Part shown: piece by piece, positions 1-64,000 of the stretch
Layout: each line of letters begins with the position of its first letter
Numbering within the stretch: position 1 is the first letter of the stretch
Assembly (NCBI RefSeq): GCF_013267195.1
Contig: NZ_CP053941.1
Coordinates: 124,001-188,000, forward strand
Reading direction: 5' to 3'
Source: Halorubrum salinarum
GTDB lineage: Archaea > Halobacteriota > Halobacteria > Halobacteriales > Haloferacaceae
DNA length: 64,000 bases
Made by a program: the position numbers and the translations under genes
The notes under the pieces: model-generated
What the model saw: the letters and a program-made list of their open reading frames with translations, nothing else
Database searches by the model: none
What the model was told of the DNA's origin: nothing

Positions 1-1
1 A

Positions 2-1150
2 CCCGGCGGCCTCGGCCTCGTCGCGGTCCAAGATCCCGACGCGGGCGGCCTCGGCGTCGAACGCCTTCACCGCCGCGGTGCCCGCGATGTCGCCGACCGG
101 CGTCGGGTTGCCGGCGACCGTCGCCCCGATAGCGCGCCCGGCGCGGTTCGCGGTGAGGCCGAGCGGGACCCAGTCCGGCTCGCCGGTCACCGCGTGGCGC
201 GCGGTCGCGCAGTCGCCCGCGGCGTACACGTCCGGGAGGCTGGTGCGGCCGTGGTCGTCGACCCGGATCGCCTCGCCGGGCCCGAGGTCGACGCCGGTGC
301 CGTCGAGCAGGTCGGTGTTCGGCCGGATCCCGACGCCGACGACCGCCATGTCGACGGGGACTCGCTCCGGCGCCTCGCCGCCGCCGGCTCCGACCTCGAT
401 CGCCTCGATCCGACCGTCGCCGACGAGCGCGTCGACCGGGGCGTTCGTGTGGACGGTCACGCCCTCGGCTTCGAGCGCCGCCTCGACGCGGTTCCCGACG
501 GTCTCGCCGAACGGCGAGAGGAGGTGCCCGGAGCGGTGGAAGACGTGGACGTCCAGCCCGCGCTCCGTGAGCGCCTCGGCGACCTCGACGCCCACGTACC
601 CGCCGCCGACGACCGCCGCGGTCTCGGGGGCCGGCATCGCGGCGTTGCGGTCGACGCGCTCACGGTCGACGGCGCTCACGTCGGCGCGGGCCGGGTCGTA
701 GGCGTCCGGCTCGGCGACGTAGGCGTCGATGGCGGCGGCCGCGTCCATGTCGTGGAGCGTGAACGCGCCGTCGACGCCGCGCACGTCGAAGGGGCCGGTG
801 GTCGCGCGCGCTCCAGTGGCGACGAGCAGGTCGCCGTACGCCCGCTCGAAGCGGTCGCCGTCGGCCGTCTCGACCGTCACGCGCTTCGCGTCGGGGTCGA
901 CGGCGACGACCTCGTGACCCCGCTGGAGGTCGATCCCGCGCTCGTCGACCTCGCTCGGCGACAGCGACAGCAGGTTCGACATGCGGTCGACGTAGCCGGC
1001 GATGAAGTACGGCATCCCGCAGTAGGCGTACGAGATCCACCGGCCCTTCTCGAAGACGACGACCTCGCGGTCGGGCGCCTCGCGTCGGAACTTACTGGCC
1101 GCGCTCAACCCCGCCGCGTCGGCCCCGACGACCACGAACGGATCGCTCAT
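2..1150 (-). CDS. NAD(P)/FAD-dependent oxidoreductase, CoA-disulfide reductase-like (3' end outside window)
   Basis: Reading leftward from the ATG at 1150, the frame stays open to the window edge (about 383 codons), so the C-terminus is missing. Residues 6-14 hold the N-terminal FAD motif VVVGADAAG. Residues 43-49 read YCGMPYF, placing Cys44 at the redox cysteine of CoA-disulfide reductases and NADH oxidases. A second dinucleotide fold (VVGGGYVGVE) lies at about 180-189, and the usual YAAGDCA motif comes near 320. Family members reduce CoA disulfide or oxygen/sulfur species with NAD(P)H in the cytoplasm. The exact substrate cannot be told from sequence. Confidence 0.85.
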   Translation of the reverse strand, partial: MSDPFVVVGADAAGLSAASKFRREAPDREVVVFEKGRWISYAYCGMPYFIAGYVDRMSNLLSLSPSEVDERGIDLQRGHEVVAVDPDAKRVTVETADGDRFERAYGDLLVATGARATTGPFDVRGVDGAFTLHDMDAAAAIDAYVAEPDAYDPARADVSAVDRERVDRNAAMPAPETAAVVGGGYVGVEVAEALTERGLDVHVFHRSGHLLSPFGETVGNRVEAALEAEGVTVHTNAPVDALVGDGRIEAIEVGAGGGEAPERVPVDMAVVGVGIRPNTDLLDGTGVDLGPGEAIRVDDHGRTSLPDVYAAGDCATARHAVTGEPDWVPLGLTANRAGRAIGATVAGNPTPVGDIAGTAAVKAFDAEAARVGILDRDEAEAAG

Positions 1151-1235
1151 GGCCGGACATCGACGGGGCGGGTGAAAAAGTCACGCCGCGGGTGCGGACC
1201 GGGCACGCGACCGGCCGGGTGCGGGCGCGGGGCGA

Positions 1236-1679
1236 TCAGTCGCCGCCGTCGTCCGCCAGCCGCGAGAGGGTCTCGCGGGCGTTCGCGACCGCCTTCTCCT
1301 TTTTGGCCGGGTACGCCTCGACCTTCGTGCGAACGGTGACCCCCGGTCCGAGCCTGACGTCGCCGCGGAACGCCGCCTGCTTGTCGAGGCGGAGGAACAG
1401 CGCGCAGTTGTCGTCAACCCGCTCGTCGAGCTCGTCGAGGACGCGGTCGAGGTCCTCCAACTCGGAGAGCCGGTCGAGGACGTGGCGCATCTCGTCGGCC
1501 CGCTCGACCCGGGCCGAGAGCACGACGATCCGGTCCCCGTGATGGCCGACGTTCTCGACGCGGTCAAGTTCGACGTCCTCCGGCAGGAGCGAGCGGAGCG
1601 CCTGCTCGACCCGTTTGACGTCCTCCGTGGCGTACGAGAACGCGCGGAGGTCGACGTAATGGAAGGGGACTTTCGGCAT
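1236..1679 (-). CDS. RNA-binding / predicted exosome-associated protein (COG1325-like)
   Basis: A 147-residue acidic protein starting MPKVPFHYVDLRAF, which I recognise as the conserved archaeal family listed as a predicted exosome subunit or RNA-binding protein (COG1325). It is rich in alternating charged helices and has no membrane segment or cysteine pair. The start is the only sensible ATG, and the gene lies between the flavoprotein and a 62-residue conserved gene on the same strand. A role in RNA processing is a family assignment; nothing here shows an active site. Confidence 0.7.
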   Translation of the reverse strand: MPKVPFHYVDLRAFSYATEDVKRVEQALRSLLPEDVELDRVENVGHHGDRIVVLSARVERADEMRHVLDRLSELEDLDRVLDELDERVDDNCALFLRLDKQAAFRGDVRLGPGVTVRTKVEAYPAKKEKAVANARETLSRLADDGGD

Positions 1680-1701
1680 GCGGTACGGGGTGGGGGCGGC
1701 G

Positions 1702-1890
1702 TTACTCCTCGCTCTCGACGGCGTCGAGCGCGTCCTCCGGGACGCCCGTCTCCTGACCGTCCTCGAAGCTGACGGTGTACGTCGCGTCGCCGAACATCGT
1801 CTCCATCACCTGCGTGATCGTGCCCGACTCGCCGTCGTACTCGCTGTGCTTGTCGTGGAGCACGACCTCGTCTTCCTTCTCGAAGCTCAT
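1702..1890 (-). CDS. Small conserved haloarchaeal protein, SH3/KOW-like
   Basis: A 62-residue acidic protein starting MSFEKEDEVVLHD. The pattern of short beta strands with DGESGTITQV and ATYTVSFEDGQE resembles a small SH3 or KOW-type barrel with a glycine turn. It lies just upstream of the exosome-related gene on the same strand, 22 bases apart, so the two may be cotranscribed. I do not recognise a proven function. Confidence 0.65.
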   Translation of the reverse strand: MSFEKEDEVVLHDKHSEYDGESGTITQVMETMFGDATYTVSFEDGQETGVPEDALDAVESEE

Positions 1891-1989
1891 GGCGATTCGT
1901 TCCGCCGGGACGGTTAAAAGCGCGCGGATCCCGACCGAGACGAGGGACGTGAGACGGCGACGGCCTCGGGGAAGCCGCCACCCGTCGCC

Positions 1990-2571
1990 TCACGTCACGG
2001 CGAGCAGCGCGGCGCCGAACGCGATCATCAGCGCGAGTCCGACCGCGAGCCAGACGAGGGCGCTGTCGACGGCCACCGCGACCGCGACCGCGGCGCCGAC
2101 CGCGACGAGCCCGAAGACCGCGCCCGCGACCCCGCCGCTCCTGACGAGGCGGTCGAGCGCGTTTACCGCGCGCTGCCCGGGCGGGATCTCCGGGGGCCGC
2201 TCCGGGGGCGCCGAGAAGGTCTCGTCGACCGCGACCGACTCGCTCGGGGTCTCGGGCGACGGGTCGATCCGAACGTCGACGTACGCCGTGTTCGAGCCGT
2301 AGCCGGTGACGATCTTCAGTTTGCCGCGGACCGGTTCGTCGACGTCGGCCGTCGAGACGTGGACGCGGCGGGTGGCCTCGTCGGCGACGAAGTGGTTGCC
2401 GTCGTCGAGCGCGGCCGCCCGGTCGAGGTCGTCGTCGAAGTGGAGGTGGACGTGCGTCGAGCGCCCGCTGTTCTCGAGCACGACCGGGAACGGCCCGTCG
2501 GTGACGAACGAGTCCGGCGCGTCGATGTCGTGGACCGCCTCCCCGTTCAGTTCGACGTCGAGTGTCGGCAC
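1990..2571 (-). CDS. Haloarchaeal DUF7524-type membrane-anchored protein
   Basis: About 193 residues. The N-terminal 105 residues look like a beta-rich domain (PTLDVELNGEAVHDIDAP, then a VRGKLKIVTGYG segment). A proline-rich linker follows, and two hydrophobic helices close the C-terminus (about residues 145-193), so the domain is anchored at the membrane. I chose the GTG at 2571 because a TATA-like TTTAGTA (2591-2597) lies 20-26 bases upstream; the frame also allows GTG at 2583, which would be too close to that box. Function is unknown. Confidence 0.7.
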   Translation of the reverse strand: MPTLDVELNGEAVHDIDAPDSFVTDGPFPVVLENSGRSTHVHLHFDDDLDRAAALDDGNHFVADEATRRVHVSTADVDEPVRGKLKIVTGYGSNTAYVDVRIDPSPETPSESVAVDETFSAPPERPPEIPPGQRAVNALDRLVRSGGVAGAVFGLVAVGAAVAVAVAVDSALVWLAVGLALMIAFGAALLAVT

Positions 2572-2663
2572 GGTCGGGACCACGCCCCCGTACTAAAAAA
2601 AGATTCACACGAGCGAGGGGTTTCGAGGCAGGGGACCGCCACCGTCGCCCGCCCGGCCCGGCC

Positions 2664-2858
2664 CTACGCCGCCGCCTCTTCGCGCATGTCCGGCGGCAGG
2701 AGGTTCGGGATCCCGTCCTCGATGGGGTACGTCTCGCCGCACTCGGTGCAGGTGAGCGTCCCCGCGAGCACCTCCTCGTCGTCCTCGTCGTCGACGTCGA
2801 GTTCGAGGGGCGCCTTGTCGAGCGGACAGCAGATCACGTCCATCAGGGATTCCTTCAT
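2664..2858 (-). CDS. Trm112-family small zinc-ribbon-like protein
   Basis: A 64-residue protein, MKESLMDVICCPLDKAPL onward, with a CCP motif at residues 10-12 and a CTEC pair at 37-40. It ends in YPIEDGIPNLLPP, a signature of Trm112/YcaR proteins. In archaea Trm112 binds and activates methyltransferases acting on tRNA, rRNA or release factor. The ATG at 2858 is preceded by an AT-rich stretch (ataaaaaa at 2881-2888) fitting a leaderless promoter. The long open frame continuing upstream on this strand is a GC-driven artefact. Confidence 0.85.
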   Translation of the reverse strand: MKESLMDVICCPLDKAPLELDVDDEDDEEVLAGTLTCTECGETYPIEDGIPNLLPPDMREEAAA

Positions 2859-3007
2859 ACCGCTCGGTTGGGGTGGACCGATAAAAAAGCGTGCGGGTCG
2901 CGACCGTCGCGCCGTCTCGGACCGGCCGAGCGGGCCGTCGCGGCGTCGCGGCGCCGCGGTCGCTCCGGATAACAACCTCTTTGCCGTCGGGCGCCGCCCT
3001 CCGTGAC

Positions 3008-3289
3008 ATGGGCATCCCGGCGGAGCGGATCGAGCGGCTGTTCGCCCTCGCCCGCGAGGCGGTCGTCGACGACGAGTACGACCGCGCCCGCGAGTACGTC
3101 GCCCGCGCCCGCCGGATCGCAGAGCGGAACCGCTGCGGCATTCCGACAGAGCTCTCCAGGCGCGCCTGCGACGACTGCGCCGTCTACCTCCGGCCCGGGA
3201 AGACGAGCCGCGTCCGGACGCGGCCCGGCCGCGTAGTCGTCCGCTGTACGGAGTGCGGGGCGACGGCGCGGTACCCGTACGGGGAGTAA
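3008..3289 (+). CDS. rnp4: Ribonuclease P protein component 4
   Basis: A 93-residue protein with the Rpr2/Rnp4 layout: an N-terminal helical segment with RAREYVARARRIAERNR at about residues 26-42, then zinc-binding Cys pairs (CDDC near 57 and CTEC near 83). RNase P removes 5' leaders from pre-tRNA and this subunit works with Rnp1-3 and the RNA. It starts MGIPAERIERLF; upstream ATG or GTG choices would add non-conserved sequence. It is transcribed away from the Trm112-like gene. Confidence 0.9.
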   Translation: MGIPAERIERLFALAREAVVDDEYDRAREYVARARRIAERNRCGIPTELSRRACDDCAVYLRPGKTSRVRTRPGRVVVRCTECGATARYPYGE

Positions 3290-3295
3290 CCGCGG

Positions 3296-3976
3296 CTACT
3301 CGGCGCGCTCGCGCAGCGCCGCGAGCACCGAGGCCGTCCCGTCCATGAACCCCTCCGAGACCACCTCGTCGGCCGCCCCGCGGGCCGCGTCGTCCGCGTT
3401 GGCCACCGCGTACGACTCGCCGGCGACGCCGAACGTCGAGACGTCGTTCTCGCTGTCGCCGACCGCGACGAACTCGTCGGCGGCGAGCCCGAGCGCGTCG
3501 GCGACGACGCCGAGCGCCCGCCCCTTGCTCACGCCCGTCGACTTCACGTGGTAGGCGTAGCCGGTGTCGACGACCTCCACGTCGTCGACGGCCGCGGCGA
3601 CCTCCCGCAGGAGCGCCTCGTCGGCATCGGGCGAGCACGCCACCTCCGTCTCGCGCCACCGGTTCACCGTGTCGCCGTCCCCCCACCCGACCTCGCCGCC
3701 GCGCTCGCGGAACGCCTCGACGACGGCCCGCGCGGCGTCCGGGTCGCCGACGACCGTCGTCTCGCCGTCGACGTACGCAACGCCGCCGTTCTCCGCGATA
3801 ACGGTCTCCTCGCGGCCGAGGAAGTGCGCGAGCGCGACCGGGTAGGGGAACGCCTTCCCTGTGGCGAAGACTATCGGGGCGTCCCAGTCGGGCAGCAGCT
3901 CGAAGGCCCGCGGGTCGATCCGGCCGGTCGGCGTCGTCAGCGTGCCGTCGATGTCGAGCGCGAGTGGCGGGACCAT
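3296..3976 (-). CDS. HAD-family phosphoglycolate phosphatase
   Basis: A 226-residue Cof-type HAD hydrolase. Motif I is LALDIDGTLT (residues 6-15, nucleophile Asp8 and Asp10); motif II is IVFATGK; motif IV is FVAVGDSENDVSTF at about 169-182. The K of HVKSTGVSKG fits motif III. Archaeal proteins of this size and order are annotated as phosphoglycolate phosphatase, which removes phosphate from 2-phosphoglycolate. It converges with the rnp4 gene, whose stop is only 6 bases away. Confidence 0.85.
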   Translation of the reverse strand: MVPPLALDIDGTLTTPTGRIDPRAFELLPDWDAPIVFATGKAFPYPVALAHFLGREETVIAENGGVAYVDGETTVVGDPDAARAVVEAFRERGGEVGWGDGDTVNRWRETEVACSPDADEALLREVAAAVDDVEVVDTGYAYHVKSTGVSKGRALGVVADALGLAADEFVAVGDSENDVSTFGVAGESYAVANADDAARGAADEVVSEGFMDGTASVLAALRERAE

Positions 3977-4107
3977 ACCCCGAGTCGGCGGCTCGGCGAC
4001 AACTGTCTTCCGTTCGAACGGAGCGCGGTCGGAGCGGCCGCGCGCCGTCCGCACGCGGAGCGCCCGCCCGAGGCGAGCGCGGAGCGCAGCCGAGGGGTCG
4101 CGCGGCG

Positions 4108-5280
4108 TTACCCGGTCCGGACGCGGCGGTCGAACAGCTCGCGGAAGACGACCGTCGGGAACAGCGGCACGAGCCGGCTCGGCGGCCGGCCCTTGCCGTC
4201 GCTCCGGTGGACGGTGACCCGTTCGAGCAGGCCGGCGTCGGCCAGCTCGTAGAGGACGCGCCGCACCGTCGACGCCGACAGGTCGACGCCCGGGCGCCCC
4301 GCGATGGCCTCGGTCGCCATTCCCACGGTCGACCGCTCCTCCTCCGTGAGCCCGGCGAGCTCGTAGAGGAGCCGCTGGCGGCTCTCGGGCAGCGCGAGGA
4401 CGCGGCCCAGCGCCACGCAGGGGCGCGGGACCCCGTCGGTGCCGGCGTCGACGTCGCCCGACCTGACCGTCGACGCGCCGGCCCGCTCCGCGTTGACCGC
4501 CGCGCCCATCACGGCGGCGAGCGCGTCGTGGGCGTCGCCCGCGGCCCACTCGACTATCTCGCGGATCTGGTCGTGGCTGAGCGCGTCGCGGCCGAGCCCG
4601 GTCGAACACCGGCTCGTCAGCAGCTCGACGAGCACGTGCCGGCGGTACTTCGCGAACTCGACGGTGGTCTCCGGCTCCCAGTCGACCGCGTCCGGCGGGT
4701 CGCGGCCGATACAGGCCGGCGTGAGCTGCTCGCCCACGTCGGTGAGCCAGTCGACGAGCGTCGCCGCGGTCGGCGTCTCGGCCTCGTTCGTGTGGTCGAC
4801 CGCGACGACGAGGTCGGGCCCGGTGCGCATCGCGTCGCGCAGCGAGTCGGCCAGGTCTTCGGTACCGATCCCGTGGTCGGGGACGTGTTCGTCGCTCATC
4901 GCGGCCAGCATCGCGTGGTACAGTCGGAACCGGGTCGAGGCGTTCCGCGCGTCGACGTAGACGAACCCTGGGATCGTCGGCTCGACCGCCCGCGTGGTCG
5001 TCTGGATCGCCCGACGCGGGCCGCTGTGGCTCGCGAGCCGGTCGAACAGCGCGGAGACGACCGCGGACTTCCCGCTCCCCTTCGGTCCGTACACGTAGAC
5101 GCTCGGCGGGAGCGACCCGGAGAAGGCGGGCTCGAACACGTCGAGGAGCCGCTCTATCGCCGGCCCGCGGCCGACCGGCGAGTCGACGTGTCTGACCGGA
5201 GACACGGCTTCGAAGTCGGCGAGAACGCTCATGCCGGCGTCGTAGCCGAGTCGTCGCTCGATCCGGTCGTCGATATTCAC
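4108..5280 (-). CDS. Orc1/Cdc6-like AAA ATPase with degenerate Walker B
   Basis: About 390 residues. The Walker A GPKGSGKSAV (near residues 69-78) is intact, and a C-terminal winged helix follows (TVRRVLYELADAGLLERVTV). This is the layout of archaeal Orc1/Cdc6 replication initiators. The Walker B region reads VVAVDHTNE instead of the usual acidic pair after the hydrophobic strand, and the sensor-1 region is also unlike the family. I used the GTG at 5280 (VNIDDRIERR); ATG 5232 is an alternative. The flanks lack any obvious origin repeats, so a true initiator role is doubtful. Confidence 0.75.
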   Translation of the reverse strand: MNIDDRIERRLGYDAGMSVLADFEAVSPVRHVDSPVGRGPAIERLLDVFEPAFSGSLPPSVYVYGPKGSGKSAVVSALFDRLASHSGPRRAIQTTTRAVEPTIPGFVYVDARNASTRFRLYHAMLAAMSDEHVPDHGIGTEDLADSLRDAMRTGPDLVVAVDHTNEAETPTAATLVDWLTDVGEQLTPACIGRDPPDAVDWEPETTVEFAKYRRHVLVELLTSRCSTGLGRDALSHDQIREIVEWAAGDAHDALAAVMGAAVNAERAGASTVRSGDVDAGTDGVPRPCVALGRVLALPESRQRLLYELAGLTEEERSTVGMATEAIAGRPGVDLSASTVRRVLYELADAGLLERVTVHRSDGKGRPPSRLVPLFPTVVFRELFDRRVRTG

Positions 5281-5371
5281 GGTCGACCCTCCGAGATAGT
5301 CGAACAAAACAGCCCCGAATCGGGACCGGACGACGCCCCGCGGAGCGGACCGCTCCGGCCGCCGGAGCCGC

Positions 5372-5575
5372 CTACCAGTGGGCGGGCTTGTACCGGTTGA
5401 TGACGACCGTCGAGACGACGAAGACGACCCCGCTGATGACGCCGGCGATCGCGCCGACCGCCAGTCGGACCGCGGGCGTTCCCTCCGAAACAACCGCCAT
5501 CACGACTGCCACGGCCCCCATCACGACGAGGAGGTTCCGTCGGTCCCGCCGGTCCAGCCCGATCCGGTCTAGCAT
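5372..5575 (-). CDS. Small two-helix membrane protein, unknown
   Basis: A 67-residue protein starting MLDRIGLDRRDRRNL, with two hydrophobic helices at about 15-29 and 36-59 and a short basic C-terminus (NRYKPAHW). It lies 91 bases upstream of the Orc-like gene on the same strand. I do not recognise the family; size and topology are all that can be said. Confidence 0.5.
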   Translation of the reverse strand: MLDRIGLDRRDRRNLLVVMGAVAVVMAVVSEGTPAVRLAVGAIAGVISGVVFVVSTVVINRYKPAHW

Positions 5576-5729
5576 ACCACGTCGTCTCGGCCGGGGCAGT
5601 TAAACGCCCCGCGTTCGGCTCGCGACCGCGCCCCGTCGAGCGGACGGGCGGCGCCGCGCTCGCCCGGGGCCGGCGGCCGGGGTCGGGGCGATGGAAACCT
5701 ATACCACCGTCGGGCGAACTACGACGGGT

Positions 5730-6128
5730 ATGTCGAACGACGCGGCCGTCGAGACGCTGCACACGGTCGACGACAGGAGCAAGGTCGTCGCGGTCCTGTC
5801 GACGGCGGCCGCGTTCGGGGCCGGGATGCTCGCGATCGGCGACATCGAGTTCGTCTCGATCGCCGCGGCCGCGTTCGGGATCGGCGTCCGCTTCGCGTCC
5901 GTCTGGGCGGGCGTCCGCGCCTTCGTCGACGACGACGCGGTGACGATCGCCGACCAGCCCACCGCGGGGAGCTTCCACCACGGCGCGACCGGCGTCGCGC
6001 TCGCCGCGGCCGGCGCCACCGCGCTGGTGGGCCGCGCCCTCAGCGTCGAGGTCGTCCCGATCGCCGTCGCCGCGGCGGCGGTCGGCGTCGTCGGGTTCCT
6101 CGGACTCTCGGTGCTGCTCCCCGACTGA
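5730..6128 (+). CDS. Small integral membrane protein, unknown
   Basis: A 132-residue protein starting MSNDAAVETLHTVDD with about four hydrophobic segments rich in Ala, Gly and Val after residue 20. The frame also opens at an ATG at 5691, but a TATA-like cctata lies about 5697-5702, roughly 30 bases before the ATG at 5730, so the downstream start fits a leaderless transcript. It is divergent from the 67-residue membrane protein. No recognised family. Confidence 0.6.
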   Translation: MSNDAAVETLHTVDDRSKVVAVLSTAAAFGAGMLAIGDIEFVSIAAAAFGIGVRFASVWAGVRAFVDDDAVTIADQPTAGSFHHGATGVALAAAGATALVGRALSVEVVPIAVAAAAVGVVGFLGLSVLLPD

Positions 6129-6241
6129 GCGACGTGCGCGCTCGGCCGTGGTCTCGTGCGCGCCGCTCGCCGACCGGTTCCGAGCGACCGCGGGTGAGCG
6201 AGGTTCCATGATAAAAAGGTGCTGCCGGGGATGCGGACGCG

Positions 6242-7408
6242 TTAGATTCCCGTACCAGGGATCCAGACGCCCCAGTTGAGCAGCCCCGCGATGACCAGCA
6301 GCCCGATCGTCAGCGTCCAGACGACGATGGCGGCCGCCGGCGGGTCGAAGTGGGTGTCGGAGTGCGCGTAGAACACGCGCTGGCTCGCCTCGCCGACGAC
6401 AGCGGAGAAGAGTCCGAACAGCGCGCCGAACAGCAGCGCGGGCGCGGCGCCGAACGCCAGCGGCGCGGTCAGGTCTCCGGCCGACAGGTCGGTGAGCATC
6501 AGGATCCCCTCCTGCCACGTCGCGAGGAACGCGGTCGCCCCCGCGAGCGTCATGTGGTGGGTGACCGGGATGCGGTCGACGCCGAGGTTCAGGAACAGCA
6601 GCGACGCCGCGCTGATCCCGAAGCCGGCGAACACGGCGATGAGGCCGTGCCCGCCGCTGATCATGTTGTACGTGATGACGCCCGCGCCGAGTCCGGTGAA
6701 GAAGCCGATCGCGGCGACGTGCGACCACTTGTACATGTTCGGCAGCCACGGCTCAACGGCGAGGCGGTCCTCGCTGGCCTTCCCGCCGTCGCCTTTGACC
6801 TCGCCGGGCTCGCGCATCTCCTCGCGCTCGAACGGCCCCATGTCGAAGTAGCCGTTGGCCTTGTCGCTGACCTTGCCGACGATGCTGTAGCCGAAGACGG
6901 CGCGGACCACGAGCGCGCTGATGACGATGCTCACCGGGATCGGGTCGACCGGGAGCGCGAGCTGTCGGGAGAGCTGTTCGATGAGGACGCCGAAGATGCC
7001 GAAGACGGCCCCCACGGCGAGGACGTCCGGCTTACTCCCCAACGCAAAGCCGATGTCCTTCGCGTTGTGGTAGTCGAACCCGGACTCCATGTAGCCCTTG
7101 TTGGCCGCGTAGCCGGCCGCCGCGACGCCGCCCGCGAAGGAGATGTGCGGCCCGAACACCGGCCCGAAGCCGACGTCGACGCCGAACCCGCCGCCGCCGA
7201 GCGACCCGCCGATGACGAGGAACCCGGTGAAGATGAACGCCGGCAGCGCGCCGAGCGCCGCCCCGAAGGCGCCGCCCGCGAGCGCGCCGAGCAGGATGGC
7301 CGGATTCGTCAGGCTCTCGATCACGTCGGTCGGCGCGCCCGGCTCGTAGCCGACCTGTAGCACGGTGTCGGCCGCGACGGCCAGCTCCGGGAGCAGTTCG
7401 ACGCTCAT
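6242..7408 (-). CDS. Polytopic membrane protein of the glycerol locus, candidate glycerol uptake protein
   Basis: 388 residues, mostly hydrophobic, with many Gly/Ala-rich helices and a charged cytoplasmic-type loop at about 183-222 (FEREEMREPGEVKGDGG). It starts 1 base downstream of the glpK stop on the same strand, so the two genes almost certainly form one transcript. In other haloarchaea a protein of this kind also neighbours glpK and has been proposed to help glycerol entry. It shows no aquaporin NPA motifs, so it is not a classical GlpF. Function is inferred from position. Confidence 0.65.
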   Translation of the reverse strand: MSVELLPELAVAADTVLQVGYEPGAPTDVIESLTNPAILLGALAGGAFGAALGALPAFIFTGFLVIGGSLGGGGFGVDVGFGPVFGPHISFAGGVAAAGYAANKGYMESGFDYHNAKDIGFALGSKPDVLAVGAVFGIFGVLIEQLSRQLALPVDPIPVSIVISALVVRAVFGYSIVGKVSDKANGYFDMGPFEREEMREPGEVKGDGGKASEDRLAVEPWLPNMYKWSHVAAIGFFTGLGAGVITYNMISGGHGLIAVFAGFGISAASLLFLNLGVDRIPVTHHMTLAGATAFLATWQEGILMLTDLSAGDLTAPLAFGAAPALLFGALFGLFSAVVGEASQRVFYAHSDTHFDPPAAAIVVWTLTIGLLVIAGLLNWGVWIPGTGI

Positions 7409-8947
7409 CTACTCGTCCTCCTCGTCGATCGCCCAGTTCTTCGAGCGCTCGACCGCGTCGTCCCAGCGGCTGTACAGCTTGTCGACCTCGTCCTGCGACT
7501 TCTCCGGGGTGAACTCGCGGTCGATCTGCCAGTTGTCGCGGAGCTCGTCGACGGTGTCCCAGTAGCCGACCGCGAGCCCGGCGGCGTACGCCGAGCCGAG
7601 CGCGGTGGTCTCGTCGACCTCCGGTCGCGCGATCTCCGTCTGGATGATGTCGGACTGGAGCTGACAGAGGAAGTTGTTCTTGACCGCGCCGCCGTCGACG
7701 CGGAGGCTCGTCGTCTCCACGCCGGAGTCGGCCTCCATCGCCTCGGCGATGTCGCGGGTCTGGTAGGCGATCGATTCGAGCGTCGCCCGCACGATGTGCT
7801 CCTTGCTCGTCCCGCGCGTCATCCCGACGATGGTGCCGCGGGCGCGACCGTCCCAGTGCGGGGCGCCGAGCCCCGTGAACGCCGGGACCATGTAGACGCC
7901 GTCGGTCGAGTCGACCGAGCGCGCCAGCTCCGCGGTCTGGGCCGCGTTGTTGATCAGGTCGACGTCCTCGAGCCACTCGATGGCGGCGCCGGTGATGAAG
8001 ATGGACCCTTCGAGCGCGTACTGGACGGGCTCGCCGGACATCTGGAACCCGATCGTCGTCAGCAGGCCGTGGTCGGACTCGACGGCGTCGGTCCCGGTGT
8101 TCATCAGGTAGAACGAGCCGGTGCCGTAGGTGTTCTTCGCGTCGCCCTCGTCGAAGCAGGTCTGTCCGAACAGCGCGGCCTGCTGGTCGCCCAGCGCACC
8201 CGCGACCGGGACCTCCTCGCCGAGGAAACCGTCCGCGTCGGTGTGGCCGTAGTAGTCCTCGTCGGAGGACGGCCGCACCTCGGGCACCATCTCCTTCGGC
8301 ACGTCGAACTCGTCGAGCAGCTCGTCGTCCCACTCCAGGTCCCGGATGTTGTACAGCATCGTCCGGGAGGCGTTGGTGACGTCAGTGATGTGGTTGCCCG
8401 TCAGGTTGTAGATGAGCCACGAGTCGATGGTGCCCATCACGAGTTCGCCGGCGCGGGCGCGGTCGCGCAGGTCGCCGCCGCGCGAGCTCTGCATCTTCAG
8501 CGGCTCGGCGTTGTCGAGGATCCACTCCGTCTTCGTCGCGGAGAAGTACGCGTCGGCCTCGAGGCCGGTCTTCTCGCGGATCTCCTCGACCTTGTCCGCC
8601 TCCTGAAGCTCCTCGACGCGGTCGGTCGTCCGGCGGTCCTGCCAGACGAGGGCGTTGTGGACCGGCTTCCCCGAGTCCTTGTCCCAGACGATCGTCGTCT
8701 CGCGCTGGTTGGTGATGCCGATCGCGTCGAGCTGGTCGGCGTCGAGGCCCGCGTCCGCGAGGCCGTCGAGGACGACCTGCTGGGTGTTCTCCCAGATCTC
8801 TATCGGGTCGTGCTCGACCCAACCCGGGTTCGGGTAGATCTGTTCGTGCTGTTCGTAGGCGTTCGCGACGACCTGGCCCTCGTGGTCGAACACCATGAAT
8901 CGAGTTCCGGTCGTCCCCTGGTCTATCGCACCGACGTACTGTGTCAT
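7409..8947 (-). CDS. glpK: Glycerol kinase
   Basis: 512 residues, full length for the FGGY family. The N-terminal phosphate-binding motif DQGTTGTRFMVFD begins at residue 9; WQDRRT, FTGLGAPHWDGRARG and the C-terminal DGGAVKNNFLCQLQ segment are all in order. The enzyme phosphorylates glycerol with ATP to sn-glycerol 3-phosphate, the substrate of the divergent glpABC. An AGGAGG Shine-Dalgarno element lies about 8 bases before the ATG (near 8959-8965), unusual beside the many leaderless genes here. The transcript continues into the 388-residue membrane protein. Confidence 0.97.
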   Translation of the reverse strand: MTQYVGAIDQGTTGTRFMVFDHEGQVVANAYEQHEQIYPNPGWVEHDPIEIWENTQQVVLDGLADAGLDADQLDAIGITNQRETTIVWDKDSGKPVHNALVWQDRRTTDRVEELQEADKVEEIREKTGLEADAYFSATKTEWILDNAEPLKMQSSRGGDLRDRARAGELVMGTIDSWLIYNLTGNHITDVTNASRTMLYNIRDLEWDDELLDEFDVPKEMVPEVRPSSDEDYYGHTDADGFLGEEVPVAGALGDQQAALFGQTCFDEGDAKNTYGTGSFYLMNTGTDAVESDHGLLTTIGFQMSGEPVQYALEGSIFITGAAIEWLEDVDLINNAAQTAELARSVDSTDGVYMVPAFTGLGAPHWDGRARGTIVGMTRGTSKEHIVRATLESIAYQTRDIAEAMEADSGVETTSLRVDGGAVKNNFLCQLQSDIIQTEIARPEVDETTALGSAYAAGLAVGYWDTVDELRDNWQIDREFTPEKSQDEVDKLYSRWDDAVERSKNWAIDEEDE

Positions 8948-9294
8948 GTTCTGGATCCCTCCTGTGGCGCTGGTCCGTGCGCGGCGATCGCCCGCTCGCC
9001 CTCGCCGTCGAGGGCGGTTTCGGGCCCGCGTCCGTCGCCGCGGCGCGCGACCGACCGGTCAGACCCGTCCGGAGCCGACCCGAGACGGTCGCGAAACGCG
9101 CCGCGGCATATCTTCACGGAAGCTACCACGCCAATCGTGAACATAATGTACTACCATAATAATCTTCCTGTTGAAATCCCGAGTTCGACGCGAGTGAAAA
9201 AGGCGGAGTGATAAACCCATCGGCTGTGTCAGCGATTACAGTACTTGAATGACCCTGATAGTTACTGTTGGGGCACGCCGGGAGGTAAAGTAAA
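8948..9294. promoter_or_regulatory. Divergent glpK / glpA control region
   Basis: 347 bases without a confirmed gene. The AT-rich core (9140-9170) holds TATA-like elements for leftward transcription; gtgataaac near 9208 may serve rightward transcription. An inverted repeat ACAGTA (9238-9243) / TACTGT (9263-9268) flanks 19 bases just before glpA and could bind a regulator. Shine-Dalgarno elements precede both genes (near 8959-8965 for glpK, 9281-9286 for glpA), so both transcripts carry leaders. A 66-codon frame (9144 to 8944, minus) ends in an ATGA overlap with glpK. Confidence 0.6.
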
Positions 9295-11151
9295 GTGGAC
9301 GTGGCCCAAGGGCCTCGCATGGACAGACAAGTGGACGTCGTGGTCGTCGGTGGGGGGTCGACGGGGTGCGGCGTCGTCAGGGACCTGGCGCGGCGCGGGC
9401 TCGATACGGTCCTCGTCGAGAAGGGGAACCTGACGCACGGCACGACCGGACGGATGCACGGACTCCTTCACAGCGGGGGGCGGTACGCGGTCTCCGACCA
9501 GAAGAGCGCGAAGGAGTGTATCGAGGAGAACAGGGTGCTGCGCGACATCGCGTCCCACTGCGTCGAGGAGACGGGCGGGATGTTCGTCAAGCGGCCTGAG
9601 GACTCCGAGGAGTACTTCCAAGAGAAGCTGGAGGGCTGTAAGGCGTGCGACATCCCGGTCGAGGTGATCGACGGGGAGGAGGCGCGGCGCCGCGAGCCGT
9701 ACCTCGCGCGCGACGTGGAGAAGGCGATCGCCCTGCCGGACGGCGCGGTCGACCCCTTCCGGCTCTGCGTGTCGAATGCCGCGGACGCCCGGGAGCACGG
9801 CGCGCGGATCGAGACGCACGCCCCGGTGACGGACGTGCTCGTCGAGGACGGGGAAGTCGTCGGCGTCGAGATCGAACACGAGACCGGGCCGGGCAAGCGC
9901 GTCCACCGCGAGCCGGGGACGACCGAGGAGATCCGCGCGCGCCACGTCGTCAACGCCACGGGCGCGTGGGCGGGCAACGTCGGCGAGATGGCCGGCGTCG
10001 ACGTGGAGGTGCGCCCCTCGAAGGGCGTGATGACGGTGATGAACACCCGGCAGGTCGACACCGTGATCAACCGCTGCCGGCCGAAGGGCGACGCCGACAT
10101 CATCGTCCCCCACGAGACCGCCTGTATCCTCGGCACGACCGACGAGGAGGTCGACGACCCGGAGGACTACCCCGAGGAGGAGTGGGAGGTCGACCTGATG
10201 ATCGAGACGCTCTCGGAGCTCGTCCCGGCGCTCGAAGACGCGCGGACGCTCCGCTCGTTCTGGGGCGTCCGCCCGCTGTACGAGCCGCCGGGGACGGGCA
10301 CCGAGGACCCGACGGACATCACGCGCGACTACTTCCTCCTCGACCACGGCGACCGCGACGACCTCCCCGGCATGACGACCATCGTCGGCGGGAAGCTCAC
10401 CACCTACCGGATGATGGCCGAGTCCATCTCCGACCACGTGTGCGAGACGCTCGGCCACGAGGCGACCTGCGACACCGCCGACGCGCCGCTCCCGGGCTCG
10501 GAGAGCGAGGCCCGCATGGAGGAGCTGATGGACGAGTTCGGCCTGCGCTCGCCGGTCGCGCGCCGCTCGGGCCAGCGGCTCGGCTCCCGGGCCGACGACG
10601 TGCTCGACGAGTACGACCCGAACCCGATCGTCTGTAACTGCGAGAGCGTCACCCGCGCGGAGGTCCAGGACGCGATCGGGGAGGCCGGCTCCGACCTCAA
10701 CGCGGTCCGCCTCCGCACCCGCGCCTCGATGGGGAACTGCCAGGGCGGCTTCTGTACTCACCGGATCGCCGCGGAGCTCGCCGAGGAGTACCCCGAGCCC
10801 GTCGTGCGCGACGCCGAGGACGAGCTGTACCAGGAGCGCTGGAAGGGCCAGCGCCACGCGCTGTGGGGCGAGCAGCTCTCGCAGGCAATGTTGAACCACA
10901 TGCTCCACGCGACCACGATGAACCGCGACGGCGACCCCGCGAACCTCGACGAGAAGGTCGACTTCGGCGCGTTCGACGCGGGCGCGGGGGCGCCGAGCCC
11001 GGGCGATTCCGACGGCGAGACCGGGACCGCCGCGGCGGACGGTGGCCGCGCAAGCGACGACGCGGCGACCGACGGCGGCCGCGCAGACGACGACGCGGTC
11101 ACGGACGGTGGCCGCGCAAGCGACGACGCGGCGACCGACGGAGGTCGCTGA
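9295..11151 (+). CDS. glpA: Anaerobic glycerol-3-phosphate dehydrogenase subunit A
   Basis: 618 residues. The FAD motif [12 protein letters not shown] lies near residues 15-26, followed by the [23 protein letters not shown] block typical of GlpA/GlpD. A C-terminal BFD-like [2Fe-2S] domain carries CNCES (about 446) and GNCQGGFC (about 480). GlpA oxidises glycerol 3-phosphate to dihydroxyacetone phosphate. I chose the GTG at 9295 because GGAGGT sits 8 bases upstream; the ATG at 9319 is the alternative. The tail carries three and a third copies of an 11-residue [11 protein letters not shown] repeat. The stop overlaps the glpB ATG by one base. Confidence 0.95.
11041..11148 (+). repeat. 33-base tandem repeat in the 3' end of glpA
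   Basis: Three units of 33 bases (11041-11073, 11074-11106, 11107-11139) and a 9-base partial fourth. Units 1 and 3 are identical. Each encodes GG-R-A-S/D-DDA-A/V-TD, adding an acidic, flexible tail after the BFD domain. As a multiple of three, copy-number change would keep the frame. Confidence 0.9.
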
Positions 11152-12530
11152 TGGCGATCAACAGCGACGTGCTCGTGATCGGCGGCGGGCTCGCCGCGGT
11201 CACGGCCGCGGTGTCGGCCGCCCGCGAGGGCGCGGACGTGCGGCTCGTCTCTCACAAGGCGAGCACGCTGCGGCAGGCCTCCGGGCTGATCGACGCGCTC
11301 GGCTACGTCCCGGCGACCGAGCCGGCGAAACCGCTCCGCGACGGGCCGCCGACCGCGGGCCGCGAGCTCGACCGCGACGAGTGGCCGGACCCGGAGGGGC
11401 CGCTCGCGGACCCGTTCGAGGGGATCGAGCGCCTGCCGGAGTCGCACCCGTACCAAGTGGTCGGCGCGGACGCGCTCCGCGACGGGCTCGCTCTGTTCGA
11501 CGACCTCGCGGGTGACGCCTACCGCGGGGGCCACACCGACCGCAACGCGCTCGTCCCGACGTTCGGCGGCGCGGTGAAGCCGACGGCGCGGTACCCGGCC
11601 GCGGCCGAGGCCGGGCTCGCGAGCGACGAGCGGCCGATGCTGATCGTCGGGTTCCGGTCGCTGACCGAGTACGACGCGCGCGCCTTCGCCGGGCGCTTGG
11701 AGGCCGCCGGCGTCCCGTTCGACGTGGCCGGCGCTGAGGTCGAGTTCGCGGAGGCGTTCCGGGCCGACGCGAAGATCACCCGGCTCGCGAAGGCGCTCGA
11801 CCACGACGAGGACATCGACGGCGTCCCGGCCCGCGAGGCGCTGGCGAAGGCGGTCGCGCCGCACCTCCACGACGTGGTCGACGCGGACGGCGGCGTGGAC
11901 CGCGTCGAGCGCGTCGGCTTCCCGGCGTTCCTCGGCGACGACCGGGGCGACGAGGTGCGCGCGGAGCTCGCCGACCGGCTCGGCGCCGACGTGTTCGAGG
12001 TCCCGATGGGACCGCCGAGCCTCCCGGGCCTGCGGCTAGAGGACCGCCTGTTCGACGCGCTCGACGCCGAGGGCGTGCGGTTCGAGACCGGCAACCCCGT
12101 CGTCGGCGTCGAATCCGCGAGCGACGGGCGGGTCGAGGCGGTCGCGGTCGACCGGAAGGGTCGGACGGCGCCGTACGGAGCCGACGCGTTCGTGCTGGCG
12201 ACCGGGGGGCTCGTCGGGAAGGGGCTCGACTCCGACCGCGAGGGCGTCCGCGAGCCCGTCTTCGACCTGTACGTCGACCAGCCGGACGACCGGTACGAGT
12301 GGTTCGTCGACGACGCGTTCGGCGACCAGCCGTACGCGCGGTTCGGCGTCCGGCCCGACGAGCGGTGTCGGCCCACGGACGCCGACGGGGAGGCGCAGTA
12401 CGAGAACGTGTTCGCGGCCGGCGGCGTCGTCGGCGGCGCGGACGCGGCGCGGGAGAAGTCCGCGAGCGGGGTGTCGCTCGCGACCGGCCTCGCGGCCGGG
12501 CGGCAGGCGGCGACGGAGGCGAGCCAATGA
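11151..12530 (+). CDS. glpB: Anaerobic glycerol-3-phosphate dehydrogenase subunit B
   Basis: 459 residues starting [20 protein letters not shown], with the FAD-binding GGGLAA at about 10-15 and a C-terminal NVFAAGGVVGG motif. GlpB is the flavoprotein that passes electrons from GlpA to GlpC. Its ATG shares one base with the glpA stop and its stop overlaps glpC by four bases (ATGA), so the three subunits are translationally coupled. Length and order match bacterial-type GlpABC found in haloarchaea. Confidence 0.93.
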   Translation: MAINSDVLVIGGGLAAVTAAVSAAREGADVRLVSHKASTLRQASGLIDALGYVPATEPAKPLRDGPPTAGRELDRDEWPDPEGPLADPFEGIERLPESHPYQVVGADALRDGLALFDDLAGDAYRGGHTDRNALVPTFGGAVKPTARYPAAAEAGLASDERPMLIVGFRSLTEYDARAFAGRLEAAGVPFDVAGAEVEFAEAFRADAKITRLAKALDHDEDIDGVPAREALAKAVAPHLHDVVDADGGVDRVERVGFPAFLGDDRGDEVRAELADRLGADVFEVPMGPPSLPGLRLEDRLFDALDAEGVRFETGNPVVGVESASDGRVEAVAVDRKGRTAPYGADAFVLATGGLVGKGLDSDREGVREPVFDLYVDQPDDRYEWFVDDAFGDQPYARFGVRPDERCRPTDADGEAQYENVFAAGGVVGGADAAREKSASGVSLATGLAAGRQAATEASQ

Positions 12531-14095
12531 CACGAGACACGGCGGACGACGGCGACGGGGGAGACGCGAACGGGACGACCGAACCGAGCGGCGGACGCGG
12601 CGGGGGCCGCGGGCGCGCCGGGTGCGGGAACTGCGGCTGCGGGGAGCCGAGCCCGGGCGTCCCCGAGGCGGGCCGCGACGAGCAGCCGTCGATATTCGTT
12701 CCTGACGAGGGGGAGGTCCCGGACGACGGCGCGGGGGCGGCCGCGGACCCCGCCGGCGCCGCGGAGCGCGCCGCCACCGACGGCGGCGTCGAGAGCGCGT
12801 CGGGCGGCAGCGACTCGACCGAGCTCGACCCGGACGCGTACGACCCGGTGGACGTGTTCCCCGGCGGCGACCTCGACCTCCGCGAGGGGGCCGACTCCTG
12901 TTACAAGTGCACGAGCTGCGACACCTCCTGTCCGGTGGCGGAGGTCGACGACGAGTTCCCCGGGCCGAAGTTCCAGGGCCCGGAGCAGTGGCGGCTCAAG
13001 CGGAAGGACGACCACGACATCGACGAGTCGATCACCTCCTGTTCGAACTGCATGCGCTGTGACGACGCCTGCCCCTCCGGGGTGCCGCTCTCGCAGATGC
13101 ACAACGAGGCGCGCGGGCAGTTCGTCGAGCGGCAGATGGAGAAGCTCTCGATGGAGTACATTCGGAACCGAATCTTGGCCAACTACCGCACCTCGGCGAG
13201 CCTCGCGAGCATGTTCCCGCGGACGGCGTCGTTCGCGATGAACTTCGGGCCCGCCCGGTGGGCGATGGAGAAGGTGATGGGGATCCCCAAGGAGCGCGAC
13301 TTCCCCGAGTTCGCCACGGAGACGTTCCGCGAGTGGTGGAAGGCGCGCGGCGGCGCGCAGGTCGAAAATCCCGACAAGCGCGTGGCCTACTTCCACGGCT
13401 GTTACTCCAACTACAACACCCCCGAGGTCGGGAAGGCCATGGTCCGCGTCTACGAGCACTTCGGCTACGAGGTCATGGTGCCGCCCCAGAAGTGCTCGGG
13501 CACGCCGATGTTCGCGAACGGGATGCTGAAGGACGCCCGGCGCCACGCCGAGACGAACGTCGAGAACCTCGTCGAGGCCATCGGCGAGGGCGCGGACGTG
13601 ATCGCCTCCTGTACCTCCTGTTCGATGTCGCTGCGCCAGGAGTACCCGGAGCTGTTCGACCTCCACGGCATCGAGGACCTCGCCGAGCACACCTTCGAGG
13701 CGCTGGAGTACCTCCGGATCCACGAGGACCTGGAGGGCGAACTCGACGCGGCCGGCGGGCTCGACGACGAGCGCGCGTTCGCGTACCACGCGCCGTGCCA
13801 CGCGCGCAACCAGGGCCTCTCCCGGCAGGCGGTCGAGACGTTCCGGGACGTCGACGGCGTTCGGATGGAGGACGTGGGCGACTCCTGTTCGGGGATCTCC
13901 GGGACGTACGGATGGAAGGAGGAGAAGTACGAGAAGTCGATGGAGATCGGCGCGGAGATGTTCGAGCACATGGAGGACGCCGAGGGCGAGGTCGGCATGA
14001 CGGAGTGCCCGACCTGCGCGATGCAGATGGAGCACGGCACCGGCTACGAGATCGAACACCCCCTCCAGCTGCTCGAGGACGCGCTCGGCGCGTAG
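12527..14095 (+). CDS. glpC: Anaerobic glycerol-3-phosphate dehydrogenase subunit C
   Basis: 522 residues. Two ferredoxin-type 4Fe-4S motifs CYKCTSCDTSCP (about 125) and CSNCMRCDDACP (about 172) precede two CCG-type domains, with HGCYSNYNTPEVG near 290, CHARNQG near 424, SCSGISGTYG near 455 and CPTC near 498. GlpC anchors the complex and hands electrons to menaquinone. The first 120 residues are an odd low-complexity acidic/Gly extension with a CGNCGCG cluster at 33-39. This extension is longer than in the bacterial protein. Confidence 0.93.
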   Translation: MTRDTADDGDGGDANGTTEPSGGRGGGRGRAGCGNCGCGEPSPGVPEAGRDEQPSIFVPDEGEVPDDGAGAAADPAGAAERAATDGGVESASGGSDSTELDPDAYDPVDVFPGGDLDLREGADSCYKCTSCDTSCPVAEVDDEFPGPKFQGPEQWRLKRKDDHDIDESITSCSNCMRCDDACPSGVPLSQMHNEARGQFVERQMEKLSMEYIRNRILANYRTSASLASMFPRTASFAMNFGPARWAMEKVMGIPKERDFPEFATETFREWWKARGGAQVENPDKRVAYFHGCYSNYNTPEVGKAMVRVYEHFGYEVMVPPQKCSGTPMFANGMLKDARRHAETNVENLVEAIGEGADVIASCTSCSMSLRQEYPELFDLHGIEDLAEHTFEALEYLRIHEDLEGELDAAGGLDDERAFAYHAPCHARNQGLSRQAVETFRDVDGVRMEDVGDSCSGISGTYGWKEEKYEKSMEIGAEMFEHMEDAEGEVGMTECPTCAMQMEHGTGYEIEHPLQLLEDALGA

Positions 14096-14245
14096 GTGGG
14101 GCCGCCCCCGGCAGGGGTCAACGCCGCCGGGACAGCGCCCCTCGCGGACCGCGCTTACGACGCGTCTCGTAGCCTGCGCTGTTCGTTCTCAGGTACGATA
14201 ACCGCGTGGGAATCCTTATGGGGGGAACCCCCTCAGTCGGGACAC

Positions 14246-15256
14246 GTGACGCTCGAACAGTTTCTCGATCGCTTCGACGGTCCCGAGCGGTCCGTGGTCA
14301 TCGTCAACCGAACCGACCCGGACCCCGTCTTGAACATGCTCGTGGACACGTTCGGCGACGACGCAGTGCGGGTCGTGGAGGGCCGGGTGGTCGAGGGCCC
14401 GGACGACCCCGACGCGGGCGGCGCCGGGGGGGACGGCCGGCTGACCGACGGCTCCGGGGCCCCGCGGCTCGATCGGACGAGCGGTCTCACAGCGCGAGAA
14501 CTGGCGACGAACGCGGTCGTCGACGGGGAGGGCGACGCCGTCCCGTCGCTCGACGTCGAGGTGCTCCGCCGCCACGAGGACGTGCCGTTCGACGGCGGTG
14601 ACCCCTCCGACATCGAGAACCTCGTGCTGCTCATGGAGGACGACGAGGTGGTCGCCGGCTCGACGCTCGGCGAGCTCGGCGACGCGGTGCTGTTCGTCAA
14701 CTCCGACCTGTACATCACCGGCAGCCGGTCGCTCTCCGACGTGGAGCTTCCCTCGGTGATAAGCGGCCTCGACGACGCGACGTTCACGCTCCGCGGGTAC
14801 CCCGAGTCGAACCGACAGAAGCTGCTGCTCATCACCATCTCGCGGTTCATCGAGCGGGCGGCGTGGACCGCCGGCGACGGCACCCTGCGCTCGTCGTTCC
14901 AGCGGCTCTCGCGCATCGACGACGAGGTCGGCACGCGGGAGGTGTACGAGCGCGTCGCCGACACCGGCGTCGACACGCACCTATACGGCGTGCCCGACGA
15001 ACTCCCGCAGGACCTCGACGCGGTGATACACGCCGGGAGCGACCCCGATTTCACCGACAGCTGGTTCGTGGTGTACCGGCCCCCGGAGGGACCGCACCCC
15101 GCGCGGAGCGACCCGGAAAGCGACCTCGTCCGGGGGGTCGAGGGGGGCGTCGGACTGCTCGCGGTCGAGACGGAGCCGCGCGTCTGGCGCGGCCTCTGGA
15201 CGTTCGACGCGGACCGCGTCTCGCGGATAAATCGGTACATCGAGCGCAACCTGTAG
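14246..15256 (+). CDS. DICT sensory domain-containing protein
   Basis: About 336 residues. The C-terminal part (VYERVADTGVDTHLYGVPDELP onward) matches the DICT ligand-sensing domain that haloarchaea often join to regulators. The N-terminal half contains LTARELATNAVV and a domain with ELPSVISGLDDATFTLRG. I chose the GTG at 14246 (VTLEQFLDRFDG) since a TATA-like tccttatg lies at 14213-14220, near 26-33 bases upstream. The frame opens earlier at 14096, but that part looks non-conserved. It follows glpC with a 150-base gap and has its own promoter. Confidence 0.75.
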   Translation: MTLEQFLDRFDGPERSVVIVNRTDPDPVLNMLVDTFGDDAVRVVEGRVVEGPDDPDAGGAGGDGRLTDGSGAPRLDRTSGLTARELATNAVVDGEGDAVPSLDVEVLRRHEDVPFDGGDPSDIENLVLLMEDDEVVAGSTLGELGDAVLFVNSDLYITGSRSLSDVELPSVISGLDDATFTLRGYPESNRQKLLLITISRFIERAAWTAGDGTLRSSFQRLSRIDDEVGTREVYERVADTGVDTHLYGVPDELPQDLDAVIHAGSDPDFTDSWFVVYRPPEGPHPARSDPESDLVRGVEGGVGLLAVETEPRVWRGLWTFDADRVSRINRYIERNL

Positions 15257-15337
15257 GCCGATCGAGGATTTCCTCCCGCCGGCGACCGGTCGTATCCAAC
15301 CCGTGCGTTCATATTCTCGGAGCGGTGACGGGCGGCC

Positions 15338-16744
15338 ATGTTCACGGAGCGGTCCGCGCTCGTCGACGACGGGCGCCCGATGCGCGGGTACGGCGTCGCG
15401 GTGACGCCCGGCCGCGACGGGCCGCTCGTCTTCGTCGCCGGCTACGGCGAGCCGAACCGGCTGTACGCCCGCGAGGGGGGCCGCTTTTCCGACACCGCCT
15501 GCGGCATCGTCGCCGACGGAACCCACCACGGGATGGGGGTGTGCGCGTCCGACCTCGACGCAGACGGGTGCGAGGAGGTGTACGTCCACAACTGCGCGCG
15601 CGGCGTCGACGGCGGCGACCCCGACCTGCTCTTGAGTCGCCTGGAGGCCGACAGGTACCGCTGGACGGACGTGTTCGCGCGCGAGGTGAACGCCGACCGC
15701 ATCGACGTGCGCGCCGGGCGCTCCGTCGCCGCGCTCGACCGACTGGGGACCGGTCGCTACGGCGTCGCAGTCTCCGGCTACGCCGCCCCGCTCGCGTTCT
15801 ACGAACTCGGCGACGACGGCGAAGTGACCGACATGGCCGAGGCGGTCGGCCTGGAGGTCGACGGGGGGTGCCGGTCGCTGCTCGCGGTCCCGTACCGCTC
15901 GCGCGAGGGCGACCTCTTCGCGGGGGTCGAGGGGGGACCGAACCGGCTGTTCAGCAACCGGGACGGGCACTACGACCGGACCGACGGCGGCCCCGACCTC
16001 TCGGACCCCGGCGGCGACACGCGAGGCGCCGCGCTCGTCGACGAGGGCGGGACGTTCGCGCTCGCGGTCGGCAACGAGTCGGCGCCGAGCCGGCTGCTCC
16101 GCTGCTCTCCCGACGGCGGCTACGACGACGTGGCCCCCGACGCGCTCCGCGACGTTGGGCCGGTCCGGACCGTCGTCGCGGCGGACTTCGACAACGACGG
16201 CCGCGAGGAGCTCTTCTTCAACGTCTGCGGCGCGGAGAACCGGCTGTTCGAGCGCGTGGATCGGCCCTGGGGGCCGCCACAGTGGGAGCCCGCGGACCTC
16301 GGGGCCGCCGCGGAGCCGGACGGGTTCGGCACGGGGGCGGTGGCGGCCGACCTCGACGGCGACGGCGCGCTGGAGCTCCTCGTGGTCCACGGCGAGGTCG
16401 CCGCCCAGCCCGTGACCGCCTACGGCGTCGCCGACGCGCCCGACGCCGGGTGGCTGCGCGTGCGCCCGACGACGCGACACGGCGCCCCGGCGCGCGGCGC
16501 CGTCGCCACCCTGGAGACGACCGAGGGCGTCCAGCGGCGGACGGTCGACGCGGGGGGCGGCTGCCTCTGTCAGACGGAGCCGGTCGCGCACTTCGGGCTC
16601 GGCGGCGCGGAGCCGCTGCGCGTCGACGTGCGGTGGCCGGACGGGCGCGAGCGGACCGTCGTCGGCCCGAGCGCCGACCGGGAGATAACGGTCAGACACC
16701 CGTCTCGGAAGGCGACGGACCGCGACGCCCGGACGCGGCGGTAG
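15338..16744 (+). CDS. CRTAC1-like FG-GAP/UnbV repeat protein
   Basis: 468 residues. Calcium-binding FG-GAP-type repeats recur as DLDADGCEEVYVHN (about 71), DFDNDGREELFFNV (about 284) and DLDGDGALELLVVHG (about 338), and an ASPIC/UnbV domain ends the protein (VRWPDGRERTVVGPS, about 430). Such beta-propeller proteins usually bind calcium and ligands outside the cell. This one begins MFTERSALVDDG with no Sec or Tat signal, so either it is cytoplasmic or it is exported unusually. Function unknown. Confidence 0.8.
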   Translation: MFTERSALVDDGRPMRGYGVAVTPGRDGPLVFVAGYGEPNRLYAREGGRFSDTACGIVADGTHHGMGVCASDLDADGCEEVYVHNCARGVDGGDPDLLLSRLEADRYRWTDVFAREVNADRIDVRAGRSVAALDRLGTGRYGVAVSGYAAPLAFYELGDDGEVTDMAEAVGLEVDGGCRSLLAVPYRSREGDLFAGVEGGPNRLFSNRDGHYDRTDGGPDLSDPGGDTRGAALVDEGGTFALAVGNESAPSRLLRCSPDGGYDDVAPDALRDVGPVRTVVAADFDNDGREELFFNVCGAENRLFERVDRPWGPPQWEPADLGAAAEPDGFGTGAVAADLDGDGALELLVVHGEVAAQPVTAYGVADAPDAGWLRVRPTTRHGAPARGAVATLETTEGVQRRTVDAGGGCLCQTEPVAHFGLGGAEPLRVDVRWPDGRERTVVGPSADREITVRHPSRKATDRDARTRR

Positions 16745-16848
16745 CGGCCGAGCGGCCCCGAGCGGAGGCCCGCCGGCGCGGCGGCGGCCGCCGTGGCCAG
16801 AACTGCCGCCCTTCGCGGGTTCAAGTGTCCCCGGGCGTACGGGGAGGT

Positions 16849-17049
16849 ATGGTGGATCCGACCTCGGAGCTCGAGGAGGACGTCGACGAGGAGTCCGCGC
16901 CGCGCTGCGCGACGTGCGGCGAGCCGGCGCTGGGGACCGGACACCGAACGGTCACGTGGGTCGACGGCGGCGACGCCGTCCACCGACACTTCTGTTCGCC
17001 GTCGTGCCGCGCGGGCTGGGACGACGAGCGGCCCTCCGCGGGCGGGTAG
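16849..17049 (+). CDS. DUF7576-type small zinc-finger protein
   Basis: A 66-residue protein starting MVDPTSELEEDVDEES. Cys20/Cys23 (CATC) and Cys49/Cys53 (FCSPSC) form a four-Cys zinc site, with HRHF in between. This is a haloarchaea-specific family. Its function is unknown; DNA, RNA or protein binding are all possible. The larger open frame running in from upstream is not coding. Confidence 0.75.
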   Translation: MVDPTSELEEDVDEESAPRCATCGEPALGTGHRTVTWVDGGDAVHRHFCSPSCRAGWDDERPSAGG

Positions 17050-17164
17050 TCGGGGAACGACGGCGCGACGACCGGGGCGGTGACCGGAGGGCGGACGCGA
17101 CGACGCGGCGCGACGGTTGGTGACGGCGGGAGGCTTTTTGCCCGCGGGGGTGGTAGCGTTCGGT

Positions 17165-17890
17165 ATGATATCGCTCGACGAGGCCGTGACGGCCCGACTG
17201 GAGTCACACGGGGAGCGGTTCGAGGTCCTGATCGACCCCGACGCCGCGCTCGCGATCAAGCGCGGCGAGTTCGACGACGACTTAGCGGAGGTCATCGCCG
17301 CGGAGGACGTCTTCGAGAACGCCTCGCGGGGCGACCGCCCGGCCGAGGAGGACCTAGAGACCGTCTTCGGCACCACGGACCCGCTGGATATCATCCCGGA
17401 GGTCGTCGAGCGCGGGGAGATCCAGATCACCGCCGAGCAGCGCGCGGAGATGCAAGAGCGGAAGCACAACCAGCTGGTGACCACCATCACGCGCAACGCC
17501 GTGAACCCGCAGATGGACGACTCCCCGCACCCGCCCGAGCGGATCGAGCGCGCGCTGGAGGAGGCCGGCTTCCAGATCGACCCGATGGAGCCGGTGGAGA
17601 ACCAGGTCGACGACGCGCTCGACGCGCTGCGGCCGGTGATCCCGATCCGGTTCGAGGAGGTGACGATGGCGGTCCAGCTCCCGGCCGACTACGCCGGGTC
17701 CGGCCAGGCGCAGATCCGCGAGTTCGGCGACCTCGAACGCGAGGAGTGGCAGAACGACGGCTCGTGGGTCGGCGTGCTCACCTTCCCGGCCGGCCTCCAG
17801 AACGACCTCTACGACCTCGTCAACGAGGTCACCTCGGGCGAGGGCGACGCCCGCGTGATCAAGGACAAAGACGAGCTGCGGACCCGCTGA
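17165..17890 (+). CDS. Ribosome maturation factor SBDS/SDO1 homolog
   Basis: 241 residues starting MISLDEAVTARLESHGERFEVLIDP, with the N-terminal FYSH domain, the helical middle domain (RKHNQLVTTITRNAVNPQ near 98-115) and a C-terminal ferredoxin-like domain (QLPADYAGSGQAQIREFG). SBDS proteins help release anti-association factors from the large ribosomal subunit. A T-rich box (ctttttgc, 17138-17145) lies about 20-27 bases before the ATG at 17165; the GTG at 17117 would put that box inside the gene. Confidence 0.93.
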   Translation: MISLDEAVTARLESHGERFEVLIDPDAALAIKRGEFDDDLAEVIAAEDVFENASRGDRPAEEDLETVFGTTDPLDIIPEVVERGEIQITAEQRAEMQERKHNQLVTTITRNAVNPQMDDSPHPPERIERALEEAGFQIDPMEPVENQVDDALDALRPVIPIRFEEVTMAVQLPADYAGSGQAQIREFGDLEREEWQNDGSWVGVLTFPAGLQNDLYDLVNEVTSGEGDARVIKDKDELRTR

Positions 17891-17963
17891 CTGGACTGTC
17901 GGCTCGCGACGTATTTTCACCGCCTCCGCGGGGTTGATACCGGCGGGCCGCGGCTCGGATCGC

Positions 17964-18449
17964 ATGCATCCACGCGCGGCGGAGTTCGAGGAGCGGGCGG
18001 CGGAACGGCACGGCGTCGACGTCGACGTGCTGGAGTTCGACGCGGGCACGGAGACGGCGGCCGCCGCGGCCGACGCCGTCGGCTGCGAGACGGGCGCCAT
18101 CGCGTCGACCATCGTTTTCTCCCTCGTCGGCGGCGACCGGGACGGAGTGCTCGTCGCGGCGGTCACGAGCGGCGCGAACCGGCTGGACCTCGACGCAGTC
18201 GCCGAGTTCTTCGACGCCGACGCGGCCGAGATGGGCGACCCGGAGCGGATCCGCGAGGTCGTCGGCTGGAGCATCGGCGGCGTCCCGCCCATCGGGCACG
18301 ACGCCGCGCTCCCGACCGTCTTCGACCCGACGCTGGCCGAGTACGACACCGTCTACGGCGCCGCCGGGACGCCGAGCGCGGTGTTCGCGATCGGTCCGGA
18401 CGCGCTCGCCGACCTCGCGGACGCGACCGTCGTCGACCTCACGGAGTAG
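17964..18449 (+). CDS. YbaK/ProX-type aminoacyl-tRNA deacylase
   Basis: 161 residues of the YbaK/EbsC fold: ETAAAAADAVGCETGAIASTIVF, then GANRLDLDAVAEFF and a GWSIGGVPPIGHD segment near 105-117. Family members hydrolyse mischarged tRNAs in trans. The conserved lysine seen in many YbaK proteins at the TIVF.. strand is not obvious here. Substrate specificity cannot be assigned. It follows the SBDS gene on the same strand. Confidence 0.8.
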   Translation: MHPRAAEFEERAAERHGVDVDVLEFDAGTETAAAAADAVGCETGAIASTIVFSLVGGDRDGVLVAAVTSGANRLDLDAVAEFFDADAAEMGDPERIREVVGWSIGGVPPIGHDAALPTVFDPTLAEYDTVYGAAGTPSAVFAIGPDALADLADATVVDLTE

Positions 18450-18515
18450 CGAGCGACGCCCCCGACGCGCGGAGCCGGCGGCGCGTTGTTAAGCGAGCGC
18501 GCTCTCGACGACTGA

Positions 18516-18545
18516 GTTATTAATTCTGTCTTGTGAAATAATAAC
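18516..18545. promoter_or_regulatory. Inverted-repeat operator overlapping the metal transporter promoter
   Basis: Left arm GTTATTAATTC (18516-18526) and right arm GAAATAATAAC (18535-18545) match at 10 of 11 positions as an inverted repeat around an 8-base spacer. The right arm supplies the AT-rich element 32-42 bases before the znuA ATG, so a protein bound here would cover the TATA/BRE area. A metal-responsive repressor (DtxR/SirR type) is a reasonable guess from context. Confidence 0.6.
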
Positions 18546-18576
18546 GTTTTTCTGTTAATCCACGGTACGGATCGGT

Positions 18577-19626
18577 ATGACTCACTCACGGCGGTCGGTA
18601 CTGCGGCGCGGCGCCGGGCTCGCGGCCGCGGGGGCGGCGGCGTCGCTGGCGGGATGCTCGGGCGGGGGAACCGGCGGTTCCGAGGGGTTCGACTCGGGGT
18701 ACGCGGCCTTCTTCACCCTCAACGACTGGGCGAACGAGGTCGCGGGCGAGCACGCGAGCTTCGAGGACCCGGTCGACGTGGGACAGCTCGGCCACGGGTG
18801 GACGCCCGACGGGACGCTCGCCGCGGAGGTCGCCGCGACGGACGCCTTCGTCTACCTCGACAGCCCGGAGTTCTCGTGGGCGCAGGACCTCGCGGAGACG
18901 CTGGAGAGCGACTACGACTCCGTCGCCGTGGTCGACGTGCTCGACGGGCTGGAAGACGACCTGCTCGACTGGGACCACAACCACGGCGGAGAGGGCGGCG
19001 ACCACGGCGACGAGAGCCACGACGGGGAAGGGGACTCCCACGAGGGCGACGATCACGAGGGCGACGACCACGGCGGCGAAGGGGGGACCCGGTACGACCC
19101 CCACGTCTGGACCGACCCGGTCCTCGCGGCCGAGATGGTCGAGTCGATCGCCGCGGGGCTCGGCGAGGCGGACCCGGAGCACGCCGACGCGTACGCCGCC
19201 AACGCCGACTCGTACGCCGACGAACTCGGCGCGGTCGACGACGCGTTCGAGTCGATCGCCGAGGACGCCGCGCGCGACGTGGCGGTGCTGGCGGGCCACA
19301 ACTCCTTCCAGTACTTAGAGGCGCGCTACGGGTTCCGGCTCCACTCGCCGGTCGGGGTCTCGCCGCAGAACGAGCCGACGCAGTCAGAGATCGCCGACAC
19401 GATCGACCTCGTCGACTCGGCGGGGATCGACGTGGTGTTATACGACCACTTCCAGTCGCCCCGGCTCGCCGAGTCGATCGTAGAGAACAGCGACGCGACG
19501 GAGGCGGTCCCCGTCACGCCCGCCGGGGGGACGACGCGGGAGTGGAACGACGCCGGCTACGGCTACCTCGAACAGATGACCGAGATCAACGTCCCCGCCT
19601 TCGAGCGGGCGTTCGGCGCGCAGTGA
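18577..19626 (+). CDS. znuA: Metal ABC transporter substrate-binding lipoprotein (ZnuA-like)
   Basis: 349 residues. A twin-arginine signal (RRSVLRRG) and lipobox LAGC with Cys27 mark an exported, lipid-anchored protein. A long His/Asp/Glu/Gly loop at about 133-170 is the hallmark of zinc-type cluster 9 binding proteins. Metal-ligand segments include GHGWTPD (near 72), DPHVWTDP (near 175) and GHNSFQYLEARYG (near 239). It delivers zinc or manganese to the permease encoded downstream. An inverted repeat over the promoter suggests metal control. Confidence 0.88.
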   Translation: MTHSRRSVLRRGAGLAAAGAAASLAGCSGGGTGGSEGFDSGYAAFFTLNDWANEVAGEHASFEDPVDVGQLGHGWTPDGTLAAEVAATDAFVYLDSPEFSWAQDLAETLESDYDSVAVVDVLDGLEDDLLDWDHNHGGEGGDHGDESHDGEGDSHEGDDHEGDDHGGEGGTRYDPHVWTDPVLAAEMVESIAAGLGEADPEHADAYAANADSYADELGAVDDAFESIAEDAARDVAVLAGHNSFQYLEARYGFRLHSPVGVSPQNEPTQSEIADTIDLVDSAGIDVVLYDHFQSPRLAESIVENSDATEAVPVTPAGGTTREWNDAGYGYLEQMTEINVPAFERAFGAQ

Positions 19627-19726
19627 GCCGGTCGACGCGCGCGCCGACCGGCTCGGCGCCCGGCGACGGCGGCGCCGCCGGACTAAAAGAGCTAAACGTG
19701 CGGCCGACCCATACCGGAGACACGCA

Positions 19727-20467
19727 GTGAGCGCAATCGTCGACCTCGACGGCGTGACGTTCGCCTACGGCGACACCGTCGCCGTGAGAGACGTCTCCCT
19801 CACGGTCGAGGAGGGTGACTTCCTCGGGCTGGTCGGGCCGAACGGCTCCGGGAAGACCACGCTCCTCCACCTCATGCTCGGCCTCCACGAGCCGGACGCG
19901 GGGTCGGTCGAGCTGTTCGGCCGACCGGTGGCGGAGTTCGACGAGGGCGGTCGGATCGGCTACGTCTCGCAGAAGGCGACGAGCCAGGGCGGCGCGATGC
20001 CGGTCACCGTCCGCGAGTGCGTCACCATGGGTCGGTTCGCGCACGCCGGGCGGGGCCGGCTCTCCGCGGCCGACCGGGCCGCCGTCGCGGACGCCATCGA
20101 GACGGTCGGGATCGGCGACCTGGCCGACCGGCTGGTCTCCGAGCTCTCGGGCGGACAGAAGCAGCGCGCGTACATTGCGCGCGCCCTGGCGAGCGACGCC
20201 GACCTGCTCGCGCTCGACGAGCCGACGGTCGGCGTCGACGCCGAGTCGCGCGACGCCTTCTACGCGCTCCTCGACGAGCTCAACGACGACGGGATCACGA
20301 TCATCCTCATCGAGCACGACATCGGCGTCGTCACCAACCGCGCCGACCGCATCGCCTGTATCAACACCGAGCTGTACCACCACGGCGACACCGAGTCGTT
20401 CGTCGAGAGCGAGGCCCTCGCCGAGGCGTACGGCACGACTGGGCAGGTCGTCCACCACCACCACTGA
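19727..20467 (+). CDS. znuC: Metal ABC transporter ATP-binding protein (ZnuC-like)
   Basis: 246 residues with Walker A GPNGSGKTT (about 38-46), signature LSGGQKQR (about 140), Walker B LLALDEPTVGVD (about 161) and the His switch in IEHDIGVV. It ends in a short His run (VVHHHH) that could bind metal. The start is a GTG at 19727; a ctaaac box about 30 bases upstream hints at an extra promoter within the 100-base gap after znuA. It drives import through ZnuB. Confidence 0.9.
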   Translation: MSAIVDLDGVTFAYGDTVAVRDVSLTVEEGDFLGLVGPNGSGKTTLLHLMLGLHEPDAGSVELFGRPVAEFDEGGRIGYVSQKATSQGGAMPVTVRECVTMGRFAHAGRGRLSAADRAAVADAIETVGIGDLADRLVSELSGGQKQRAYIARALASDADLLALDEPTVGVDAESRDAFYALLDELNDDGITIILIEHDIGVVTNRADRIACINTELYHHGDTESFVESEALAEAYGTTGQVVHHHH

Positions 20468-21537
20468 TGAGCCGGAGCAGCGCCGCTGACGGCGAGGGAG
20501 AGACCGCGGCCGTCGAGGGATCGACCCGCGACCGCCGGCGTCGCGTCGAACTCGCCGGCGTCGGCCTCACCGCGTTCGTCGCGGTCGGCATGCTCGGGTT
20601 CCTCCTGCTCTACTGGGCGCAGGACCTCCCGGTCGCGAGCGATCTCTACGCCGCGTTCCGCTCGCTCGGCCGGGGCATGGACGCCGCGCTCGGCACCAAC
20701 GTGTTCCGGCACCCGATCATGTGGCAGTCGATGGCGGTGGGCGTGCTCGTCGGCGTCGTCGCCCCGCTCGTCGGCTCGTTCCTCGTCCACCGCGAGATGG
20801 CGCTGATCGGCGAGACGCTCGCGCACACCGCGTTCGCCGGCGTCGCGGTCGGCATCCTCGTCACCTCCTCGACCGGGTGGAACGGGTCGCTGCTGCTCGT
20901 CGCGCTCGCGGTCGGCGTCCTCGGCGCGCTCGCGGTCCAGTGGCTCACGGAGCGCACCGACGCCTACGGCGACGTGCCCATCGCGATCATGCTCAGCGGG
21001 AGCTTCGCGGTCGGCACGCTGATCATCAGCTACGGCGACGGACTCACCGGCGTCAACATTCAGGGCTACCTGTTCGGGAACCTCGCGGTCGTCACGCCGG
21101 AGGGCGCACGCCTGATGGGCGCGCTCTCGCTCGCGGTCGTCGCGGGCGTGGCGCTGACGTACAAACAGCTCCTCTTCATCACCTTCGACGAGCAGGCCGC
21201 GCGGGTCGCCCAGCTGAACGTCACCGGCTACAACACCCTGCTGGTGGTGCTGACCGCGGTCGTCGTCGTCGGCGCGATGCAGGTGCTCGGTGTCATCCTC
21301 GTCGCCGCGATGCTGGTCGTCCCCGTCGCGGCCGCCTCGCAGGTCGCGCGGAGCTTCCGCGAGACGATGTACCTCGGCGTGATCTTCGGACAGTTGTCGG
21401 TGCTGGGCGGCTTCGCGATCTCGATCGGGTTCGGGCTGCCCTCCGGGGGATCGATCGTCGTCACGGCCATCGCGGTGTACCTCGCGAGCATTCTCGGCTC
21501 CGGGGCCTCCGGAACGCCCGTGTCGGCGCACGGCTGA
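20467..21537 (+). CDS. znuB: Metal ABC transporter permease (ZnuB-like)
   Basis: 356 residues with a charged N-terminal 30 residues and about nine hydrophobic helices of the ABC-3 family. FVHREMALIGETLAHTAFAGVAVG-type sequence near 105-130 is the family signature, and LYKQLLFITFDEQAARV follows later as the ATPase-coupling region. The ATG shares a base with the znuC stop. It forms the channel for zinc or manganese. The N-terminal tail is longer than in bacteria. Confidence 0.9.
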   Translation: MSRSSAADGEGETAAVEGSTRDRRRRVELAGVGLTAFVAVGMLGFLLLYWAQDLPVASDLYAAFRSLGRGMDAALGTNVFRHPIMWQSMAVGVLVGVVAPLVGSFLVHREMALIGETLAHTAFAGVAVGILVTSSTGWNGSLLLVALAVGVLGALAVQWLTERTDAYGDVPIAIMLSGSFAVGTLIISYGDGLTGVNIQGYLFGNLAVVTPEGARLMGALSLAVVAGVALTYKQLLFITFDEQAARVAQLNVTGYNTLLVVLTAVVVVGAMQVLGVILVAAMLVVPVAAASQVARSFRETMYLGVIFGQLSVLGGFAISIGFGLPSGGSIVVTAIAVYLASILGSGASGTPVSAHG

Positions 21538-21623
21538 CGGCGAGCGGCCGCCCGTTCCCGTCGCGTGACCCGGCTCGCGTCCGGTTTCCACAGACCCTTA
21601 TGTCCCGGCCGCCAGACACGTCT

Positions 21624-21908
21624 ATGGGAGACACAGAGACCTACACGGTCACCGGCCCCGACGGTGACGAAGAGTCGTTCGAACTGCCCGCCGGCCTCGT
21701 CGACGTGCTCAGCGAGCAGGGCGAGCCGTCGACCGCCGTCGTCTCCGACGTGGTCGTCCAGGCGATGGCCCAGCAGGCCCACGTCATCGTCCACCACAGC
21801 GAGGGCGACGTGCCCGAGGACATCGCGGCGATGGAGGAGACCGCCGCTGAGCTGTTCGAGGAGCGCTTCGGGCAGTCGCTCGAAGACGCGCTCGGCCACT
21901 CGCACTGA
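21624..21908 (+). CDS. DUF7545-type haloarchaeal protein
   Basis: A 94-residue acidic protein starting MGDTETYTVTGPDGDEESFELP and ending in GHSH. I recognise it as a conserved haloarchaeal family of unknown function. A ccttatg element at 21596-21602 sits about 22-28 bases before the ATG at 21624, which therefore fits a leaderless start better than the ATG at 21600. No metal site beyond scattered His residues is evident. Confidence 0.75.
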   Translation: MGDTETYTVTGPDGDEESFELPAGLVDVLSEQGEPSTAVVSDVVVQAMAQQAHVIVHHSEGDVPEDIAAMEETAAELFEERFGQSLEDALGHSH

Positions 21909-22010
21909 GCGGGCGCCACGCGGTCGTTCCGACCGACGCCGGCGCGTCGCACCGCCCGAACGAGTTCGGCCGACCGGCCGCTTAAGCCGGTCGAGCCCCT
22001 ACGTTTTCGC

Positions 22011-22454
22011 ATGCCTACCGACCCGGACGGCGCGGACGCCCCGGTGTTGATATTCGACGGCGACTGCCCGTACTGCTCGGTCGCGGCGGTCGCGCTGCGC
22101 CGGCTCGACGGCGTGGTCGCAGTCCCGTGGGAGGCCGACCCCGTCGGGCCGTTCCTCGACGCGCAGTTCGGCTCCCGGCCGTTCGCGATGGTGCTCGTCG
22201 ACCCCGCCGAGCGCCGCGTGTACGCCGGCCGGTCGGCCGCGGAGGAGCTGGCCGACCGCGCGGGCACCCCCGGGATCGTCGGCGGGCTGGTCCGCGACAA
22301 CTACGACCGCATCGCCGACGTGGTCGGGACGCTGTCGGGGCGGGCCCGCGACCCGGACGACTTCCACGACACCTACCGCCTCGACGACGAGGCGGGCGAC
22401 CTGGTGGGATCGCTCCGGACGGCCGCCGCGGAGGCGCCGGCCGCGCTGTCGTGA
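22011..22454 (+). CDS. DCC-family thiol-disulfide oxidoreductase
   Basis: 147 residues. The DxxCxxC motif reads DGDCPYC at residues 16-22, giving Cys19/Cys22 as the redox pair, in an early strand-loop of a thioredoxin-like fold. This is the DUF393/DCC family, likely a cytoplasmic thiol-disulfide exchanger of unknown partner. cttaag at 21981-21986 supplies a TATA-like box 25 bases upstream. Confidence 0.85.
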   Translation: MPTDPDGADAPVLIFDGDCPYCSVAAVALRRLDGVVAVPWEADPVGPFLDAQFGSRPFAMVLVDPAERRVYAGRSAAEELADRAGTPGIVGGLVRDNYDRIADVVGTLSGRARDPDDFHDTYRLDDEAGDLVGSLRTAAAEAPAALS

Positions 22455-22491
22455 CCGGGGCGCCGACCGCGGCCGCGACGGGGAGCGACCG

Positions 22492-22965
22492 ATGAGCGAC
22501 GCGACCGGCGGGAGCTACACCCTCGTCGTCGGCCTCGCGGCGGACGCGACGGTGACGGCGGGGGCGCTCGGCGACCACCGGCTCCCGGCGGGCGCGTACG
22601 CCTACACGGGGAGCGCGCTGGGCGCGGGCGGGTTCTCGCGGGTCGACAGGCACCGCCGGACCGCGCGCGGCGACAACGACACCCGGCATTGGCACGTCGA
22701 CTATCTACTCAGTCACCCGGCGGCGCGGATCGACCGCGTCGTGCGGAGCGTCGGCGTCGACATCGAGTGCGCGGTCGCCGAGCGCCTACCGCCCGGGCCG
22801 ATCGACGGGTTCGGCGCCTCCGACTGTAGCTGCGAAGCCCACCTGTCCGCCGGCGACGGGCTCGACGCCCTCGTGGAGCGCGCGCTGGCGGCCCACGAGG
22901 CGGCGGTCGCGTCGTCGGACGATCCGGACGCGACCGTCGACGTGGTCGACGGCTCCGGGGAGTGA
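22492..22965 (+). CDS. DUF123 GIY-YIG-like nuclease-domain protein
   Basis: 157 residues starting MSDATGGSYTLVVGL. AYAYTGSALGAGG at about 34-46, RHWHVDYLL near 63-71 and a SDCSCEAHL near 103-111 are landmarks of the DUF123 family, related to GIY-YIG nucleases. It lies 37 bases after the DCC gene and may be cotranscribed. DNA cleavage has to be regarded as possible, not shown. Confidence 0.8.
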   Translation: MSDATGGSYTLVVGLAADATVTAGALGDHRLPAGAYAYTGSALGAGGFSRVDRHRRTARGDNDTRHWHVDYLLSHPAARIDRVVRSVGVDIECAVAERLPPGPIDGFGASDCSCEAHLSAGDGLDALVERALAAHEAAVASSDDPDATVDVVDGSGE

Positions 22966-22983
22966 GCCGCCGGGCGGCTCTCC

Positions 22984-23466
22984 TCAGAGGTCGTACCGGT
23001 CGACCACCTGCCGGAGCTGCTCCTCGCGCCCCTCCATGGCGGCGTCGCGGAGGGCCTCCTCGTCCTCGGTGGGACAGTTTAGGTCGGGGACCGGCGTGGG
23101 ACGCCCGTCGTCGTCGAGCGCGACGAACGTGAAGTGAGAGGTCGTCGTCCGCCGCGTCTCGTCCGTGCGGGGGTTCTCGGCGCGCACGTCGACCTTCACG
23201 TCGACGCTCGTCCGGCCGGTGTTGAACACGTAGCCCTCGATGATGGCGACCTCGCCCATCTCGATGGGCGCGATGAAGTCGACGTGGTCCATCGAGGCGG
23301 TGACCACCTGCCGGTTCGCGAAGCGCATGCCGGCGATGGCGCCGCAGATGTCCATCCAGTGCAACACGGCGCCCCCGAGCGCGCGGCCGAGGTTGTTCGT
23401 GTCGTTCGGGAGCAGCATCTCCGTCATCTCGGTGTGCGAGGAGGCGAGCGTGGCCGTCTCGTCCAT
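22984..23466 (-). CDS. Acyl-CoA thioesterase, hotdog fold
   Basis: 160 residues. NNLGRALGGAVLHWMDICGAIAG (about 24-46) is the hotdog helix with the Asp of the YciA/BACH-type acyl-CoA thioesterases, followed by strands DHVDFIAPIEMGEV and FTFVALDDDGRP. It hydrolyses acyl-CoA to free acid and CoA. It converges with the DUF123 gene, whose stop lies 18 bases away. Chain-length preference is unknown. Confidence 0.88.
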   Translation of the reverse strand: MDETATLASSHTEMTEMLLPNDTNNLGRALGGAVLHWMDICGAIAGMRFANRQVVTASMDHVDFIAPIEMGEVAIIEGYVFNTGRTSVDVKVDVRAENPRTDETRRTTTSHFTFVALDDDGRPTPVPDLNCPTEDEEALRDAAMEGREEQLRQVVDRYDL

Positions 23467-23543
23467 GCCGGTCGTGGGAGGGCCGGCGACTTGAACGGCC
23501 GGCTTCCGTCGCGGGTGGCGGCCGGGAACGCGGCACGAGCGCG

Positions 23544-24002
23544 CTACCGCTCTTCGGAGGGCCCGTCGTCGTCGCCGAACCGGATCGAGTCCGGCGGCCG
23601 ACCGGCCTCGTCTATCACCTCGTCGGTGACGACGATGGGACAGTCGACGCGGACCGCCAGCGCGAGCGCGTCCGAGGGGCGGGCGTCGAAGACGAACCGC
23701 TCCGGCTCGCCGTCGTCGTAGCGCTCGGCGTCCACCTTCGCGTAGAAGGTGCCGTCGTGGAGGTCGTCGACGCGAACGCGGTCGATCGCGCCGCCGAACT
23801 CCGTGAGGACCTCCACGAGGAGGTCGTGCGTGAGCGGTCGGTCGAACGGTTCGCCCTCCAGCGCCATGCCGATGGACCGGGCCTGGTCGCCGCTGACGAA
23901 GATGGGGACGTACTCGCCGCGCGCGGAGAGGATCACCGCCGGGACGTCGCCGCTCGGCGCCGAGCCCGCACCGACCCCGACGACCTCGGCTTCGTGTTCC
24001 AT
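23544..24002 (-). CDS. Bifunctional nuclease family (DUF151) protein
   Basis: 152 residues starting MEHEAEVVGVGAG. The DUF151 signature FDARPSDALALAVRVDCPIVVTDEVIDEAG occupies about 113-142. Plant and bacterial relatives show RNase/DNase activity, while many archaeal members are untested. It is followed by the thioesterase on the same strand with a 77-base gap. Confidence 0.88.
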   Translation of the reverse strand: MEHEAEVVGVGAGSAPSGDVPAVILSARGEYVPIFVSGDQARSIGMALEGEPFDRPLTHDLLVEVLTEFGGAIDRVRVDDLHDGTFYAKVDAERYDDGEPERFVFDARPSDALALAVRVDCPIVVTDEVIDEAGRPPDSIRFGDDDGPSEER

Positions 24003-24049
24003 ACGCGAACGTGGTGACGGCGGCTTGAATAGCTGTCCCACGCGCGGCC

Positions 24050-24751
24050 TCAGTCCGACGCGCGGTACCAGTACGCCCACGCGAGCGTGAACACGAGCGC
24101 GGCCCCGAGGAAGAACACGACCCCCGGCTCGACGAGGGAGACGGCGTACTGCGCGATCGGGTCGCCGACGAGTTCGACCGCGCCGTCGGTCCCCTCCGCG
24201 GCGGTGTTCTGGTCCGGGACGCTCTCGATGGTCGGGCCGCCGCCGTCGCCGCCGTCGGCGGTGGCGGTGCCCGCGTCGTCCCCGGAGCGGGCGGTGAACT
24301 GCGACCCGAGCGAGCCGACCGCGAGCAGTCGCTGGACCGCGACCGCCGCCAGCCCGATGATCCCGTAGCCGCCGAGCAGGCGCATGAGCGCGGTCTTGAT
24401 CCCGGTCGACTCCTCGGACCCGCCCGCGAACAGCACGAGGGGCTCGTCCGCGGCGGCGTACACGTCCATCTCGCGCCCCTTCTCCGAGTAGGCGGTGTCG
24501 ACCACGTCGACGAGGTCGGCCTCGTCGAGCCGCGAGAGGTGGTACTGGACGTTCTGGAGCGAGGTGTCGACCTCGTCGGCGATCTCCGACTTCGTCGCCG
24601 GGCGGTCGTGGAGCGTCGAGAGGATGGCTCGCGCCGTCTCGGAGCCGAGGGCGGCGATGAGGTCGTCGGCCTCCTCGTCGTCGACGCCGACGACACGGGG
24701 TTCGCGCTCCTCCGGAGTCGCGTCCGGCAGGGAGGGCAACAGCCGGGACAT
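24050..24751 (-). CDS. Membrane-bound winged-helix (ArsR-type) transcription regulator
   Basis: 233 residues. A winged helix at about 28-90 (IAALGSETARAILSTLHDRPATKSEIADEVDTS, then QYHLSRLDEADLV) is followed by hydrophobic segments near 128-150 and 202-226, so the DNA-binding part is tethered to the membrane from the cytoplasmic side. This design is common in haloarchaea; targets are unknown. It is divergent from the traB-like gene. Confidence 0.82.
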   Translation of the reverse strand: MSRLLPSLPDATPEEREPRVVGVDDEEADDLIAALGSETARAILSTLHDRPATKSEIADEVDTSLQNVQYHLSRLDEADLVDVVDTAYSEKGREMDVYAAADEPLVLFAGGSEESTGIKTALMRLLGGYGIIGLAAVAVQRLLAVGSLGSQFTARSGDDAGTATADGGDGGGPTIESVPDQNTAAEGTDGAVELVGDPIAQYAVSLVEPGVVFFLGAALVFTLAWAYWYRASD

Positions 24752-24874
24752 ACGCTCTCATGGGGCGCGTGAGGATACAAACTTGTTGGATCGTCGGGGA
24801 CGAGTCGGCGCTCGCGGGGCGGATCCCGCGATCGACTCACAAACCCTAAACGCGGCGACCGAGTACGACGGGTG

Positions 24875-26656
24875 ATGACAGAGACGTCACGGGGGAGCGG
24901 CGACGACGCGCCCCCGTCGACCGACCGGTCCCCGCGGGCCGACGGCGGCGACTTGGACGGGGCGACGCGCCGCGCGCCCTCCGGCGGCGAGGGGAGCGTC
25001 ACGGTCGTCGGGACCGCGCACGTGTCGGAGCGCTCCGTCGACGAGGTCGAGGAGACGATAGAGCGGGAGCGCCCCGACGTCGTCGCCGTCGAGCTCGACG
25101 AGGGGCGCTACCGACAGCTCAACGGCGAGACCCCGGACGACCTCGACGCCGGCGACCTGCTCAAGGGGAACACCGTGTTCCAGTTCCTGGCGTACTGGAT
25201 GCTCTCGTACGTCCAGACGCAGCTGGGCGAGCGGTTCGACATCGAGCCGGGCGCCGACATGAAGGCCGCCGTCGACGTCGCCGAGTCGCTCGGCATCGAC
25301 GTCGCCCTGGTCGACCGCGACATCCAGACGACGATCCAGCGGTTCTGGGCGCGCATGACGATACCCGAGAAGCTCCGGCTCGTGGGCGGGCTGGCGTTCG
25401 GCGTCAGCGACCCGCGCGTCGCCGGCGTGATCGGCGGGCTCATGGTCGGGATCCTCGCGGGGCCGGCGATCGGGCTCTTCGGCGGCGCCGTCGGGATCAC
25501 GACCGGCGTGCTGACGAGCGTCGCCGCGGGCGTCCTCGTCGCGCTCGCCGTCGGCATCGCCGTCGACCAGGTCGGCACGCTCGCGCTCTCGCCGGACCAG
25601 CGGCTCTACGCCGCGGCCGGCACCGGGCTGGCCGCCGGCGTCGCGGCCGGGGTCACCGGCGTCGCGAACGGCCTCGTCTCGACGTACCTCGGCGGGTTCC
25701 CCGTGGCCGCCATCGGCGGCTTCGGGATCGGGATCGGCCTCGGGCTCGTCGTCGGGGCCGTCCTCGCGCTCGCGGTCGGCGCGTTCGCCGGCGGCGAGGT
25801 CGACCCCGAGGCCGGGGGGATCGAGGAGCTCGACGAGGCCGACCTCACCGACACGGACGTGGTGACGATGATGATGGAGGAGTTCCGGCAGTTCTCCCCG
25901 GGCGGCGCGGAGGCGCTCATCGACGAGCGCGACGCGTTCATCGCCCACCGGCTCGTCGCGCTCCGCGAGGCGGGCCACGACGTGGTGGCCGTCGTCGGCG
26001 CCGGCCACCGGGCGGGGATCGAGGGCTACCTCGCCGACCCCGCGACGCTCCCGCCGATGGAGAGCCTGGTCGGCCAGGAGTCCGGGCGCGGGCTCCCCTG
26101 GAAGAAGGCGATCGGCTACGCGATCACCGTCGGCTTCGTCGGCTTCTTCCTCCTGCTCGCGCTGGGCGGGGCCGGGAACGCCTTCCTGCTCCGCCTGTTC
26201 GGCGCGTGGTTCCTGATCAACGGCGTCTTCGCGTTCGCGTTCGCGAAGGTCGCGGGCGCGCGCTGGCTCTCGGCCGGCGTCGGCGGCGCCGTCGCGTGGC
26301 TGACCTCGATCAACCCGCTGCTCGCGCCCGGCTGGTTCACCGGCTACGTCGAGCTGCGCAGCCTGACGGTCAACGTCGCCGACATCGGCGCGCTCAACGA
26401 CCTGCTCGCCGACGAGACGCGGTCGGCCGCCGAGCTGGTCTCCGCGATGCTCGACGTGCCGCTGTTCCGGCTCATCGTCGTCGTCGCGATGACGAACGTC
26501 GGGAGCATCGTCGCCAGCTTCCTGTTCGCGGCGTACGTCATCCCGGCGATGTTCGGCGCCGAGGTCGGCGGCGTCGAGGACGTCGGCCGGCTGCTCGTCG
26601 AGGGGGCGATAAACGGCGCGGACCTCGTCCGCGGCGCCGTGGGGGGGATCGCATGA
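24875..26656 (+). CDS. TraB/GumN-family membrane protein
   Basis: 593 residues. The TraB domain begins near residue 44 with VVGTAHVSERSVDEV and includes VVAVELDEGRYRQL and VVAVVGAGHRAGIEGY. Hydrophobic Gly/Ala-rich segments sit within it (about 180-300) and more helices follow after 410. Relatives of the bacterial pheromone shutdown protein may be membrane-bound metalloproteases. An aaaccctaaac box about 25-34 bases upstream supports the ATG at 24875. The stop overlaps the next gene by ATGA, so the two are coupled. Confidence 0.85.
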   Translation: MTETSRGSGDDAPPSTDRSPRADGGDLDGATRRAPSGGEGSVTVVGTAHVSERSVDEVEETIERERPDVVAVELDEGRYRQLNGETPDDLDAGDLLKGNTVFQFLAYWMLSYVQTQLGERFDIEPGADMKAAVDVAESLGIDVALVDRDIQTTIQRFWARMTIPEKLRLVGGLAFGVSDPRVAGVIGGLMVGILAGPAIGLFGGAVGITTGVLTSVAAGVLVALAVGIAVDQVGTLALSPDQRLYAAAGTGLAAGVAAGVTGVANGLVSTYLGGFPVAAIGGFGIGIGLGLVVGAVLALAVGAFAGGEVDPEAGGIEELDEADLTDTDVVTMMMEEFRQFSPGGAEALIDERDAFIAHRLVALREAGHDVVAVVGAGHRAGIEGYLADPATLPPMESLVGQESGRGLPWKKAIGYAITVGFVGFFLLLALGGAGNAFLLRLFGAWFLINGVFAFAFAKVAGARWLSAGVGGAVAWLTSINPLLAPGWFTGYVELRSLTVNVADIGALNDLLADETRSAAELVSAMLDVPLFRLIVVVAMTNVGSIVASFLFAAYVIPAMFGAEVGGVEDVGRLLVEGAINGADLVRGAVGGIA

Positions 26657-27327
26657 GCGGCGGGAGCGCGGTGTCCGGGCGCCGGATCGCGGGCCTGTAC
26701 TTCAGCGGGGCGGAGATCCGCGACCTGCTCGTCGCGTGGCTCGCCCTCGGCGTGGCGTTCATGCTGTTCTTCGTCGGCGGCTCGGGCGGTATCGGCCGCA
26801 TCCTCGCGGCGGGCGTGGTCCCGCCGCTGTTCGTCGCCCTCTCGACCGCCGGGGTCGCCTTCCTCCTCCACGAGGTCGCGCACAAGGTCGTCGCGGTCCA
26901 CTACGACCAGGTCGCGGAGTTCCGCGCGGACAACAGCATGCTGTTCCTCGCCGTGATGAGCTCGCTCCTCGGGTTCATCTTCGCCGCGCCGGGCGCCGTC
27001 CACCACCGGGGCCGGCTGACGCCCCGCGAGCACGGCCACATCGCGCTGGCCGGGCCGGTCGTGAACCTCGGGCTGATGGCCGTCTTCTTCCCGCTGTTCG
27101 CGCTCGGGGGGATCGTCGGGAGCGAGATCGTCACGGTCCTCGGCGCGCGCGGGATCGCGATCAACGCGTTCCTCGCGGCGTTCAACCTCGTCCCGTACGG
27201 CCCGCTCGACGGGAAGACGGTGCTGTCGTGGAGCAAGCCCGTCTGGGCCGCCGTCTTCGTCCCCTCCGCGCTGCTCGCGTTCGGGCTCGTCTTCGTCCTC
27301 GGCCTCGGGTTCGGCGGGCCGTTCTGA
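26653..27327 (+). CDS. M50-type site-2 membrane metalloprotease
   Basis: 224 residues. HEVAHK (HExxH at about 73-77) lies in a hydrophobic helix, and NLVPYGPLDGKTVL near 178-191 gives the NxxPxxxxDG second zinc motif. Several further helices make it a typical intramembrane protease. Coupled to the TraB-like gene by a four-base overlap, it may process or act on the same membrane substrates. Confidence 0.85.
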   Translation: MSGGSAVSGRRIAGLYFSGAEIRDLLVAWLALGVAFMLFFVGGSGGIGRILAAGVVPPLFVALSTAGVAFLLHEVAHKVVAVHYDQVAEFRADNSMLFLAVMSSLLGFIFAAPGAVHHRGRLTPREHGHIALAGPVVNLGLMAVFFPLFALGGIVGSEIVTVLGARGIAINAFLAAFNLVPYGPLDGKTVLSWSKPVWAAVFVPSALLAFGLVFVLGLGFGGPF

Positions 27328-27401
27328 CGGGCGACGCGGCCGGCCCGCGACGGGCCCGGCGGAACGGTGCGTTTTTGCTCCGCGGGCGTGCCCCCACAGA
27401 C

Positions 27402-28442
27402 ATGACCGAGGGCGACGGGAGCGACGACGGGGGACCGGACGCCGACGACGAACTCACCTACGCGGACGCGGGCGTCGACATCGACGCGAGCGAGGCCGCG
27501 ACCGCGGCGCTGATCGGCGCGGTCGGCGCGGACACCGAGGCGGAGGGCTCCGGGAGCGAGTACGCCGGGCTGCTCGACATCGGCGACCGCTACCTCGCAC
27601 TGGCGACCGACGGCGTCGGGACGAAGCTGCTCGTCGCTGAGGCGCTCGGCGACTACTCGACGGTCGGCATCGACTGTATCGCGATGAACGTGAACGACCT
27701 CGTCGCGGCCGGCGTCCGCCCCGTCGCGTTCGTCGACTACCTCGCGGTCGACGAGCCGGACGAGCGCTTCGCCGAGCAGGTGGGCGAGGGGCTCGCCCGC
27801 GGCGCGGAGCGCGCCGACATGGAACTCGTCGGCGGCGAGACCGCGGTGATGCCGGAGGTGGTCCGCGGGCTCGACCTGGCGGGCACCTGCGCCGGCCTCG
27901 CCGCGAAGGACGGCGTGTTCGACGGGCGGGCGGAGCCGGGCGACGCCCTGGTCGGCTGGCGCTCGTCGGGGATCCACTCGAACGGGCTCACGCTGGCGCG
28001 GGAGGCGGTGACGCGCGATCACGAGTACGCCGACCCCTGCCCGTTCGACGGCTACGAGACGCTCGGCGAGGCGCTGCTCGAACCGACCGCCATCTACACC
28101 GACCTCCTCGACCCGATGCGCGCTCACGGCGTGCGCGGCGCGGCCCACGTGACGGGCGGCGGCTGGACGAACCTCGAACGCCTCGGCGACCACCGCTACG
28201 TCGTCGAGGACGCGTTCGACCCCCAGCCGGTCTTCGAGTTCGTTCAGCGCGAGGGGAACGTCTCCGACGAGGAGATGCACCGCACGTTCAACATGGGGAC
28301 CGGCTTCGTCGCCGCCGTCGACCCGGACGCGGCCGAGTCGCTGGCGGCCGAGACCGACGGTCGCGTCATCGGCCGCGTCGAGGCCGGGACCGACGCCCCG
28401 GACGGCGACGCGACGGTGGCGATCCGCGGGCTGGAGCTGTGA
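27402..28442 (+). CDS. purM: Phosphoribosylformylglycinamidine cyclo-ligase
   Basis: 346 residues, standard length. ATDGVGTKLLVAEAL (about 68-82), the GGETAVMPE motif (about 145-153) and GWRSSGIHSNGLTLAREAV (about 185-203) are the nucleotide and substrate sites of PurM. It closes the imidazole ring in purine synthesis (AIR formation) using ATP. A gtttttgc TATA-like box lies about 25-32 bases before the ATG at 27402. It stands alone, without other pur genes. Confidence 0.95.
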   Translation: MTEGDGSDDGGPDADDELTYADAGVDIDASEAATAALIGAVGADTEAEGSGSEYAGLLDIGDRYLALATDGVGTKLLVAEALGDYSTVGIDCIAMNVNDLVAAGVRPVAFVDYLAVDEPDERFAEQVGEGLARGAERADMELVGGETAVMPEVVRGLDLAGTCAGLAAKDGVFDGRAEPGDALVGWRSSGIHSNGLTLAREAVTRDHEYADPCPFDGYETLGEALLEPTAIYTDLLDPMRAHGVRGAAHVTGGGWTNLERLGDHRYVVEDAFDPQPVFEFVQREGNVSDEEMHRTFNMGTGFVAAVDPDAAESLAAETDGRVIGRVEAGTDAPDGDATVAIRGLEL

Positions 28443-28541
28443 TCGGCGCTCGATAGCAGTTATTGTTGCCGGTACTACGGACCGTCGGCCCGGCGCGCCG
28501 ACGCGGCGTCGTTTATGCCCGTCGGGGCCGAACGGGAGACG

Positions 28542-28700
28542 ATGACAGACCGGGACGCGTCGCCGGACGAGCGCGACGGCGAGGACGGCGAGACGCGCGA
28601 GGGCGACGAGCCGGACGACGCGGGACACCTCGACGACGTGCCGGACGGGGCGGGCTGTACGGAGATCTGGGAGCGGCTTTCGGAGCGCCGGGAGGAGTGA
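28542..28700 (+). CDS. Small acidic protein, unknown
   Basis: 52 residues starting MTDRDASPDERDGEDGE and ending GAGCTEIWERLSERREE. Over a third is Asp or Glu in the first 40 residues. gtttatg at 28511-28517 is 25-31 bases before the ATG, matching the leaderless pattern of its neighbours, which is why I accept this short gene. The C-terminal CTEIWERLSE helix looks conserved in feel, but I do not know a family. Confidence 0.55.
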   Translation: MTDRDASPDERDGEDGETREGDEPDDAGHLDDVPDGAGCTEIWERLSERREE

Positions 28701-28721
28701 ACGCGGCCCCGCGTCGATCTC

Positions 28722-29261
28722 TTACGACAGCTGCGCGGCGATGTCGGCCTCTGTGATGATCCCGACGGTCTCGCCGCCGTCGGTGACCATCACGGCCTTG
28801 TAGTGGTCGAGGAGGTTCCGGACCTCGTCGACGGTCGCCGACGGCGCGACCGTCGGGAACGACTCGCTCATCACCTCGCTGACGGGGTGGTCGCCGACGT
28901 TCTCGCCGGCGTGGACCACGTCGCCCTGACTGATCGACCCGACGGGCACGCCGTTCTGGAGGACGGGGAGCTGCGAGTACGCCTCCGCCTCCATCAGCTC
29001 GACCGCCCCGCTCACCGCGTCGTCCGGCGCGACGCTGATCACCGTCTCGTTCATCAGGTCGGCCGCGCGGACGACCTCGCCTTCCGCCTCTTGGAGGGCG
29101 TTGACGATCCGGCGCAGCGTCGAGAGCCGCGGGTCGACGTCGCCGCCTTCGATCCGCGCGATGAGGGGCTGGGAGACGTCCGCGGCGTCGGCGAGCTCGC
29201 TCTGGGTCAGCTCCAGCGCGGTCCGGCGCTCGCGGAGGTCTTGGGGCGTCGGCAGTTCCAT
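28722..29261 (-). CDS. XRE-type HTH regulator with two CBS domains
   Basis: 179 residues. The helix-turn-helix (LRERRTALELTQSELADAADVSQPLIARIEGGDVDP, about 9-44, shown by its key TQSELA and SQPLIARIE pieces) precedes two CBS repeats, VISVAPDDAVSGAVELM (about 74-90) and FPTVAPSATVDEVRNLL (about 134-150). CBS pairs bind adenine nucleotides or SAM, so the protein likely senses energy or metabolite state. Targets unknown. Confidence 0.88.
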   Translation of the reverse strand: MELPTPQDLRERRTALELTQSELADAADVSQPLIARIEGGDVDPRLSTLRRIVNALQEAEGEVVRAADLMNETVISVAPDDAVSGAVELMEAEAYSQLPVLQNGVPVGSISQGDVVHAGENVGDHPVSEVMSESFPTVAPSATVDEVRNLLDHYKAVMVTDGGETVGIITEADIAAQLS

Positions 29262-29323
29262 ACCGCTAAATTACCCGAGGTTATTAGAAAAGCTTTCGGC
29301 ACCGACCGATCTCGCGCTCGCGT

Positions 29324-29698
29324 CTACCGCTCCGGCGCGTCCTCGTCCTCGTCCGCCTCCGTCTCGAAGACGTCGATGACTTCGAGGGGCACGTCGCGGA
29401 GCGCGCCGCCGACCTCGCTTTTCGCGATCCGCTCGGCGTGCTCCTCGCTGTCGGCGTTGAAGATGTCGATCTCCAAGAGGAGTCCCACGAGGGCCGTGTT
29501 GGCCGCGAGGAACGCGGCGTCGAACGGCTCGCCGCAGGCCGGACAGCCGGTGACGCCGGGCTCGACCTCGACGTACTGCTTGTCCGTCTCGTTGAGTCGC
29601 TTGCCGGCTTCGCTGACCGCGACGCCGATGGCGTCGTCGGTCTCCTCGACGTCACGGACCAACCAGGCGGCTTCCATCGCGACTTCGTAGTTGCTCAT
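29324..29698 (-). CDS. DUF555 family protein
   Basis: 124 residues starting MSNYEVAMEAAWLVRDVE. It has the family blocks GVAVSEAGKRLNETDK and the zinc-like CPACGEPFDAAF (about 52-63), and an acidic tail. DUF555 is conserved across euryarchaea with no settled function. The gene sits upstream of the CBS regulator on the same strand. Confidence 0.85.
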   Translation of the reverse strand: MSNYEVAMEAAWLVRDVEETDDAIGVAVSEAGKRLNETDKQYVEVEPGVTGCPACGEPFDAAFLAANTALVGLLLEIDIFNADSEEHAERIAKSEVGGALRDVPLEVIDVFETEADEDEDAPER

Positions 29699-29792
29699 AC
29701 TCGGCCGGAGGAGCCGCAGGGTTTCTTGTCTTGTGGTTCGCCCGCGGTCGGCGCGACCGCCGACGTCGGGCCGATCGGCGGCGAAACGCGCC

Positions 29793-30791
29793 TTACACGC
29801 GGTCGACGACCGCCGCGGTGACCTCGTCGGTCGTCGCCGACCCGCCGAGGTCGCCGGTGCGGGGCCCGTCGGAGAGGACGCCCTCCACCGCGTCGCGCAC
29901 CCGCTGGCCCTCCTCAACGTGCCCGAGGTACTCCAGGAGCATGGCCGCCGAGAGGATGGCCGCCGTGGGGTTCGCGATCCCCTTGCCGGCGATGTCGGGC
30001 GCGGTCCCGTGGACCGGCTCGAACAGCGCGTTGTCGTGGCCGACGTTCGCCGAGGGGAGCAGGCCGAGCCCTCCGACGAGGCCCGCGGCCAGGTCGGAGA
30101 GCACGTCGCCCGCGAGGTTCGGGCAGACGATCACGCCGTACTGGCTCGGGTCTAGCGGGAGCTTCGTCGCGAACGCGTCCATCAGCTCCTCGTCCGCGTC
30201 GACGCCGCGCTCGGCGGCCACGTCGAGCACCTCCTCGCGGAACCGGCCGTCCGTCTCGCGCATCACGTTCGCCTTGTGCGCGACCGTGAACCCCTCGTCG
30301 GGGTCGCCCGCGGGCCCGCGCCCGTCGTCGACGAACTCGCAGGCGTACTCGGCCAGCTCCCGGGACGCCGACGAGGTGACGACCCGCGTCAGCGTCGAGA
30401 GGTCCTCGGAGAGCCGGTCCTCGTGGCCCGAGTACACGCCCTCGGTGTTCTCGCGGAGGAACACCACGTCCGTCTCCGGGCGGAGCGCGTCGACGCCCGG
30501 GAACGCCTTCGCGGGCCGGACGTTGACGAACGAGTCGACCGCCTCGCGCAGCGGGAGGATGACGTCGGCGGCCGTCTCGCCGGCCGCGCCGAACAGCGTC
30601 GCGTCCGCGTCGGCGACGCGCTCGTACGTCTCGGCGGGGAGCGCCTCGCCGGTCGCCTCTTTCGTCGCGTCGCCCGCGTCGGCGGCGACGAACTCGAACT
30701 CGACGTCGAGCGACTCCAGCACCTCGACGGCGGCCGGCACGACCTCGCGGCCGATGCCGTCGCCCTCGATGACGACTATCTCGTCGGGCAT
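29793..30791 (-). CDS. leuB: 3-isopropylmalate dehydrogenase
   Basis: 332 residues of the isocitrate/isopropylmalate dehydrogenase family: [20 protein letters not shown] at 5-24, the [11 protein letters not shown] and [13 protein letters not shown] segments (about 85-120), and the metal-binding [19 protein letters not shown] near 221-239. It oxidises and decarboxylates 3-isopropylmalate in leucine synthesis. In this operon it may also serve the citramalate route to isoleucine. It is the last gene of the ilvB-ilvN-ilvC-leuC-leuD-leuB operon. Confidence 0.94.
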
Positions 30792-30795
30792 CCGG

Positions 30796-31413
30796 TCAGT
30801 CGTCCCCCTCGACGTACGGCAGGTCGGCGACCGTCTCGTCGACCTTGCTCCGGTTCGAGTACATCAGGGCGGTCGTGTCCCAGATCCCCTCGACCAGGGC
30901 CTCGCGCATCGCGTCGTCGACGTCGACGTCGATGACGGTGTCGCCGTAGGTGACGGTCTCGTTCTCGACGTCCACGTCGATGTCGCCGTCGGGGTTCGCC
31001 TCGATCCACTCCTGGAGTTCGACGACCGTCTCGTGGTCCGTCGTGACCGCCGGGATGCCCAGCGACTTGCAGTTGTCGCGGAAGATCTCGGCGTAGGACT
31101 CGCCGACGACGCCGTCGATCCCCCACCGCATCATCGCCTGCGGCGCGTGTTCCCGGGAGGAGCCGCAGCCGAAGTTGGAGTTGACGACCGCGATCGACGC
31201 CCCCTCGAAGCGGTTGAGCGGGTGGTCGTTGAACTCGCCGTCGTCGTCCCGCCGGGCGTCGTAGAAGAGGTAGTCCGCCATGTTGTCGAACGTGACCTCC
31301 TTCATGAACTTCGCCGGCAGGATCTGGTCGGTGTCGACGTCGTCGCCGGGGATCGGGACCCCCGTGCCGGACACCTCGGTGATGTGCTGGTCGTCCGCGT
31401 CGTTCGCGCTCAT
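30796..31413 (-). CDS. leuD: 3-isopropylmalate dehydratase small subunit
   Basis: 205 residues. [19 protein letters not shown] (about 19-37) and [21 protein letters not shown] (about 77-97, shown by its [10 protein letters not shown] core) are the swivelling-domain signatures of aconitase-family small subunits. With LeuC it isomerises isopropylmalate. It overlaps leuC by one base and is followed by leuB after 4 bases. Confidence 0.95.
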
Positions 31414-32873
31414 CAGTCGGCCACCTCCTCGACGCCGCCGGCGCCGCCCGTCGGCCCGTCGTCGAGGTACTCGCGCGCGTCGGCGACCTCGCCCTCGACG
31501 GCCGCGGCCGCGACCATCGCGGGGCTCATCAGGACGGTGCGGCCGTCCTTCGACCCCTGCCGCCCGATGAAGTTCCGGTTCGACGAGGAGGCGCACACCT
31601 CGTCGCCCTCCAGGGCGTCGTCGTTCATCGCGAGGCACATCGAACAGCCGGCGCGGCGCCACTGGAAGCCGGCCTCGATGAACGTCTGGTCGATGCCGCG
31701 CTCCTCGCACTGCTGGCGGACGGTCTCGGACCCGGGGACGGCCAGCGCGCGGACGTCCTCGTCGACCGTGTTCCCCTCTAAGATCTTCGCGGCCTCCTCG
31801 AAGTCGGAGAGGCGGCCGTTTGTACAGGTGCCGAGGAACGCCACGTCGACGTCGTAGCCGAGCATCGACTGGCCGGCCTCGATCTCCATGTGGTCGAGCG
31901 CCTGCTCGGCCGCCTCGCGGTCGGTCCGGGCCTCGAAGTCGTCCGGGTGCGGGACCGGCTCCGAGATCTCGATCACCTGTCCGGGGTTGATCCCCCAGGT
32001 GACGAGCGGGTCGAGCCCGTCGGCGTCGACCGTGACCACGTCGTCGTACTCGGCGTCGTCGTCGGAGCTGATCGACTCCCAGTACGCCTTGCGCTCCTCG
32101 AACGCCTCGCCCTCGGGGACGTACTCGCGGCCCTTCAGGTACTCGTAGGTGGTCTCGTCCGGGTTGATGTAGCCGGCGCGGGCGCCGCCCTCGATGGACA
32201 TGTTACACACCGCGAGCCGGCCCTCCATGTCGAGCGCCTCGATGGCGGGGCCGCCGTACTCGTACACGTGCCCGACGCCGCCGTCGACGCCGAGGTCCTG
32301 GATCACCTTCAGGATCACGTCCTTCGCGTAGACGCCCTCGCCGAGTTCGCCCTCGACGTTGACCCGGCGGACCTTCTGTTTGTCCGCGGCGATACAGCCG
32401 GTCGCGAGCACGTCGCGGATCTGGCTCGTCCCGATGCCGACGCCGATGGAGCCGAACGCGCCGTGGGTCGCGGTGTGGCTGTCGCCGCAGGCGACGGTCA
32501 TCCCGGGCTGGGAGAGCCCGAGCTCCGGGGCGACGACGTGGGTGATCCCCTGCTTGCCGGACTCGAAGCCGAAGAACGTGATCCCGCTGTCGCTCACGTT
32601 GCGTTCGAGCGCGGAGAGCATCTCCTCGGCCTGGTCGTCGGCGAGGGGACGCTCGCGCTTGTCGGCCTCGGTGGGCGCGATGTGGTCCGTCGTCGCGAAC
32701 GTCCGGTCGGGGTACGCCACGTCGAGCTCGCGCTCGCGCAGCATGCCGAACGCCTGCGGGCTCGTCACCTCGTGGACGAGGTGGAGCCCGATGAACAGCT
32801 GGTCCTGCCCGTTCGGGAGCTCGGTGACCTTGTGTCGGTCCCACACCTTGTCGTACAGCGTCCCCTCGCTCAT
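31413..32873 (-). CDS. leuC: 3-isopropylmalate dehydratase large subunit
   Basis: 486 residues. ACGDSHTATHGAFGSIG near 126-142 and the Fe-S cysteines in LGTCTNGRLSDF (about 349) and GCSMCLAMN (about 410-418) are complete, so the [4Fe-4S] catalytic cluster can form. It works with LeuD on isopropylmalate and perhaps citramalate. Its start overlaps the ilvC stop by one base. Confidence 0.95.
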   Translation of the reverse strand: MSEGTLYDKVWDRHKVTELPNGQDQLFIGLHLVHEVTSPQAFGMLRERELDVAYPDRTFATTDHIAPTEADKRERPLADDQAEEMLSALERNVSDSGITFFGFESGKQGITHVVAPELGLSQPGMTVACGDSHTATHGAFGSIGVGIGTSQIRDVLATGCIAADKQKVRRVNVEGELGEGVYAKDVILKVIQDLGVDGGVGHVYEYGGPAIEALDMEGRLAVCNMSIEGGARAGYINPDETTYEYLKGREYVPEGEAFEERKAYWESISSDDDAEYDDVVTVDADGLDPLVTWGINPGQVIEISEPVPHPDDFEARTDREAAEQALDHMEIEAGQSMLGYDVDVAFLGTCTNGRLSDFEEAAKILEGNTVDEDVRALAVPGSETVRQQCEERGIDQTFIEAGFQWRRAGCSMCLAMNDDALEGDEVCASSSNRNFIGRQGSKDGRTVLMSPAMVAAAAVEGEVADAREYLDDGPTGGAGGVEEVAD

Positions 32874-33931
32874 CAGGCGGTCACCTCTGCCGACTCCTCC
32901 TCGTCCTCGTCGGCCGACTCCTCCCACGCGAACAGGCCGCGCAGCTCGTCGCCGACGGCCTCGATGTCGTGGTTCTTCTCCGCGTTCCGGAGCTGCGTGT
33001 AGGAGGGCCGTCCGGCCTGGTTCTCGGCGATCCACTCGCGGGCGAACTGCCCGTTCTGGACCTTCTCTAAGACCTCCTCCATGTTCTCGCGGGCGTGCTC
33101 GTCGACGACCACGTCGCCCTGCGTGAGCCCGCCGTACTCCGCCGTGTCGGAGACGGAGTCCCACATCTCGCCGAGCCCGCCCTCGTACATCAGGTCGACG
33201 ATGAGCTTCAGCTCGTTGAGGCACTCGAAGTACGCCATCTCGGGGGAGTAGCCCGCGTCGACGAGCGTCTCGTACCCCTGCTTGACGAGCGACGTGACGC
33301 CGCCACAGAGGACGGCCTGCTCGCCGAACAGGTCGGTCTCGGTCTCCTCGCGGAACGTCGTCTCGACGACGCCGGCGCGCGTACAGCCGATGGCGGCCGC
33401 GTACGCGAGCCCCTCGTCGCGGGCGTCGCCGGTCGCGTCCTGATACACCGCGAGCAGGCCGGGCGTCCCCTGGTCGTTCTCGTAGTTCCGACGGACGAGG
33501 TGGCCCGGCGACTTGGGCGCGACCATCGTCACGTCGACGTCCTCCGGCGGCTGGATCTGGTTGTAGTGGATGTTGAACCCGTGCGCGAACTGCAGCGTGT
33601 CGCCCGCGTCGAGGTTCGGTTCGATCGCGTTCTCGTACACGTCCGGCTGGACGGTGTCGGGGACGAGGACGCTCACCACGTCGGCCTCGGCGGCCGCGTC
33701 CGCGGGCGTCTCGACGCGGAGCCCGTCGCTCTCGGCGGCGGCCCGCGAGGAGCTGTCCTCGCGGAGGCCGACGATCACGTCGACCCCGCTGTCCGCGAGG
33801 TTCTGCGCGTGGGCGTGGCCCTGCGAGCCGTAGCCGAGGACGGCCACCGTCTTGTGCGCGATGGCCTCCTCGTCCGCGTCGTCGTCGTAGTATACTGTCG
33901 AGTCGAACGTCTGGGTGTCGTCTTCGGTCAT
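32873..33931 (-). CDS. ilvC: Ketol-acid reductoisomerase
   Basis: 352 residues, class I length. The Rossmann motif [17 protein letters not shown] lies near 29-45, and [13 protein letters not shown] (about 230-242) provides the metal-binding acidic residues. It converts acetolactate and acetohydroxybutyrate to dihydroxy acids with NADPH and magnesium. An acidic tail ([16 protein letters not shown]) is a halophilic feature. The gap to ilvN is 33 bases. Confidence 0.96.
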
Positions 33932-33964
33932 GTGTATCGTGTTGTGTCCGCGTGGGTCCGCGTG

Positions 33965-34648
33965 TCAGTCGTCGTGCGTCGTCGGTTCGCCGGCCGTTCC
34001 GGGTTTCTCTCCTGGCGCCGTGGGGGTGTCGCCGCGCGCGAGGGCGGTCGGGCCCGTCCGCGCGATCTCGACGATGCCGAACCGGTCGAAGGCGCTTATC
34101 GCGCTGTCGATGCTCGCCTTGTCGCCGGTGAGCTCGACCGTGATCGTGTCCGGGCCGGCGTCGACCGTCCGGCCGTCGTACATCTCGGAGACGGCGTGGA
34201 CCGCGGCGGGGTCGTCCGCCTCGACCTTCAGCAGGACGAGCTCCGAGGTGACCGCGTCGCCCGCGACCTCGCCGACCGAGATGACCGGCTTCAGCTTCGC
34301 CATCTGCTTTTCGATCTGGTCGATGCCAGGGTCCGTCTCCTCGACGACCATCGTGATCCGCGAGTGGCCGTCGACGGTCGTCGGCCCGACCGTCAGGCTC
34401 TCGATGTTGAACTGGCGGCGGGAGACGAGCCCGGAGACGCGCGCGAGCACGCCGGGCTCGTCCTCCACGAGCGCCGAGATGACGGCGCGCCGCGACTCGT
34501 GTTCAGCCTCGACGACCGGGTCGATCCGGATCCCTTCCAGATTCCGGCGCCCCTCGGGATGGTCACGCTCGTCCGGCCCGGGCTGTTCGTCCGGGAGGGG
34601 CCGCGAGTCGGCCTCCGGCGCGCCGGCGGACGGCGAGTCGCCGCTCAT
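33965..34648 (-). CDS. ilvN: Acetolactate synthase regulatory (small) subunit
   Basis: 227 residues, longer than the usual 160-180 because of roughly 45 extra residues before the ACT domain and an acidic/polar tail. The ACT domain runs from about 52 (RRAVISALVEDEPGVLARVSGLVSRR, key EPGVLARVSG) to 125, followed by the C-terminal ACT_5-like part with ELVLLKVEADD. It binds valine-type effectors and controls IlvB. It overlaps ilvB by four bases. Confidence 0.93.
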   Translation of the reverse strand: MSGDSPSAGAPEADSRPLPDEQPGPDERDHPEGRRNLEGIRIDPVVEAEHESRRAVISALVEDEPGVLARVSGLVSRRQFNIESLTVGPTTVDGHSRITMVVEETDPGIDQIEKQMAKLKPVISVGEVAGDAVTSELVLLKVEADDPAAVHAVSEMYDGRTVDAGPDTITVELTGDKASIDSAISAFDRFGIVEIARTGPTALARGDTPTAPGEKPGTAGEPTTHDD

Positions 34649-36444
34649 AGCTGGTCCTCCGCGGCCGCGAACTTCCCGTTCGCGCCGCCGCTCGGCACCA
34701 TCGGCAGGACGTTCTCCTCGGGGTCGACGTGGAAGTCGATCACGGCCGGCCCCTCGTAGTCGAGCGCCTCCTCGACCGCGGGCGCGACCTCGTCGTAGTC
34801 GTCGACGCGCAGCCCGAGGGCGCCGAACGCCTCCGCGAGCTTGTCGAACTCGGGCATCCAGGTGTAGTCGGACGCCATGTGGCGCCCCTCGTAGAAGGCG
34901 TCCTGCCACTGGCGCACCATGCCGATGTACTCGTTGTTCAGCACGGCGATGGTGACGTCTAACTCCTCGCGGACCGCGACCGACAGCTCCTGCATCGTCA
35001 TCAGGAAGGAGCCGTCGCCGTCGAAACACACCACGTCGCGGTCCTCCTCGCCCATCGTGTCGGCGGCGACGCGCGCGCCGACCGCGGCGGGCACGCCGTA
35101 CCCCATCGTGCCGAGGCCGTGCGAGGAGACCCACGTGCGGGGCTCCGTGTACGTCCAGAACTGCGAGGCCCACATCTGGTGTTGCCCGACGCCGGTCGTC
35201 ACGATGGTGTCGTCGTCGGTCGCCTCGTCGAACGCCTCGACGACGAACTGCGGCTTCAGCGGCTCGTCGTCCGGCGTCGCGTACGTGAGCGGGTACGTCT
35301 CCTTCCACTCCTCGCAGCGGTCGCGCCACGCGGCGGCGTCGGGCGCCTCGCGGACCGCCGCCGTCAGCTGGTCCAGCACGCGCCCGGCGTCGCCGATCAG
35401 CGGGTAGTCGGCGTGGACGTTCTTGCTGATCTCCGCGGGGTCGATGTCGACGTGGATGACCTCGGCCTCGGGCGCGAACGTGTCGATGCCGCCCGTGAGG
35501 CGGTCGTCGAACCGCGTGCCGACCGCGATCAGGCAGTCGGTGTGGGTGATCGCGAGGTTCGCGTAGCCGGTGCCGTGCATCCCCGCCCACGAGAGGCAGA
35601 GGTCGTCGTCCTCGGGGAACGAGCCGATGCCGGGCATCGTCGTGGTCACGGGGATGCCGTAGCTCCGGGCGAAGGTCCGCGCCTCGTCGCTCGCGTCGGC
35701 CTTGATGACGCCCCCGCCGAACAGGCAGACGGGGCGCTCGGCGGCCTCGATGGCGCGCGCGGCCTCCTCGACCGCGTCGGCGTCGGCGTTCGGGTCGGGG
35801 TCGGTGCCGGCCGGCGGCGTCGCCGGCCCGGGCGTCCGGTCCGTCTCGTCCTGCGTCACGTCCTTCGGGAGGTCGACGAGGGTCGGCCCCGGGCGTCCGG
35901 CCCGCGACAGCTCGAACGCCTCGCCGACGGTGTCGCCGACGGTGTCCGCGCCGCCCGCGAAGTAGTTGTGCTTCGTGATGGGGCGGGTGACCCCGACCGT
36001 GTCCGTCTCCTGGAACGCGTCGTTCCCGACGAACTCCGTCGGGACCTGGCCGGTCAGCGCGACCATCGCGTCGGAGTCCATGTCGGCGTCGGCGATGCCG
36101 GTGACGAGGTTCGTCGCGCCCGGGCCGGACGTGGCCATACAGAGGCCCGGCTCGCCGGCGACGACGCCGTACGCGTCGGCGGCGTGGGCCGCGCCCTGCT
36201 CGTGGGCCATCGTCACGTGCCGGATCGACGAGTCGTACAGGGCGTCGTAGACGGGCATGATCGCGCCGCCCTGGACGCCGAAGGCGGTCTTCGCGCCCGC
36301 GGCCTCGAGGGCGGCGACGACCGACTCGGCGCCGGTCGAGACGGCACCCGCGGCCGGTCCGTCGTCCGGGTCGGTCGGTTCCTCGGTCGCGCCGTCGTCC
36401 GACTCGTCGGCGTCGGATCGCGGCTGTGCTGCTGTGTCGCTCAT
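34645..36444 (-). CDS. ilvB: Acetolactate synthase catalytic (large) subunit
   Basis: 599 residues of the thiamine-diphosphate enzyme family. The catalytic Glu sits in MAHEQGAAHAADAYG (near 75), and the metal/diphosphate site is GDGSFLMTMQELSVAV with NNEYIG (about 467-495). It makes acetolactate or acetohydroxybutyrate, the first step of valine/leucine and isoleucine synthesis. An acidic 45-residue N-terminus precedes the PYR domain. The long leader upstream (to about 36695) carries a leader peptide and hairpin. Confidence 0.96.
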   Translation of the reverse strand: MSDTAAQPRSDADESDDGATEEPTDPDDGPAAGAVSTGAESVVAALEAAGAKTAFGVQGGAIMPVYDALYDSSIRHVTMAHEQGAAHAADAYGVVAGEPGLCMATSGPGATNLVTGIADADMDSDAMVALTGQVPTEFVGNDAFQETDTVGVTRPITKHNYFAGGADTVGDTVGEAFELSRAGRPGPTLVDLPKDVTQDETDRTPGPATPPAGTDPDPNADADAVEEAARAIEAAERPVCLFGGGVIKADASDEARTFARSYGIPVTTTMPGIGSFPEDDDLCLSWAGMHGTGYANLAITHTDCLIAVGTRFDDRLTGGIDTFAPEAEVIHVDIDPAEISKNVHADYPLIGDAGRVLDQLTAAVREAPDAAAWRDRCEEWKETYPLTYATPDDEPLKPQFVVEAFDEATDDDTIVTTGVGQHQMWASQFWTYTEPRTWVSSHGLGTMGYGVPAAVGARVAADTMGEEDRDVVCFDGDGSFLMTMQELSVAVREELDVTIAVLNNEYIGMVRQWQDAFYEGRHMASDYTWMPEFDKLAEAFGALGLRVDDYDEVAPAVEEALDYEGPAVIDFHVDPEENVLPMVPSGGANGKFAAAEDQL

Positions 36445-36470
36445 TGTCGTGGTGGTGTGCGGTGTGGCAT
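36441..36470 (-). CDS. Nine-codon mini-ORF overlapping the ilvB start
   Basis: The frame MPHRTPPRQ ends in a TGA whose preceding A and T make an ATGA overlap with the ilvB ATG. It lies in the ilvB leader. Whether it is translated is unknown; it could couple ribosome arrival to ilvB initiation. Its Pro and His codons are not branched-chain codons. Confidence 0.25.
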   Translation of the reverse strand: MPHRTPPRQ

Positions 36471-36611
36471 CTGGCGGGTTGTCGTGTCGGTCGCTGCGAA
36501 CGCGGGGCGGCCGGGGGCGGCCTCGACCCGTCGAACGCGGCACTCCGGGGCTCGAGAACGGTCCGGCCACCGGCGTTCGGCGGTGCGTCGCGTCGGTGAG
36601 GAAGGGGTAGT

Positions 36612-36631
36612 GTAGGGGGTCAGACCCCTAC
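36612..36631 (-). other. Hairpin after the ilvB leader peptide Ile codons
   Basis: On the transcript the arms GTAGGGG (36631-36625) and CCCCTAC (36618-36612) pair perfectly over 7 bases around a 6-base loop. The left arm is exactly the leader codons GTA and GGG and the first base of GTC, and the leader stop codon lies in the loop. A ribosome waiting at the two ATC codons just before would cover the left arm and keep the hairpin open. No T-run follows, so a simple intrinsic terminator is not supported. Confidence 0.65.
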
Positions 36632-36694
36632 GATGATCGGCGCGACGGCTCCCGGGACGCTCGCGTGCGCCGCGGCCGTGGAACGCCGTCGCAT
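36620..36694 (-). CDS. Leader peptide of the ilvB operon (candidate attenuator)
   Basis: A 24-codon ORF whose last residues are Ala-Pro-Ile-Ile-Val-Gly-Val, i.e. codons ATC ATC GTA GGG GTC before TGA. In all it has two Ile and four Val codons. A TATA-like box lies 26-31 bases upstream of the ATG, which suits a leaderless start. It precedes the acetolactate synthase operon, whose end products are valine, leucine and isoleucine, and its 3' codons form one arm of a hairpin. Translation is inferred, not shown. Confidence 0.55.
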   Translation of the reverse strand: MRRRSTAAAHASVPGAVAPIIVGV

Positions 36695-36832
36695 CTCGCC
36701 CGAGACAACGCGGCCGGGGTATAAATTCCTGTCGGGGGACGCGGCGCCGGGCGGCGCACGGCCCCTCGGTCGGGTGCTCCCGCGACCGCCCTCGCGGTCG
36801 CTCGGGGGGCGCTCCGGTCGGGGCGGGGTCCA

Positions 36833-38054
36833 TCAGACCCGGACCTCCTCCTCGCGCGTGACGCCCGCCTCCTCGGCGAACCGCTCGACGTCGCCGGCGG
36901 TCACCTGCCGCTTGCCGGCGCCGTACTCCTTGACCCGCTTGGTTATCTTCCGGACCTCGCTGTCCGTGGGGTCGAAGCCGGCCTCCACCAGGTGCTTGCG
37001 CACGCTGTGCGTGCCGGTGTGTTTGCCCAGCACGAACTCGCGCTCCGCGCCCACCATCTCCGGGGTCATCACGCCGGTCTCGAACGTGTCGGCGTTCTCG
37101 ATGACGCCCGCGGCGTGGATGCCGGACTCGTGGGCGAACGCGTTCCGCCCGGTGATCGGCTTGTTCGCCGGCACCGGGATGTCCGAGGCCTCCTCGACGA
37201 TCCGAGCCAGCTTGGTGATCTGGGTCGTGTCGATGCCCGTGTCGACGCCGTACACCGACTCGACGGCCATGACGACCTCCTCGTAGGCGGCGTTGCCGGC
37301 GCGCTCGCCGATCCCGTTGACCGACACCTGCGCCTGCTCCGCGCCGTTCTCGAAGCCCGTGACTGCGTTCGCGGCGGCCATGCCGAAGTCGTCGTGCGTG
37401 TGGACGTCGACGCGCGCGTCGGTCGCCTCCACGACGGCGTTGACCGTCTCGCCGAAGCTGGTCGGCATCCCCACGCCGCAGGTGTCGGGGATGTTGATCC
37501 AGTCGGTGCCGGCGTCGGAGACGGCCTCGACGATGTCGATCAGGTACTCCGGGTCCGTCCGGGTGGCGTCCATCGGCGAGAACATACACTCGACGCCGGC
37601 GTCTTTCACCTGCTCGACGGCGTCGACCGCTCGCCCCTTCGCCTCCTCGCGGGTCGCGTGCATCGAGTCCTCCAGCTGAACGTCGCTGGTGGAGACGAAC
37701 ACGTGGACCATCTCGACGCCGGAGTCGATGGCGGCCTCGATGTCGCCCTCGACGACCCGCGCCAGCCCGCAGACGGTGGTGTCCGTCGCGGCGGCGATGT
37801 CGCTGACGGCCTCGAACTCCGCGTCCGAGTTGACCGGGAACCCCGCCTCGATGACGTGGGTGTTCATGTCGTCCAGCGTCGCCGCTATGCGGCGTTTCTC
37901 ATCGTAGCTGAACGACGTACGTGGTGACTGTTCTCCGTCTCGCAGGGTCGTGTCGAAGATCCGTACCGGACCTATGTCGACGTTAGAAGCTATCGTGCCC
38001 TGGAAGAACTCGATCCGCCGGGGTGTCCGACGAAGCCTCCGTGATGTCTGTCAT
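36833..38054 (-). CDS. leuA: 2-isopropylmalate (or citramalate) synthase with a 5' frameshift
   Basis: About 407 codons in two frames. The main frame (36833-37867 from ATG, MNTHVIEAGFPVNSD onward) lacks the catalytic N-terminus. Conserved coding continues upstream to about 38010, as EFFQGT and RIFDTTLRDGEQSP, the first strand of the DRE-TIM barrel, but has no start codon in that frame. A good start, ATG 38054 (MTDITEASSDTPAD), with gttaagtac 22 bases upstream, lies in the frame one base off and stops at 37983. Loss of one CGAGT from a tandem pair at 38008-38012 would explain the shift exactly. No C-terminal allosteric domain is present. Confidence 0.75.
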
Positions 38055-38428
38055 CGACTCACGACAAGACAGTCGGGTACTTAACCGTTTGGACGATCGC
38101 AAAATCGGAGCGGACCGGAAGTTCGGCGCGCCGCGAGGGGAACCGAGAGAATCGCATGACAGCACCGGCATCAATACACCTTAAGGAGATTATACACACA
38201 CCGGTGATTGATGACCTATTCCGATCCGGAAGCCGGTTAATAAGCCGAATCGACGTTCGTTTCCTTCGATCCGCGGCCGGCGCGCGGTGGGAACGCGCGG
38301 CGCGGCACGCGGTGGCACGGGACGACGGGAGGCGGCGGGCAGCGCGCGGCGCCGCGGATCGGTGAGCGGCGCCGCGTATCGGCGCGCGCCGCCCGCCGGT
38401 GCCCGTCGGGGGTCGCTGCGGTCCGCCC
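38055..38428. other. Intergenic region between leuA and the sulfonate-type transporter genes
   Basis: 374 bases. The leuA promoter (gttaagtac, 38077-38085, minus strand) is at the left. The middle, 38165-38250, is unusually AT-rich and holds a near-perfect inverted repeat (38170-38180 with 38203-38212). The right part, 38260-38428, is extremely GC-rich and includes the sequence downstream of the transporter ATPase gene. A plus-strand 69-codon frame (38156-38365) looks non-coding. Confidence 0.5.
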
Positions 38429-39229
38429 TCACCGACCGAGCGCCGCCGTCACCTCGCGCCGGAGCGCGACCAAGTCGGCGTCCGCCCGGTCGCGGGGGCG
38501 GTCGATGTCCACGTCGACGACCGACTCGACCGTGCCGGGCTGGCCGCCGAGGACGGCGACGCGGTCCGCGAGGTAGACGGCCTCCTCGACGTCGTGGGTG
38601 ACGAGGACGACGGTCGTCCCCCGCTCCGCCCACACGTCGAGCAGGTGGTCCTGCTGGTCGGCCTTCGTCAACCGGTCGAGCGCCGAGAACGGCTCGTCGA
38701 GCAGCAGCACGGACGGGTCGTAGGCGAGGCCCCGGGCGAGCGCGACGCGCTGGGCCATGCCGCCGGAGAGTTCGCCCGGGCGGCTCTCGGCGAAGCCGTC
38801 GAGCCCGACCGTCTCGATCAGGTCGTTGACGCGCCCGCGGGCCGCCTCGGTGTCGGGGTCCACGTCCGCCGGGAGCCCGACCGCGACGTTCTCGCGCACG
38901 TCCGCCCAGTCGAGCAGCCGCGGCTCCTGGAACACCATCCCCACGGCGTCGCTGCCGCCGTCGCGCACGTCCGTCCCGTCGACCGTGACGCGCCCCTCGA
39001 ACGCCGGTTCGAGCCCGGAGAGCACGCGGAGCAGCGTCGACTTGCCGCAGCCCGACGGGCCGACGACGGCGACGAACTCCCCGTCCGCGACCGCGAGGTC
39101 GACCCCGTCGAGCGCGACGGTGTCGTCGTACCGCTTGCGGAGACCGTCGACCGCGAGCACGGGGTCCGCGTCCGAGGGCGCGGCGTCGGCGGTCGGCGGC
39201 GCGGCGTCGGCGTCAGCGTCCGACGACAC
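38429..39229 (-). CDS. ABC transporter ATP-binding protein, nitrate/sulfonate/taurine type
   Basis: 266 residues with an acidic 22-residue N-terminus. Walker A GPSGCGKST (about 58-66), the Q-loop FQEPRLLDWADVREN, signature LSGGMAQRVALARGL (about 153) and Walker B VLLLDEPFSALD (about 173) are intact. The DWADVREN region is typical of the SsuB/TauB group. It powers the permease encoded immediately upstream, which its start overlaps by 17 bases. Confidence 0.92.
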   Translation of the reverse strand: MSSDADADAAPPTADAAPSDADPVLAVDGLRKRYDDTVALDGVDLAVADGEFVAVVGPSGCGKSTLLRVLSGLEPAFEGRVTVDGTDVRDGGSDAVGMVFQEPRLLDWADVRENVAVGLPADVDPDTEAARGRVNDLIETVGLDGFAESRPGELSGGMAQRVALARGLAYDPSVLLLDEPFSALDRLTKADQQDHLLDVWAERGTTVVLVTHDVEEAVYLADRVAVLGGQPGTVESVVDVDIDRPRDRADADLVALRREVTAALGR

Positions 39230-40064
39230 GGTCTCTCACCTCCTTCACCGCGAGGTCCGAGCAGTTGCCGAGGAACGCGAAGAGCAGGATCGACCCGACG
39301 ATGATGTCGGGCCGCGCGAGGGTCCGCCCGTCGCTCAGCAGGAACCCGATCCCCTGGCTCGCCGCGATCAGCTCGGCGGCGACCACGAACATCCACGCCA
39401 GCCCGACGCCGCCGCGGATCCCGACGAGCAGGTCCGGGAGCGCGGCCGGGAACACGACCCGCCGCAGCGACTCGACGCGGCCGAGGTCGTACACCTCGGC
39501 GACCTCCAGCAGCTCCTCGTCGACCGCGGCGATGCCGGTCGAGAGGTTGAGGTACACCGGGAAGAACGCGCCGACGGCGATGAGCAGCACCTTCGCGGTC
39601 TCGCCGATGCCGAACCAGAGGAGGAACAGCGGCACCCACGCCAGCGACGGGATGTTCTTCAGGCTCTGTAACAGCGGGTCGAGCAGGTCGCTCGCGGTCC
39701 GCGAGAGCCCGGTCGCGGTCCCGAACAGAATTCCGACGGCGATCCCGAGGCCGGCGCCGAGGACGACGCGCTGAACCGTGATCGCGACGTGATCCCACAG
39801 CTCGCCCGAGGCCGCCATCCCCCAGAGCGTCTCCGCCACCCGCAGCGGCGCCGGCAGCTGATGGGCCGCGAAGACCCCGGTCGCGACCGCGACGTGCCAG
39901 ACGACGACGAGCGCGGCGGGAACGAGCAGCCCGAGCAGCGGCCGGAGCCGGCTCGCGGCGGGGAGCGGGACCGGTCCGAGACCGCGCGACTCGGCGCTCC
40001 GGGCCGACCCGTCCCCGTCCGATCCGCGGCGGGCCTCGGACTCGTGACGGGTGTCCGCGGCCAT
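39213..40064 (-). CDS. ABC transporter permease, nitrate/sulfonate/taurine type
   Basis: 283 residues with about six membrane helices after a charged, disordered-looking first 40 residues. The cytoplasmic EAA-type loop reads EVYDLGRVESLRRVVFPAALPDLLVGIRGG near 205-234 and couples to the ATPase. It belongs to the SsuC/TauC group. It is preceded by the binding-protein gene with only 1 base between them. Confidence 0.9.
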   Translation of the reverse strand: MAADTRHESEARRGSDGDGSARSAESRGLGPVPLPAASRLRPLLGLLVPAALVVVWHVAVATGVFAAHQLPAPLRVAETLWGMAASGELWDHVAITVQRVVLGAGLGIAVGILFGTATGLSRTASDLLDPLLQSLKNIPSLAWVPLFLLWFGIGETAKVLLIAVGAFFPVYLNLSTGIAAVDEELLEVAEVYDLGRVESLRRVVFPAALPDLLVGIRGGVGLAWMFVVAAELIAASQGIGFLLSDGRTLARPDIIVGSILLFAFLGNCSDLAVKEVRDRVVGR

Positions 40065-40065
40065 C

Positions 40066-41043
40066 TCAGACGACCTCGGTCGCGAACTCGGAGTCGATCA
40101 GCTCGTCGACGGTGCCGGCGGGGTCGGCGTCGTCGGTCACGAGCCCCTCGCGTTCGAGGATCGGCGAGAGGTCCGAGAGCAGTTCGCGGTGCGGCTCGCC
40201 CGGGACGGGCTCGGAGAGGTCGGTCCGCCGGGTGAACACGCGCTCCGCGACCGGCGCCGACATCTCGGAGGCGTCCGCGAGGATCCCCGCGGTCGCCTCG
40301 GGGTTCTCGATCGCCCACTCGCGGCCGCGCTCGTAGGCCTCGAGGACGCGGCGCGCCTGCTCCGTGCGGTCCGCGAGGAACCCGTCGAGGAAGTTCAGGA
40401 AGCCGTAGGTGTTGTACCGCGGCTCGCGGAAGAACAGCTCGGCCCCGTCGTGTTCGAGCTCGAGCTCGGCCATGTGCGGGTCGAGCCCGGCCCACGCGTC
40501 CACGTCGCCCCGGACCAGCGCGGACTGCCCCTCCGGGTGCTGGAGGTTGACGACCTCGACGTCGTCCTCGCTCAGCCCGGCGTCGCCGAGCGCCTGCAGC
40601 AGGAAGAAGTACGGGTCAGTCCCGCGGGTCGCGGCGACCCGCTTCCCCTCCAGGTCCGCGACCGACTCGATGCCGGTCTCCTGGAAGGTGACGAGCGCCG
40701 TCCACTCGGGCTCCGAGTAGACGTACGGCGTCGTGATCGGCACGCCGTTCGTGCGCGCCATCAGCGCCGCGATGCCGGCGGTCGAGGAGACGTCGGCCTC
40801 GCCGCTCTGCGCGTACTCGTTCGCCTGGTTGCTGCCGAGGCTCAACACCCACTCGACGTCGGTGCCGGTGTCCGCGAACGCCGCCTCGAGCCAGCCCTTC
40901 TCGCGCAGCACGAGGCTGACCGGATTATAGTACGCGTAGTCGACCGTCACCGTCCCCGAGCCGCTCCCGCCCCCGACGCAGCCGGCGACGAGCGAGCCGC
41001 CGATCGCCGCGCCGGTACCGCGCAAGAACTGTCTTCGCTCCAT
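40066..41043 (-). CDS. ABC transporter substrate-binding lipoprotein (SsuA/NMT1-like)
   Basis: 325 residues. The start MERRQFLRGTG carries a twin-arginine signal, and the lipobox VAGC puts the lipid on about Cys22. The mature part is the NMT1/ThiY-like bilobed fold (VTVDYAYYNPVSLVL, KRVAATRGTDPYFFLLQALGDAGL). The true ligand may be an alkylsulfonate, nitrate, or pyrimidine; sequence does not decide. A tttatg box at 41070-41075 supports this start over the frame extension to 41067. Confidence 0.88.
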   Translation of the reverse strand: MERRQFLRGTGAAIGGSLVAGCVGGGSGSGTVTVDYAYYNPVSLVLREKGWLEAAFADTGTDVEWVLSLGSNQANEYAQSGEADVSSTAGIAALMARTNGVPITTPYVYSEPEWTALVTFQETGIESVADLEGKRVAATRGTDPYFFLLQALGDAGLSEDDVEVVNLQHPEGQSALVRGDVDAWAGLDPHMAELELEHDGAELFFREPRYNTYGFLNFLDGFLADRTEQARRVLEAYERGREWAIENPEATAGILADASEMSAPVAERVFTRRTDLSEPVPGEPHRELLSDLSPILEREGLVTDDADPAGTVDELIDSEFATEVV

Positions 41044-41333
41044 CGTGACTCCTCGTACCGGTGCCACTCATAAACCGATATGGCTATTGAGAATATTCGG
41101 CTACGGCTATGATGCTCCTAAGTTATTTATTTTCATCAGTGACGACGGTTCACACGCGAACAGAACGCGGCGTCGACCGCGCTGTCGCCCGGACGCGCGG
41201 TTCGATCGCGGTCGCCCGCACGGTCGAAGGCGTTCGGCTCGCGTTCGGGGTACCGGATCATGTTGCTGACTCCTCACGAGGTCCGGTCTCGGCCGCGAGG
41301 GGCGCCGACTGAGGAAGAAGAGTTCCTCCGCGA

Positions 41334-41612
41334 TTACATCCCCATGTCGGCGGCGGCGTCCGGAATCGGGAGATCCGGGACGGCGACGCCGAGGAGTTCG
41401 GCGGCGTGGTCGAGCGCCATGTCGAACCCGTAGTACCGCTCCAGTTCGTCGCCGTCGGGGCCGGGCCGGACCTTCAGCATGGCGTACCCCTCGACGTTCT
41501 GCGCGACGGTCGCCTCGCGGCCGTCCCGCGAGAAGGTGAGCCGTCGTTCGCCGCCCGTCTCCTCGTACCGCGCCTCGACGCCGTTCGCCGACGCGGCCTC
41601 CGTGTCGGTCAT
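41334..41612 (-). CDS. DUF7111-type haloarchaeal protein
   Basis: 92 residues starting MTDTEAASANGVEARYEETGG. VAQNVEGYAMLKVRPGPDG and ERYYGFDMALDHAAELLG are conserved features of this haloarchaeal family of unknown function. It is soluble and acidic, and ends in ADMGM. The 290-base gap between it and the transporter operon shows no other gene I can support. Confidence 0.75.
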   Translation of the reverse strand: MTDTEAASANGVEARYEETGGERRLTFSRDGREATVAQNVEGYAMLKVRPGPDGDELERYYGFDMALDHAAELLGVAVPDLPIPDAAADMGM

Positions 41613-41652
41613 ACCCGCGATACGGGCCGGACCCTGTCGAACCTGTCGGTCG

Positions 41653-42195
41653 TTAGCGGGGGTCCCACCCGTGGAACTCGGTCCCGGGCTCCAGTTCGAG
41701 GTCGAACGCGTCGATCATCCCGCCGAGCGCGTCGTACCCCCGCGCGGTCGCGGCGATGCCGACGATCGCCTCGTCGTCGTACAGCGCCGCGACCTCGTCG
41801 TGCGCGACCGCGTCGACCTCGCCGCGGACGACCGCGAGTGCGTACTCGATCAGGGTCGTCTCATCGTCGCCGAAGGGGGCGGTGTCACCGCGCCCGAGCG
41901 CCGCGATCTCGTCGTCGCCGATCCCCACCCCGCGGGCGATGTTGACGTGCTGGTGCCACTCGTAGCGGTTGCCGACCTCGCTCGCGACCGCCAGGATGAC
42001 GAGCTCGCGCTCCCGTTCAGTGAGCCCGCTGTCGGTCCACAGCGACCCGAGGAACGACCGCAGCCCCGCCAACACCTCGGGGTTGTTGCCGACCGACTGG
42101 TACACGTGGAGCGGTTTCCCCTGGAGCGACGACTCCAGGAGGTCCTCGTACTCGTCCGGCACGTCCGCCGCCTCGGCGTAGGGAACGCGGGCCAT
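41653..42195 (-). CDS. Carboxymuconolactone decarboxylase-like (AhpD-fold) protein
   Basis: 180 residues. LTERERELVILAVASEVGNRYEWHQHVNIARGVGIGDDEIAAL (key EWHQHV near 80-85) is the CMD helix-turn signature, but with the Glu/His layout in place of the AhpD Cys pair. So peroxidase-reducing activity is unlikely and a decarboxylase or hydrolase-type role is possible. It is transcribed divergently from menA. Confidence 0.82.
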   Translation of the reverse strand: MARVPYAEAADVPDEYEDLLESSLQGKPLHVYQSVGNNPEVLAGLRSFLGSLWTDSGLTERERELVILAVASEVGNRYEWHQHVNIARGVGIGDDEIAALGRGDTAPFGDDETTLIEYALAVVRGEVDAVAHDEVAALYDDEAIVGIAATARGYDALGGMIDAFDLELEPGTEFHGWDPR

Positions 42196-42357
42196 AGCGA
42201 GCGGTCGCGCCCGGGCGGCATAGGTGTACGCGACTCGGTATCGTTCGCCGCGAAGGGCGGGGGAGCGAGTCGATCGCCGTCGGCCGACCGCTCTCGGGGC
42301 GGGCGGCGGCGATCCGCGATGGCAAGGTTAAGGGACGCCACGCACCAACTGGCGGCA

Positions 42358-43287
42358 ATGAGTACCGAGGTGACCCGCCGCCGGGCGTGGGTGATGGCCG
42401 CCCGGCCCCAGACGCTCCCGGCCGCGGCCGCGCCGGTGATCGTCGGCGTCGGGCTGGCGCTCGCCGACGGGGTGTTCGCCCCGCTGCCCGCGCTGGCGGC
42501 GCTCGTGGGGGCGGCGCTGATCCAGGTCGGGACGAACTTCGCGAACGACTACTACGACGCGATCCAGGGCGCCGACACCGACGACCGCGAGGGGTTCACC
42601 CGCGTCGTCGCCAGCGGCCTCATCGAACCGGCGGAGGTGAAGCGGGCGATGTGGCTCACCTTCGCGGCCGCCATCGGCGTCGGCACCTACCTCGTCGCCG
42701 TCGGCGGCGTCCCGATACTCGTGATCGGACTCGCCTCCGTCGCGGCCGGCATCGCCTACACCGGCGGGCCGTACCCGCTCGGCTACCACGGGCTCGGCGA
42801 CCTCTTCGTGTTCGTCTTCTTCGGCGTGATCGCGGTGACGGGGACGTACTACGTCCAGGCGGCCGCGCTCCTCGCCGGGTGGTTCCCGGTCGGGGTGCCC
42901 GGTGAGACCGTCACCGTCGGGGCCGCGGTCGCGAGCCTCCCGATCGCCGCGCTGTCGACGAACATCCTCGTCGTCAACAACCTCCGCGACCGCGAGGAGG
43001 ACGCCTCGACCGGCAAGCGCACGCTCGCGGTCCGCTTCGGCTACCGGTTCGCCCGCGGCGAGTACCTCGCGATGCTCGCCCTCGCGTACCTCGCCCCGCT
43101 GTGGTTCGTCGCGCGCGGGGACGGCCTCGCGGCGCTGCTCCCGTTCGTCACGCTCCCGCTGGCGGCGACCGTCGCGCGGACCGTGTTGACCGAGACCTCC
43201 GGCGAGGCGCTCAACCCAGCGCTCGAATCGACCGGCAAACTGCTCGCCGCGTACGCGGTCGCGTTCGCGGTCGGCCTGGCGGTGTGA
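42358..43287 (+). CDS. menA: 1,4-dihydroxy-2-naphthoate polyprenyltransferase
   Basis: 309 residues, eight or nine helices of the UbiA family. The first Asp-rich site NFANDYYDAIQGAD lies at about 61-74 and the second NNLRDREEDASTGKRTLAV near 207-225; both bind magnesium and the prenyl diphosphate. It attaches the isoprenoid tail in menaquinone synthesis. The stop overlaps the GTG of menC, so the genes are coupled. Confidence 0.93.
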   Translation: MSTEVTRRRAWVMAARPQTLPAAAAPVIVGVGLALADGVFAPLPALAALVGAALIQVGTNFANDYYDAIQGADTDDREGFTRVVASGLIEPAEVKRAMWLTFAAAIGVGTYLVAVGGVPILVIGLASVAAGIAYTGGPYPLGYHGLGDLFVFVFFGVIAVTGTYYVQAAALLAGWFPVGVPGETVTVGAAVASLPIAALSTNILVVNNLRDREEDASTGKRTLAVRFGYRFARGEYLAMLALAYLAPLWFVARGDGLAALLPFVTLPLAATVARTVLTETSGEALNPALESTGKLLAAYAVAFAVGLAV

Positions 43288-44441
43288 CCGACGACGACAC
43301 GCGCGGCGAGGGGCCGGCCCGGACCGTTCGACACCGACCGTTCGCGCTCGACCTGACCCGTCCCCTCGGCACCGCCCGCGGGGAGATCGGCCGCCGGGAG
43401 GGATTCGTGGTCACCGTCGAGCGCCGGAACGGTGGAGGCGGCGCGGTCGGCCTCGGCGAGGCGACGCCGCTCCCGGGGTGGACGGAGTCGCGGGAGGCCT
43501 GCGAGACCGCGCTCGACGGCCTCGGCGGCCGGGGAGAAGTCGAGTCGCCCGCGGAGGCGCTGGACGCGGCGTCGACGCCGGCCGCGCGCCACGGCGTCTC
43601 GCTCGCGGTCGCCGACGCCGCGGCCCGCGAGCGCGGACGGCGCCTCGCGGCTCACCTCGCGGACGCGGCCGGCGTCGGCGCCGCCCCCGCGGACGCGGTC
43701 CCGGTCAACGCGACCGTCGGGGACGGCTCGCCGGCGGAGACCGCCGCCGACGCGAGGCGCGCGGTCGAGGCGGGGTTCGACTGTCTGAAAGTGAAGGTCG
43801 GCGCCCGCGACGTCGACGCCGACATCGAGCGCGTCCGCGCCGTCCGGGAGGCCGTCGGCGACGCGGTCGCGCTCCGCGCCGACGCGAACGGCGCGTGGGA
43901 CCGCGAGACGGCGTCCCGCGCGCTGGACGCGTTGGCCCCCTTCGACCTCGCGTACGTCGAACAGCCGCTCCCGCCGGACGACCTCGACGGCTTGGCGGCG
44001 CTTCGCCGGGGCGACCCGTCCGACGGCGGCGGAGGCGACGATGGCGGCGGAGGCGACGACGGCGGCGGTGTCCCGATCGCCGCCGACGAGTCGGTCGCGG
44101 CCCGCGGGATCGACGCGGTGCTCGGCGCGGGCGCGGCCGACGCGGTCGTGCTCAAGCCGATGGCGCTCGGGGGGCCGGACCGCGCGCTCGCGGCCGCGCT
44201 GCGGGCGCGGGAGTCCGGCGTCGAGCCGGTCGTCACCACCACGATCGACGCGGTGGTCGCGCGGACGGCCGCCGTCCACGTCGCGGCCGCGGTCCCGGAC
44301 GTGTCGCCCTGCGGCCTCGCGACCGCGTCGCTGCTCGACGGCGACCTGGCGCCGGACCCCTGCCGGGTCGAGGGCGGTCGGATCGCTGTCCCGACCGGTC
44401 CCGGACTCGCCGGCGGCGCGTTCGACGACCTGCGGCGGTAG
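43284..44441 (+). CDS. menC: o-Succinylbenzoate synthase
   Basis: 385 residues of the enolase superfamily. The KVKVG lysine pair lies at about 170 (FDCLKVKVGARD), metal-ligand segments are ALRADANGAWD (near 195) and AYVEQPLPP (near 222), and AADES and the VLKPMALGGP lysine follow. It dehydrates SHCHC to o-succinylbenzoate. Start is GTG 43284. An 18-base tandem repeat (44025-44069) inserts a GGGGDD loop between two barrel strands, near the active-site end. Confidence 0.9.
   Translation: MTDDDTRGEGPARTVRHRPFALDLTRPLGTARGEIGRREGFVVTVERRNGGGGAVGLGEATPLPGWTESREACETALDGLGGRGEVESPAEALDAASTPAARHGVSLAVADAAARERGRRLAAHLADAAGVGAAPADAVPVNATVGDGSPAETAADARRAVEAGFDCLKVKVGARDVDADIERVRAVREAVGDAVALRADANGAWDRETASRALDALAPFDLAYVEQPLPPDDLDGLAALRRGDPSDGGGGDDGGGGDDGGGVPIAADESVAARGIDAVLGAGAADAVVLKPMALGGPDRALAAALRARESGVEPVVTTTIDAVVARTAAVHVAAAVPDVSPCGLATASLLDGDLAPDPCRVEGGRIAVPTGPGLAGGAFDDLRR
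44025..44069 (+). repeat. 18-base tandem repeat inside menC
   Basis: Two units of 18 bases (44025-44042 and 44043-44060, differing at the last base) and half a third encode GGGGDD copies. The insertion lies before VPIAADES and probably forms a surface loop. Confidence 0.85.
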
Positions 44442-44512
44442 CGCGACGGGGGCGGACCCGCCGCTCGCCGCAGGGGGACGGACTTTTCACCGCGACCGGC
44501 GAACGGAGGGGT

Positions 44513-44965
44513 ATGAGCGAGTGGACCGACGCCATCGTCGGCGAGCGGATGACCGTCGACAACCAGTTCAACGAGCGCGTCGCGGCGTCGCGCTTCTCCA
44601 GCCAGGAGTGGGGACTGATCATGACGGCCACCGAGTTCGAGATCGAGAACGCCGACGACCCGGAGGCCGCCCGCGTCGTCGCGGACACGTCGAGCCTGCC
44701 CGCGATCATGCCCGAACTGGAGAACCTCCGGTCGCAGATGGCGGGCATGGGCGGCGCCCCCGGCGGCGACTCGGGCGGCTCCGGCGGCGGGGTCGTCGAC
44801 TCGATCAAGGGCGCGCTCGGACTCGGGGGTGGCGGCGGCGGTGGGCCGTCCGACGAGGAACTGGAGGCCGCCGAGCGGCTCGTCCAAGAGTACGCCGACG
44901 AGCTACAGGCGCACTTAGAGGAGGTCGGGAAGTGGGAACAGGTCCGCGTCGCGTATCAGGAGTAG
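44513..44965 (+). CDS. DUF5799 family protein
   Basis: 150 residues starting MSEWTDAIVGERMTVDNQFNERVAA. The N-terminal 80 residues (FSSQEWGLIMTATEFEIEN) are the conserved DUF5799 core; a Gly-rich linker at about 80-120 and a C-terminal helix follow. Unknown function, found across haloarchaea. An acttttcac box at about 44482-44489 lies 25-30 bases upstream. Confidence 0.8.
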   Translation: MSEWTDAIVGERMTVDNQFNERVAASRFSSQEWGLIMTATEFEIENADDPEAARVVADTSSLPAIMPELENLRSQMAGMGGAPGGDSGGSGGGVVDSIKGALGLGGGGGGGPSDEELEAAERLVQEYADELQAHLEEVGKWEQVRVAYQE

Positions 44966-44998
44966 CGGGGCGGCCGAGGCGCGGGGCCGACGCCGGGG

Positions 44999-45148
44999 TT
45001 ACTTCAGGTCGCTGCCGCGGAACAGCGTCAGCTCCTCCGCCTCGTAGATGTTGATCAGTTCGCTCACGATCTCGTCGTACTCCTCGTCGTCGACCCGGAG
45101 CGCGTCGAGCCGCTCGACCGTCTCCTCGTCGAGGTGGATCTGGGGCAT
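44999..45148 (-). CDS. DUF7557-type small protein
   Basis: 49 residues: MPQIHLDEETVERLDALRV and then a YDEIVSELINIYEAEEL helix. The N-terminal strand followed by two helices resembles a ribbon-helix-helix antitoxin or DNA binder. No toxin gene sits beside it. The aataaaaaat stretch upstream (about 45171-45181) suits a promoter. It converges with the DUF5799 gene. Confidence 0.75.
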   Translation of the reverse strand: MPQIHLDEETVERLDALRVDDEEYDEIVSELINIYEAEELTLFRGSDLK

Positions 45149-45255
45149 ACTCGGCGGTTGGTCGGCGGGGGAATAAAAAATGTCGACGGGCGTGATCCCT
45201 GACGGCGTCGCCGAGGCGGACTCGGTTCGCGGCGCTCGGCGCAGCGTCAGTCGCG

Positions 45256-47400
45256 TCACTCGGACTCGCTGCGGAGTTCGCTCGGGTCGCCGATGTCGGA
45301 CTCGTCGGTCGCGAGCGCCTTCCGAGCCGATGCTTCGATGTCCTCGACGGTGAGATCGACTGTCGGGGGCACGAACTGACCGTTGAGGAACAGCGTGGTG
45401 TCGGGCTCGGCCGAGCAATCGGCCACCACTTCCGAGGAGAGAATCGGCCGCTCCGTCGGGTCGCGTCCGACGAGCCGTGTCTTCTCGTCGAAACAGTCGT
45501 AGACGATCTGATACTCCGCCCCGAGCCACGAAGCCGGGGAAAGTACCGTTCGCCAGGTGACCCGGTGTTGTGACTCCGAGACCGACTCAATAGAGATGAG
45601 CCTCGGCGTCGGAGGATCCGGGGGCATCACGTTGGTGGAGCAGTTCCCCGCGAAGCGGACCGGGGGGTGACTGGGAAGCCGTAGCGTCGCGAGGGCCGTG
45701 TCGAGCGGAAGGCCTTCGGCGGCGAGCAGTTCGATCGCGGTTCGAAGCTGGTCCGCCGGGAGGTGACCGTCGATCACCGCGGCCCCGGTGCCGCCGCGGC
45801 GGACCGTGTCGACGGCGACGGCGGGACGTGAGCTTCCCTCGAAGACGCTGACGGCCGGAGCCGATCGGCCGTCGGCCGCCGGGTAACGAGGGAGGTCGTC
45901 CGCGACCGGCAGGCCTTCGCGAACGGGGAGATCGGAGTACAACAGGTCGATCGACGGGTCCGACAGCGCGTCCGCGACGGAGTCCGAAGTCGGCGTTCCG
46001 ATAACCGAGAGCGACCCGACGCGGGCCGGCGTCGACGGGCTCGTGAGCGCCTCGCGCAGTCGCCGGGCTCGCTCATCGGACCGGATGAGGAGGGTGACGT
46101 TCGCGTCTCCGGCGTCCGGGGGCGTCCGCCGAAGTTCGTGTTCGTACGCCGCCGGGAGCGCCGCGGCGGTCCACTCCGGTATCGGATCCAGGGCGGGAAC
46201 CGAGTCGCCCTCGCGGGAGGAGAGCGATCGGCTGCCGGTCGGCCGGTCCGCCGTCGTGACTCCGACCGGATCCCCCGAGCGAACCCCCTCGGCGGAGCCA
46301 CGGACTCGAATCGGCGCGAGGACGTGCGCGAGGTGCGGCAGGAGCTCGGCCCCTTCGGGGCCGGGACGGAGTACCGCTTCCGTCGCCCACTCGGGAGCGT
46401 ACGGTTCGACGGTTTCCGCGTCGACTTCCAGGAACTCCATCAGCCGTTCGCTCAGCGAGAGATCGTCCAGGTTCGGCGGGTAAAACGGCAGTTGCGGGCC
46501 GACTAGGTCGTACTCCACCCTGTCGGAGATCGTGTAGCCGTCGGTCCGCACGAGCGTGTCGAGGAAGAACCACGTGCGAAGCAGGTCCGTTGCCCGCTCT
46601 TCGAGCCGGTGGCCGTCGGTGGGAAGCCGCTCCGTGTACCCGTTGTCGAGCCGGACGGCCGGCGCCTCGCCGATCGTCATCCGGGCCCCGAGGTAGTAGG
46701 CGAGCGTCGAGAGGCGGTACACGTCGGCGTACGTCGGTCGGACGACTACCTCGAGGCCCGTGTCCGGGACGGTCAGCGGGCTCGGGATTTCGAGCGACTC
46801 CCCTCGGCGGATGCGGGGCGGGTACCCGCGAAGCGTCGGCCAGGACCGCTCCGCCGAAAACTCTCTGATGGACGATCCCAGCACCGACACCGCCTCCGCG
46901 AGGGCTTCCGGGTCGTCCGGGACGGTGATCGTCGCCTCCGGACGGGTATGGAGCGAGCGGGCGCCGAGGGAGACGGTCGCGGGACGGTCCAGCGATATCT
47001 CGACCGATTCCGGTCCCTCGACGCCGCTGACCGACAGCTCCGCGTCTTCGACCCTGAGGGTCGACTTCACTGCGCCCGTGGTCTCGACACAGTACGATCC
47101 CCGCGGGAATTCCGTCGGGTCGTTCGGGCGCTCGACGAACTCGCCCTCGGCGTCGCGCACGACGATCGACGTGTACGCCGGGACGACGAGCGACGTCGCC
47201 TCGAAGCTGACGGCGTTGTCGACCGGAGAGGGGAACAGCGCCGGGAGCGCCGGCGAGAGCTCCGGCTCGCGGTCGACATGGAACTGCATCTCCTCGCCCT
47301 CGATCACGTCGCGGACCGTGAGCGTCGTCCCGTCGACCTCGAACCCGATACGCTCGTCCGAAACCCCGTCTTTCACGAGCTTATTTTGGTTCGCCAACAC
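45256..47400 (-). CDS. Large haloarchaeal protein of unknown function, possible degenerate CHAT-like domain
   Basis: 714 residues, GTG start at 47400 (VLANQNKLVK). The first 180 residues are strand-rich (TLTVRDVIEGEEMQFHVD, SLHTRPEATITVPDD), the middle helical (DVYRLSTLAYYLGARMTIGEAP near 225). The last third begins VTLLIRSDERARRLREAL and ends LLAAEGLPLDTALATLRL near 588. That order resembles CHAT peptidases I remember from haloarchaea, but the His-containing motif reads LLYSDLPV and the Cys motif VSVFEGS, so catalytic residues look missing. No signal or membrane helix. This is my weakest family call. Confidence 0.45.
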   Translation of the reverse strand: MLANQNKLVKDGVSDERIGFEVDGTTLTVRDVIEGEEMQFHVDREPELSPALPALFPSPVDNAVSFEATSLVVPAYTSIVVRDAEGEFVERPNDPTEFPRGSYCVETTGAVKSTLRVEDAELSVSGVEGPESVEISLDRPATVSLGARSLHTRPEATITVPDDPEALAEAVSVLGSSIREFSAERSWPTLRGYPPRIRRGESLEIPSPLTVPDTGLEVVVRPTYADVYRLSTLAYYLGARMTIGEAPAVRLDNGYTERLPTDGHRLEERATDLLRTWFFLDTLVRTDGYTISDRVEYDLVGPQLPFYPPNLDDLSLSERLMEFLEVDAETVEPYAPEWATEAVLRPGPEGAELLPHLAHVLAPIRVRGSAEGVRSGDPVGVTTADRPTGSRSLSSREGDSVPALDPIPEWTAAALPAAYEHELRRTPPDAGDANVTLLIRSDERARRLREALTSPSTPARVGSLSVIGTPTSDSVADALSDPSIDLLYSDLPVREGLPVADDLPRYPAADGRSAPAVSVFEGSSRPAVAVDTVRRGGTGAAVIDGHLPADQLRTAIELLAAEGLPLDTALATLRLPSHPPVRFAGNCSTNVMPPDPPTPRLISIESVSESQHRVTWRTVLSPASWLGAEYQIVYDCFDEKTRLVGRDPTERPILSSEVVADCSAEPDTTLFLNGQFVPPTVDLTVEDIEASARKALATDESDIGDPSELRSESE

Positions 47401-47521
47401 GTATGAGCGTGTCGATAATCACCGGGTTCCGGGATTCTGAAACGTGTTCCGAGATTTCACGCACCCCGACTAATTTCGTCCTGACAACAATGTTAACACG
47501 GCTCCGCGCGGAACGAATGCC

Positions 47522-48559
47522 ATGAACGATGCCGGGTCGGAGCCGATCGAACGGGCCCTCGCGGCGGCGTTTCCGGACCGGGCCGTGGACCGGTTGACGG
47601 GCGTCGGCCCCTCGTGGAACGGCGCCAACGAGACGGTGGGCGTCGTCTTCGCCGACGGTGGCCGGGTGTTCCTCAAGGTCGCGCTGGCCGACGAGAGCCG
47701 CCGGATCGCCCGGGAGCGCGCCGTACTCCGGTACGTCGCGGAACACGGGCCCCTCCCGGTCCCCGAGGTATTGGGGGCCGAGCCCGACGGCGACCCGGCG
47801 TACCTCGCGACGGCGCCGGCGCCCGGCCGAGGGCTGTTGGACGCCTACGAGGCGGCGAGCGACGACGAGCGCGAGCGACTGCTCCGCCGCGTCGGGGACG
47901 CGCTCGCCGCGCTCCACGCCGACCGGTTCCCGGACCACGGGGAGATAGTCGGGGCAGGCACGGAGCGCGGGAGCGCGGCGGAGCGCGCGGCGACCGCGGA
48001 GAAAGCAATGTCCGCGGGACCCGACGGGCCAACCGGACTCTCCATAGAGTTCGCGCCGTGGTCCGACGTGCTGCTCGCGACGATCGAGCAGACCCGGGAG
48101 ATCGGTACCTCCGAGCGACTCGCGGGCCACTACGACGCGGTGATCGACTGCGTCCGCGCGAACCGGGGGACGCTCGACGAGGCGCCGGCCGCGCTGCTCC
48201 ACGGCGACGTCACGAAGCCGAACCTCTTCATCGACGCCGACGCGGTGGCGGCGATCGACTGGGAGCTGTCCCACGTCGGCGACCCGGCGCGGGACCTCGT
48301 CCGCGCGGAGGACCAACTGCTCAACGGCTTCGACTCGACCGGTCCGGAGCGGTTCGCCGCCGCCCTCCGCGAGGGGTACCGCGAGCGGGCCGGGGGGCTC
48401 CCGGCGGGGTTCGAGCGGCGGCGCCCCGTCTACGAGGTCGTCAGGATGCTCGGCCGGTCGGGCTTCGTCGACCAGTGGGCGACGTACCTCGACGAGCCGG
48501 TCGACGCCCTGATCGAACGCGCGGACGCCGAGTTACGGGCGCGGCTTGACGCAGTCTGA
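47522..48559 (+). CDS. Aminoglycoside phosphotransferase-fold kinase
   Basis: 345 residues. The ATP-binding region includes GRVFLKVALADESRR (about 46-60), the catalytic loop is LLHGDVTKPNLF (about 223-234) and the metal motif is AIDWELSHVGDPARDL (about 242-257). This APH/choline kinase fold phosphorylates small molecules; the substrate is unknown and antibiotic resistance is not implied. It is divergent from the 714-residue protein. Confidence 0.88.
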   Translation: MNDAGSEPIERALAAAFPDRAVDRLTGVGPSWNGANETVGVVFADGGRVFLKVALADESRRIARERAVLRYVAEHGPLPVPEVLGAEPDGDPAYLATAPAPGRGLLDAYEAASDDERERLLRRVGDALAALHADRFPDHGEIVGAGTERGSAAERAATAEKAMSAGPDGPTGLSIEFAPWSDVLLATIEQTREIGTSERLAGHYDAVIDCVRANRGTLDEAPAALLHGDVTKPNLFIDADAVAAIDWELSHVGDPARDLVRAEDQLLNGFDSTGPERFAAALREGYRERAGGLPAGFERRRPVYEVVRMLGRSGFVDQWATYLDEPVDALIERADAELRARLDAV

Positions 48560-48585
48560 CCGCGGCGGGGAGTCGGCCGCCCGGC

Positions 48586-49383
48586 TCAGCGGTTCCACGC
48601 CGCGTCTTCCGGGTCGATCTGTCGCTCGCCCGGATCGAGCGCGTCGATGGCGTCGAGGTCGGACTCGGGCAGGTCGATGTCGAGCGCGCGGAGGTTCTCG
48701 CGGACGTGGTCGCCGCGCGCCTTCGGGATCGGGGCGACGCCGCGGTCGAGCGCCCACGCGAGTGCGACGACCGCGGGCGAGCAGTCGTTCCGCTCCGCGA
48801 TCGCGGCGACCTCCGGGTCGTCGAGGATCTCGCCCCGGCCGAGCGGGGAGTAGCCGACGAGGCGGTGGTCGAACTCGGCAGCGAGCGCGCGCAGTTCCGG
48901 CTGGCGGAACCGCGGGTGGCACTCGACCTGGTGGGCCGCGATCGGCGCGTCGAGGATCTCGCGCGCCTCGCGCAGCAGGTCGGGGGTGAAGTTCGAGACG
49001 CCGACGTGGTCGGTGACGCCCGCGTCGCGGAGGTCGTCGAACGCCGGCAGCGTCGCCTCCGGGTCGTACGCCCGGATCGGCCAGTGGACGTACAGGAGGT
49101 CGACGCGGTCGAGGCCGAGGCGGTCGAGGCTCTCGCGCGCGGTCTCGCGCACGTCGTCGGGCGCGAGGTTCTCCGGGTGGACCTTCGTGGCGACGACCAC
49201 GTCGTCGCGTTCGACGTCGCTCGCCGCGATCCCCGCGCCGACCGCGGCCTCGTTGTCGTACATCTGCGCGGTGTCGACGTGGCGGTAGCCGGCGTCCAGC
49301 GCCGCGGCGACGGTGTCGGTACAGGTCTCGGGGTCGTCGAGCCCGGACGTTCCGAGCCCGATCGACAGGTCGAGCGGTGGCAC
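48586..49383 (-). CDS. Aldo/keto reductase
   Basis: 265 residues. The tetrad residues sit in YRHVDTAQMYDNE (about 41-53, Asp and Tyr), VVVATKVHPE (Lys near 76) and LLYVHWPIRAYD (His near 107); NADPH contacts include APIPKARGDHVREN (near 220). It reduces aldehydes or ketones. The GTG at 49383 follows an AT-rich tttattc box by about 21-27 bases; the long frame beyond that is not coding. It ends 27 bases from the kinase stop. Confidence 0.92.
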   Translation of the reverse strand: MPPLDLSIGLGTSGLDDPETCTDTVAAALDAGYRHVDTAQMYDNEAAVGAGIAASDVERDDVVVATKVHPENLAPDDVRETARESLDRLGLDRVDLLYVHWPIRAYDPEATLPAFDDLRDAGVTDHVGVSNFTPDLLREAREILDAPIAAHQVECHPRFRQPELRALAAEFDHRLVGYSPLGRGEILDDPEVAAIAERNDCSPAVVALAWALDRGVAPIPKARGDHVRENLRALDIDLPESDLDAIDALDPGERQIDPEDAAWNR

Positions 49384-49522
49384 GCGAGACGGTTCCGGCC
49401 GCTGAATAAAAAAGGCGCGCGAGCCGGCACGCCGCGATCCGACGCCCCCGCGCCGGCGCCGCCGCGTCCCGCGCTCCGTCCGGTCCCGCACGCTTAATCC
49501 GTCGCGTCCGTAGGGTGGCCTG

Positions 49523-50467
49523 ATGGCGACCGGTCCCGCGCTCCCCTCGACACCCGAGCCGATCCGGCTCGGCGCATTCGCCGACCCGCTCCTCGTCGAC
49601 CCCGGACCGCGGCTGCTCCGCGCGGTCGTCGCGGCGTACCGCGAGGCCGCGCCGACGCTCGTCGAGCCGAGCGTCGCGGACCTGTCGGGCGGCGCGGGTG
49701 ACAGGGACGCGGACGGCACCGACCCGTCGGGACTCCCGACGCTGAAGGTGCTCGCGGGCGAAAGCGCGGTCGACGACGCGACGGCGGGGTTCCGGTCGGC
49801 GAGCCGGCTCGCGGCGCTGCTCGGCGCCGATGTCGTCGACCTCCGCGTCCTCGACGCGCCGCAGTCGAACCCGGTGCTGGCGGGCGAGGAGATCGGGTTC
49901 GCCCTGGTCGGGAGCGAGGACGGGGTGACGGCGGAGACGACCCGGTGGCACCGCGTCGGCGACGACGCCTCGCTCCGCGAGCGGTACGGGGCGGCGTTCG
50001 GAGACGCCGAGGCGTACGGGCTCCGAACGCCGAGCAGACGACGGGTCTACGAGGGGGTCGCGGCGCGGTGCGACGAGTCGGTCGCGGCGGCGGTGCTCCG
50101 CGCGCTCGACGTGACGGACGACGCGGGCGACACGGTGGACGACGCGGGCGACACGCCGGAGGGTTCGGGCGACGCGAGCGCGGACGGTCCCGACCCGGAA
50201 GCGGCCCGCGTCCGCGCCTACGCGGTCGGGGCCCGCGAGGGCGTCCTCGACCGCGCCCTCCGGCGGGCCTGCGAGGACGCGGGGCTCGGGAGCCCCTCGA
50301 CGTTCACGCGGATAAAGCGGCTCCTGCTGGCGGCCGACCTGATCGAGACGGTCGCCGAGCCGCAGCCGGTCGGGCGACCGCGGGAGCGGCTGGCGCCCCG
50401 CGGCGCGCTCGCCGCGGCCGAGACCCCTGAAGAGACGGTCGCGGCGGTCCGCGACGTGACGGAATAA
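49523..50467 (+). CDS. TbsP-like transcription regulator (DUF5821)
   Basis: 314 residues. PIRLGAFADPLLVDPGPRLLRAV opens the family-specific sensor part, and a winged-helix-like end contains SPSTFTRIKRLLLAADLIETVAEPQPVGRPRERL (key FTRIKRLLLAADL near 256-268). I recognise it as DUF5821, the family of Haloferax TbsP, reported to act with TrmB on gluconeogenic gene control. An acidic DDAGDT-type repeat forms the linker at about 193-210. Targets here are not known. Confidence 0.7.
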   Translation: MATGPALPSTPEPIRLGAFADPLLVDPGPRLLRAVVAAYREAAPTLVEPSVADLSGGAGDRDADGTDPSGLPTLKVLAGESAVDDATAGFRSASRLAALLGADVVDLRVLDAPQSNPVLAGEEIGFALVGSEDGVTAETTRWHRVGDDASLRERYGAAFGDAEAYGLRTPSRRRVYEGVAARCDESVAAAVLRALDVTDDAGDTVDDAGDTPEGSGDASADGPDPEAARVRAYAVGAREGVLDRALRRACEDAGLGSPSTFTRIKRLLLAADLIETVAEPQPVGRPRERLAPRGALAAAETPEETVAAVRDVTE

Positions 50468-50511
50468 GAGAGTTTCCGGGCGGTCCGGCGGCGGATGTCA
50501 GCCCGGACTTG

Positions 50512-52032
50512 TCAGTCGTCGGTCGTCTTGATGTCCGCGGAGAGCCCCTGCGCCATCTCGATCTCCTTCGAGTTGTTCAGGGTCCACGCGGTGCGGTCGG
50601 TGACGGCCTCGATGGCCTCGCGGGCGGAGGGGTAGCCGTTACCGGACTTCTTCACGCCGCCGAAGGGGAGCTGGACCTCGGCACCGATGCACGGGAGGTT
50701 CCCGTACGCCAGCCCCAGCTCGGCGCGGTCGCGGTAGTAGTTGATCTGCCGGTAGTCCTCGGAGATGATCGCGCCGGCCAGCCCGTAGTCCACGTCGTTC
50801 TGGATCTCCACGGCGCGCTCGATGCCGCCCTCGTACTCCAGCAGGGCGACGTGGGGGCCGAACACCTCCTCGTGGGTACACCGCAGGTCGGCGTCGGGGT
50901 CCGCCTCGTAGACGAACGGGCCGATCCAGTTGCCGTCCGCGTGGCCGTCGGGGATCTCGTCGGCGTCGAGTTCCGTCCGGTCTACGAGGACGTTCACGTC
51001 CTCCTCGCGGGCGAGCTCGTTGTACTCGGTGACCTTCTCCAAGTGCTCCGGCTCGATCAGCGGCCCCATGAACGTGTCCTCGTCGAGCGGGTCGCCGACC
51101 GCGACCGACTCCGCGACCTCGACGAACCGCTCTTTGAACTCGTCGTACACGTCGGTGTGGACGATCAGGCGCTCGGAGGAGACGCAGCGCTGGCCGGTCG
51201 TCTTGAACGAGGACATCACCGCGGAGTGGACCGCGACGTCGAGGTCCGCCTCCTCGGTGACCACGATGGCGTTCTTGCCGCCCATCTCGCAGGCCGCGCG
51301 CTTGCCGGCGACGCCGCCGAGCTTGTCCTGGATGTGGTGGCCGACCTCCGCGGATCCGGTGAAGAGCACGGTCGAGACGTCGTCGTGCTCGACGATCGCG
51401 TTGCCGGCGTCGCCGAACCCTTGGACCATGTTGAACACGCCGTCCGGGATCCCGGCGTCGTCGAACATCTCCGCGATGATCTGAGCGCACCACGGGGTCT
51501 GTTCGGCGGGCTTGAACACGACGGTGTTCCCCTCGACCAGCGCGATGGCCATGTGCCAGTACGGGATCGCGACCGGGAAGTTCCACGGCGTGATACAGCC
51601 GGTGACGCCGCGGGGCTTCCGGCGCATGTACGCGTCCTTCGACGGGATCTCCGAGGGGACGATGTCGCCCTTCGGGTGCCGGGCGTCGCCCGCGGCCCAC
51701 TCGACCATGTGCGCGGCCTCGACCACGTCGGCTTTCCCCTCGCTGATCTCCTTGCCGCACTCCTTCGAGACCACCGCTCCGAGCTCGTCCGTCCGGTCGC
51801 GGAGCTCGTGGTACACGTCCCAAAGGTACTCCGCGCGCTGGATCCGCGAGAGCTCGCGCCACTCCTCGAACGCCGCGTCCGCGGCGTCGACCGCGCGCTC
51901 CACGTCGTCGGGGGTTCCGCGCCGGAACTCGCCGAGGGACTCGCCCGTCGCGGGGTTCGCGCTCTCGAAGGTCTCGGACCCGTCGCCGTCGACCCACTCG
52001 CCGTCGATGTAGTGCTGGTAGGGCTGCGCCAT
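50512..52032 (-). CDS. Aldehyde dehydrogenase, probable 1-pyrroline-5-carboxylate dehydrogenase
   Basis: 506 residues with every aldehyde dehydrogenase landmark: ITPWNFPVAIPYWH (about 145-158), FTGSAEVGHHI (about 222), the general base in ACEMGGKNA (near 250) and the catalytic Cys in TTGQRCVSSER (near 283). Because a regulator and proline dehydrogenase follow on the other side, oxidation of glutamate semialdehyde from proline is the best guess. A ggttatttgg box about 28-36 bases upstream of 52032 supports the start. Confidence 0.85.
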   Translation of the reverse strand: MAQPYQHYIDGEWVDGDGSETFESANPATGESLGEFRRGTPDDVERAVDAADAAFEEWRELSRIQRAEYLWDVYHELRDRTDELGAVVSKECGKEISEGKADVVEAAHMVEWAAGDARHPKGDIVPSEIPSKDAYMRRKPRGVTGCITPWNFPVAIPYWHMAIALVEGNTVVFKPAEQTPWCAQIIAEMFDDAGIPDGVFNMVQGFGDAGNAIVEHDDVSTVLFTGSAEVGHHIQDKLGGVAGKRAACEMGGKNAIVVTEEADLDVAVHSAVMSSFKTTGQRCVSSERLIVHTDVYDEFKERFVEVAESVAVGDPLDEDTFMGPLIEPEHLEKVTEYNELAREEDVNVLVDRTELDADEIPDGHADGNWIGPFVYEADPDADLRCTHEEVFGPHVALLEYEGGIERAVEIQNDVDYGLAGAIISEDYRQINYYRDRAELGLAYGNLPCIGAEVQLPFGGVKKSGNGYPSAREAIEAVTDRTAWTLNNSKEIEMAQGLSADIKTTDD

Positions 52033-52120
52033 GTGTGGCGGTTACCGTCGGCACGTCCAAATAACCCACCCTACCATGGGCGGCAGGGTCTTCGTGGTGC
52101 GGTACCTACTGTGTCGGATA
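52033..52120. promoter_or_regulatory. Divergent promoter of the proline-degradation cluster
   Basis: 88 bases between the aldehyde dehydrogenase and regulator starts. A TATA-like GGTTATTTGG (minus, about 52059-52068) serves the dehydrogenase. ACCCT (52068-52072) and AGGGT (52085-52089) form a short inverted repeat around CCATGG. It is small enough that one bound regulator could affect both sides. Confidence 0.5.
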
Positions 52121-52858
52121 ATGGCGACGACCGACGCGGAGGGGCGGGAGGACTGGAGCGGGACCAGGCTGACGCTCGACCTGTGGCACCCGAACTGCTG
52201 GGCCATCGAGGCGACGGGCAGGACGGAGGGCGGCGTGCTCGCGCACGCCATCTACAACTCGCCGCGGACCGACGCGGCCGCGCCCAACTCGGTGAACGGG
52301 CTGTTCACCGCCTTCGCGGACACCACGGACGAGGTCGAGGCGCTCCTCGACGCGATCCGCGACTCCGACCGCGCCGGCAACCTCCTGGAGCTCCAGGAGC
52401 GGTTCGGACGCGCGCGGGACGCCCCGGGCAACGTCGTCCGCGAGTTCTTCCTGGAGTACGACCCCGCCGACATGGTGTGTCCGACGCTGCTCGAACACGG
52501 CTTCGTCCACAGCGCGCCGGTCCGGATCGAGGACGGGCGCGAGGAGTGGCAGGTGTGCTTCGTCGGCGAGCGGACGGACATCCGCGAGTCGCTCGACGCG
52601 GTTCAGGCGGCGTCCGGCGCCGAGGTGACGGTGGAGTCGATGTCGTCGACCGGGCACGCCGGGCGGACCCCCCGCGAGCAGCGGCTCGACACGCTGACGC
52701 CGACGCAGCGAGCGGTGTACGAACACGCGCGCGAGGCCGGCTACTACGAGTGGCCCCGAGAGGCGTCGACCCGGGAGCTCGCCGACGACATGGACGTCTC
52801 GAAGACGACGCTGCTCGAACACCTGCGGAAGGCGGAGTCGAAGCTCCTGGACCCGTGA
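52121..52858 (+). CDS. Bacterio-opsin-activator-type HTH_10 regulator
   Basis: 245 residues. The C-terminal HTH_10 motif LTPTQRAVYEHAREAGYYEWPREASTRELADDMDVS (key LTPTQRAVYEHARE near 196-209) and TTLLEHLRKAESKLL identify the haloarchaeal Bat-like family, and a DUF3437-free N-terminal sensor part (RLTLDLWHPNCWAIEATG) is typical too. It lies between the aldehyde dehydrogenase and proline dehydrogenase genes, so it probably regulates proline use. ATG 52121 is preferred; upstream alternatives lie in the promoter. Confidence 0.87.
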   Translation: MATTDAEGREDWSGTRLTLDLWHPNCWAIEATGRTEGGVLAHAIYNSPRTDAAAPNSVNGLFTAFADTTDEVEALLDAIRDSDRAGNLLELQERFGRARDAPGNVVREFFLEYDPADMVCPTLLEHGFVHSAPVRIEDGREEWQVCFVGERTDIRESLDAVQAASGAEVTVESMSSTGHAGRTPREQRLDTLTPTQRAVYEHAREAGYYEWPREASTRELADDMDVSKTTLLEHLRKAESKLLDP

Positions 52859-52871
52859 CCTCGGCCCCTTG

Positions 52872-53735
52872 TCAGCGGCCGACGACCGCTCGCAGCGCGA
52901 ACAGCGCGTTCGACTTGCGCTCCCGGACGCGCCGGTAGAAGTACGAGAACCACTTGCTGCCGTACGGGATGTACTGGTACACGGTCACCCCGTCGGCCGC
53001 GAGGTCGAACTGCGCCGACTCACGGACGCCGGTCAGCATCTGGACCTCGTAGGGGGTCCCGTGGTCGGCGTGGAGCTCCGCCGCGTGCTCGATCATCGCC
53101 GGGTCGTGGCTCCCGACCGCGATCCCGTCGTCGAACGCCTCGAACATGTACGCGAGGCAGTCGCGGTACGACTCGTCGACGCGCGCCTTCTTCTTGTAGG
53201 AGATGTCGGCGGGCTCGTCGTAGGCGCCCTTGACCAGCCGGACCTTGCCCGGCAGCTCCGCGAGCCGCTCGAGGTCGTCCCGGGTCCGCTTCAGGTTCGC
53301 CTGGACGCAGACGCCGACGTTGCCGTCGGTCTCGCGCGCGTGTCGCTCGAAGGCGTCGAGCGTCACGTCTGTGGTCTCGTGGTCCTCCATGTCGATCCAG
53401 ACGAACGTCCCAGTCCCGTCCCCCTCGGCCCCGGCTCCCTCGTTGGCCGCCGCGATGATCCGCGCGAGGTTCTCGCGGAAGACGTCGTCGCCGACGTCGA
53501 GGCCGATCTGACTCGACTTCACCGAGACGCAGGCGTCGACGTCGCGGTCCGCGATCGATCCGACGAGGTCGACGTAGGCGTCCGCGTCCTCGTCGGCGGG
53601 CGGCCGCTCCTCGTAGTGCTCGCCGAGCAGGTTCAGGATGCCGGCCACGCCGCGGTCGTTCAGCCCCTCGACGTGGGCGAGCGCCGCCTCGGGCGTCTCC
53701 CCGGCGACGAAATTGCTCGCGATGGGCGGTAGCAT
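52872..53735 (-). CDS. Proline dehydrogenase
   Basis: 287 residues, the monofunctional length. VSVKSSQIGLDV, VWIDMEDHETTDVTLDAF (about 120-137), CVQANLKRTRDDL, VRLVKGAYDEPADISYKKK (about 177-195) and EVQMLTGVRE are the FAD- and substrate-binding blocks of the PutA-type barrel. It oxidises proline to pyrroline-5-carboxylate with electrons to quinone. gtatatag (minus, 53759-53766) lies 24-31 bases before ATG 53735. It converges with the HTH regulator. Confidence 0.93.
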   Translation of the reverse strand: MLPPIASNFVAGETPEAALAHVEGLNDRGVAGILNLLGEHYEERPPADEDADAYVDLVGSIADRDVDACVSVKSSQIGLDVGDDVFRENLARIIAAANEGAGAEGDGTGTFVWIDMEDHETTDVTLDAFERHARETDGNVGVCVQANLKRTRDDLERLAELPGKVRLVKGAYDEPADISYKKKARVDESYRDCLAYMFEAFDDGIAVGSHDPAMIEHAAELHADHGTPYEVQMLTGVRESAQFDLAADGVTVYQYIPYGSKWFSYFYRRVRERKSNALFALRAVVGR

Positions 53736-53917
53736 GTGTACACTGCGACCCCGGGCCGCTATATACTGCCACCCGACCAATTCTTACGAATATATGTCAT
53801 TTGTATAAATCTGTGACGGTGCCCGTACGTACGAATTCGCCGGTCCGAACCGCTCGTCCCGACCATGGACGGGCCGGGGTTAAGATACCCGGATGTGCTC
53901 CGGTCTACCGGATAAAC

Positions 53918-55252
53918 ATGTCACGAGATACCACGGACGTGGCTGACCGGCGTACCCTGCTGAAACTGACCGGCGGCGCGGGAGTGATCGCCCTGTCCGG
54001 CTGCCTGAGCACGACCGACGACGGCGGCGACGGATCGGACGGATCGGACGGCTCCGACGGCTCCGACGGCAGCGACGGAAGTGACGGCGGCGACGGGAGC
54101 GACGGGAGCGACGGGAGCGACGGCGGCGACTCGTCCGGCCCGTACGAGATCGGGATGGTCGACTCGCTGACCGGGTCGCTGTCGGCGTTCGGCGAGCGGA
54201 ACCAGCGCGGCGTCGAACTCGCGTTATCGCGCGTCAACGACGTCGGCATCAACGGCCGCGACCTCGCCCTGATCACCGAGGACTCCGAGAGCGAGAACCA
54301 GGGCGGCATCGCCGCCGCACAGAAGCTCGTCAACCAGGACGGCGTCCCGTTCCTCATCGGCGCGGTCGGCTCCGGCGTCTCGCTCGCCATCTACGAGAGC
54401 GTCGTCGAGGGGACCGACGTGGTCCAGCTGAGCCAGAACTCCACCGGGCTCAACCTCACCGACTTCCCGGGGCTGCTCCGGATGTCGCCGTCCGGCCGCA
54501 GCCAGTCGCTCGCGCTCTCGAACATCATCGCCGACGACGGCTACGACGAGGTGGCGGTCACCTACGTCAACAACGACTACGGGCAGAGCCTCACCGACGC
54601 GTTCGTCGAGGCCTACGACGGCGACGTGGTGTACAACACGCCCCACGACCAGGACCAGCAGTCCTACTCCGGCGTCGTCTCCGAGATGAACAGTTCCGGC
54701 GCGGACGCGTGGCTGTTCGTCACCTACCAGGCCGAGTTCGCCACGATGGTCAACGAGGTGTTCTCGTCGGGCTACGAGGCGCAGTTCTACGGCGCCGACT
54801 CGGTCTCCGGCGACAACGTCTTGGAGAACACCCCTGAGGGGAGCATCGACGGCATGAAGATCGTCGTCCCCTCCGCGCCGGTCGAGGAGGAGAACTACCA
54901 GTCGTTCGCGGACGCCTTTGAGTCCGAGTACGGGCGTCGCCCGACCTCGTGGGCGGCGTACGCGTACGACTGCGTCATCAACGCCGCCCTGGCGATCCAG
55001 GCCGCCGACGAGTTCAGCGGCGCCGCGCTCCAGGAGACCGTCCGGCGCGTCTCCGGCCCCGAGGGCGAGCAGGTGACCTCGTTCGAGGCCGCCAGCGAGA
55101 TCCTCGCCGACGGCAGCGGTCCCGACGACGTGGACTACCAGGGGGTCAGCGGGCCCATCGACTTCAACGAGGACGGGGACCCGGTCGGGTTCCTCCAGGT
55201 CTTGGAGGTCCAGAACCACGAGTACGAAGGTATCGACTTCGTCGAAGGCTAA
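53918..55252 (+). CDS. Branched-chain amino acid-type ABC transporter substrate-binding lipoprotein
   Basis: 444 residues. RRTLLKLTGG is a twin-arginine-like signal and LSGC (Cys about 29) the lipobox. An Asp/Gly/Ser linker of DGS repeats spans about 35-72. The rest is a LivK fold: IGMVDSLTGSLSAFGERNQRGVELALSRVN and later VTYVNNDYGQSLTDAFVEAY. Ligand may be leucine, isoleucine, valine or another amino acid; proline genes lie beside it. The ATG is preferred to a TTG at 53801. Confidence 0.88.
   Translation: MSRDTTDVADRRTLLKLTGGAGVIALSGCLSTTDDGGDGSDGSDGSDGSDGSDGSDGGDGSDGSDGSDGGDSSGPYEIGMVDSLTGSLSAFGERNQRGVELALSRVNDVGINGRDLALITEDSESENQGGIAAAQKLVNQDGVPFLIGAVGSGVSLAIYESVVEGTDVVQLSQNSTGLNLTDFPGLLRMSPSGRSQSLALSNIIADDGYDEVAVTYVNNDYGQSLTDAFVEAYDGDVVYNTPHDQDQQSYSGVVSEMNSSGADAWLFVTYQAEFATMVNEVFSSGYEAQFYGADSVSGDNVLENTPEGSIDGMKIVVPSAPVEEENYQSFADAFESEYGRRPTSWAAYAYDCVINAALAIQAADEFSGAALQETVRRVSGPEGEQVTSFEAASEILADGSGPDDVDYQGVSGPIDFNEDGDPVGFLQVLEVQNHEYEGIDFVEG
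54014..54132 (+). repeat. DGS-coding low-complexity repeat in the binding protein gene
   Basis: Irregular 6- and 9-base units (gacgga/tcg, ggcagc, ggaagt and similar) encode runs of Asp-Gly-Ser after the lipobox. The codons vary, so protein composition is what is maintained. It is a hydrophilic spacer from the membrane anchor. Confidence 0.8.
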
Positions 55253-55261
55253 CTCCGACCG

Positions 55262-56221
55262 ATGACCGTCCTCGGATACCTGGCCAACGGGCTGGTCTTC
55301 AGCAGCATCATCGTCCTCGGGAGCATCGGGCTGTCGCTCGTGTACAGCATCGCGGACTTCGCGAACTTCGCGCACGGCGACACGATGACGATCGGCGCGT
55401 ACACCGCGCTCGTGACGTTCGGCGCGATCGGCGGGCTCGGCGGCGCGGTGCTCGGGCTCCCGTTCGGGTTCTTCGTCGCCTTGGTCGTCGGCATCGCCGC
55501 CGCCGCGGTCGTCGCGGTCGTCACCGAGCGGCTGATCTACGAGCCGCTGGAGATCGACTCGATCGGCCTGCTTATCACCTCCATCGGGATCGCCTTCGTC
55601 TACCGCGCGCTGATCCAGATCCGGTTCGGCTCCGACTTCACGCGGTTCGACATCCAGCCGCTGCGGCCGATCGAGTCGCTCGTCCCCTTCGGGATCCGGG
55701 TGACGCTCCACGACGTGGCGATCGTCGTCTCGGCCGTGATACTCGTCGTCGGGCTCCACGTGCTGCTCCAGTACACCGACCTCGGCCGGAAGATGCGCGC
55801 GATGGCCGACAACCCCGACCTCGCGCGGGTCAGCGGGATCCGGACGAAGCGGGTCAAGCTCTGGACGTGGGTCATCGGCGCCGGGCTCGCCGGCGCCGGC
55901 GGCGTGTTCCTCGGGCTGTTCAACCAGCTCTCGCCGCGGATGGGGTTCAACCTCCTCCTCGTGATCTTCGCGGCGGTGATCCTCGGCGGGATCGGCTCCG
56001 TCTACGGCGCGATGGCGGGCGGCTTCCTCATCGGCATGATCAATCAGCTCACACCGTTCTTCTCCGACGTGGTCGAAGCGCTCCCGATCTGGCCGGGGTG
56101 GCTCGCGCGCCTCCTCGAGAGCCTGGTCAGCATCGAGTACGCGAACGCTATCGCCTTCGTGATCATGGTCGCGGTCCTGCTGGTCCGCCCCAACGGGATC
56201 GCCGGCGAGGGGGCGACATGA
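55262..56221 (+). CDS. livH: Branched-chain amino acid-type ABC permease LivH
   Basis: 319 residues, about eight helices. GSIGLSLVYSIADFANFAHGDTMTIGAY (about 20-47) and the later GAGLAGAGGVFLGLF, GSVYGAMAGGFLIGMI are standard LivH blocks. It starts 10 bases after the binding protein stop, and the stop overlaps livM by four bases. It forms half of the transport channel. Confidence 0.92.
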   Translation: MTVLGYLANGLVFSSIIVLGSIGLSLVYSIADFANFAHGDTMTIGAYTALVTFGAIGGLGGAVLGLPFGFFVALVVGIAAAAVVAVVTERLIYEPLEIDSIGLLITSIGIAFVYRALIQIRFGSDFTRFDIQPLRPIESLVPFGIRVTLHDVAIVVSAVILVVGLHVLLQYTDLGRKMRAMADNPDLARVSGIRTKRVKLWTWVIGAGLAGAGGVFLGLFNQLSPRMGFNLLLVIFAAVILGGIGSVYGAMAGGFLIGMINQLTPFFSDVVEALPIWPGWLARLLESLVSIEYANAIAFVIMVAVLLVRPNGIAGEGAT

Positions 56222-57399
56222 GTCGCCTCGACGACGCGAAGGCGGCGGTGACGGACCTGAGCCGCCCGGAGCGGTGGGTGCTCACCGTCAGCGTCGGGTT
56301 CGCGCTGTTCCTGCTCGCCGCGCTGCTGACGGGCGGGCTCGGCCCGACGTACTTCCTCTTCCTCGTCGGCCTCGCGGGCATGTACGCGCTGCTGTCCTTC
56401 GGGCTCAACGCGCAGTGGGGGTACACCGGCCTGATCAACTTCAGCGTCGCGGCGTTCTTCGGGATCGGCGCGTACGGCTCCGCGCTGATGACCGCAGACG
56501 GCTCGCCGATCGCGGGCGGGCTCAGCCCGCTCGTCGGCCTCGCAGTCGCCCTGTTCGTCGCGCTCCTGCTGGCGCTCCTCATCGGGATCCCGACGCTGCG
56601 GCTCCGGGCCGACTACCTCGCCATCGCGTCGCTGGGGCTCGCGGAGGTCGTCCGGCTCGTCGTCCTCAACGAGCGCTGGCTGACGAACGGCAGCGCGGGG
56701 GTCCGGGGCATTCCCGGGTTCTTCGCCGGCTGGCCGGTGCTGTCGACGTTCCCGGAGGCGATGCCCGGGCTCCGGCTGGAGGTCGTGCCGGGGTCGCCGG
56801 TGTTCTTGGAGACGGCGTTCTGGCAGGCCTCGCTGAACGTCCTGCTGGTGCTCGCGTTCGCGGGGGCGACCTACTTCGTCCTCCGGCGCGCGCACCGGTC
56901 GCCGTGGGGCCGTGTCCTGCGGACGATCCGCTCCGACGAGGACCTCGCGCGGGCGCTGGGGAAGAACACCTACTCGTTCAAGATGCAGTCGTTCGTCCTC
57001 GGGAGCCTGATCATGGCGCTGGCGGGCGTGTTCTACACGCACCTGAACCTCTACGTCGGGCCGGGCGACCTCGACCCGATCACGACGTTCTACGCCTGGG
57101 TCGCCGTAATCTTAGGCGGCAGCGGCTCCAACCGCGGCGCGCTGTTCGGCGGGATCGTCATCGTCGCGATCCGCGAGGGGACGCGGTTCCTCAACGACGT
57201 GGCGCTGCCGGTCGACCCCGCGCCGCTGCGGCTGCTGCTCATCGGCGTCGTGATCATCGCCGTCATGCGCTACCGGCCGCAGGGGGTCCTCCCGCCGCAG
57301 CGGGAGCTGATCTGGCCGAGCGCGGTCGACGGGGGCGGACGCCCAGAGCGGCCGGACAGCGGCGTCCGCGAGCGCAAGGGGGGTGGTGACGGTGAGTGA
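56218..57399 (+). CDS. livM: Branched-chain amino acid-type ABC permease LivM
   Basis: 393 residues. GLNAQWGYTGLINFSVAAFFGIGAY (about 62-86), IPTLRLRADYLAIASLGLAEVVRL and ARALGKNTYSFKMQSFVLGS are LivM signatures; the C-terminal 30 residues are charged. Couples to livH and livG with overlapping reading frames. It forms the other half of the channel. Confidence 0.92.
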   Translation: MSRLDDAKAAVTDLSRPERWVLTVSVGFALFLLAALLTGGLGPTYFLFLVGLAGMYALLSFGLNAQWGYTGLINFSVAAFFGIGAYGSALMTADGSPIAGGLSPLVGLAVALFVALLLALLIGIPTLRLRADYLAIASLGLAEVVRLVVLNERWLTNGSAGVRGIPGFFAGWPVLSTFPEAMPGLRLEVVPGSPVFLETAFWQASLNVLLVLAFAGATYFVLRRAHRSPWGRVLRTIRSDEDLARALGKNTYSFKMQSFVLGSLIMALAGVFYTHLNLYVGPGDLDPITTFYAWVAVILGGSGSNRGALFGGIVIVAIREGTRFLNDVALPVDPAPLRLLLIGVVIIAVMRYRPQGVLPPQRELIWPSAVDGGGRPERPDSGVRERKGGGDGE

Positions 57400-58180
57400 G
57401 GGCGCGCTCCCCAAGCAGGACGCCGTGTTGCGCGTCGACGACCTCCAGAAGTCGTTCGGCGGGCTCGCGGCGACGGACCACGCGACGTTCGCTGTCGAGC
57501 GCGGCACGATCACCGGGCTCATCGGCCCGAACGGCGCCGGCAAGTCGACGCTGTTCAACCTCATCTCCGGCTTCTACGAGCCGGACGGCGGGACCGTCGA
57601 GGTCAACGGGACCGACGTGACCGGCATGGAGCCGTATCAGGTCGCCGACCACGGGCTCGTCCGGACGTTCCAGACGCCGCGCAAGCTGGAGGGGATGACG
57701 GTCCGCGAGGCGATGCTGGTCGGGCCGCGGAAACAGCCCGGCGAGTCGTTCCTAACGCTGTTCGCGTCGCCGGGGACGGTCGCCGAGAGCGAGTCGGCGA
57801 ACCTCGCCGAGGCCGAGCGGATACTGGCGGACTTCGAGATCGATCACCTCGCCGCGCAGCCCGCGACGGACATCTCCGGCGGGCAGATGAAGCTCGTCGA
57901 GCTCGCGCGGGCGATGCTCGCCGAGCCGGAGGTCCTCCTGCTCGACGAGCCGGTGGCGGGGGTGAACCCGACGCTCGCGAAGAAGCTGAAGCGGCAGATA
58001 CGGCGGCTCAACGACCAGGGGACGACGTTCCTGCTCATCGAGCACGACATGGAGTTCGTGATGGACCTCGCCGATCCGATCGTCGTCTTGGACCAGGGGC
58101 ACGTGCTGACCGAGGGGACGCCCGAGGAGGTCCGGAGCGACGACCGCGTCATCGACGCGTACCTCGGGGGTGGCGCGTGA
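57392..58180 (+). CDS. livG: Branched-chain amino acid-type ABC ATPase LivG
   Basis: 262 residues. Walker A GPNGAGKST (about 47-55), the long LivG insert (LVRTFQTPRKLEGMTVREAML), signature ISGGQMKLVELARAM (about 165) and Walker B VLLLDEPVAGVNP are all present. Three GTG codons (57383, 57386, 57392) could start it; MSEGALPK from 57392 gives the most natural N-terminus and overlaps livM by 8 bases. Its stop overlaps livF. Confidence 0.92.
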   Translation: MSEGALPKQDAVLRVDDLQKSFGGLAATDHATFAVERGTITGLIGPNGAGKSTLFNLISGFYEPDGGTVEVNGTDVTGMEPYQVADHGLVRTFQTPRKLEGMTVREAMLVGPRKQPGESFLTLFASPGTVAESESANLAEAERILADFEIDHLAAQPATDISGGQMKLVELARAMLAEPEVLLLDEPVAGVNPTLAKKLKRQIRRLNDQGTTFLLIEHDMEFVMDLADPIVVLDQGHVLTEGTPEEVRSDDRVIDAYLGGGA

Positions 58181-58920
58181 GCGACGCTCCCGAGGCCGGC
58201 TCGGGCGCCGGGACCGACCCGGTGCTCGCGCTGTCGGGCGTCGACAGCGGGTACGGGGAGGTACAGGTGCTCGACGACCTCTCGGTCCGGCTCGACCCCG
58301 GCGAGATCGTCTGTCTCGTCGGGCCCAACGGGGCCGGGAAGTCGACGGTGCTCAAGACGGCGTTCGGCATGCTGACGCCGTGGACGGGGACCGTCGAGTA
58401 CCACGGCCGCGAGATCGGCGGCATGGCGCCCGAGGAGATCGTCCGCGAGGGGATCGGCTACGTCCCGCAGACCGACAACGTGTTCGGCTCGCTGACGATC
58501 GACGAGAACCTCCGGATGGGCGGGGTCGCCCGCGACGGCGGCCTCGACGCGGTCATCGAGACGCTGTACGACCGGTTCCCGATCATCGAAGAGAAGCGGA
58601 CCGCGAAGGCGAAGACGCTCTCCGGCGGCCAGCGTCAGGTGCTCGCGTTCGCGCGGGCCCTCGTGATGGAGCCCGACGTGCTCCTCATCGACGAGCCGTC
58701 GGCCGGCCTCGCGCCGAACACCGCCGACGACGTGTTCGCGGACGTCCAGGAGGTCAACGACATGGACACGGCGATCCTGATGGTCGAGCAGAACGTGACG
58801 AAGGGGCTCGGCATCTCCGACCGCGGCTACGTCCTCGACCAGGGGACGGTCCGGTTCGAGGGGACGCCCGAGGAGCTGTTGAACGACGACGAGGTCTCGC
58901 AGCTGTACCTCGGGGGGTGA
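58177..58920 (+). CDS. livF: Branched-chain amino acid-type ABC ATPase LivF
   Basis: 247 residues with Walker A GPNGAGKST (about 49-57), signature LSGGQRQVLAFARAL (about 148) and Walker B VLLIDEPSAGLAP (about 168). The short RhELIYVPQ-equivalent reads IGYVPQTDNVFGSLT. The GTG shares four bases with the livG stop. It completes the five-gene importer starting at 53918. Confidence 0.93.
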   Translation: MSDAPEAGSGAGTDPVLALSGVDSGYGEVQVLDDLSVRLDPGEIVCLVGPNGAGKSTVLKTAFGMLTPWTGTVEYHGREIGGMAPEEIVREGIGYVPQTDNVFGSLTIDENLRMGGVARDGGLDAVIETLYDRFPIIEEKRTAKAKTLSGGQRQVLAFARALVMEPDVLLIDEPSAGLAPNTADDVFADVQEVNDMDTAILMVEQNVTKGLGISDRGYVLDQGTVRFEGTPEELLNDDEVSQLYLGG

Positions 58921-58951
58921 TCCCCCCGCGGTCCGGTCGCGCGGCCCCGAG

Positions 58952-59749
58952 TCAGGTCGTCCGCTTTTCGAGCTCGCCGGTCAGCTCCGCGGCGTCGAAG
59001 TCGTGGTCCGGCCGGATCGCGACGAAGTCGAGGAACCGGCGCGCGGCGAGGAGCTCGTCCGTCGAGTAGCTCGTCAGCGCGGCCGAGACCGTCTCGGCGG
59101 CGCCGACCAGCGGCTCCAGCGCCGCCAGCGCGCTCGCGAGGTCGTAGGCGCGCGCCGCCTCGCGGCCGTCCTCGCTCACGCGGGTCGCGTCGATGACGTA
59201 GAGCTCGCCGTCGGCGACGAGGACGTTCTCCGCGCGGAGGTCGCCGTGCGCGAGGCCGGCGTCGTGGATGGTCCGGAGCGTCCCGAACAGCTCGGGGGCG
59301 AGCTCGGCGACGGCCGCCGCGTCGAGCTCCCCCAGCGTGCGGAACTCGGGGAGGTACTCCAACACGAGCACGCCGAGGTCGCCGACCTCGAACGCCTCGA
59401 CGGGCTCGGGCGCGTTGACCCCGAGCTCGCGGACGCGCCGGGTCGCCTCCAGCTCGTGGCGCGCCATCTCGTAGGGGGTCTCGTGGCGCTCGAAGAACCC
59501 CTCGGTGCCGGCCGAGAACGCGCCGAGGTTCCGCCCGGTGGTGAACAGCGCGTGGACGATCGTGTTCTGCCGCGTGATCACCTTCACGAAGAGGTCCTCG
59601 TCGACGACCATCGGCGTCGACAGCCAGTTGTCGGCGTCGAGGAAGCGAACTCGCATCTCGTCGCGGTCGTAGCGGGCCGCCAGCTCGCGCGCGACCCGCT
59701 CGATGTCGGGCCAGTCGACGCGACCGCGGACGAGCTGCCGGAACTCCAT
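58952..59749 (-). CDS. RIO/Bud32-like protein kinase-fold protein
   Basis: 265 residues starting MEFRQLVRGRVDWPDIERVAR. The phosphate-binding Lys lies in EDLFVKVITRQN (about 52-63), the catalytic loop is AHGDLRAENVLV (about 171-182) and the metal motif is YVIDATRVSEDG (about 187-198, Asp of the DFG-equivalent). It lacks the usual kinase C-lobe. This resembles compact archaeal kinases of RIO/Bud32/APH type; substrate unknown. Confidence 0.8.
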   Translation of the reverse strand: MEFRQLVRGRVDWPDIERVARELAARYDRDEMRVRFLDADNWLSTPMVVDEDLFVKVITRQNTIVHALFTTGRNLGAFSAGTEGFFERHETPYEMARHELEATRRVRELGVNAPEPVEAFEVGDLGVLVLEYLPEFRTLGELDAAAVAELAPELFGTLRTIHDAGLAHGDLRAENVLVADGELYVIDATRVSEDGREAARAYDLASALAALEPLVGAAETVSAALTSYSTDELLAARRFLDFVAIRPDHDFDAAELTGELEKRTT

Positions 59750-59860
59750 ACCGGCGGAACGCGGCGACGCGTCATAAGTCGTCGGCTCGCCGACCGCCGC
59801 GCGCCGCGGTCTGTCACGGTCGTTCGCATCGTTTATGCCCGCGGGTCGCAATTCTTGCCC

Positions 59861-61009
59861 ATGGACTTCGAGGTACCCGGCGAGCACCGGATGATACGCG
59901 ACACCGTCCGGGAGTTCTGCGAGGAGGAGATCGCGCCCATCGCGCAGGAGATCGAGGACGAACACCGCTTCCCCGAGGAGGTGTTCGAGTCGCTCGCGGA
60001 CCTGGACATGATGGGCGTCCCGGTCTCGGAGGAGTACGGCGGTCTCGGCGGCGATCAGCTGATGTACGCGCTGGTCACGGAGGAGCTCGGCCGCGTCTCC
60101 GGCGGGATCGGGCTCTCGTACGCCGCCCACACCTCGCTGGGCGCGAAGCCGATCGACCTGTTCGGGACCGACGAACAGAAGGAGCGGTGGCTCCGTCCGC
60201 TCGCGGAGGGAGAGGGAATCGGCGCGTGGGCCCTCACCGAGCCCGGCAGCGGCTCGGACGCCTCCGACATGGACACGACCGCCGAGTACGACGCCGACGC
60301 GGACGAGTACGTGCTGAACGGCACCAAGCAGTTCATCACGAACGCGAACGTCGCCAACTCGATCCTCGTGAAGGCGGTGACGGACCCGGAGGCGGGGTAC
60401 GACGGCATCTCGACGTTCATCGTCGACCCGGACGCCGACGACGGGTTCGAGGTGACGACGGTCTGGGACAAGATGGGCCTGAACAGCTCGCCGACCTGCG
60501 AGATAGCCTTCGACGACGTGCGGATCCCGGCGGACCGGCTCCTCGGCGAGGAGGGCGACGGCTGGACGCAGACGATGAAGACGCTCGACGGCGGGCGGAT
60601 CTCCATCGCCGCGCTCTCGGTCGGGCTCGCGCAGGGCGCCTACGAGGCCGCCAAGGAGTACGCGGGCGAGCGGGAGCAGTTCGGGAAGCCGATATCGAAG
60701 TTCGACGCCGTCCGCGACAAGGTGGTCCACATGTACCGCCAGATCGAGCGCGCCCGCCTGCTGACCCACCGCGCGGCGTCGAAGTACGACGCCGGCGAGT
60801 CGGTCACCCGCGAGTCGGCGCTCGCCAAGCTCGACGCCAGCGAGGCCGCCCGCGAGGTGGCCGAGGGGGCGGTCCAGACGCTCGGCGGCTACGGCTACAC
60901 CACCGACTTCGCGCCGCAGCGCTTCTACCGCGACGCGAAGCTGATGGAGATCGGCGAGGGGACGAGCGAGATCCAACACGTCGTCATCGGGCGCGAACTC
61001 GGCCTCTGA
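59861..61009 (+). CDS. Acyl-CoA dehydrogenase
   Basis: 382 residues. The two family signatures GAWALTEPGSGSDASD (about 122-137) and QTLGGYGYTTDFAPQRFYRDAKLMEIGEGTSEIQ (key QTLGGYGY near 342) are intact, with the catalytic-base area GEGTSEI at the end. It oxidises acyl-CoA to enoyl-CoA with FAD. Sequence and the neighbouring amino acid transporter make short-branched substrates (isovaleryl-CoA type) plausible. gtttatgcc about 24-31 bases upstream supports the ATG at 59861. Confidence 0.93.
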   Translation: MDFEVPGEHRMIRDTVREFCEEEIAPIAQEIEDEHRFPEEVFESLADLDMMGVPVSEEYGGLGGDQLMYALVTEELGRVSGGIGLSYAAHTSLGAKPIDLFGTDEQKERWLRPLAEGEGIGAWALTEPGSGSDASDMDTTAEYDADADEYVLNGTKQFITNANVANSILVKAVTDPEAGYDGISTFIVDPDADDGFEVTTVWDKMGLNSSPTCEIAFDDVRIPADRLLGEEGDGWTQTMKTLDGGRISIAALSVGLAQGAYEAAKEYAGEREQFGKPISKFDAVRDKVVHMYRQIERARLLTHRAASKYDAGESVTRESALAKLDASEAAREVAEGAVQTLGGYGYTTDFAPQRFYRDAKLMEIGEGTSEIQHVVIGRELGL

Positions 61010-61048
61010 CGGGGCCGTCCCGCGTTCTCTGTCGTCCGCCGTCCGGCC

Positions 61049-61639
61049 TCAGGGGAACTCGATCAGGTCGTCGTCGACGCCGCGTAAGCTCTCGGCGAGC
61101 CGCGAGCCCTCCGGGACCGCTCGCTTGAACGGCTCTGAGCCGAACGTCGCGTCGCCGTTGACCGAGACGAGGCCGAGGTCGGCCGGGTCGCCCTCCAGCC
61201 CCGTCAGGAACGCGACGGTGCGGACCGCCGGCACGTCGCCGGCGTACGCGTCCCGGTCGACGGAGCCGTACAGCGTGCGGTTCGTCGCGACGTGGTGGAC
61301 GCAGGTGGGCGTCGGCGCGAAACAGAGCAGGTAGCGGGCGCCCGGTTCGGTCCGCCCGAGCTTGGGGCGCAGCGCGTGGCGCTCGTCGGCGTGGAAGTAC
61401 CGCTCCATCCGCCGGTACTGTCGGAGGACCTCGTTCGCGCCGGTGGCGCGGCGGACCGCGGCATCCGCCTTGAGCTCGATCACGCGGTCGACCGGCTCAG
61501 GCGTCCGCGTCCGGACGAACAGGTCGACGACGCCCTCGCGCCCGTCGGCGTCGTACGGCTCTTCGAGGCGGATCGCCGGGTCGTCGGCCGTCGCCTCGTA
61601 GTGTTCGACGAGCCGGGTCGCCAGCGCGTCTTCGCGCAT
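61049..61639 (-). CDS. Putative PD-(D/E)XK-fold protein
   Basis: 196 residues from MREDALATRLVEHYEA. GVVDLFVRTRTPEPVDRVIELKADAAVRRATGANEVLRQYRRMERYF (key GVVDLFV and VIELKAD, about 34-56) places an Asp then a Glu-x-Lys on successive strands, then a helix with Gln/Arg, which is the PD-(D/E)XK nuclease core. The rest shows YLLCFAPTPTCVHHVAT. It could be a nuclease or an inactive relative. No modification or defence genes lie beside it. Confidence 0.6.
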   Translation of the reverse strand: MREDALATRLVEHYEATADDPAIRLEEPYDADGREGVVDLFVRTRTPEPVDRVIELKADAAVRRATGANEVLRQYRRMERYFHADERHALRPKLGRTEPGARYLLCFAPTPTCVHHVATNRTLYGSVDRDAYAGDVPAVRTVAFLTGLEGDPADLGLVSVNGDATFGSEPFKRAVPEGSRLAESLRGVDDDLIEFP

Positions 61640-61786
61640 TGGTCGCCGGGAGGGTCCGAAGCGCGATAAACCCGCCCCTCCCGGGCGAGTCCGCGGCGCG
61701 CCGAACGGGACGATTTCCCCTCGGCGCGTTCCCGCGATCCGAGAGCCATCACGGGGTTTGTAAGGCTTCATCTCCTACTTCAGGTG

Positions 61787-62311
61787 ATGTCTGACAAACT
61801 GTCCAGACGGCGGTATCTCGCCGGAACCGGCGCCGCGCTGACCATCGGAACGCTCGCCGGCTGTTCGGGCGGCGGGGACGGCGGCGACGGGTCGGACGGC
61901 GGGGACGGCGGCGACGGGTCCGGCGGCGGGAACGCGGCCGACGACGTTCCCGACGAGATCGACGAGTACCTCTCGGACGCCCGGATGTACGAGGGGACCA
62001 TCATGGACTTCACCGGACAGGACGAGGTGACCGTCCAGGTCGGCGCCGGGGACGTCGGGTTCGCCTTCTCGCCGGCGGCGATCCGCATCGACTCCAGCAC
62101 GACCGTCGTCTGGGAGTGGACCGGGACCGGCGGGGCGCACAACGTCGCCTCCGTGGAGGCGTCCGAGTCCGACTTCAACAGCGGTGACGCGGTCTCCGAG
62201 GAGGGGACCACGTTCGAGCAGTCGTTCGACAACACCGGGATCCAGCTGTACCAGTGTACGCCTCACCAGGCGAACGGGATGCTCGGCGCGATCGAAGTCG
62301 TCGAAGCCTGA
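61787..62311 (+). CDS. Halocyanin-type blue copper lipoprotein
   Basis: 174 residues. The Tat signal SRRRYLAGTG and lipobox LAGC (about Cys27) anchor it outside the membrane. A Gly/Asp linker follows. Copper ligands are the His of GGAHNV (about 119) and the Cys-His-Met set of YQCTPHQANGMLG (about 156-168), complete for a type 1 site. It ferries electrons between respiratory complexes. ttgtaagg about 25-30 bases upstream fits a leaderless start. Confidence 0.92.
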   Translation: MSDKLSRRRYLAGTGAALTIGTLAGCSGGGDGGDGSDGGDGGDGSGGGNAADDVPDEIDEYLSDARMYEGTIMDFTGQDEVTVQVGAGDVGFAFSPAAIRIDSSTTVVWEWTGTGGAHNVASVEASESDFNSGDAVSEEGTTFEQSFDNTGIQLYQCTPHQANGMLGAIEVVEA

Positions 62312-62366
62312 GCCGGTCCCGACCGGCGGTCCGACGGAACGCTATTTTTCGGCGGCGGAACGGCGC

Positions 62367-62969
62367 TCACGAGAGGAACGACCAGCGGACGTCGACGATC
62401 CGGTCGTGCTCGCTGGTGACCGTCGGCCGCGCGAGGTGGTCGTTGGCGTTGGCGCCGACCTCGGCGAGCCGCGACAGCGCCTCTTCGAGCGTCCGATCTG
62501 AGCGCCGCACGGCGGCGTCTCGCTCGTAGGGCGCGTCGATCGGGTTCGCCCGAGAGTTCGAGATCGCGATCGCGTCAGTGAGGTCGCCGCCGATCGCGTG
62601 CGGCGGCTGGTGGAAGTGCCAGTCGCCGACCGTGAGGAACAGCCACACGTCGCCGTTGATGGCGTGGTACTCGCCGGTGACCTCGTCGGCGTCGTACGCG
62701 ACCACGCGGGAGAGCACGGCGGTCTTGAGCCGGTAGAGGGCGTCCTTGCGGGCCGAGCGGACGTTGCTCTCAGTGACGTCGCCGCGCTCGTAGGCCGCGG
62801 TGGCCTCGTCGGCGAACTGCTTCGCGACCTTGTTGACGACGTACAGCGATTCGAGCAGGTCGTCCGTCGGTTCCAGCGGAGTCACGGGAGCACCGGTCGT
62901 GTCTGCGACCGACCGCAGGTCCGGCCGTCGCGCGGATAGGCGTTTCGGGATCCGGAACGCCGGCGCCAT
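62367..62969 (-). CDS. Conserved haloarchaeal protein, unknown
   Basis: 200 residues if ATG 62969 is used. A core from about residue 29 (TPLEPTDDLLESLYVVNKVAKQFADEA) could start at GTG 62885, giving 172 residues, and I cannot decide. VWLFLTVGDWHFHQPPHAIGG near 107-127 has three His residues close together, a possible metal site. Soluble, no signal peptide. Function unknown. Confidence 0.6.
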   Translation of the reverse strand: MAPAFRIPKRLSARRPDLRSVADTTGAPVTPLEPTDDLLESLYVVNKVAKQFADEATAAYERGDVTESNVRSARKDALYRLKTAVLSRVVAYDADEVTGEYHAINGDVWLFLTVGDWHFHQPPHAIGGDLTDAIAISNSRANPIDAPYERDAAVRRSDRTLEEALSRLAEVGANANDHLARPTVTSEHDRIVDVRWSFLS

Positions 62970-63061
62970 CCCTCGGGCGCCACCGCGGACTCGCTCAGCG
63001 TCGAGGTCGGGGGACCCCGGATGGTTAATTCTTTAAGCGCAGGGACGAAGAGAGGCGTAAG

Positions 63062-63337
63062 ATGGCGCACGACTCCGTGAAACTGTATTCGGCAATATAC
63101 GTCGCCCTCCTCGTCGCGGCGACGCTGAACTTCGCGCTCTTCGAGACGTCGTTCATCGAGTTCTCGTACACGACGGCGATCGCCGGGACGCTGGTGATCG
63201 CGACGGTCAAGACGCTGCTCATCGTCGCGTACTTCCAGCACCTCCGGTGGGAGAACCGCTCGCTGACCTACCTGATGGGCCTCGCGCTCGCGCTCACCAT
63301 GCTGCTGATGGCGGCCGCGACGTACTCCATCTCGTAA
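63062..63337 (+). CDS. Cytochrome c oxidase subunit IV-family protein
   Basis: 91 residues with three hydrophobic helices (about 10-30, 36-56, 66-88) and AYFQHLRWENRSL in the loop, the signature of prokaryotic cytochrome c oxidase subunit IV. It would sit in a terminal oxidase, perhaps receiving electrons from the halocyanin-type protein nearby. gttaattctttaag (63024-63038) supplies the promoter. The other oxidase subunits are not in the window. Confidence 0.88.
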   Translation: MAHDSVKLYSAIYVALLVAATLNFALFETSFIEFSYTTAIAGTLVIATVKTLLIVAYFQHLRWENRSLTYLMGLALALTMLLMAAATYSIS

Positions 63338-63436
63338 CGACCCCGCGACGGCCGCGGACCCTCCTCCCGGATCTCCTCTCGACCCTCCCGCTTTCCGTGG
63401 AGCGACGCCTCCATCCCCGTTGCCGCCGCCTGTTAT

Positions 63437-63480
63437 TACCAAGTGGTATTAGTTAGTTATAACACGGTCCGAAACGGACC
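63437..63480. promoter_or_regulatory. Tandem dyads in the tenA promoter
   Basis: TACCA-AG-TGGTA (63437-63448) and GGTCCG-AAA-CGGACC (63466-63480) flank the AT-rich TATA candidate (ttagttataac, about 63453-63463). The second is a perfect 6-base inverted repeat ending 10 bases before the ATG, where it could act as an operator or a short RNA hairpin. Confidence 0.5.
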
Positions 63481-63490
63481 TTCGGGCGAG

Positions 63491-64000
63491 ATGGCGTTCA
63501 GCGACCGACTCCTCGAGGCCGGATCGGACATCTGGGACGCACAGAAGGAGCACCCGTTCGTCGTCGAACTGGCGGACGGGGAACTGGACGAGGCGGCGTT
63601 CAGACACTGGGTGAGACAGGACTACCGCTACCTGCTCGACTACGCGCGCGTCTTCGCGATCGCGGGGACGAAGGCGGACGACGAGGAGACGACTCGACGG
63701 CTGACGGCCACCGCGCACGCCACGCTCGACGACGAGATGGACCTCCACCGCTCGTTCGCCGCCGACTACGGACTCTCGGCCGCGGACCTGGAGGCGGTCG
63801 AGAAGGCGCCGACCTGCGCGGCCTACACCGACTTCCTCGTCCGGACGGCCCACGAGGGGTCGATCGCGGAGATCGTCGCCGCCGTGTACCCGTGCGGACA
63901 GGGCTACCTCGACGTCGCCGACCACATGGCCGACCGCGCGACCGAGGAGCACCGCTACACCCCGTTCATCGAGAAGTACACGAGCGACGCCTTCCGCGAG
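63491..64000 (+). CDS. tenA: TenA-family thiaminase II-like protein (3' end outside window)
   Basis: 170 codons before the edge. FVVELADGELDEAAFRHWVRQDYRYLLDYARVFAIAG (key FRHWVRQDYRYL, about 37-48) and the Cys of YPCGQGYLD (about 136) are TenA landmarks; the last helices are cut off. TenA proteins recycle or degrade thiamine and its pyrimidine parts. The upstream dyads suggest it is regulated; I see no thiamine riboswitch. Confidence 0.88.
   Translation, partial: MAFSDRLLEAGSDIWDAQKEHPFVVELADGELDEAAFRHWVRQDYRYLLDYARVFAIAGTKADDEETTRRLTATAHATLDDEMDLHRSFAADYGLSAADLEAVEKAPTCAAYTDFLVRTAHEGSIAEIVAAVYPCGQGYLDVADHMADRATEEHRYTPFIEKYTSDAFRE

Follow-up and report, generated by a model that had tools for sequence, protein, structure and literature searches.

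The window analyzed here, a stretch of 64 kb from Halorubrum salinarum (source genome G000; 3.34 Mb on three contigs), carries the operon znuA-znuC-znuB at positions 18577-21537. An AT-rich inverted repeat precedes it (Table 1). An earlier reading of this DNA from the sequence alone (hereafter the sequence-only reading) had placed this repeat ahead of a metal ABC operon of znuA type, in agreement with the three genes found directly downstream.

Table 1. Features of the znuACB locus and its promoter (window coordinates).
Feature	Position	Strand	Basis or remark
Half-site-like element GTTGTTAA, some 31 bp ahead of the left arm	18485..18492	+	Genus promoter comparison
Candidate operator dyad GTTATTA-N16-TAATAAC (conserved form GTTRTTA-N16-TAAYAAC)	18516..18545	+	Sequence, conservation, pattern searches
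Left arm GTTATTA	18516..18522	+	Sequence
Right arm TAATAAC, probable BRE position	18539..18545	+	Sequence
Probable TATA element GTTTTTC	18546..18552	+	Inferred from order promoters with CTTTTA/CTTATA at the same place
TCTGTTAATC, part of the genus-conserved TTTTCTRTTAA	18551..18560	+	Possible extra half-site
znuA, metal-binding lipoprotein, His-rich loop	18577..19626	+	Pfam ZnuA
znuC, ABC ATPase	19727..20467	+	
znuB, ABC-3 family permease	20467..21537	+	Start overlaps znuC stop

The repeat is composed of GTTATTAATTC (18516-18526) and GAAATAATAAC (18535-18545), which pair at 10 of 11 positions around the 8-base spacer TGTCTTGT, the sole mismatch being arm position 8. Re-reading of the sequence reproduced the pairing, spacer length and location exactly as described before. 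In its conserved form the dyad reads GTTRTTA-N16-TAAYAAC, and both arms of the window's copy are perfect. The arm centres are 23 bp apart, corresponding to roughly two helical turns, and the full dyad covers 30 bp, from -61 to -32 relative to the znuA ATG at 18577. Its prominence in a GC-rich region, also claimed previously, was confirmed by a GC content of 26% within 18516-18561 vs 71.3% for the whole window. In addition, the window contains 103 inverted repeats whose 11-base arms pair at 10 or more positions across a spacer of 3-20, and the dyad is the only one of them with at least eight A/T in either arm. Scanning both strands with the dyad pattern at up to three mismatches yielded one site in the 64-kb window and none in 100 dinucleotide shuffles. 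The core GTTRTTA-N16-TAAYAAC likewise matched once, with zero mismatches, compared with a mean of 0.10 matches at up to three mismatches in the shuffles, 9 of 100 of which contained at least one. Since the probable transcription start is downstream of the dyad, a reading as RNA hairpin was rejected.

The right arm is located directly upstream of the probable TATA element, which contains a T-run (18547-18551). Consequently, the dyad overlaps the BRE position and not the TATA box; from the previously suggested BRE/TATA overlap only the BRE side was retained. Two TTRTTAA-like units, GTTGTTAA before the left arm and TCTGTTAATC after the TATA element, are kept in most of the aligned genus promoters, and a unit related to GTTGTTAA was seen by eye upstream in several promoters of the order.

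A ZnuA match was obtained in all 52 Halorubrum genomes searched, 49 of which constitute the genus promoter set; not included were G011 and G020, whose gene is split between contigs, and G029, which has a different dyad. Promoters were scored for GTTRTTA-Nn-TAAYAAC with n = 4-30 and at most 2 of 14 mismatches. At this level, 47 of the 49 genus promoters contain the dyad at -60/-61 in front of ZnuA-family genes, with a dinucleotide shuffle background of 0.05 per set. The exceptions are L019, with three mismatches in register, and L038, with its best match out of register. Irrespective of register, spacer 16 was found in 48 of 49 promoters. Lesser peaks at spacers 13 (37), 26 (25), 30 (20), 27 (13), and 19 (10) presumably reflect additional TTRTTAA-like units present in these promoters. 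The promoter of the ZnuA-like gene of G029 (L142, G029:C15) harbors the different dyad CTTGGTAT-N12-ATACCAAG.

Alignment of 44 of the 30-base pieces (A1) revealed 12 invariant columns, seven of them in the arms, one beside the left arm and four in the spacer (T17, T19, A21, and A22). This spacer conservation is a property of the genus set, not of the order set, in which only the column beside the right arm reaches 95%. Columns 18 and 27 (inner right half) covary weakly (n = 49: G-C 20, G-T 10, A-T 8, A-C 7, others 4). A flipped centre in L038, considered as a hint at symmetry, was set aside as a single sequence. A profile (R1) built from the genus pieces other than L038 and L055-L058 (44 of 49) matched the promoter of znuA in 46 of the 52 genus genomes with E up to 0.01, in 44 of them by construction. 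G011 and G020 each gave a match, and G051 showed two partial matches at this promoter. Ten places elsewhere, scoring 12-19 bits, were set aside. In four genus genomes (L127, L128, L129, and L132) an orthologous MFS sugar transporter gene has such a dyad-like sequence upstream, on the opposite strand, probably by chance or as site of another regulator. Furthermore, ZnuA paralogs occur in six genus genomes (L148-L153), five of them with several TTA-N-TAA units in the respective promoters; a gene near these paralogs looks to us like a corrin methyltransferase.

Extension of the analysis to the order was based on 146 genomes, 83 of them with ZnuA-family matches at E <= 1e-25, although some of the 83 may hold the paralogous type only. 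The 59 promoters evaluated represent a chosen part, namely those with N-terminal match, a few genomes contributing two. The dyad with spacer 16 and at most two mismatches was present in 52 of them, compared with 0.1 per set in dinucleotide shuffles (20 per promoter); the next spacer peaks were 19 (26), 13 (10), and 27 (10). Seven promoters exceeded two mismatches, two at the -30 register with three mismatches and five elsewhere. For two of the seven (L214 and L219), the true promoters may be located further off, since the 130 bases read resemble the His/Asp-rich coding end of the upstream gene. Absence of the dyad in front of znuA homologs had been named as a refutation of the sequence-only reading; the counts within genus and order leave it standing on this point.

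In the order set the dyad appears in two registers, 40 times at -60/-61 and 12 times at -30 to -36, there covering TATA and start, with spacer 16 in both. Relative to the core promoter, the site is thus shifted as a whole. Directly after the right arm, 28 of the 40 promoters of the -60 class display CTTTTA or CTTATA. We infer this to be the TATA element, its distance fitting transcription that begins a few bases ahead of the ATG. This spacing agrees with the Haloferax volcanii znuA1 operon, for which a start site 4 nt upstream of the start codon is given (excerpt of PMC8155600). Since the right arm of the -60 class coincides with the BRE position, and the left arm of the -30 class with the place where a TATA box would sit, the sequence could be read as a mere core promoter (BRE/TATA) plus an upstream AT element with incidental symmetry. 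However, in the -60 class the left arm stops 55 or 54 bases short of the ATG, and each arm has several invariant columns among the order promoters of this class. In addition, the position is not fixed relative to the start, spacer 16 recurs in both registers and genome-wide, and the promoters of a paralogous operon in 20 genus genomes are devoid of the dyad. We consider this explanation highly improbable.

In genome-wide searches, the exact pattern GTTRTTA-N16-TAAYAAC was detected at 26 places in 146 genomes vs 4 for the reversed control, and the perfect form GTTATTA-N16-TAATAAC at 40 places in 392 genomes vs 2 for the reversed-pattern control. As many as 36 of the 40 perfect dyads precede ZnuA (23 of 24 loci tested with the ZnuA profile and 13 known from the promoters read), amounting to a near-restriction of the site to metal-uptake genes. 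The other perfect sites lie at a ZIP-like transporter gene in G378 (Pfam Zip 19.9 bits, cut-off 35.1), a divergent promoter of NikR/CobW type in G126 (L238, G126:C103:5798-5827), a gene for a His/Asp-rich lipoprotein without Pfam match immediately ahead of znuA in G072, and an NMT1-like binding protein gene in G059. In G127, a form of the dyad ends at the ATG of a ZIP-like gene whose product shares 62% identity with the G378 homologue (Pfam Zip 24.8 bits, below cut-off). Allowing spacers of 10-22 resulted in 63 places, 40 with N16 and 23 with the other twelve spacers (N10 2, N11 2, N12 1, N13 6, N14 1, N17 4, N19 5, N20 1, N22 1), compared with 25 for the reversed control with the thirteen spacers combined. 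Of the six N13 places, two (G187 and G084) are situated inside a degenerate N16 site.

Degenerate dyads were also encountered before a YqeC gene (G088:C46), before a gene for a rhodanese-domain lipoprotein (G084:C1:1100259) and about 0.3 kb from an FAD-protein gene (G145:C5), none with an evident zinc role. The by-eye likeness of the rhodanese lipoprotein to the His-rich lipoprotein of G072 was set aside, the two giving a weak match only, in the signal-peptide region. At nine loci (L321, L324-L330, and L333) with perfect dyad, a gene for a small Asp- or His/Asp-rich lipoprotein precedes znuA, possibly encoding a zinc-binding accessory. In G000 itself, TTATTAA-N13-AATAAYAA at up to three mismatches gave 29 matches on both strands vs 22 for the reversed control, so this mismatch level represents background. 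The only other place at up to one mismatch (C1:2389673, L060) precedes a DUF5518 gene.

Considering the conservation, the fixed spacer and the target genes, the dyad is very probably an operator for a metal-responsive regulator. The sequence-only reading had suggested a regulator of the DtxR/SirR type. The source genome encodes seven Fe_dep_repress matches, six over cut-off, and a DtxR-like regulator, ZntR, is predicted to control znuABC in Methanosarcina (excerpt of PMC2770081). Against binding of a DtxR/SirR-family repressor to the dyad stands a paralogous metal ABC operon (G000 C1:2101412 and downstream; L137 and L138, C1:2096500-2104000), which ends with a DtxR-family gene. Its promoter in G000 contains the palindrome TTAGAC-GA-GTCTAA, a probable operator of DtxR type (manganese?). 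Palindromes of the form TTAG-N6-CTAA are present in 15 of the 20 genus paralog promoters read and the dyad in none of the 20 (4 to 6 mismatches), which weakens the DtxR assignment. The dyad itself has no compact TTAG..CTAA core, and its 30 bp with arms about two turns apart are unlike a compact palindrome. Moreover, PMC3600143 describes zurM, zurA, and ycdH as Mn uptake genes and reports their control by SirR of Halobacterium. We regard a DtxR/SirR-type binder as improbable. The sequence-only reading is thereby partly supported, with respect to the operator and not to the regulator family; a regulator of NikR type is more likely, on evidence that is mixed.

Three NikR-family genes (NikR_C matches) are found in G000. 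One of them, termed NikR-A here (G000:C1:2050194-2050706), lies outside the window and is not linked to znuACB in this genome. It combines the domains RHH_1 and NikR_C and matches solved NikR sequences. Residues H77, H88, H90, and C96, which we take to be the NikR metal ligands (H, HxH, C), are kept in NikR-A of the four genomes aligned, and position 90 of the paralog NikR-B is C. Nickel sensing is the known role of NikR; NikR-A falls below all NCBIfam cut-offs for nickel NikR. A NikR_C protein is encoded as well in Haloferax volcanii, a species amenable to genetic manipulation. The third NikR-family gene of G000 (L141, G000:C2:206500-210500) is located beside a gene for a His-rich membrane-like protein without Pfam match, the pair possibly being a nickel regulator and its transporter.

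NikR-A matches (E <= 1e-15) occur in 140 of the 146 order genomes, including all 83 with a ZnuA match, a distribution so wide that co-occurrence says little. NikR-A adjoins znuACB in at least six genomes of three genera. The two are convergent and abutting in G071, G092, and G160 and convergent in G129 and G137, and NikR-A is downstream on the same strand in G077. Four of the six linked operons found have the dyad within two mismatches (G071 0, G092 1, G160 1, and G129 2 mismatches); G137 has three mismatches, and the dyad was not found at up to three mismatches within the 6 kb read in G077. In G029 (L142), a NikR-A fragment adjoins the ZnuA-like gene with the different dyad across an N gap. 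NikR-family genes were thus read beside znuACB and once directly behind the dyad, the latter being the NikR-B promoter of G126 (L238) with its perfect site, in a 71%-complete genome. Its CobW-like neighbour has the zinc chaperone ZigA model as best match (421.7 bits, cut-off 600). Autoregulation of NikR-A through the same dyad was looked for in the 30 best-matching NikR-A loci and not found (4-6 mismatches in the promoters; L274 read from inside the gene).

Taken together, the NikR family is the best candidate binder of the dyad, with odds that we rate at somewhat better than even. The site could also be an operator bound by a zinc-sensing regulator of another family (Lrp/AsnC-, ArsR-, or TrmB-like, or another RHH protein). 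NikR-A promoters are without the site, the linked operon of G077 is without the dyad, and in G072 an AsnC-type regulator gene precedes the dyad by about 0.5 kb, a cupredoxin gene lying between them. Conversely, among the loci read, mostly for the ORFs near the site, the only regulator gene directly behind it belongs to the NikR family, and it is NikR-A that repeatedly adjoins the transporter operon. A regulator of another family appears rather unlikely to us, albeit less so than a DtxR/SirR protein.

The NikR assignment can be compared with known systems. E. coli NikR binds GTATGA-N16-TCATAC (excerpt of PMC7055735), and predicted NikR sites of delta-proteobacteria read GTGTTAC-N13/14-GTAACAC (excerpt of PMC545781). 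Like the NikR operators in these excerpts, the dyad is a long-spaced inverted repeat with short arms before a metal importer, and as in NikR systems, a protein with RHH and NikR_C domains is encoded; in at least six genomes its gene is linked to the transporter. The dyad differs by its AT-rich arms GTTRTTA/TAAYAAC and its span of 30 bp, 2-3 bp longer than the 27-28 bp of the cited sites, as well as by the ZnuA-type transporter as target, the archaeal BRE/TATA promoter and the metal, probably zinc.

According to an excerpt of PMC2770081, no Fur/Zur homologs were present in the archaeal genomes known in 2009. The dyad shares with bacterial Zur on znuABC the znu genes as target and, in one or two genomes each, a COG0523 GTPase and a ZIP-like transporter, yet as a long-spaced site it is unlike the Zur box. 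With ZntR of Methanosarcina it has in common that an archaeal znu operon and COG0523 are proposed as one regulon in the same excerpt. The proposed regulator family is another one here, and the DtxR-linked operon of the genus possesses its own palindrome. In H. volcanii, the sRNA s479 acts on the znuA-C-B operon through znuC1 mRNA (excerpt of PMC8155600). The dyad and s479 share this type of target, a haloarchaeal znuA-C-B operon, although s479 acts on mRNA; the word "promoter" is absent from the available text of that paper and a promoter dyad is not treated there. None of the open-licence titles listed concerned a haloarchaeal znu operator, and among these papers no description of zinc-uptake control in haloarchaea was found.

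According to our proposed model, NikR-A, as a ribbon-helix-helix metalloregulator, would bind both arms when the metal (probably zinc) is plentiful. Bound NikR-A would cover the BRE (in the -30 class, TATA and start) and keep TFB/TBP off the promoter, so that znuACB would be repressed. Under metal shortage, NikR-A would be released and the transporter made. Zinc is the probable signal, judging from the target genes (His-rich ZnuA, ZIP-like, COG0523); nickel or cobalt may act instead. For the complete statement, i.e., that the dyad is the znuACB operator, is bound by NikR-A and mediates repression in presence of the metal, we consider the chances evenly balanced on the genomic data at hand. More tentatively still, and with some doubt on our side, a NikR-family zinc-uptake repressor might replace the missing Zur across Halobacteriales, with its operator on znuACB and, in some lineages, on genes for a ZIP-like transporter and a COG0523 GTPase. 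If true, a nickel-sensor family would have been reused for another metal. The fixed operator, together with the candidate regulator named here, makes the control of zinc uptake in haloarchaea directly testable.

Follow-up and report, generated by a model that had tools for sequence, protein, structure and literature searches.

The stretch of DNA analysed here (the window, 64,000 nucleotides of Halorubrum salinarum contig NZ_CP053941.1) carries on its minus strand an operon for branched-chain amino acid biosynthesis, with the order ilvB-ilvN-ilvC-leuC-leuD-leuB(-like), preceded by a leader element that sits between a leuA-like gene, ending at 36833, and ilvB, starting at 36444. The leuA-like gene is a separate gene located upstream of the leader and not behind it. 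The features of the locus are the following:

36833..37867, minus strand: leuA/citramalate-synthase-like gene (NCBIfam 2-isopropylmalate/citramalate synthase models, all under their curated cut-offs)
36720..36725, minus strand: TATA box TTTATA, promoter of the leader, its first T 31 nt ahead of the ATG (from the sequence)
36694-36692, minus strand: start codon ATG of the leader ORF (from the sequence)
36620..36694, minus strand: leader ORF of 24 codons, MRRRSTAAAHASVPGAVAPIIVGV followed by a stop (sequence, Halorubrum and genus-level comparison, frame test)
36632..36637, minus strand: two Ile codons, ATC ATC, directly 5' of the hairpin, which together with GTA form the proposed stall site
36625..36631, minus strand: left arm of the hairpin, GTAGGGG, spanning the GTA (Val) and GGG (Gly) codons plus base 1 of the final codon
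36619..36624, minus strand: hairpin loop TCTGAC, 6 nt, with the in-frame stop TGA at 36622-36620
36612..36618, minus strand: right arm of the hairpin, CCCCTAC (CCCC core constant, outer TAC variable)
36595..36611, minus strand: C/A/T tract lacking G and containing the pyrimidine box CCCCTTCCTC, a proposed termination or 3'-processing signal
36441..36470, minus strand: second short ORF, encoding MPHRTPPRQ, its stop and the start codon of ilvB overlapping in ATGA; of uncertain significance
34645..36444, minus strand: ilvB, acetolactate synthase large subunit (TIGR00118 above cut-off)
33965..34648, minus strand: ilvN, acetolactate synthase small subunit, start codon unsettled (TIGR00119 above cut-off)
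32873..33931, minus strand: ilvC, ketol-acid reductoisomerase (TIGR00465 above cut-off)
31413..32870, minus strand: leuC (TIGR00170 above cut-off)
30796..31416, minus strand: leuD (TIGR00171 above cut-off)
29793..30791, minus strand: leuB-like dehydrogenase (best NCBIfam models isopropylmalate/isohomocitrate dehydrogenases, under cut-off)

The leader peptide ends in Ala-Pro-Ile-Ile-Val-Gly-Val, followed immediately by the stop codon. A first-pass annotation of the window had described a TATA-like box, an ATG, a 24-codon ORF ending in Ile-Ile-Val-Gly-Val, a hairpin whose loop holds the stop codon and, downstream, an operon for the synthesis of valine, leucine and isoleucine; all of these held at the positions listed above.

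When only the window sequence is considered, the ORF could be due to chance and the hairpin (-12.6 kcal/mol, z -1.99) is unexceptional, with 12 of 200 shuffled sequences folding equally well. It is the comparison with other genomes that decides, and conservation raises the hairpin far above chance. No Rfam family, including the bacterial ilvB motifs, gave a covariance-model match up to E = 1, and the second ATCGTAGGGG of the same genome (G000:C1:2077438) is devoid of such a hairpin or ORF.

The intergenic region was taken from 50 Halorubrum genomes. In all of them the distance from TTTATA to the ATG is exactly 31 nt, although the bases lying between both elements vary. The leader ORF is open in 50/50 genomes, with 23 or 24 codons, and the encoded peptide ends in IVGV in 49 and in IVGA in the other one, its stop codon swapping among TGA, TAA and TAG. 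The sequence GTAGGGG, followed after 5-6 nt by CCCC, is also present in 50/50 genomes.

When the analysis was widened, covering 27 further genera of the same family as well as most of the remaining families in the order, 123 of 129 loci contained the element, the left arm GTAGGGG being identical in all 123. A covariance model built from 62 element loci identified it in 372 of the 392 genomes of the order (338/345 if only high-quality genomes are counted), belonging to 87 of 95 genera; outside the order, the only matches of this model were weak ones, in 7 genomes (E from 7e-5 to 1e-3), and were attributed to chance. Named carriers are Natronolimnohabitans, Halovivax, Haladaptatus, Halorubrum salsamenti, Halolamina rubra and Natrialba asiatica, and one MAG also has the element. 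The gene context is also maintained, with a LeuA homologue upstream in 64/64 genus-level loci. The features that remain constant across genera are the spacing between promoter and ATG (mostly 29-35 nt from the TATA box in other genera), the reading frame and the end of the ORF; the ORF can be as short as 16 codons or as long as 62, and no sequence is conserved in its first part. The existence of the ORF, its frame, promoter spacing and gene context are thereby shown by sequence comparison.

Six loci lack GTAGGGG. Two of these, L066 and L117, have a TATA-spaced ORF that ends in a different hairpin: GAGCCG-cctga-CGGCTC in L066, with the stop in the loop and Val-Leu codons in front, and GGGCC-gcgat-GGCCC in L117, preceded by Ile-Arg-Val codons and followed by CTTCTC. 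These two hairpins fold no better than shuffled sequences and should be regarded as hints only. In the remaining four loci (f2, f9, f11) no leader was found.

The coding character of the leader is supported by a frame test, in which the TATA-spaced ATG proved to be open as far as the motif in the GTA-GGG frame in 61/64 genus-level loci, and in 0/64 and 0/64 for the other two frames. Thus, the ORF behaves as a coding sequence under frame constraint, its translation being inferred. With the TATA box occupying -31 to -26, transcription should begin on the ATG or right beside it, and the ORF is probably leaderless; a leaderless transcript is likely, and is inferred from archaeal promoter geometry.

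The identity of the codons is likewise shown by comparison. The codon preceding GTA is Ile in 62 of the 64 loci, Leu in one (L092) and Val in another (L109), and GTA itself is invariant (64/64), the regulatory codons matching the product of the operon (Ile, Leu or Val, plus Val, ahead of ilvBNC-leuCDB) in every case. GTA represents only 1% of the Val codons in 20 ilvB genes, and ATT, which accounts for 44 of the 62 Ile codons before GTA, only 10% of the Ile codons in ilvB genes. Since both triplets are rare in those genes yet prevalent here, the presumed stall site would be made of rare codons. Moreover, GTA is retained even where its pairing partner has been lost, suggesting, by inference, a reason for its maintenance besides pairing, for example a particular tRNA. 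Against an attenuator, it has to be mentioned that leucine codons are almost absent from the leader although leuCDB lies downstream.

Regarding the hairpin, most loci fold locally better than their shuffled versions (64 loci, mean z -2.75), and the loop between GTAGGGG and CCCC measures 5-9 nt across relatives. The stop codon is in the loop or at its edge in nearly all loci, the exceptions being L120 (f13) and L151 (Natronolimnohabitans), where it is found after the hairpin and the peptides end in IVGALPR and IVGAPTPRL, respectively. The core of the hairpin is shown by its conservation; the GGGG/CCCC pairs never vary among distinct sequences, and hence they give no information about covariation, and the three outer pairs (GTA/TAC) hold in about half of the distinct sequences. 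Counting over distinct sequences, double changes were seen at one base pair only, the one that closes the loop (formed by the nucleotides immediately 3' of GGGG and 5' of CCCC), which is C-G in 44 cases, T-A in 10 and T-G in 3, with the mismatches C-T in 4 and C-A, T-T and G-G in one each. This association is strong (Fisher p 7e-8), without correction for kinship. On the LeuA tree, the first base of this pair changes at least 11 times; just four comparisons fall on supported branches, the partner following in about three with none against, which are too few to prove covariation.

Beyond the hairpin, the conservation of a tract poor in G is also shown by comparison. Positions 5-19 after CCCC contain 2.2% G against a background of 23% (64 loci), and a T-rich, CTTYTC-like box is located 15-19 nt after the start of CCCC (T 46% vs 11%; 64 genus-level loci). 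Conservation ends at this box, just past the hairpin. In H. volcanii, terminators contain a T stretch with TC, hairpins were located 10 nt or less upstream of 503 mapped sites, and one hairpin caused 59% termination in vivo (PMC7237163). As in these terminators, the hairpin of the leader is placed shortly ahead of a T-rich, C-containing box, and a hairpin alone can cause partial termination in that organism; the leader differs in that its hairpin is inside an ORF, inferred to be translated, and in that its T-run is short. Most runs have 2-4 T, and strong termination is not assured. Thus, the tract fits a weak terminator, a reading inferred from sequence that remains unproven, there being no 3' end data.

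The leader is separated from ilvB by 82 to 359 nt (median 148 nt). The second short ORF, whose stop overlaps the ilvB ATG (ATGA), has similar counterparts in most other genera and is missing in some Halorubrum; it is Arg/Thr-rich, often with RYR, and GGAGG frequently appears before ilvB in other genera. It could possibly reflect translational coupling, or be a by-product of ilvB starting with Met-Ser in GC-rich DNA. Another idea, that the C/T-rich box might sequester the start of ilvB, was dropped because the spacing varies and Halorubrum lacks GGAGG.

The first-pass annotation had interpreted the locus as an attenuator that senses the ribosome, a proposal that would fail if the ORF or the hairpin were absent or frame-broken in relatives. 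This was checked and is not the case, and the reading is supported by the maintenance of the ORF, its frame, the branched-chain codon and the hairpin core across the order, expression and response to starvation not having been shown. The compensatory changes that it expected in the hairpin were only partly found, at a single base pair. Its remark that no T-run follows the hairpin held for this species; the G-free stretch with its T-rich box emerges across the 64 genus-level loci. Finally, it had left translation control or factor-dependent termination as possible outputs, and between termination and translation the matter, inferred from sequence, is still undecided.

Other genes provide natural controls. 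In many genomes of some families, the covariance model detects a second site, which precedes valS in nine of the genomes inspected (L275, L276, L278-L282, L284 and L273; at about 1500). The valS copy keeps GTA-GGG-GCN-NNN-TAG-CCCC and has Phe, Arg or Val, not Ile, before GTA, its ORF ending in FVGAP, FVGAS, VRVGAS, VVVGAS or VVVGAA. The valS copy has thus retained only the Val codon, and the copy ahead of the Ile/Val operon both. In the case of pheS, a TATA-spaced ORF with runs of Phe codons near its end was found in 7/10 genomes (L320, L322, L323, L325, L326, L328 and L329), with ends such as GFGFFFGA, SGFFFGTA and GFGFFFAR before the stop; the sequence CGGYGGACYCC is often located 3' of this ORF, and the folding tests of pheS leader hairpins were not significant. 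For H. volcanii, a 2016 study described an ORF of 26 aa within a mapped 5'-UTR of pheS (PMC4983044). Both controls, valS and pheS, agree with codon sensing. Trp-rich leader ORFs were found neither at trpS (13 genomes) nor at trpC (12 genomes), indicating that such ORFs are not found wherever one looks. There is no obvious leader at ileS and leuS in the genomes examined, and the genome of the window has no such leader at valS or pheS. Upstream of one valS (L298, G181), another leader candidate was observed, MRVVAVVRE, which contains Val codons and lacks GTAGGGG.

In the absence of expression data, we consider it likely that this element is a class-wide haloarchaeal leader-peptide attenuator, mediated by the ribosome, triggered by uncharged Ile- or Val-tRNA and probably acting through premature transcription termination. 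In the proposed mechanism, the transcript would have the ATG of the short ORF at or beside its 5' end and, being leaderless, would receive its first ribosome behind the RNA polymerase. With Ile- or Val-tRNA uncharged, this ribosome would stall at the Ile-(Ile)-Val(GTA) codons and cover GTAGGGG with its leading edge, blocking the hairpin, and the polymerase would continue into ilvBNC-leuCDB. When charged tRNA is plentiful, the ribosome would reach the stop codon in the loop and depart, allowing the formation of the hairpin, which, together with the G-free C/T-rich tract, would cause premature termination, either intrinsic or aided by archaeal aCPSF1/FttA. Leaderless transcription, translation of the ORF, stalling, masking of the arm, and termination as the output instead of translation or RNA decay are all inferred. 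The geometry favours direct masking of the left arm by a ribosome halted at Ile or GTA, since this arm begins at the codon right after Ile, i.e., where a stalled ribosome would alter the structure. No conserved sequence or pairing partner was found upstream of the hairpin across genera, nor any conserved second hairpin competing with it, and an antiterminator would be unnecessary if the ribosome masks the hairpin directly. Coupling between transcription and translation has been proposed for H. volcanii (PMC8576121). A point against the proposal is that ilvB is absent from the list of H. volcanii uORFs with 5'-UTRs of 150-250 nt (PMC4983044).

The logic of this system is known from bacteria. 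The ilv/leu attenuators of E. coli (ilvGMEDA, leu) and Corynebacterium (ilvBNC, with the single-family motif ilvB-II; PMC10272879) also consist of a short ORF with Ile/Val/Leu codons before acetolactate synthase genes, followed by a hairpin, and Corynebacterium ilvB-II is located about 150 nt before ilvB (PMC10272879), similar to the haloarchaeal median of 148 nt. However, the haloarchaeal leader is archaeal and its ORF, as the promoter spacing indicates, would be leaderless; a single hairpin is conserved in it, overlapping the final codons and with the stop in its loop, and no antiterminator was found; its T-rich box lies about 12 nt beyond the hairpin in a G-free tract, whereas the bacterial U-run is right at the hairpin; and there is no sequence relation between them, as judged by the absence of an Rfam match. 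In E. coli, pheST is controlled by attenuation through the leader peptide PheM. The haloarchaeal pheS ORFs with Phe codons resemble a functional counterpart of PheM, without sequence relation. The uORFs described in H. volcanii are likewise ORFs of 15-31 aa ahead of genes in mapped transcripts, but they were reported as small proteins and no role in attenuation was proposed for them (PMC4983044). What is new here is the lack of sequence relation, the archaeal transcription machinery, the probably leaderless leader ORF and the stop codon in the loop.

The main rival explanation maintains the same ribosome-sensing leader, and the two readings differ in output, not in sensor. In this alternative, the output would be translation or RNA decay without premature termination, with the leader ORF and the hairpin setting reinitiation at the second short ORF and ilvB (ATGA overlap), or a cleavage site. 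In its favour, most genera have a second short ORF running into the start of ilvB, in many cases with a GGAGG-like sequence ahead of it, the T-run of the leader is weak, and archaeal 3' ends can come from aCPSF1 cleavage (PMC7515710). Against it, the distance between leader and ilvB varies, conservation stops at the T-rich box, as in a terminator or processing site and unlike an element acting on the ilvB start, and Halorubrum has no GGAGG at the second short ORF or ilvB. This explanation is judged unlikely, and transcription attenuation is preferred.

Three other alternatives are much weaker. It could be argued that the leader encodes an arrest peptide, whose nascent C-terminus, (I)-V-G-[AV], senses the free amino acid, as TnaC senses tryptophan; the C-terminal residues are conserved and the remainder of the peptide is not. 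However, V-G-[AV] follows from the RNA itself (GTAGGGG plus the loop-closing pair), and neither GTA nor GGG ever changes at its third position, despite each being rarer than its synonyms. Furthermore, the residue before V-G is free in the valS copy (F, R or V), where the peptide still stops at VGA plus one codon, and the pheS leaders have quite different C-termini around Phe, making this possibility very improbable. There is also little to sustain the idea of a DNA operator, in which a transcription factor (e.g., of the Lrp/AsnC family) would bind the palindrome and the ORF would be incidental. It is true that GTAGGGG-N-CCCCTAC is a near-perfect DNA palindrome downstream of a promoter, conserved at the nucleotide level and present at two loci of related function. 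Nevertheless, the spacing between half-sites is not fixed (5-9 nt, about half a helical turn of variation); the frame of the site never changes, and it always closes an open ORF with TATA spacing, the stop falling within or beside the spacer; the codon just outside the palindrome is always a branched-chain one ahead of ilvB; and the leaders of L066 and L117 carry other palindromes in the same position. Lastly, a functional microprotein whose gene merely overlaps a terminator of leuA read-through, which the frame constraint on the ORF might suggest, is rendered extremely improbable by the 16 to 62 codon range and unconserved N-terminal part across genera, and by the presence of its own TATA box at constant spacing.

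Beyond the ilvB leader, a bolder reading of the attenuation proposal can be advanced, towards which we lean, if only modestly: that haloarchaea possess an old, family-rich attenuation system based on leaderless leader ORFs (Ile/Val for ilvB throughout the order, Val for valS, Phe for pheS), with a loop stop codon and direct masking by the ribosome. In 2021 it was stated that there was no known archaeal example of transcription attenuation or antitermination (PMC8448881), and none was found in the open-access literature searched to 2026, although a prior mention in H. volcanii small-protein or ribosome-profiling papers is not excluded. If true, the bolder reading would give archaea their first demonstrated case of transcription attenuation, one that depends on coupling between transcription and translation, the archaeal ribosome and RNA polymerase being linked closely enough to regulate operons. 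It would also explain how haloarchaea sense branched-chain amino acids, through a control that arose apart from the bacterial versions. Because the element occurs in almost all haloarchaea and nature offers variants of it for three amino acids, the question can be tested directly in Haloferax volcanii.

Two further occurrences of the element can be recorded. In one genome, a second copy of ilvB (L283, G347:C1:2984183) has its own leader element. At another locus (L274, minus strand, at about 1506; G199:C2:397903), which precedes neither ilvB nor valS, a complete leader element, MRQLDTDSHTAPASGGAVGARLIVGV followed by a stop, is located ahead of a small unknown ORF, MTENRRTTNDNRDDDQQTMADVDHTPPHEAPGANRVFERGNEGRR.
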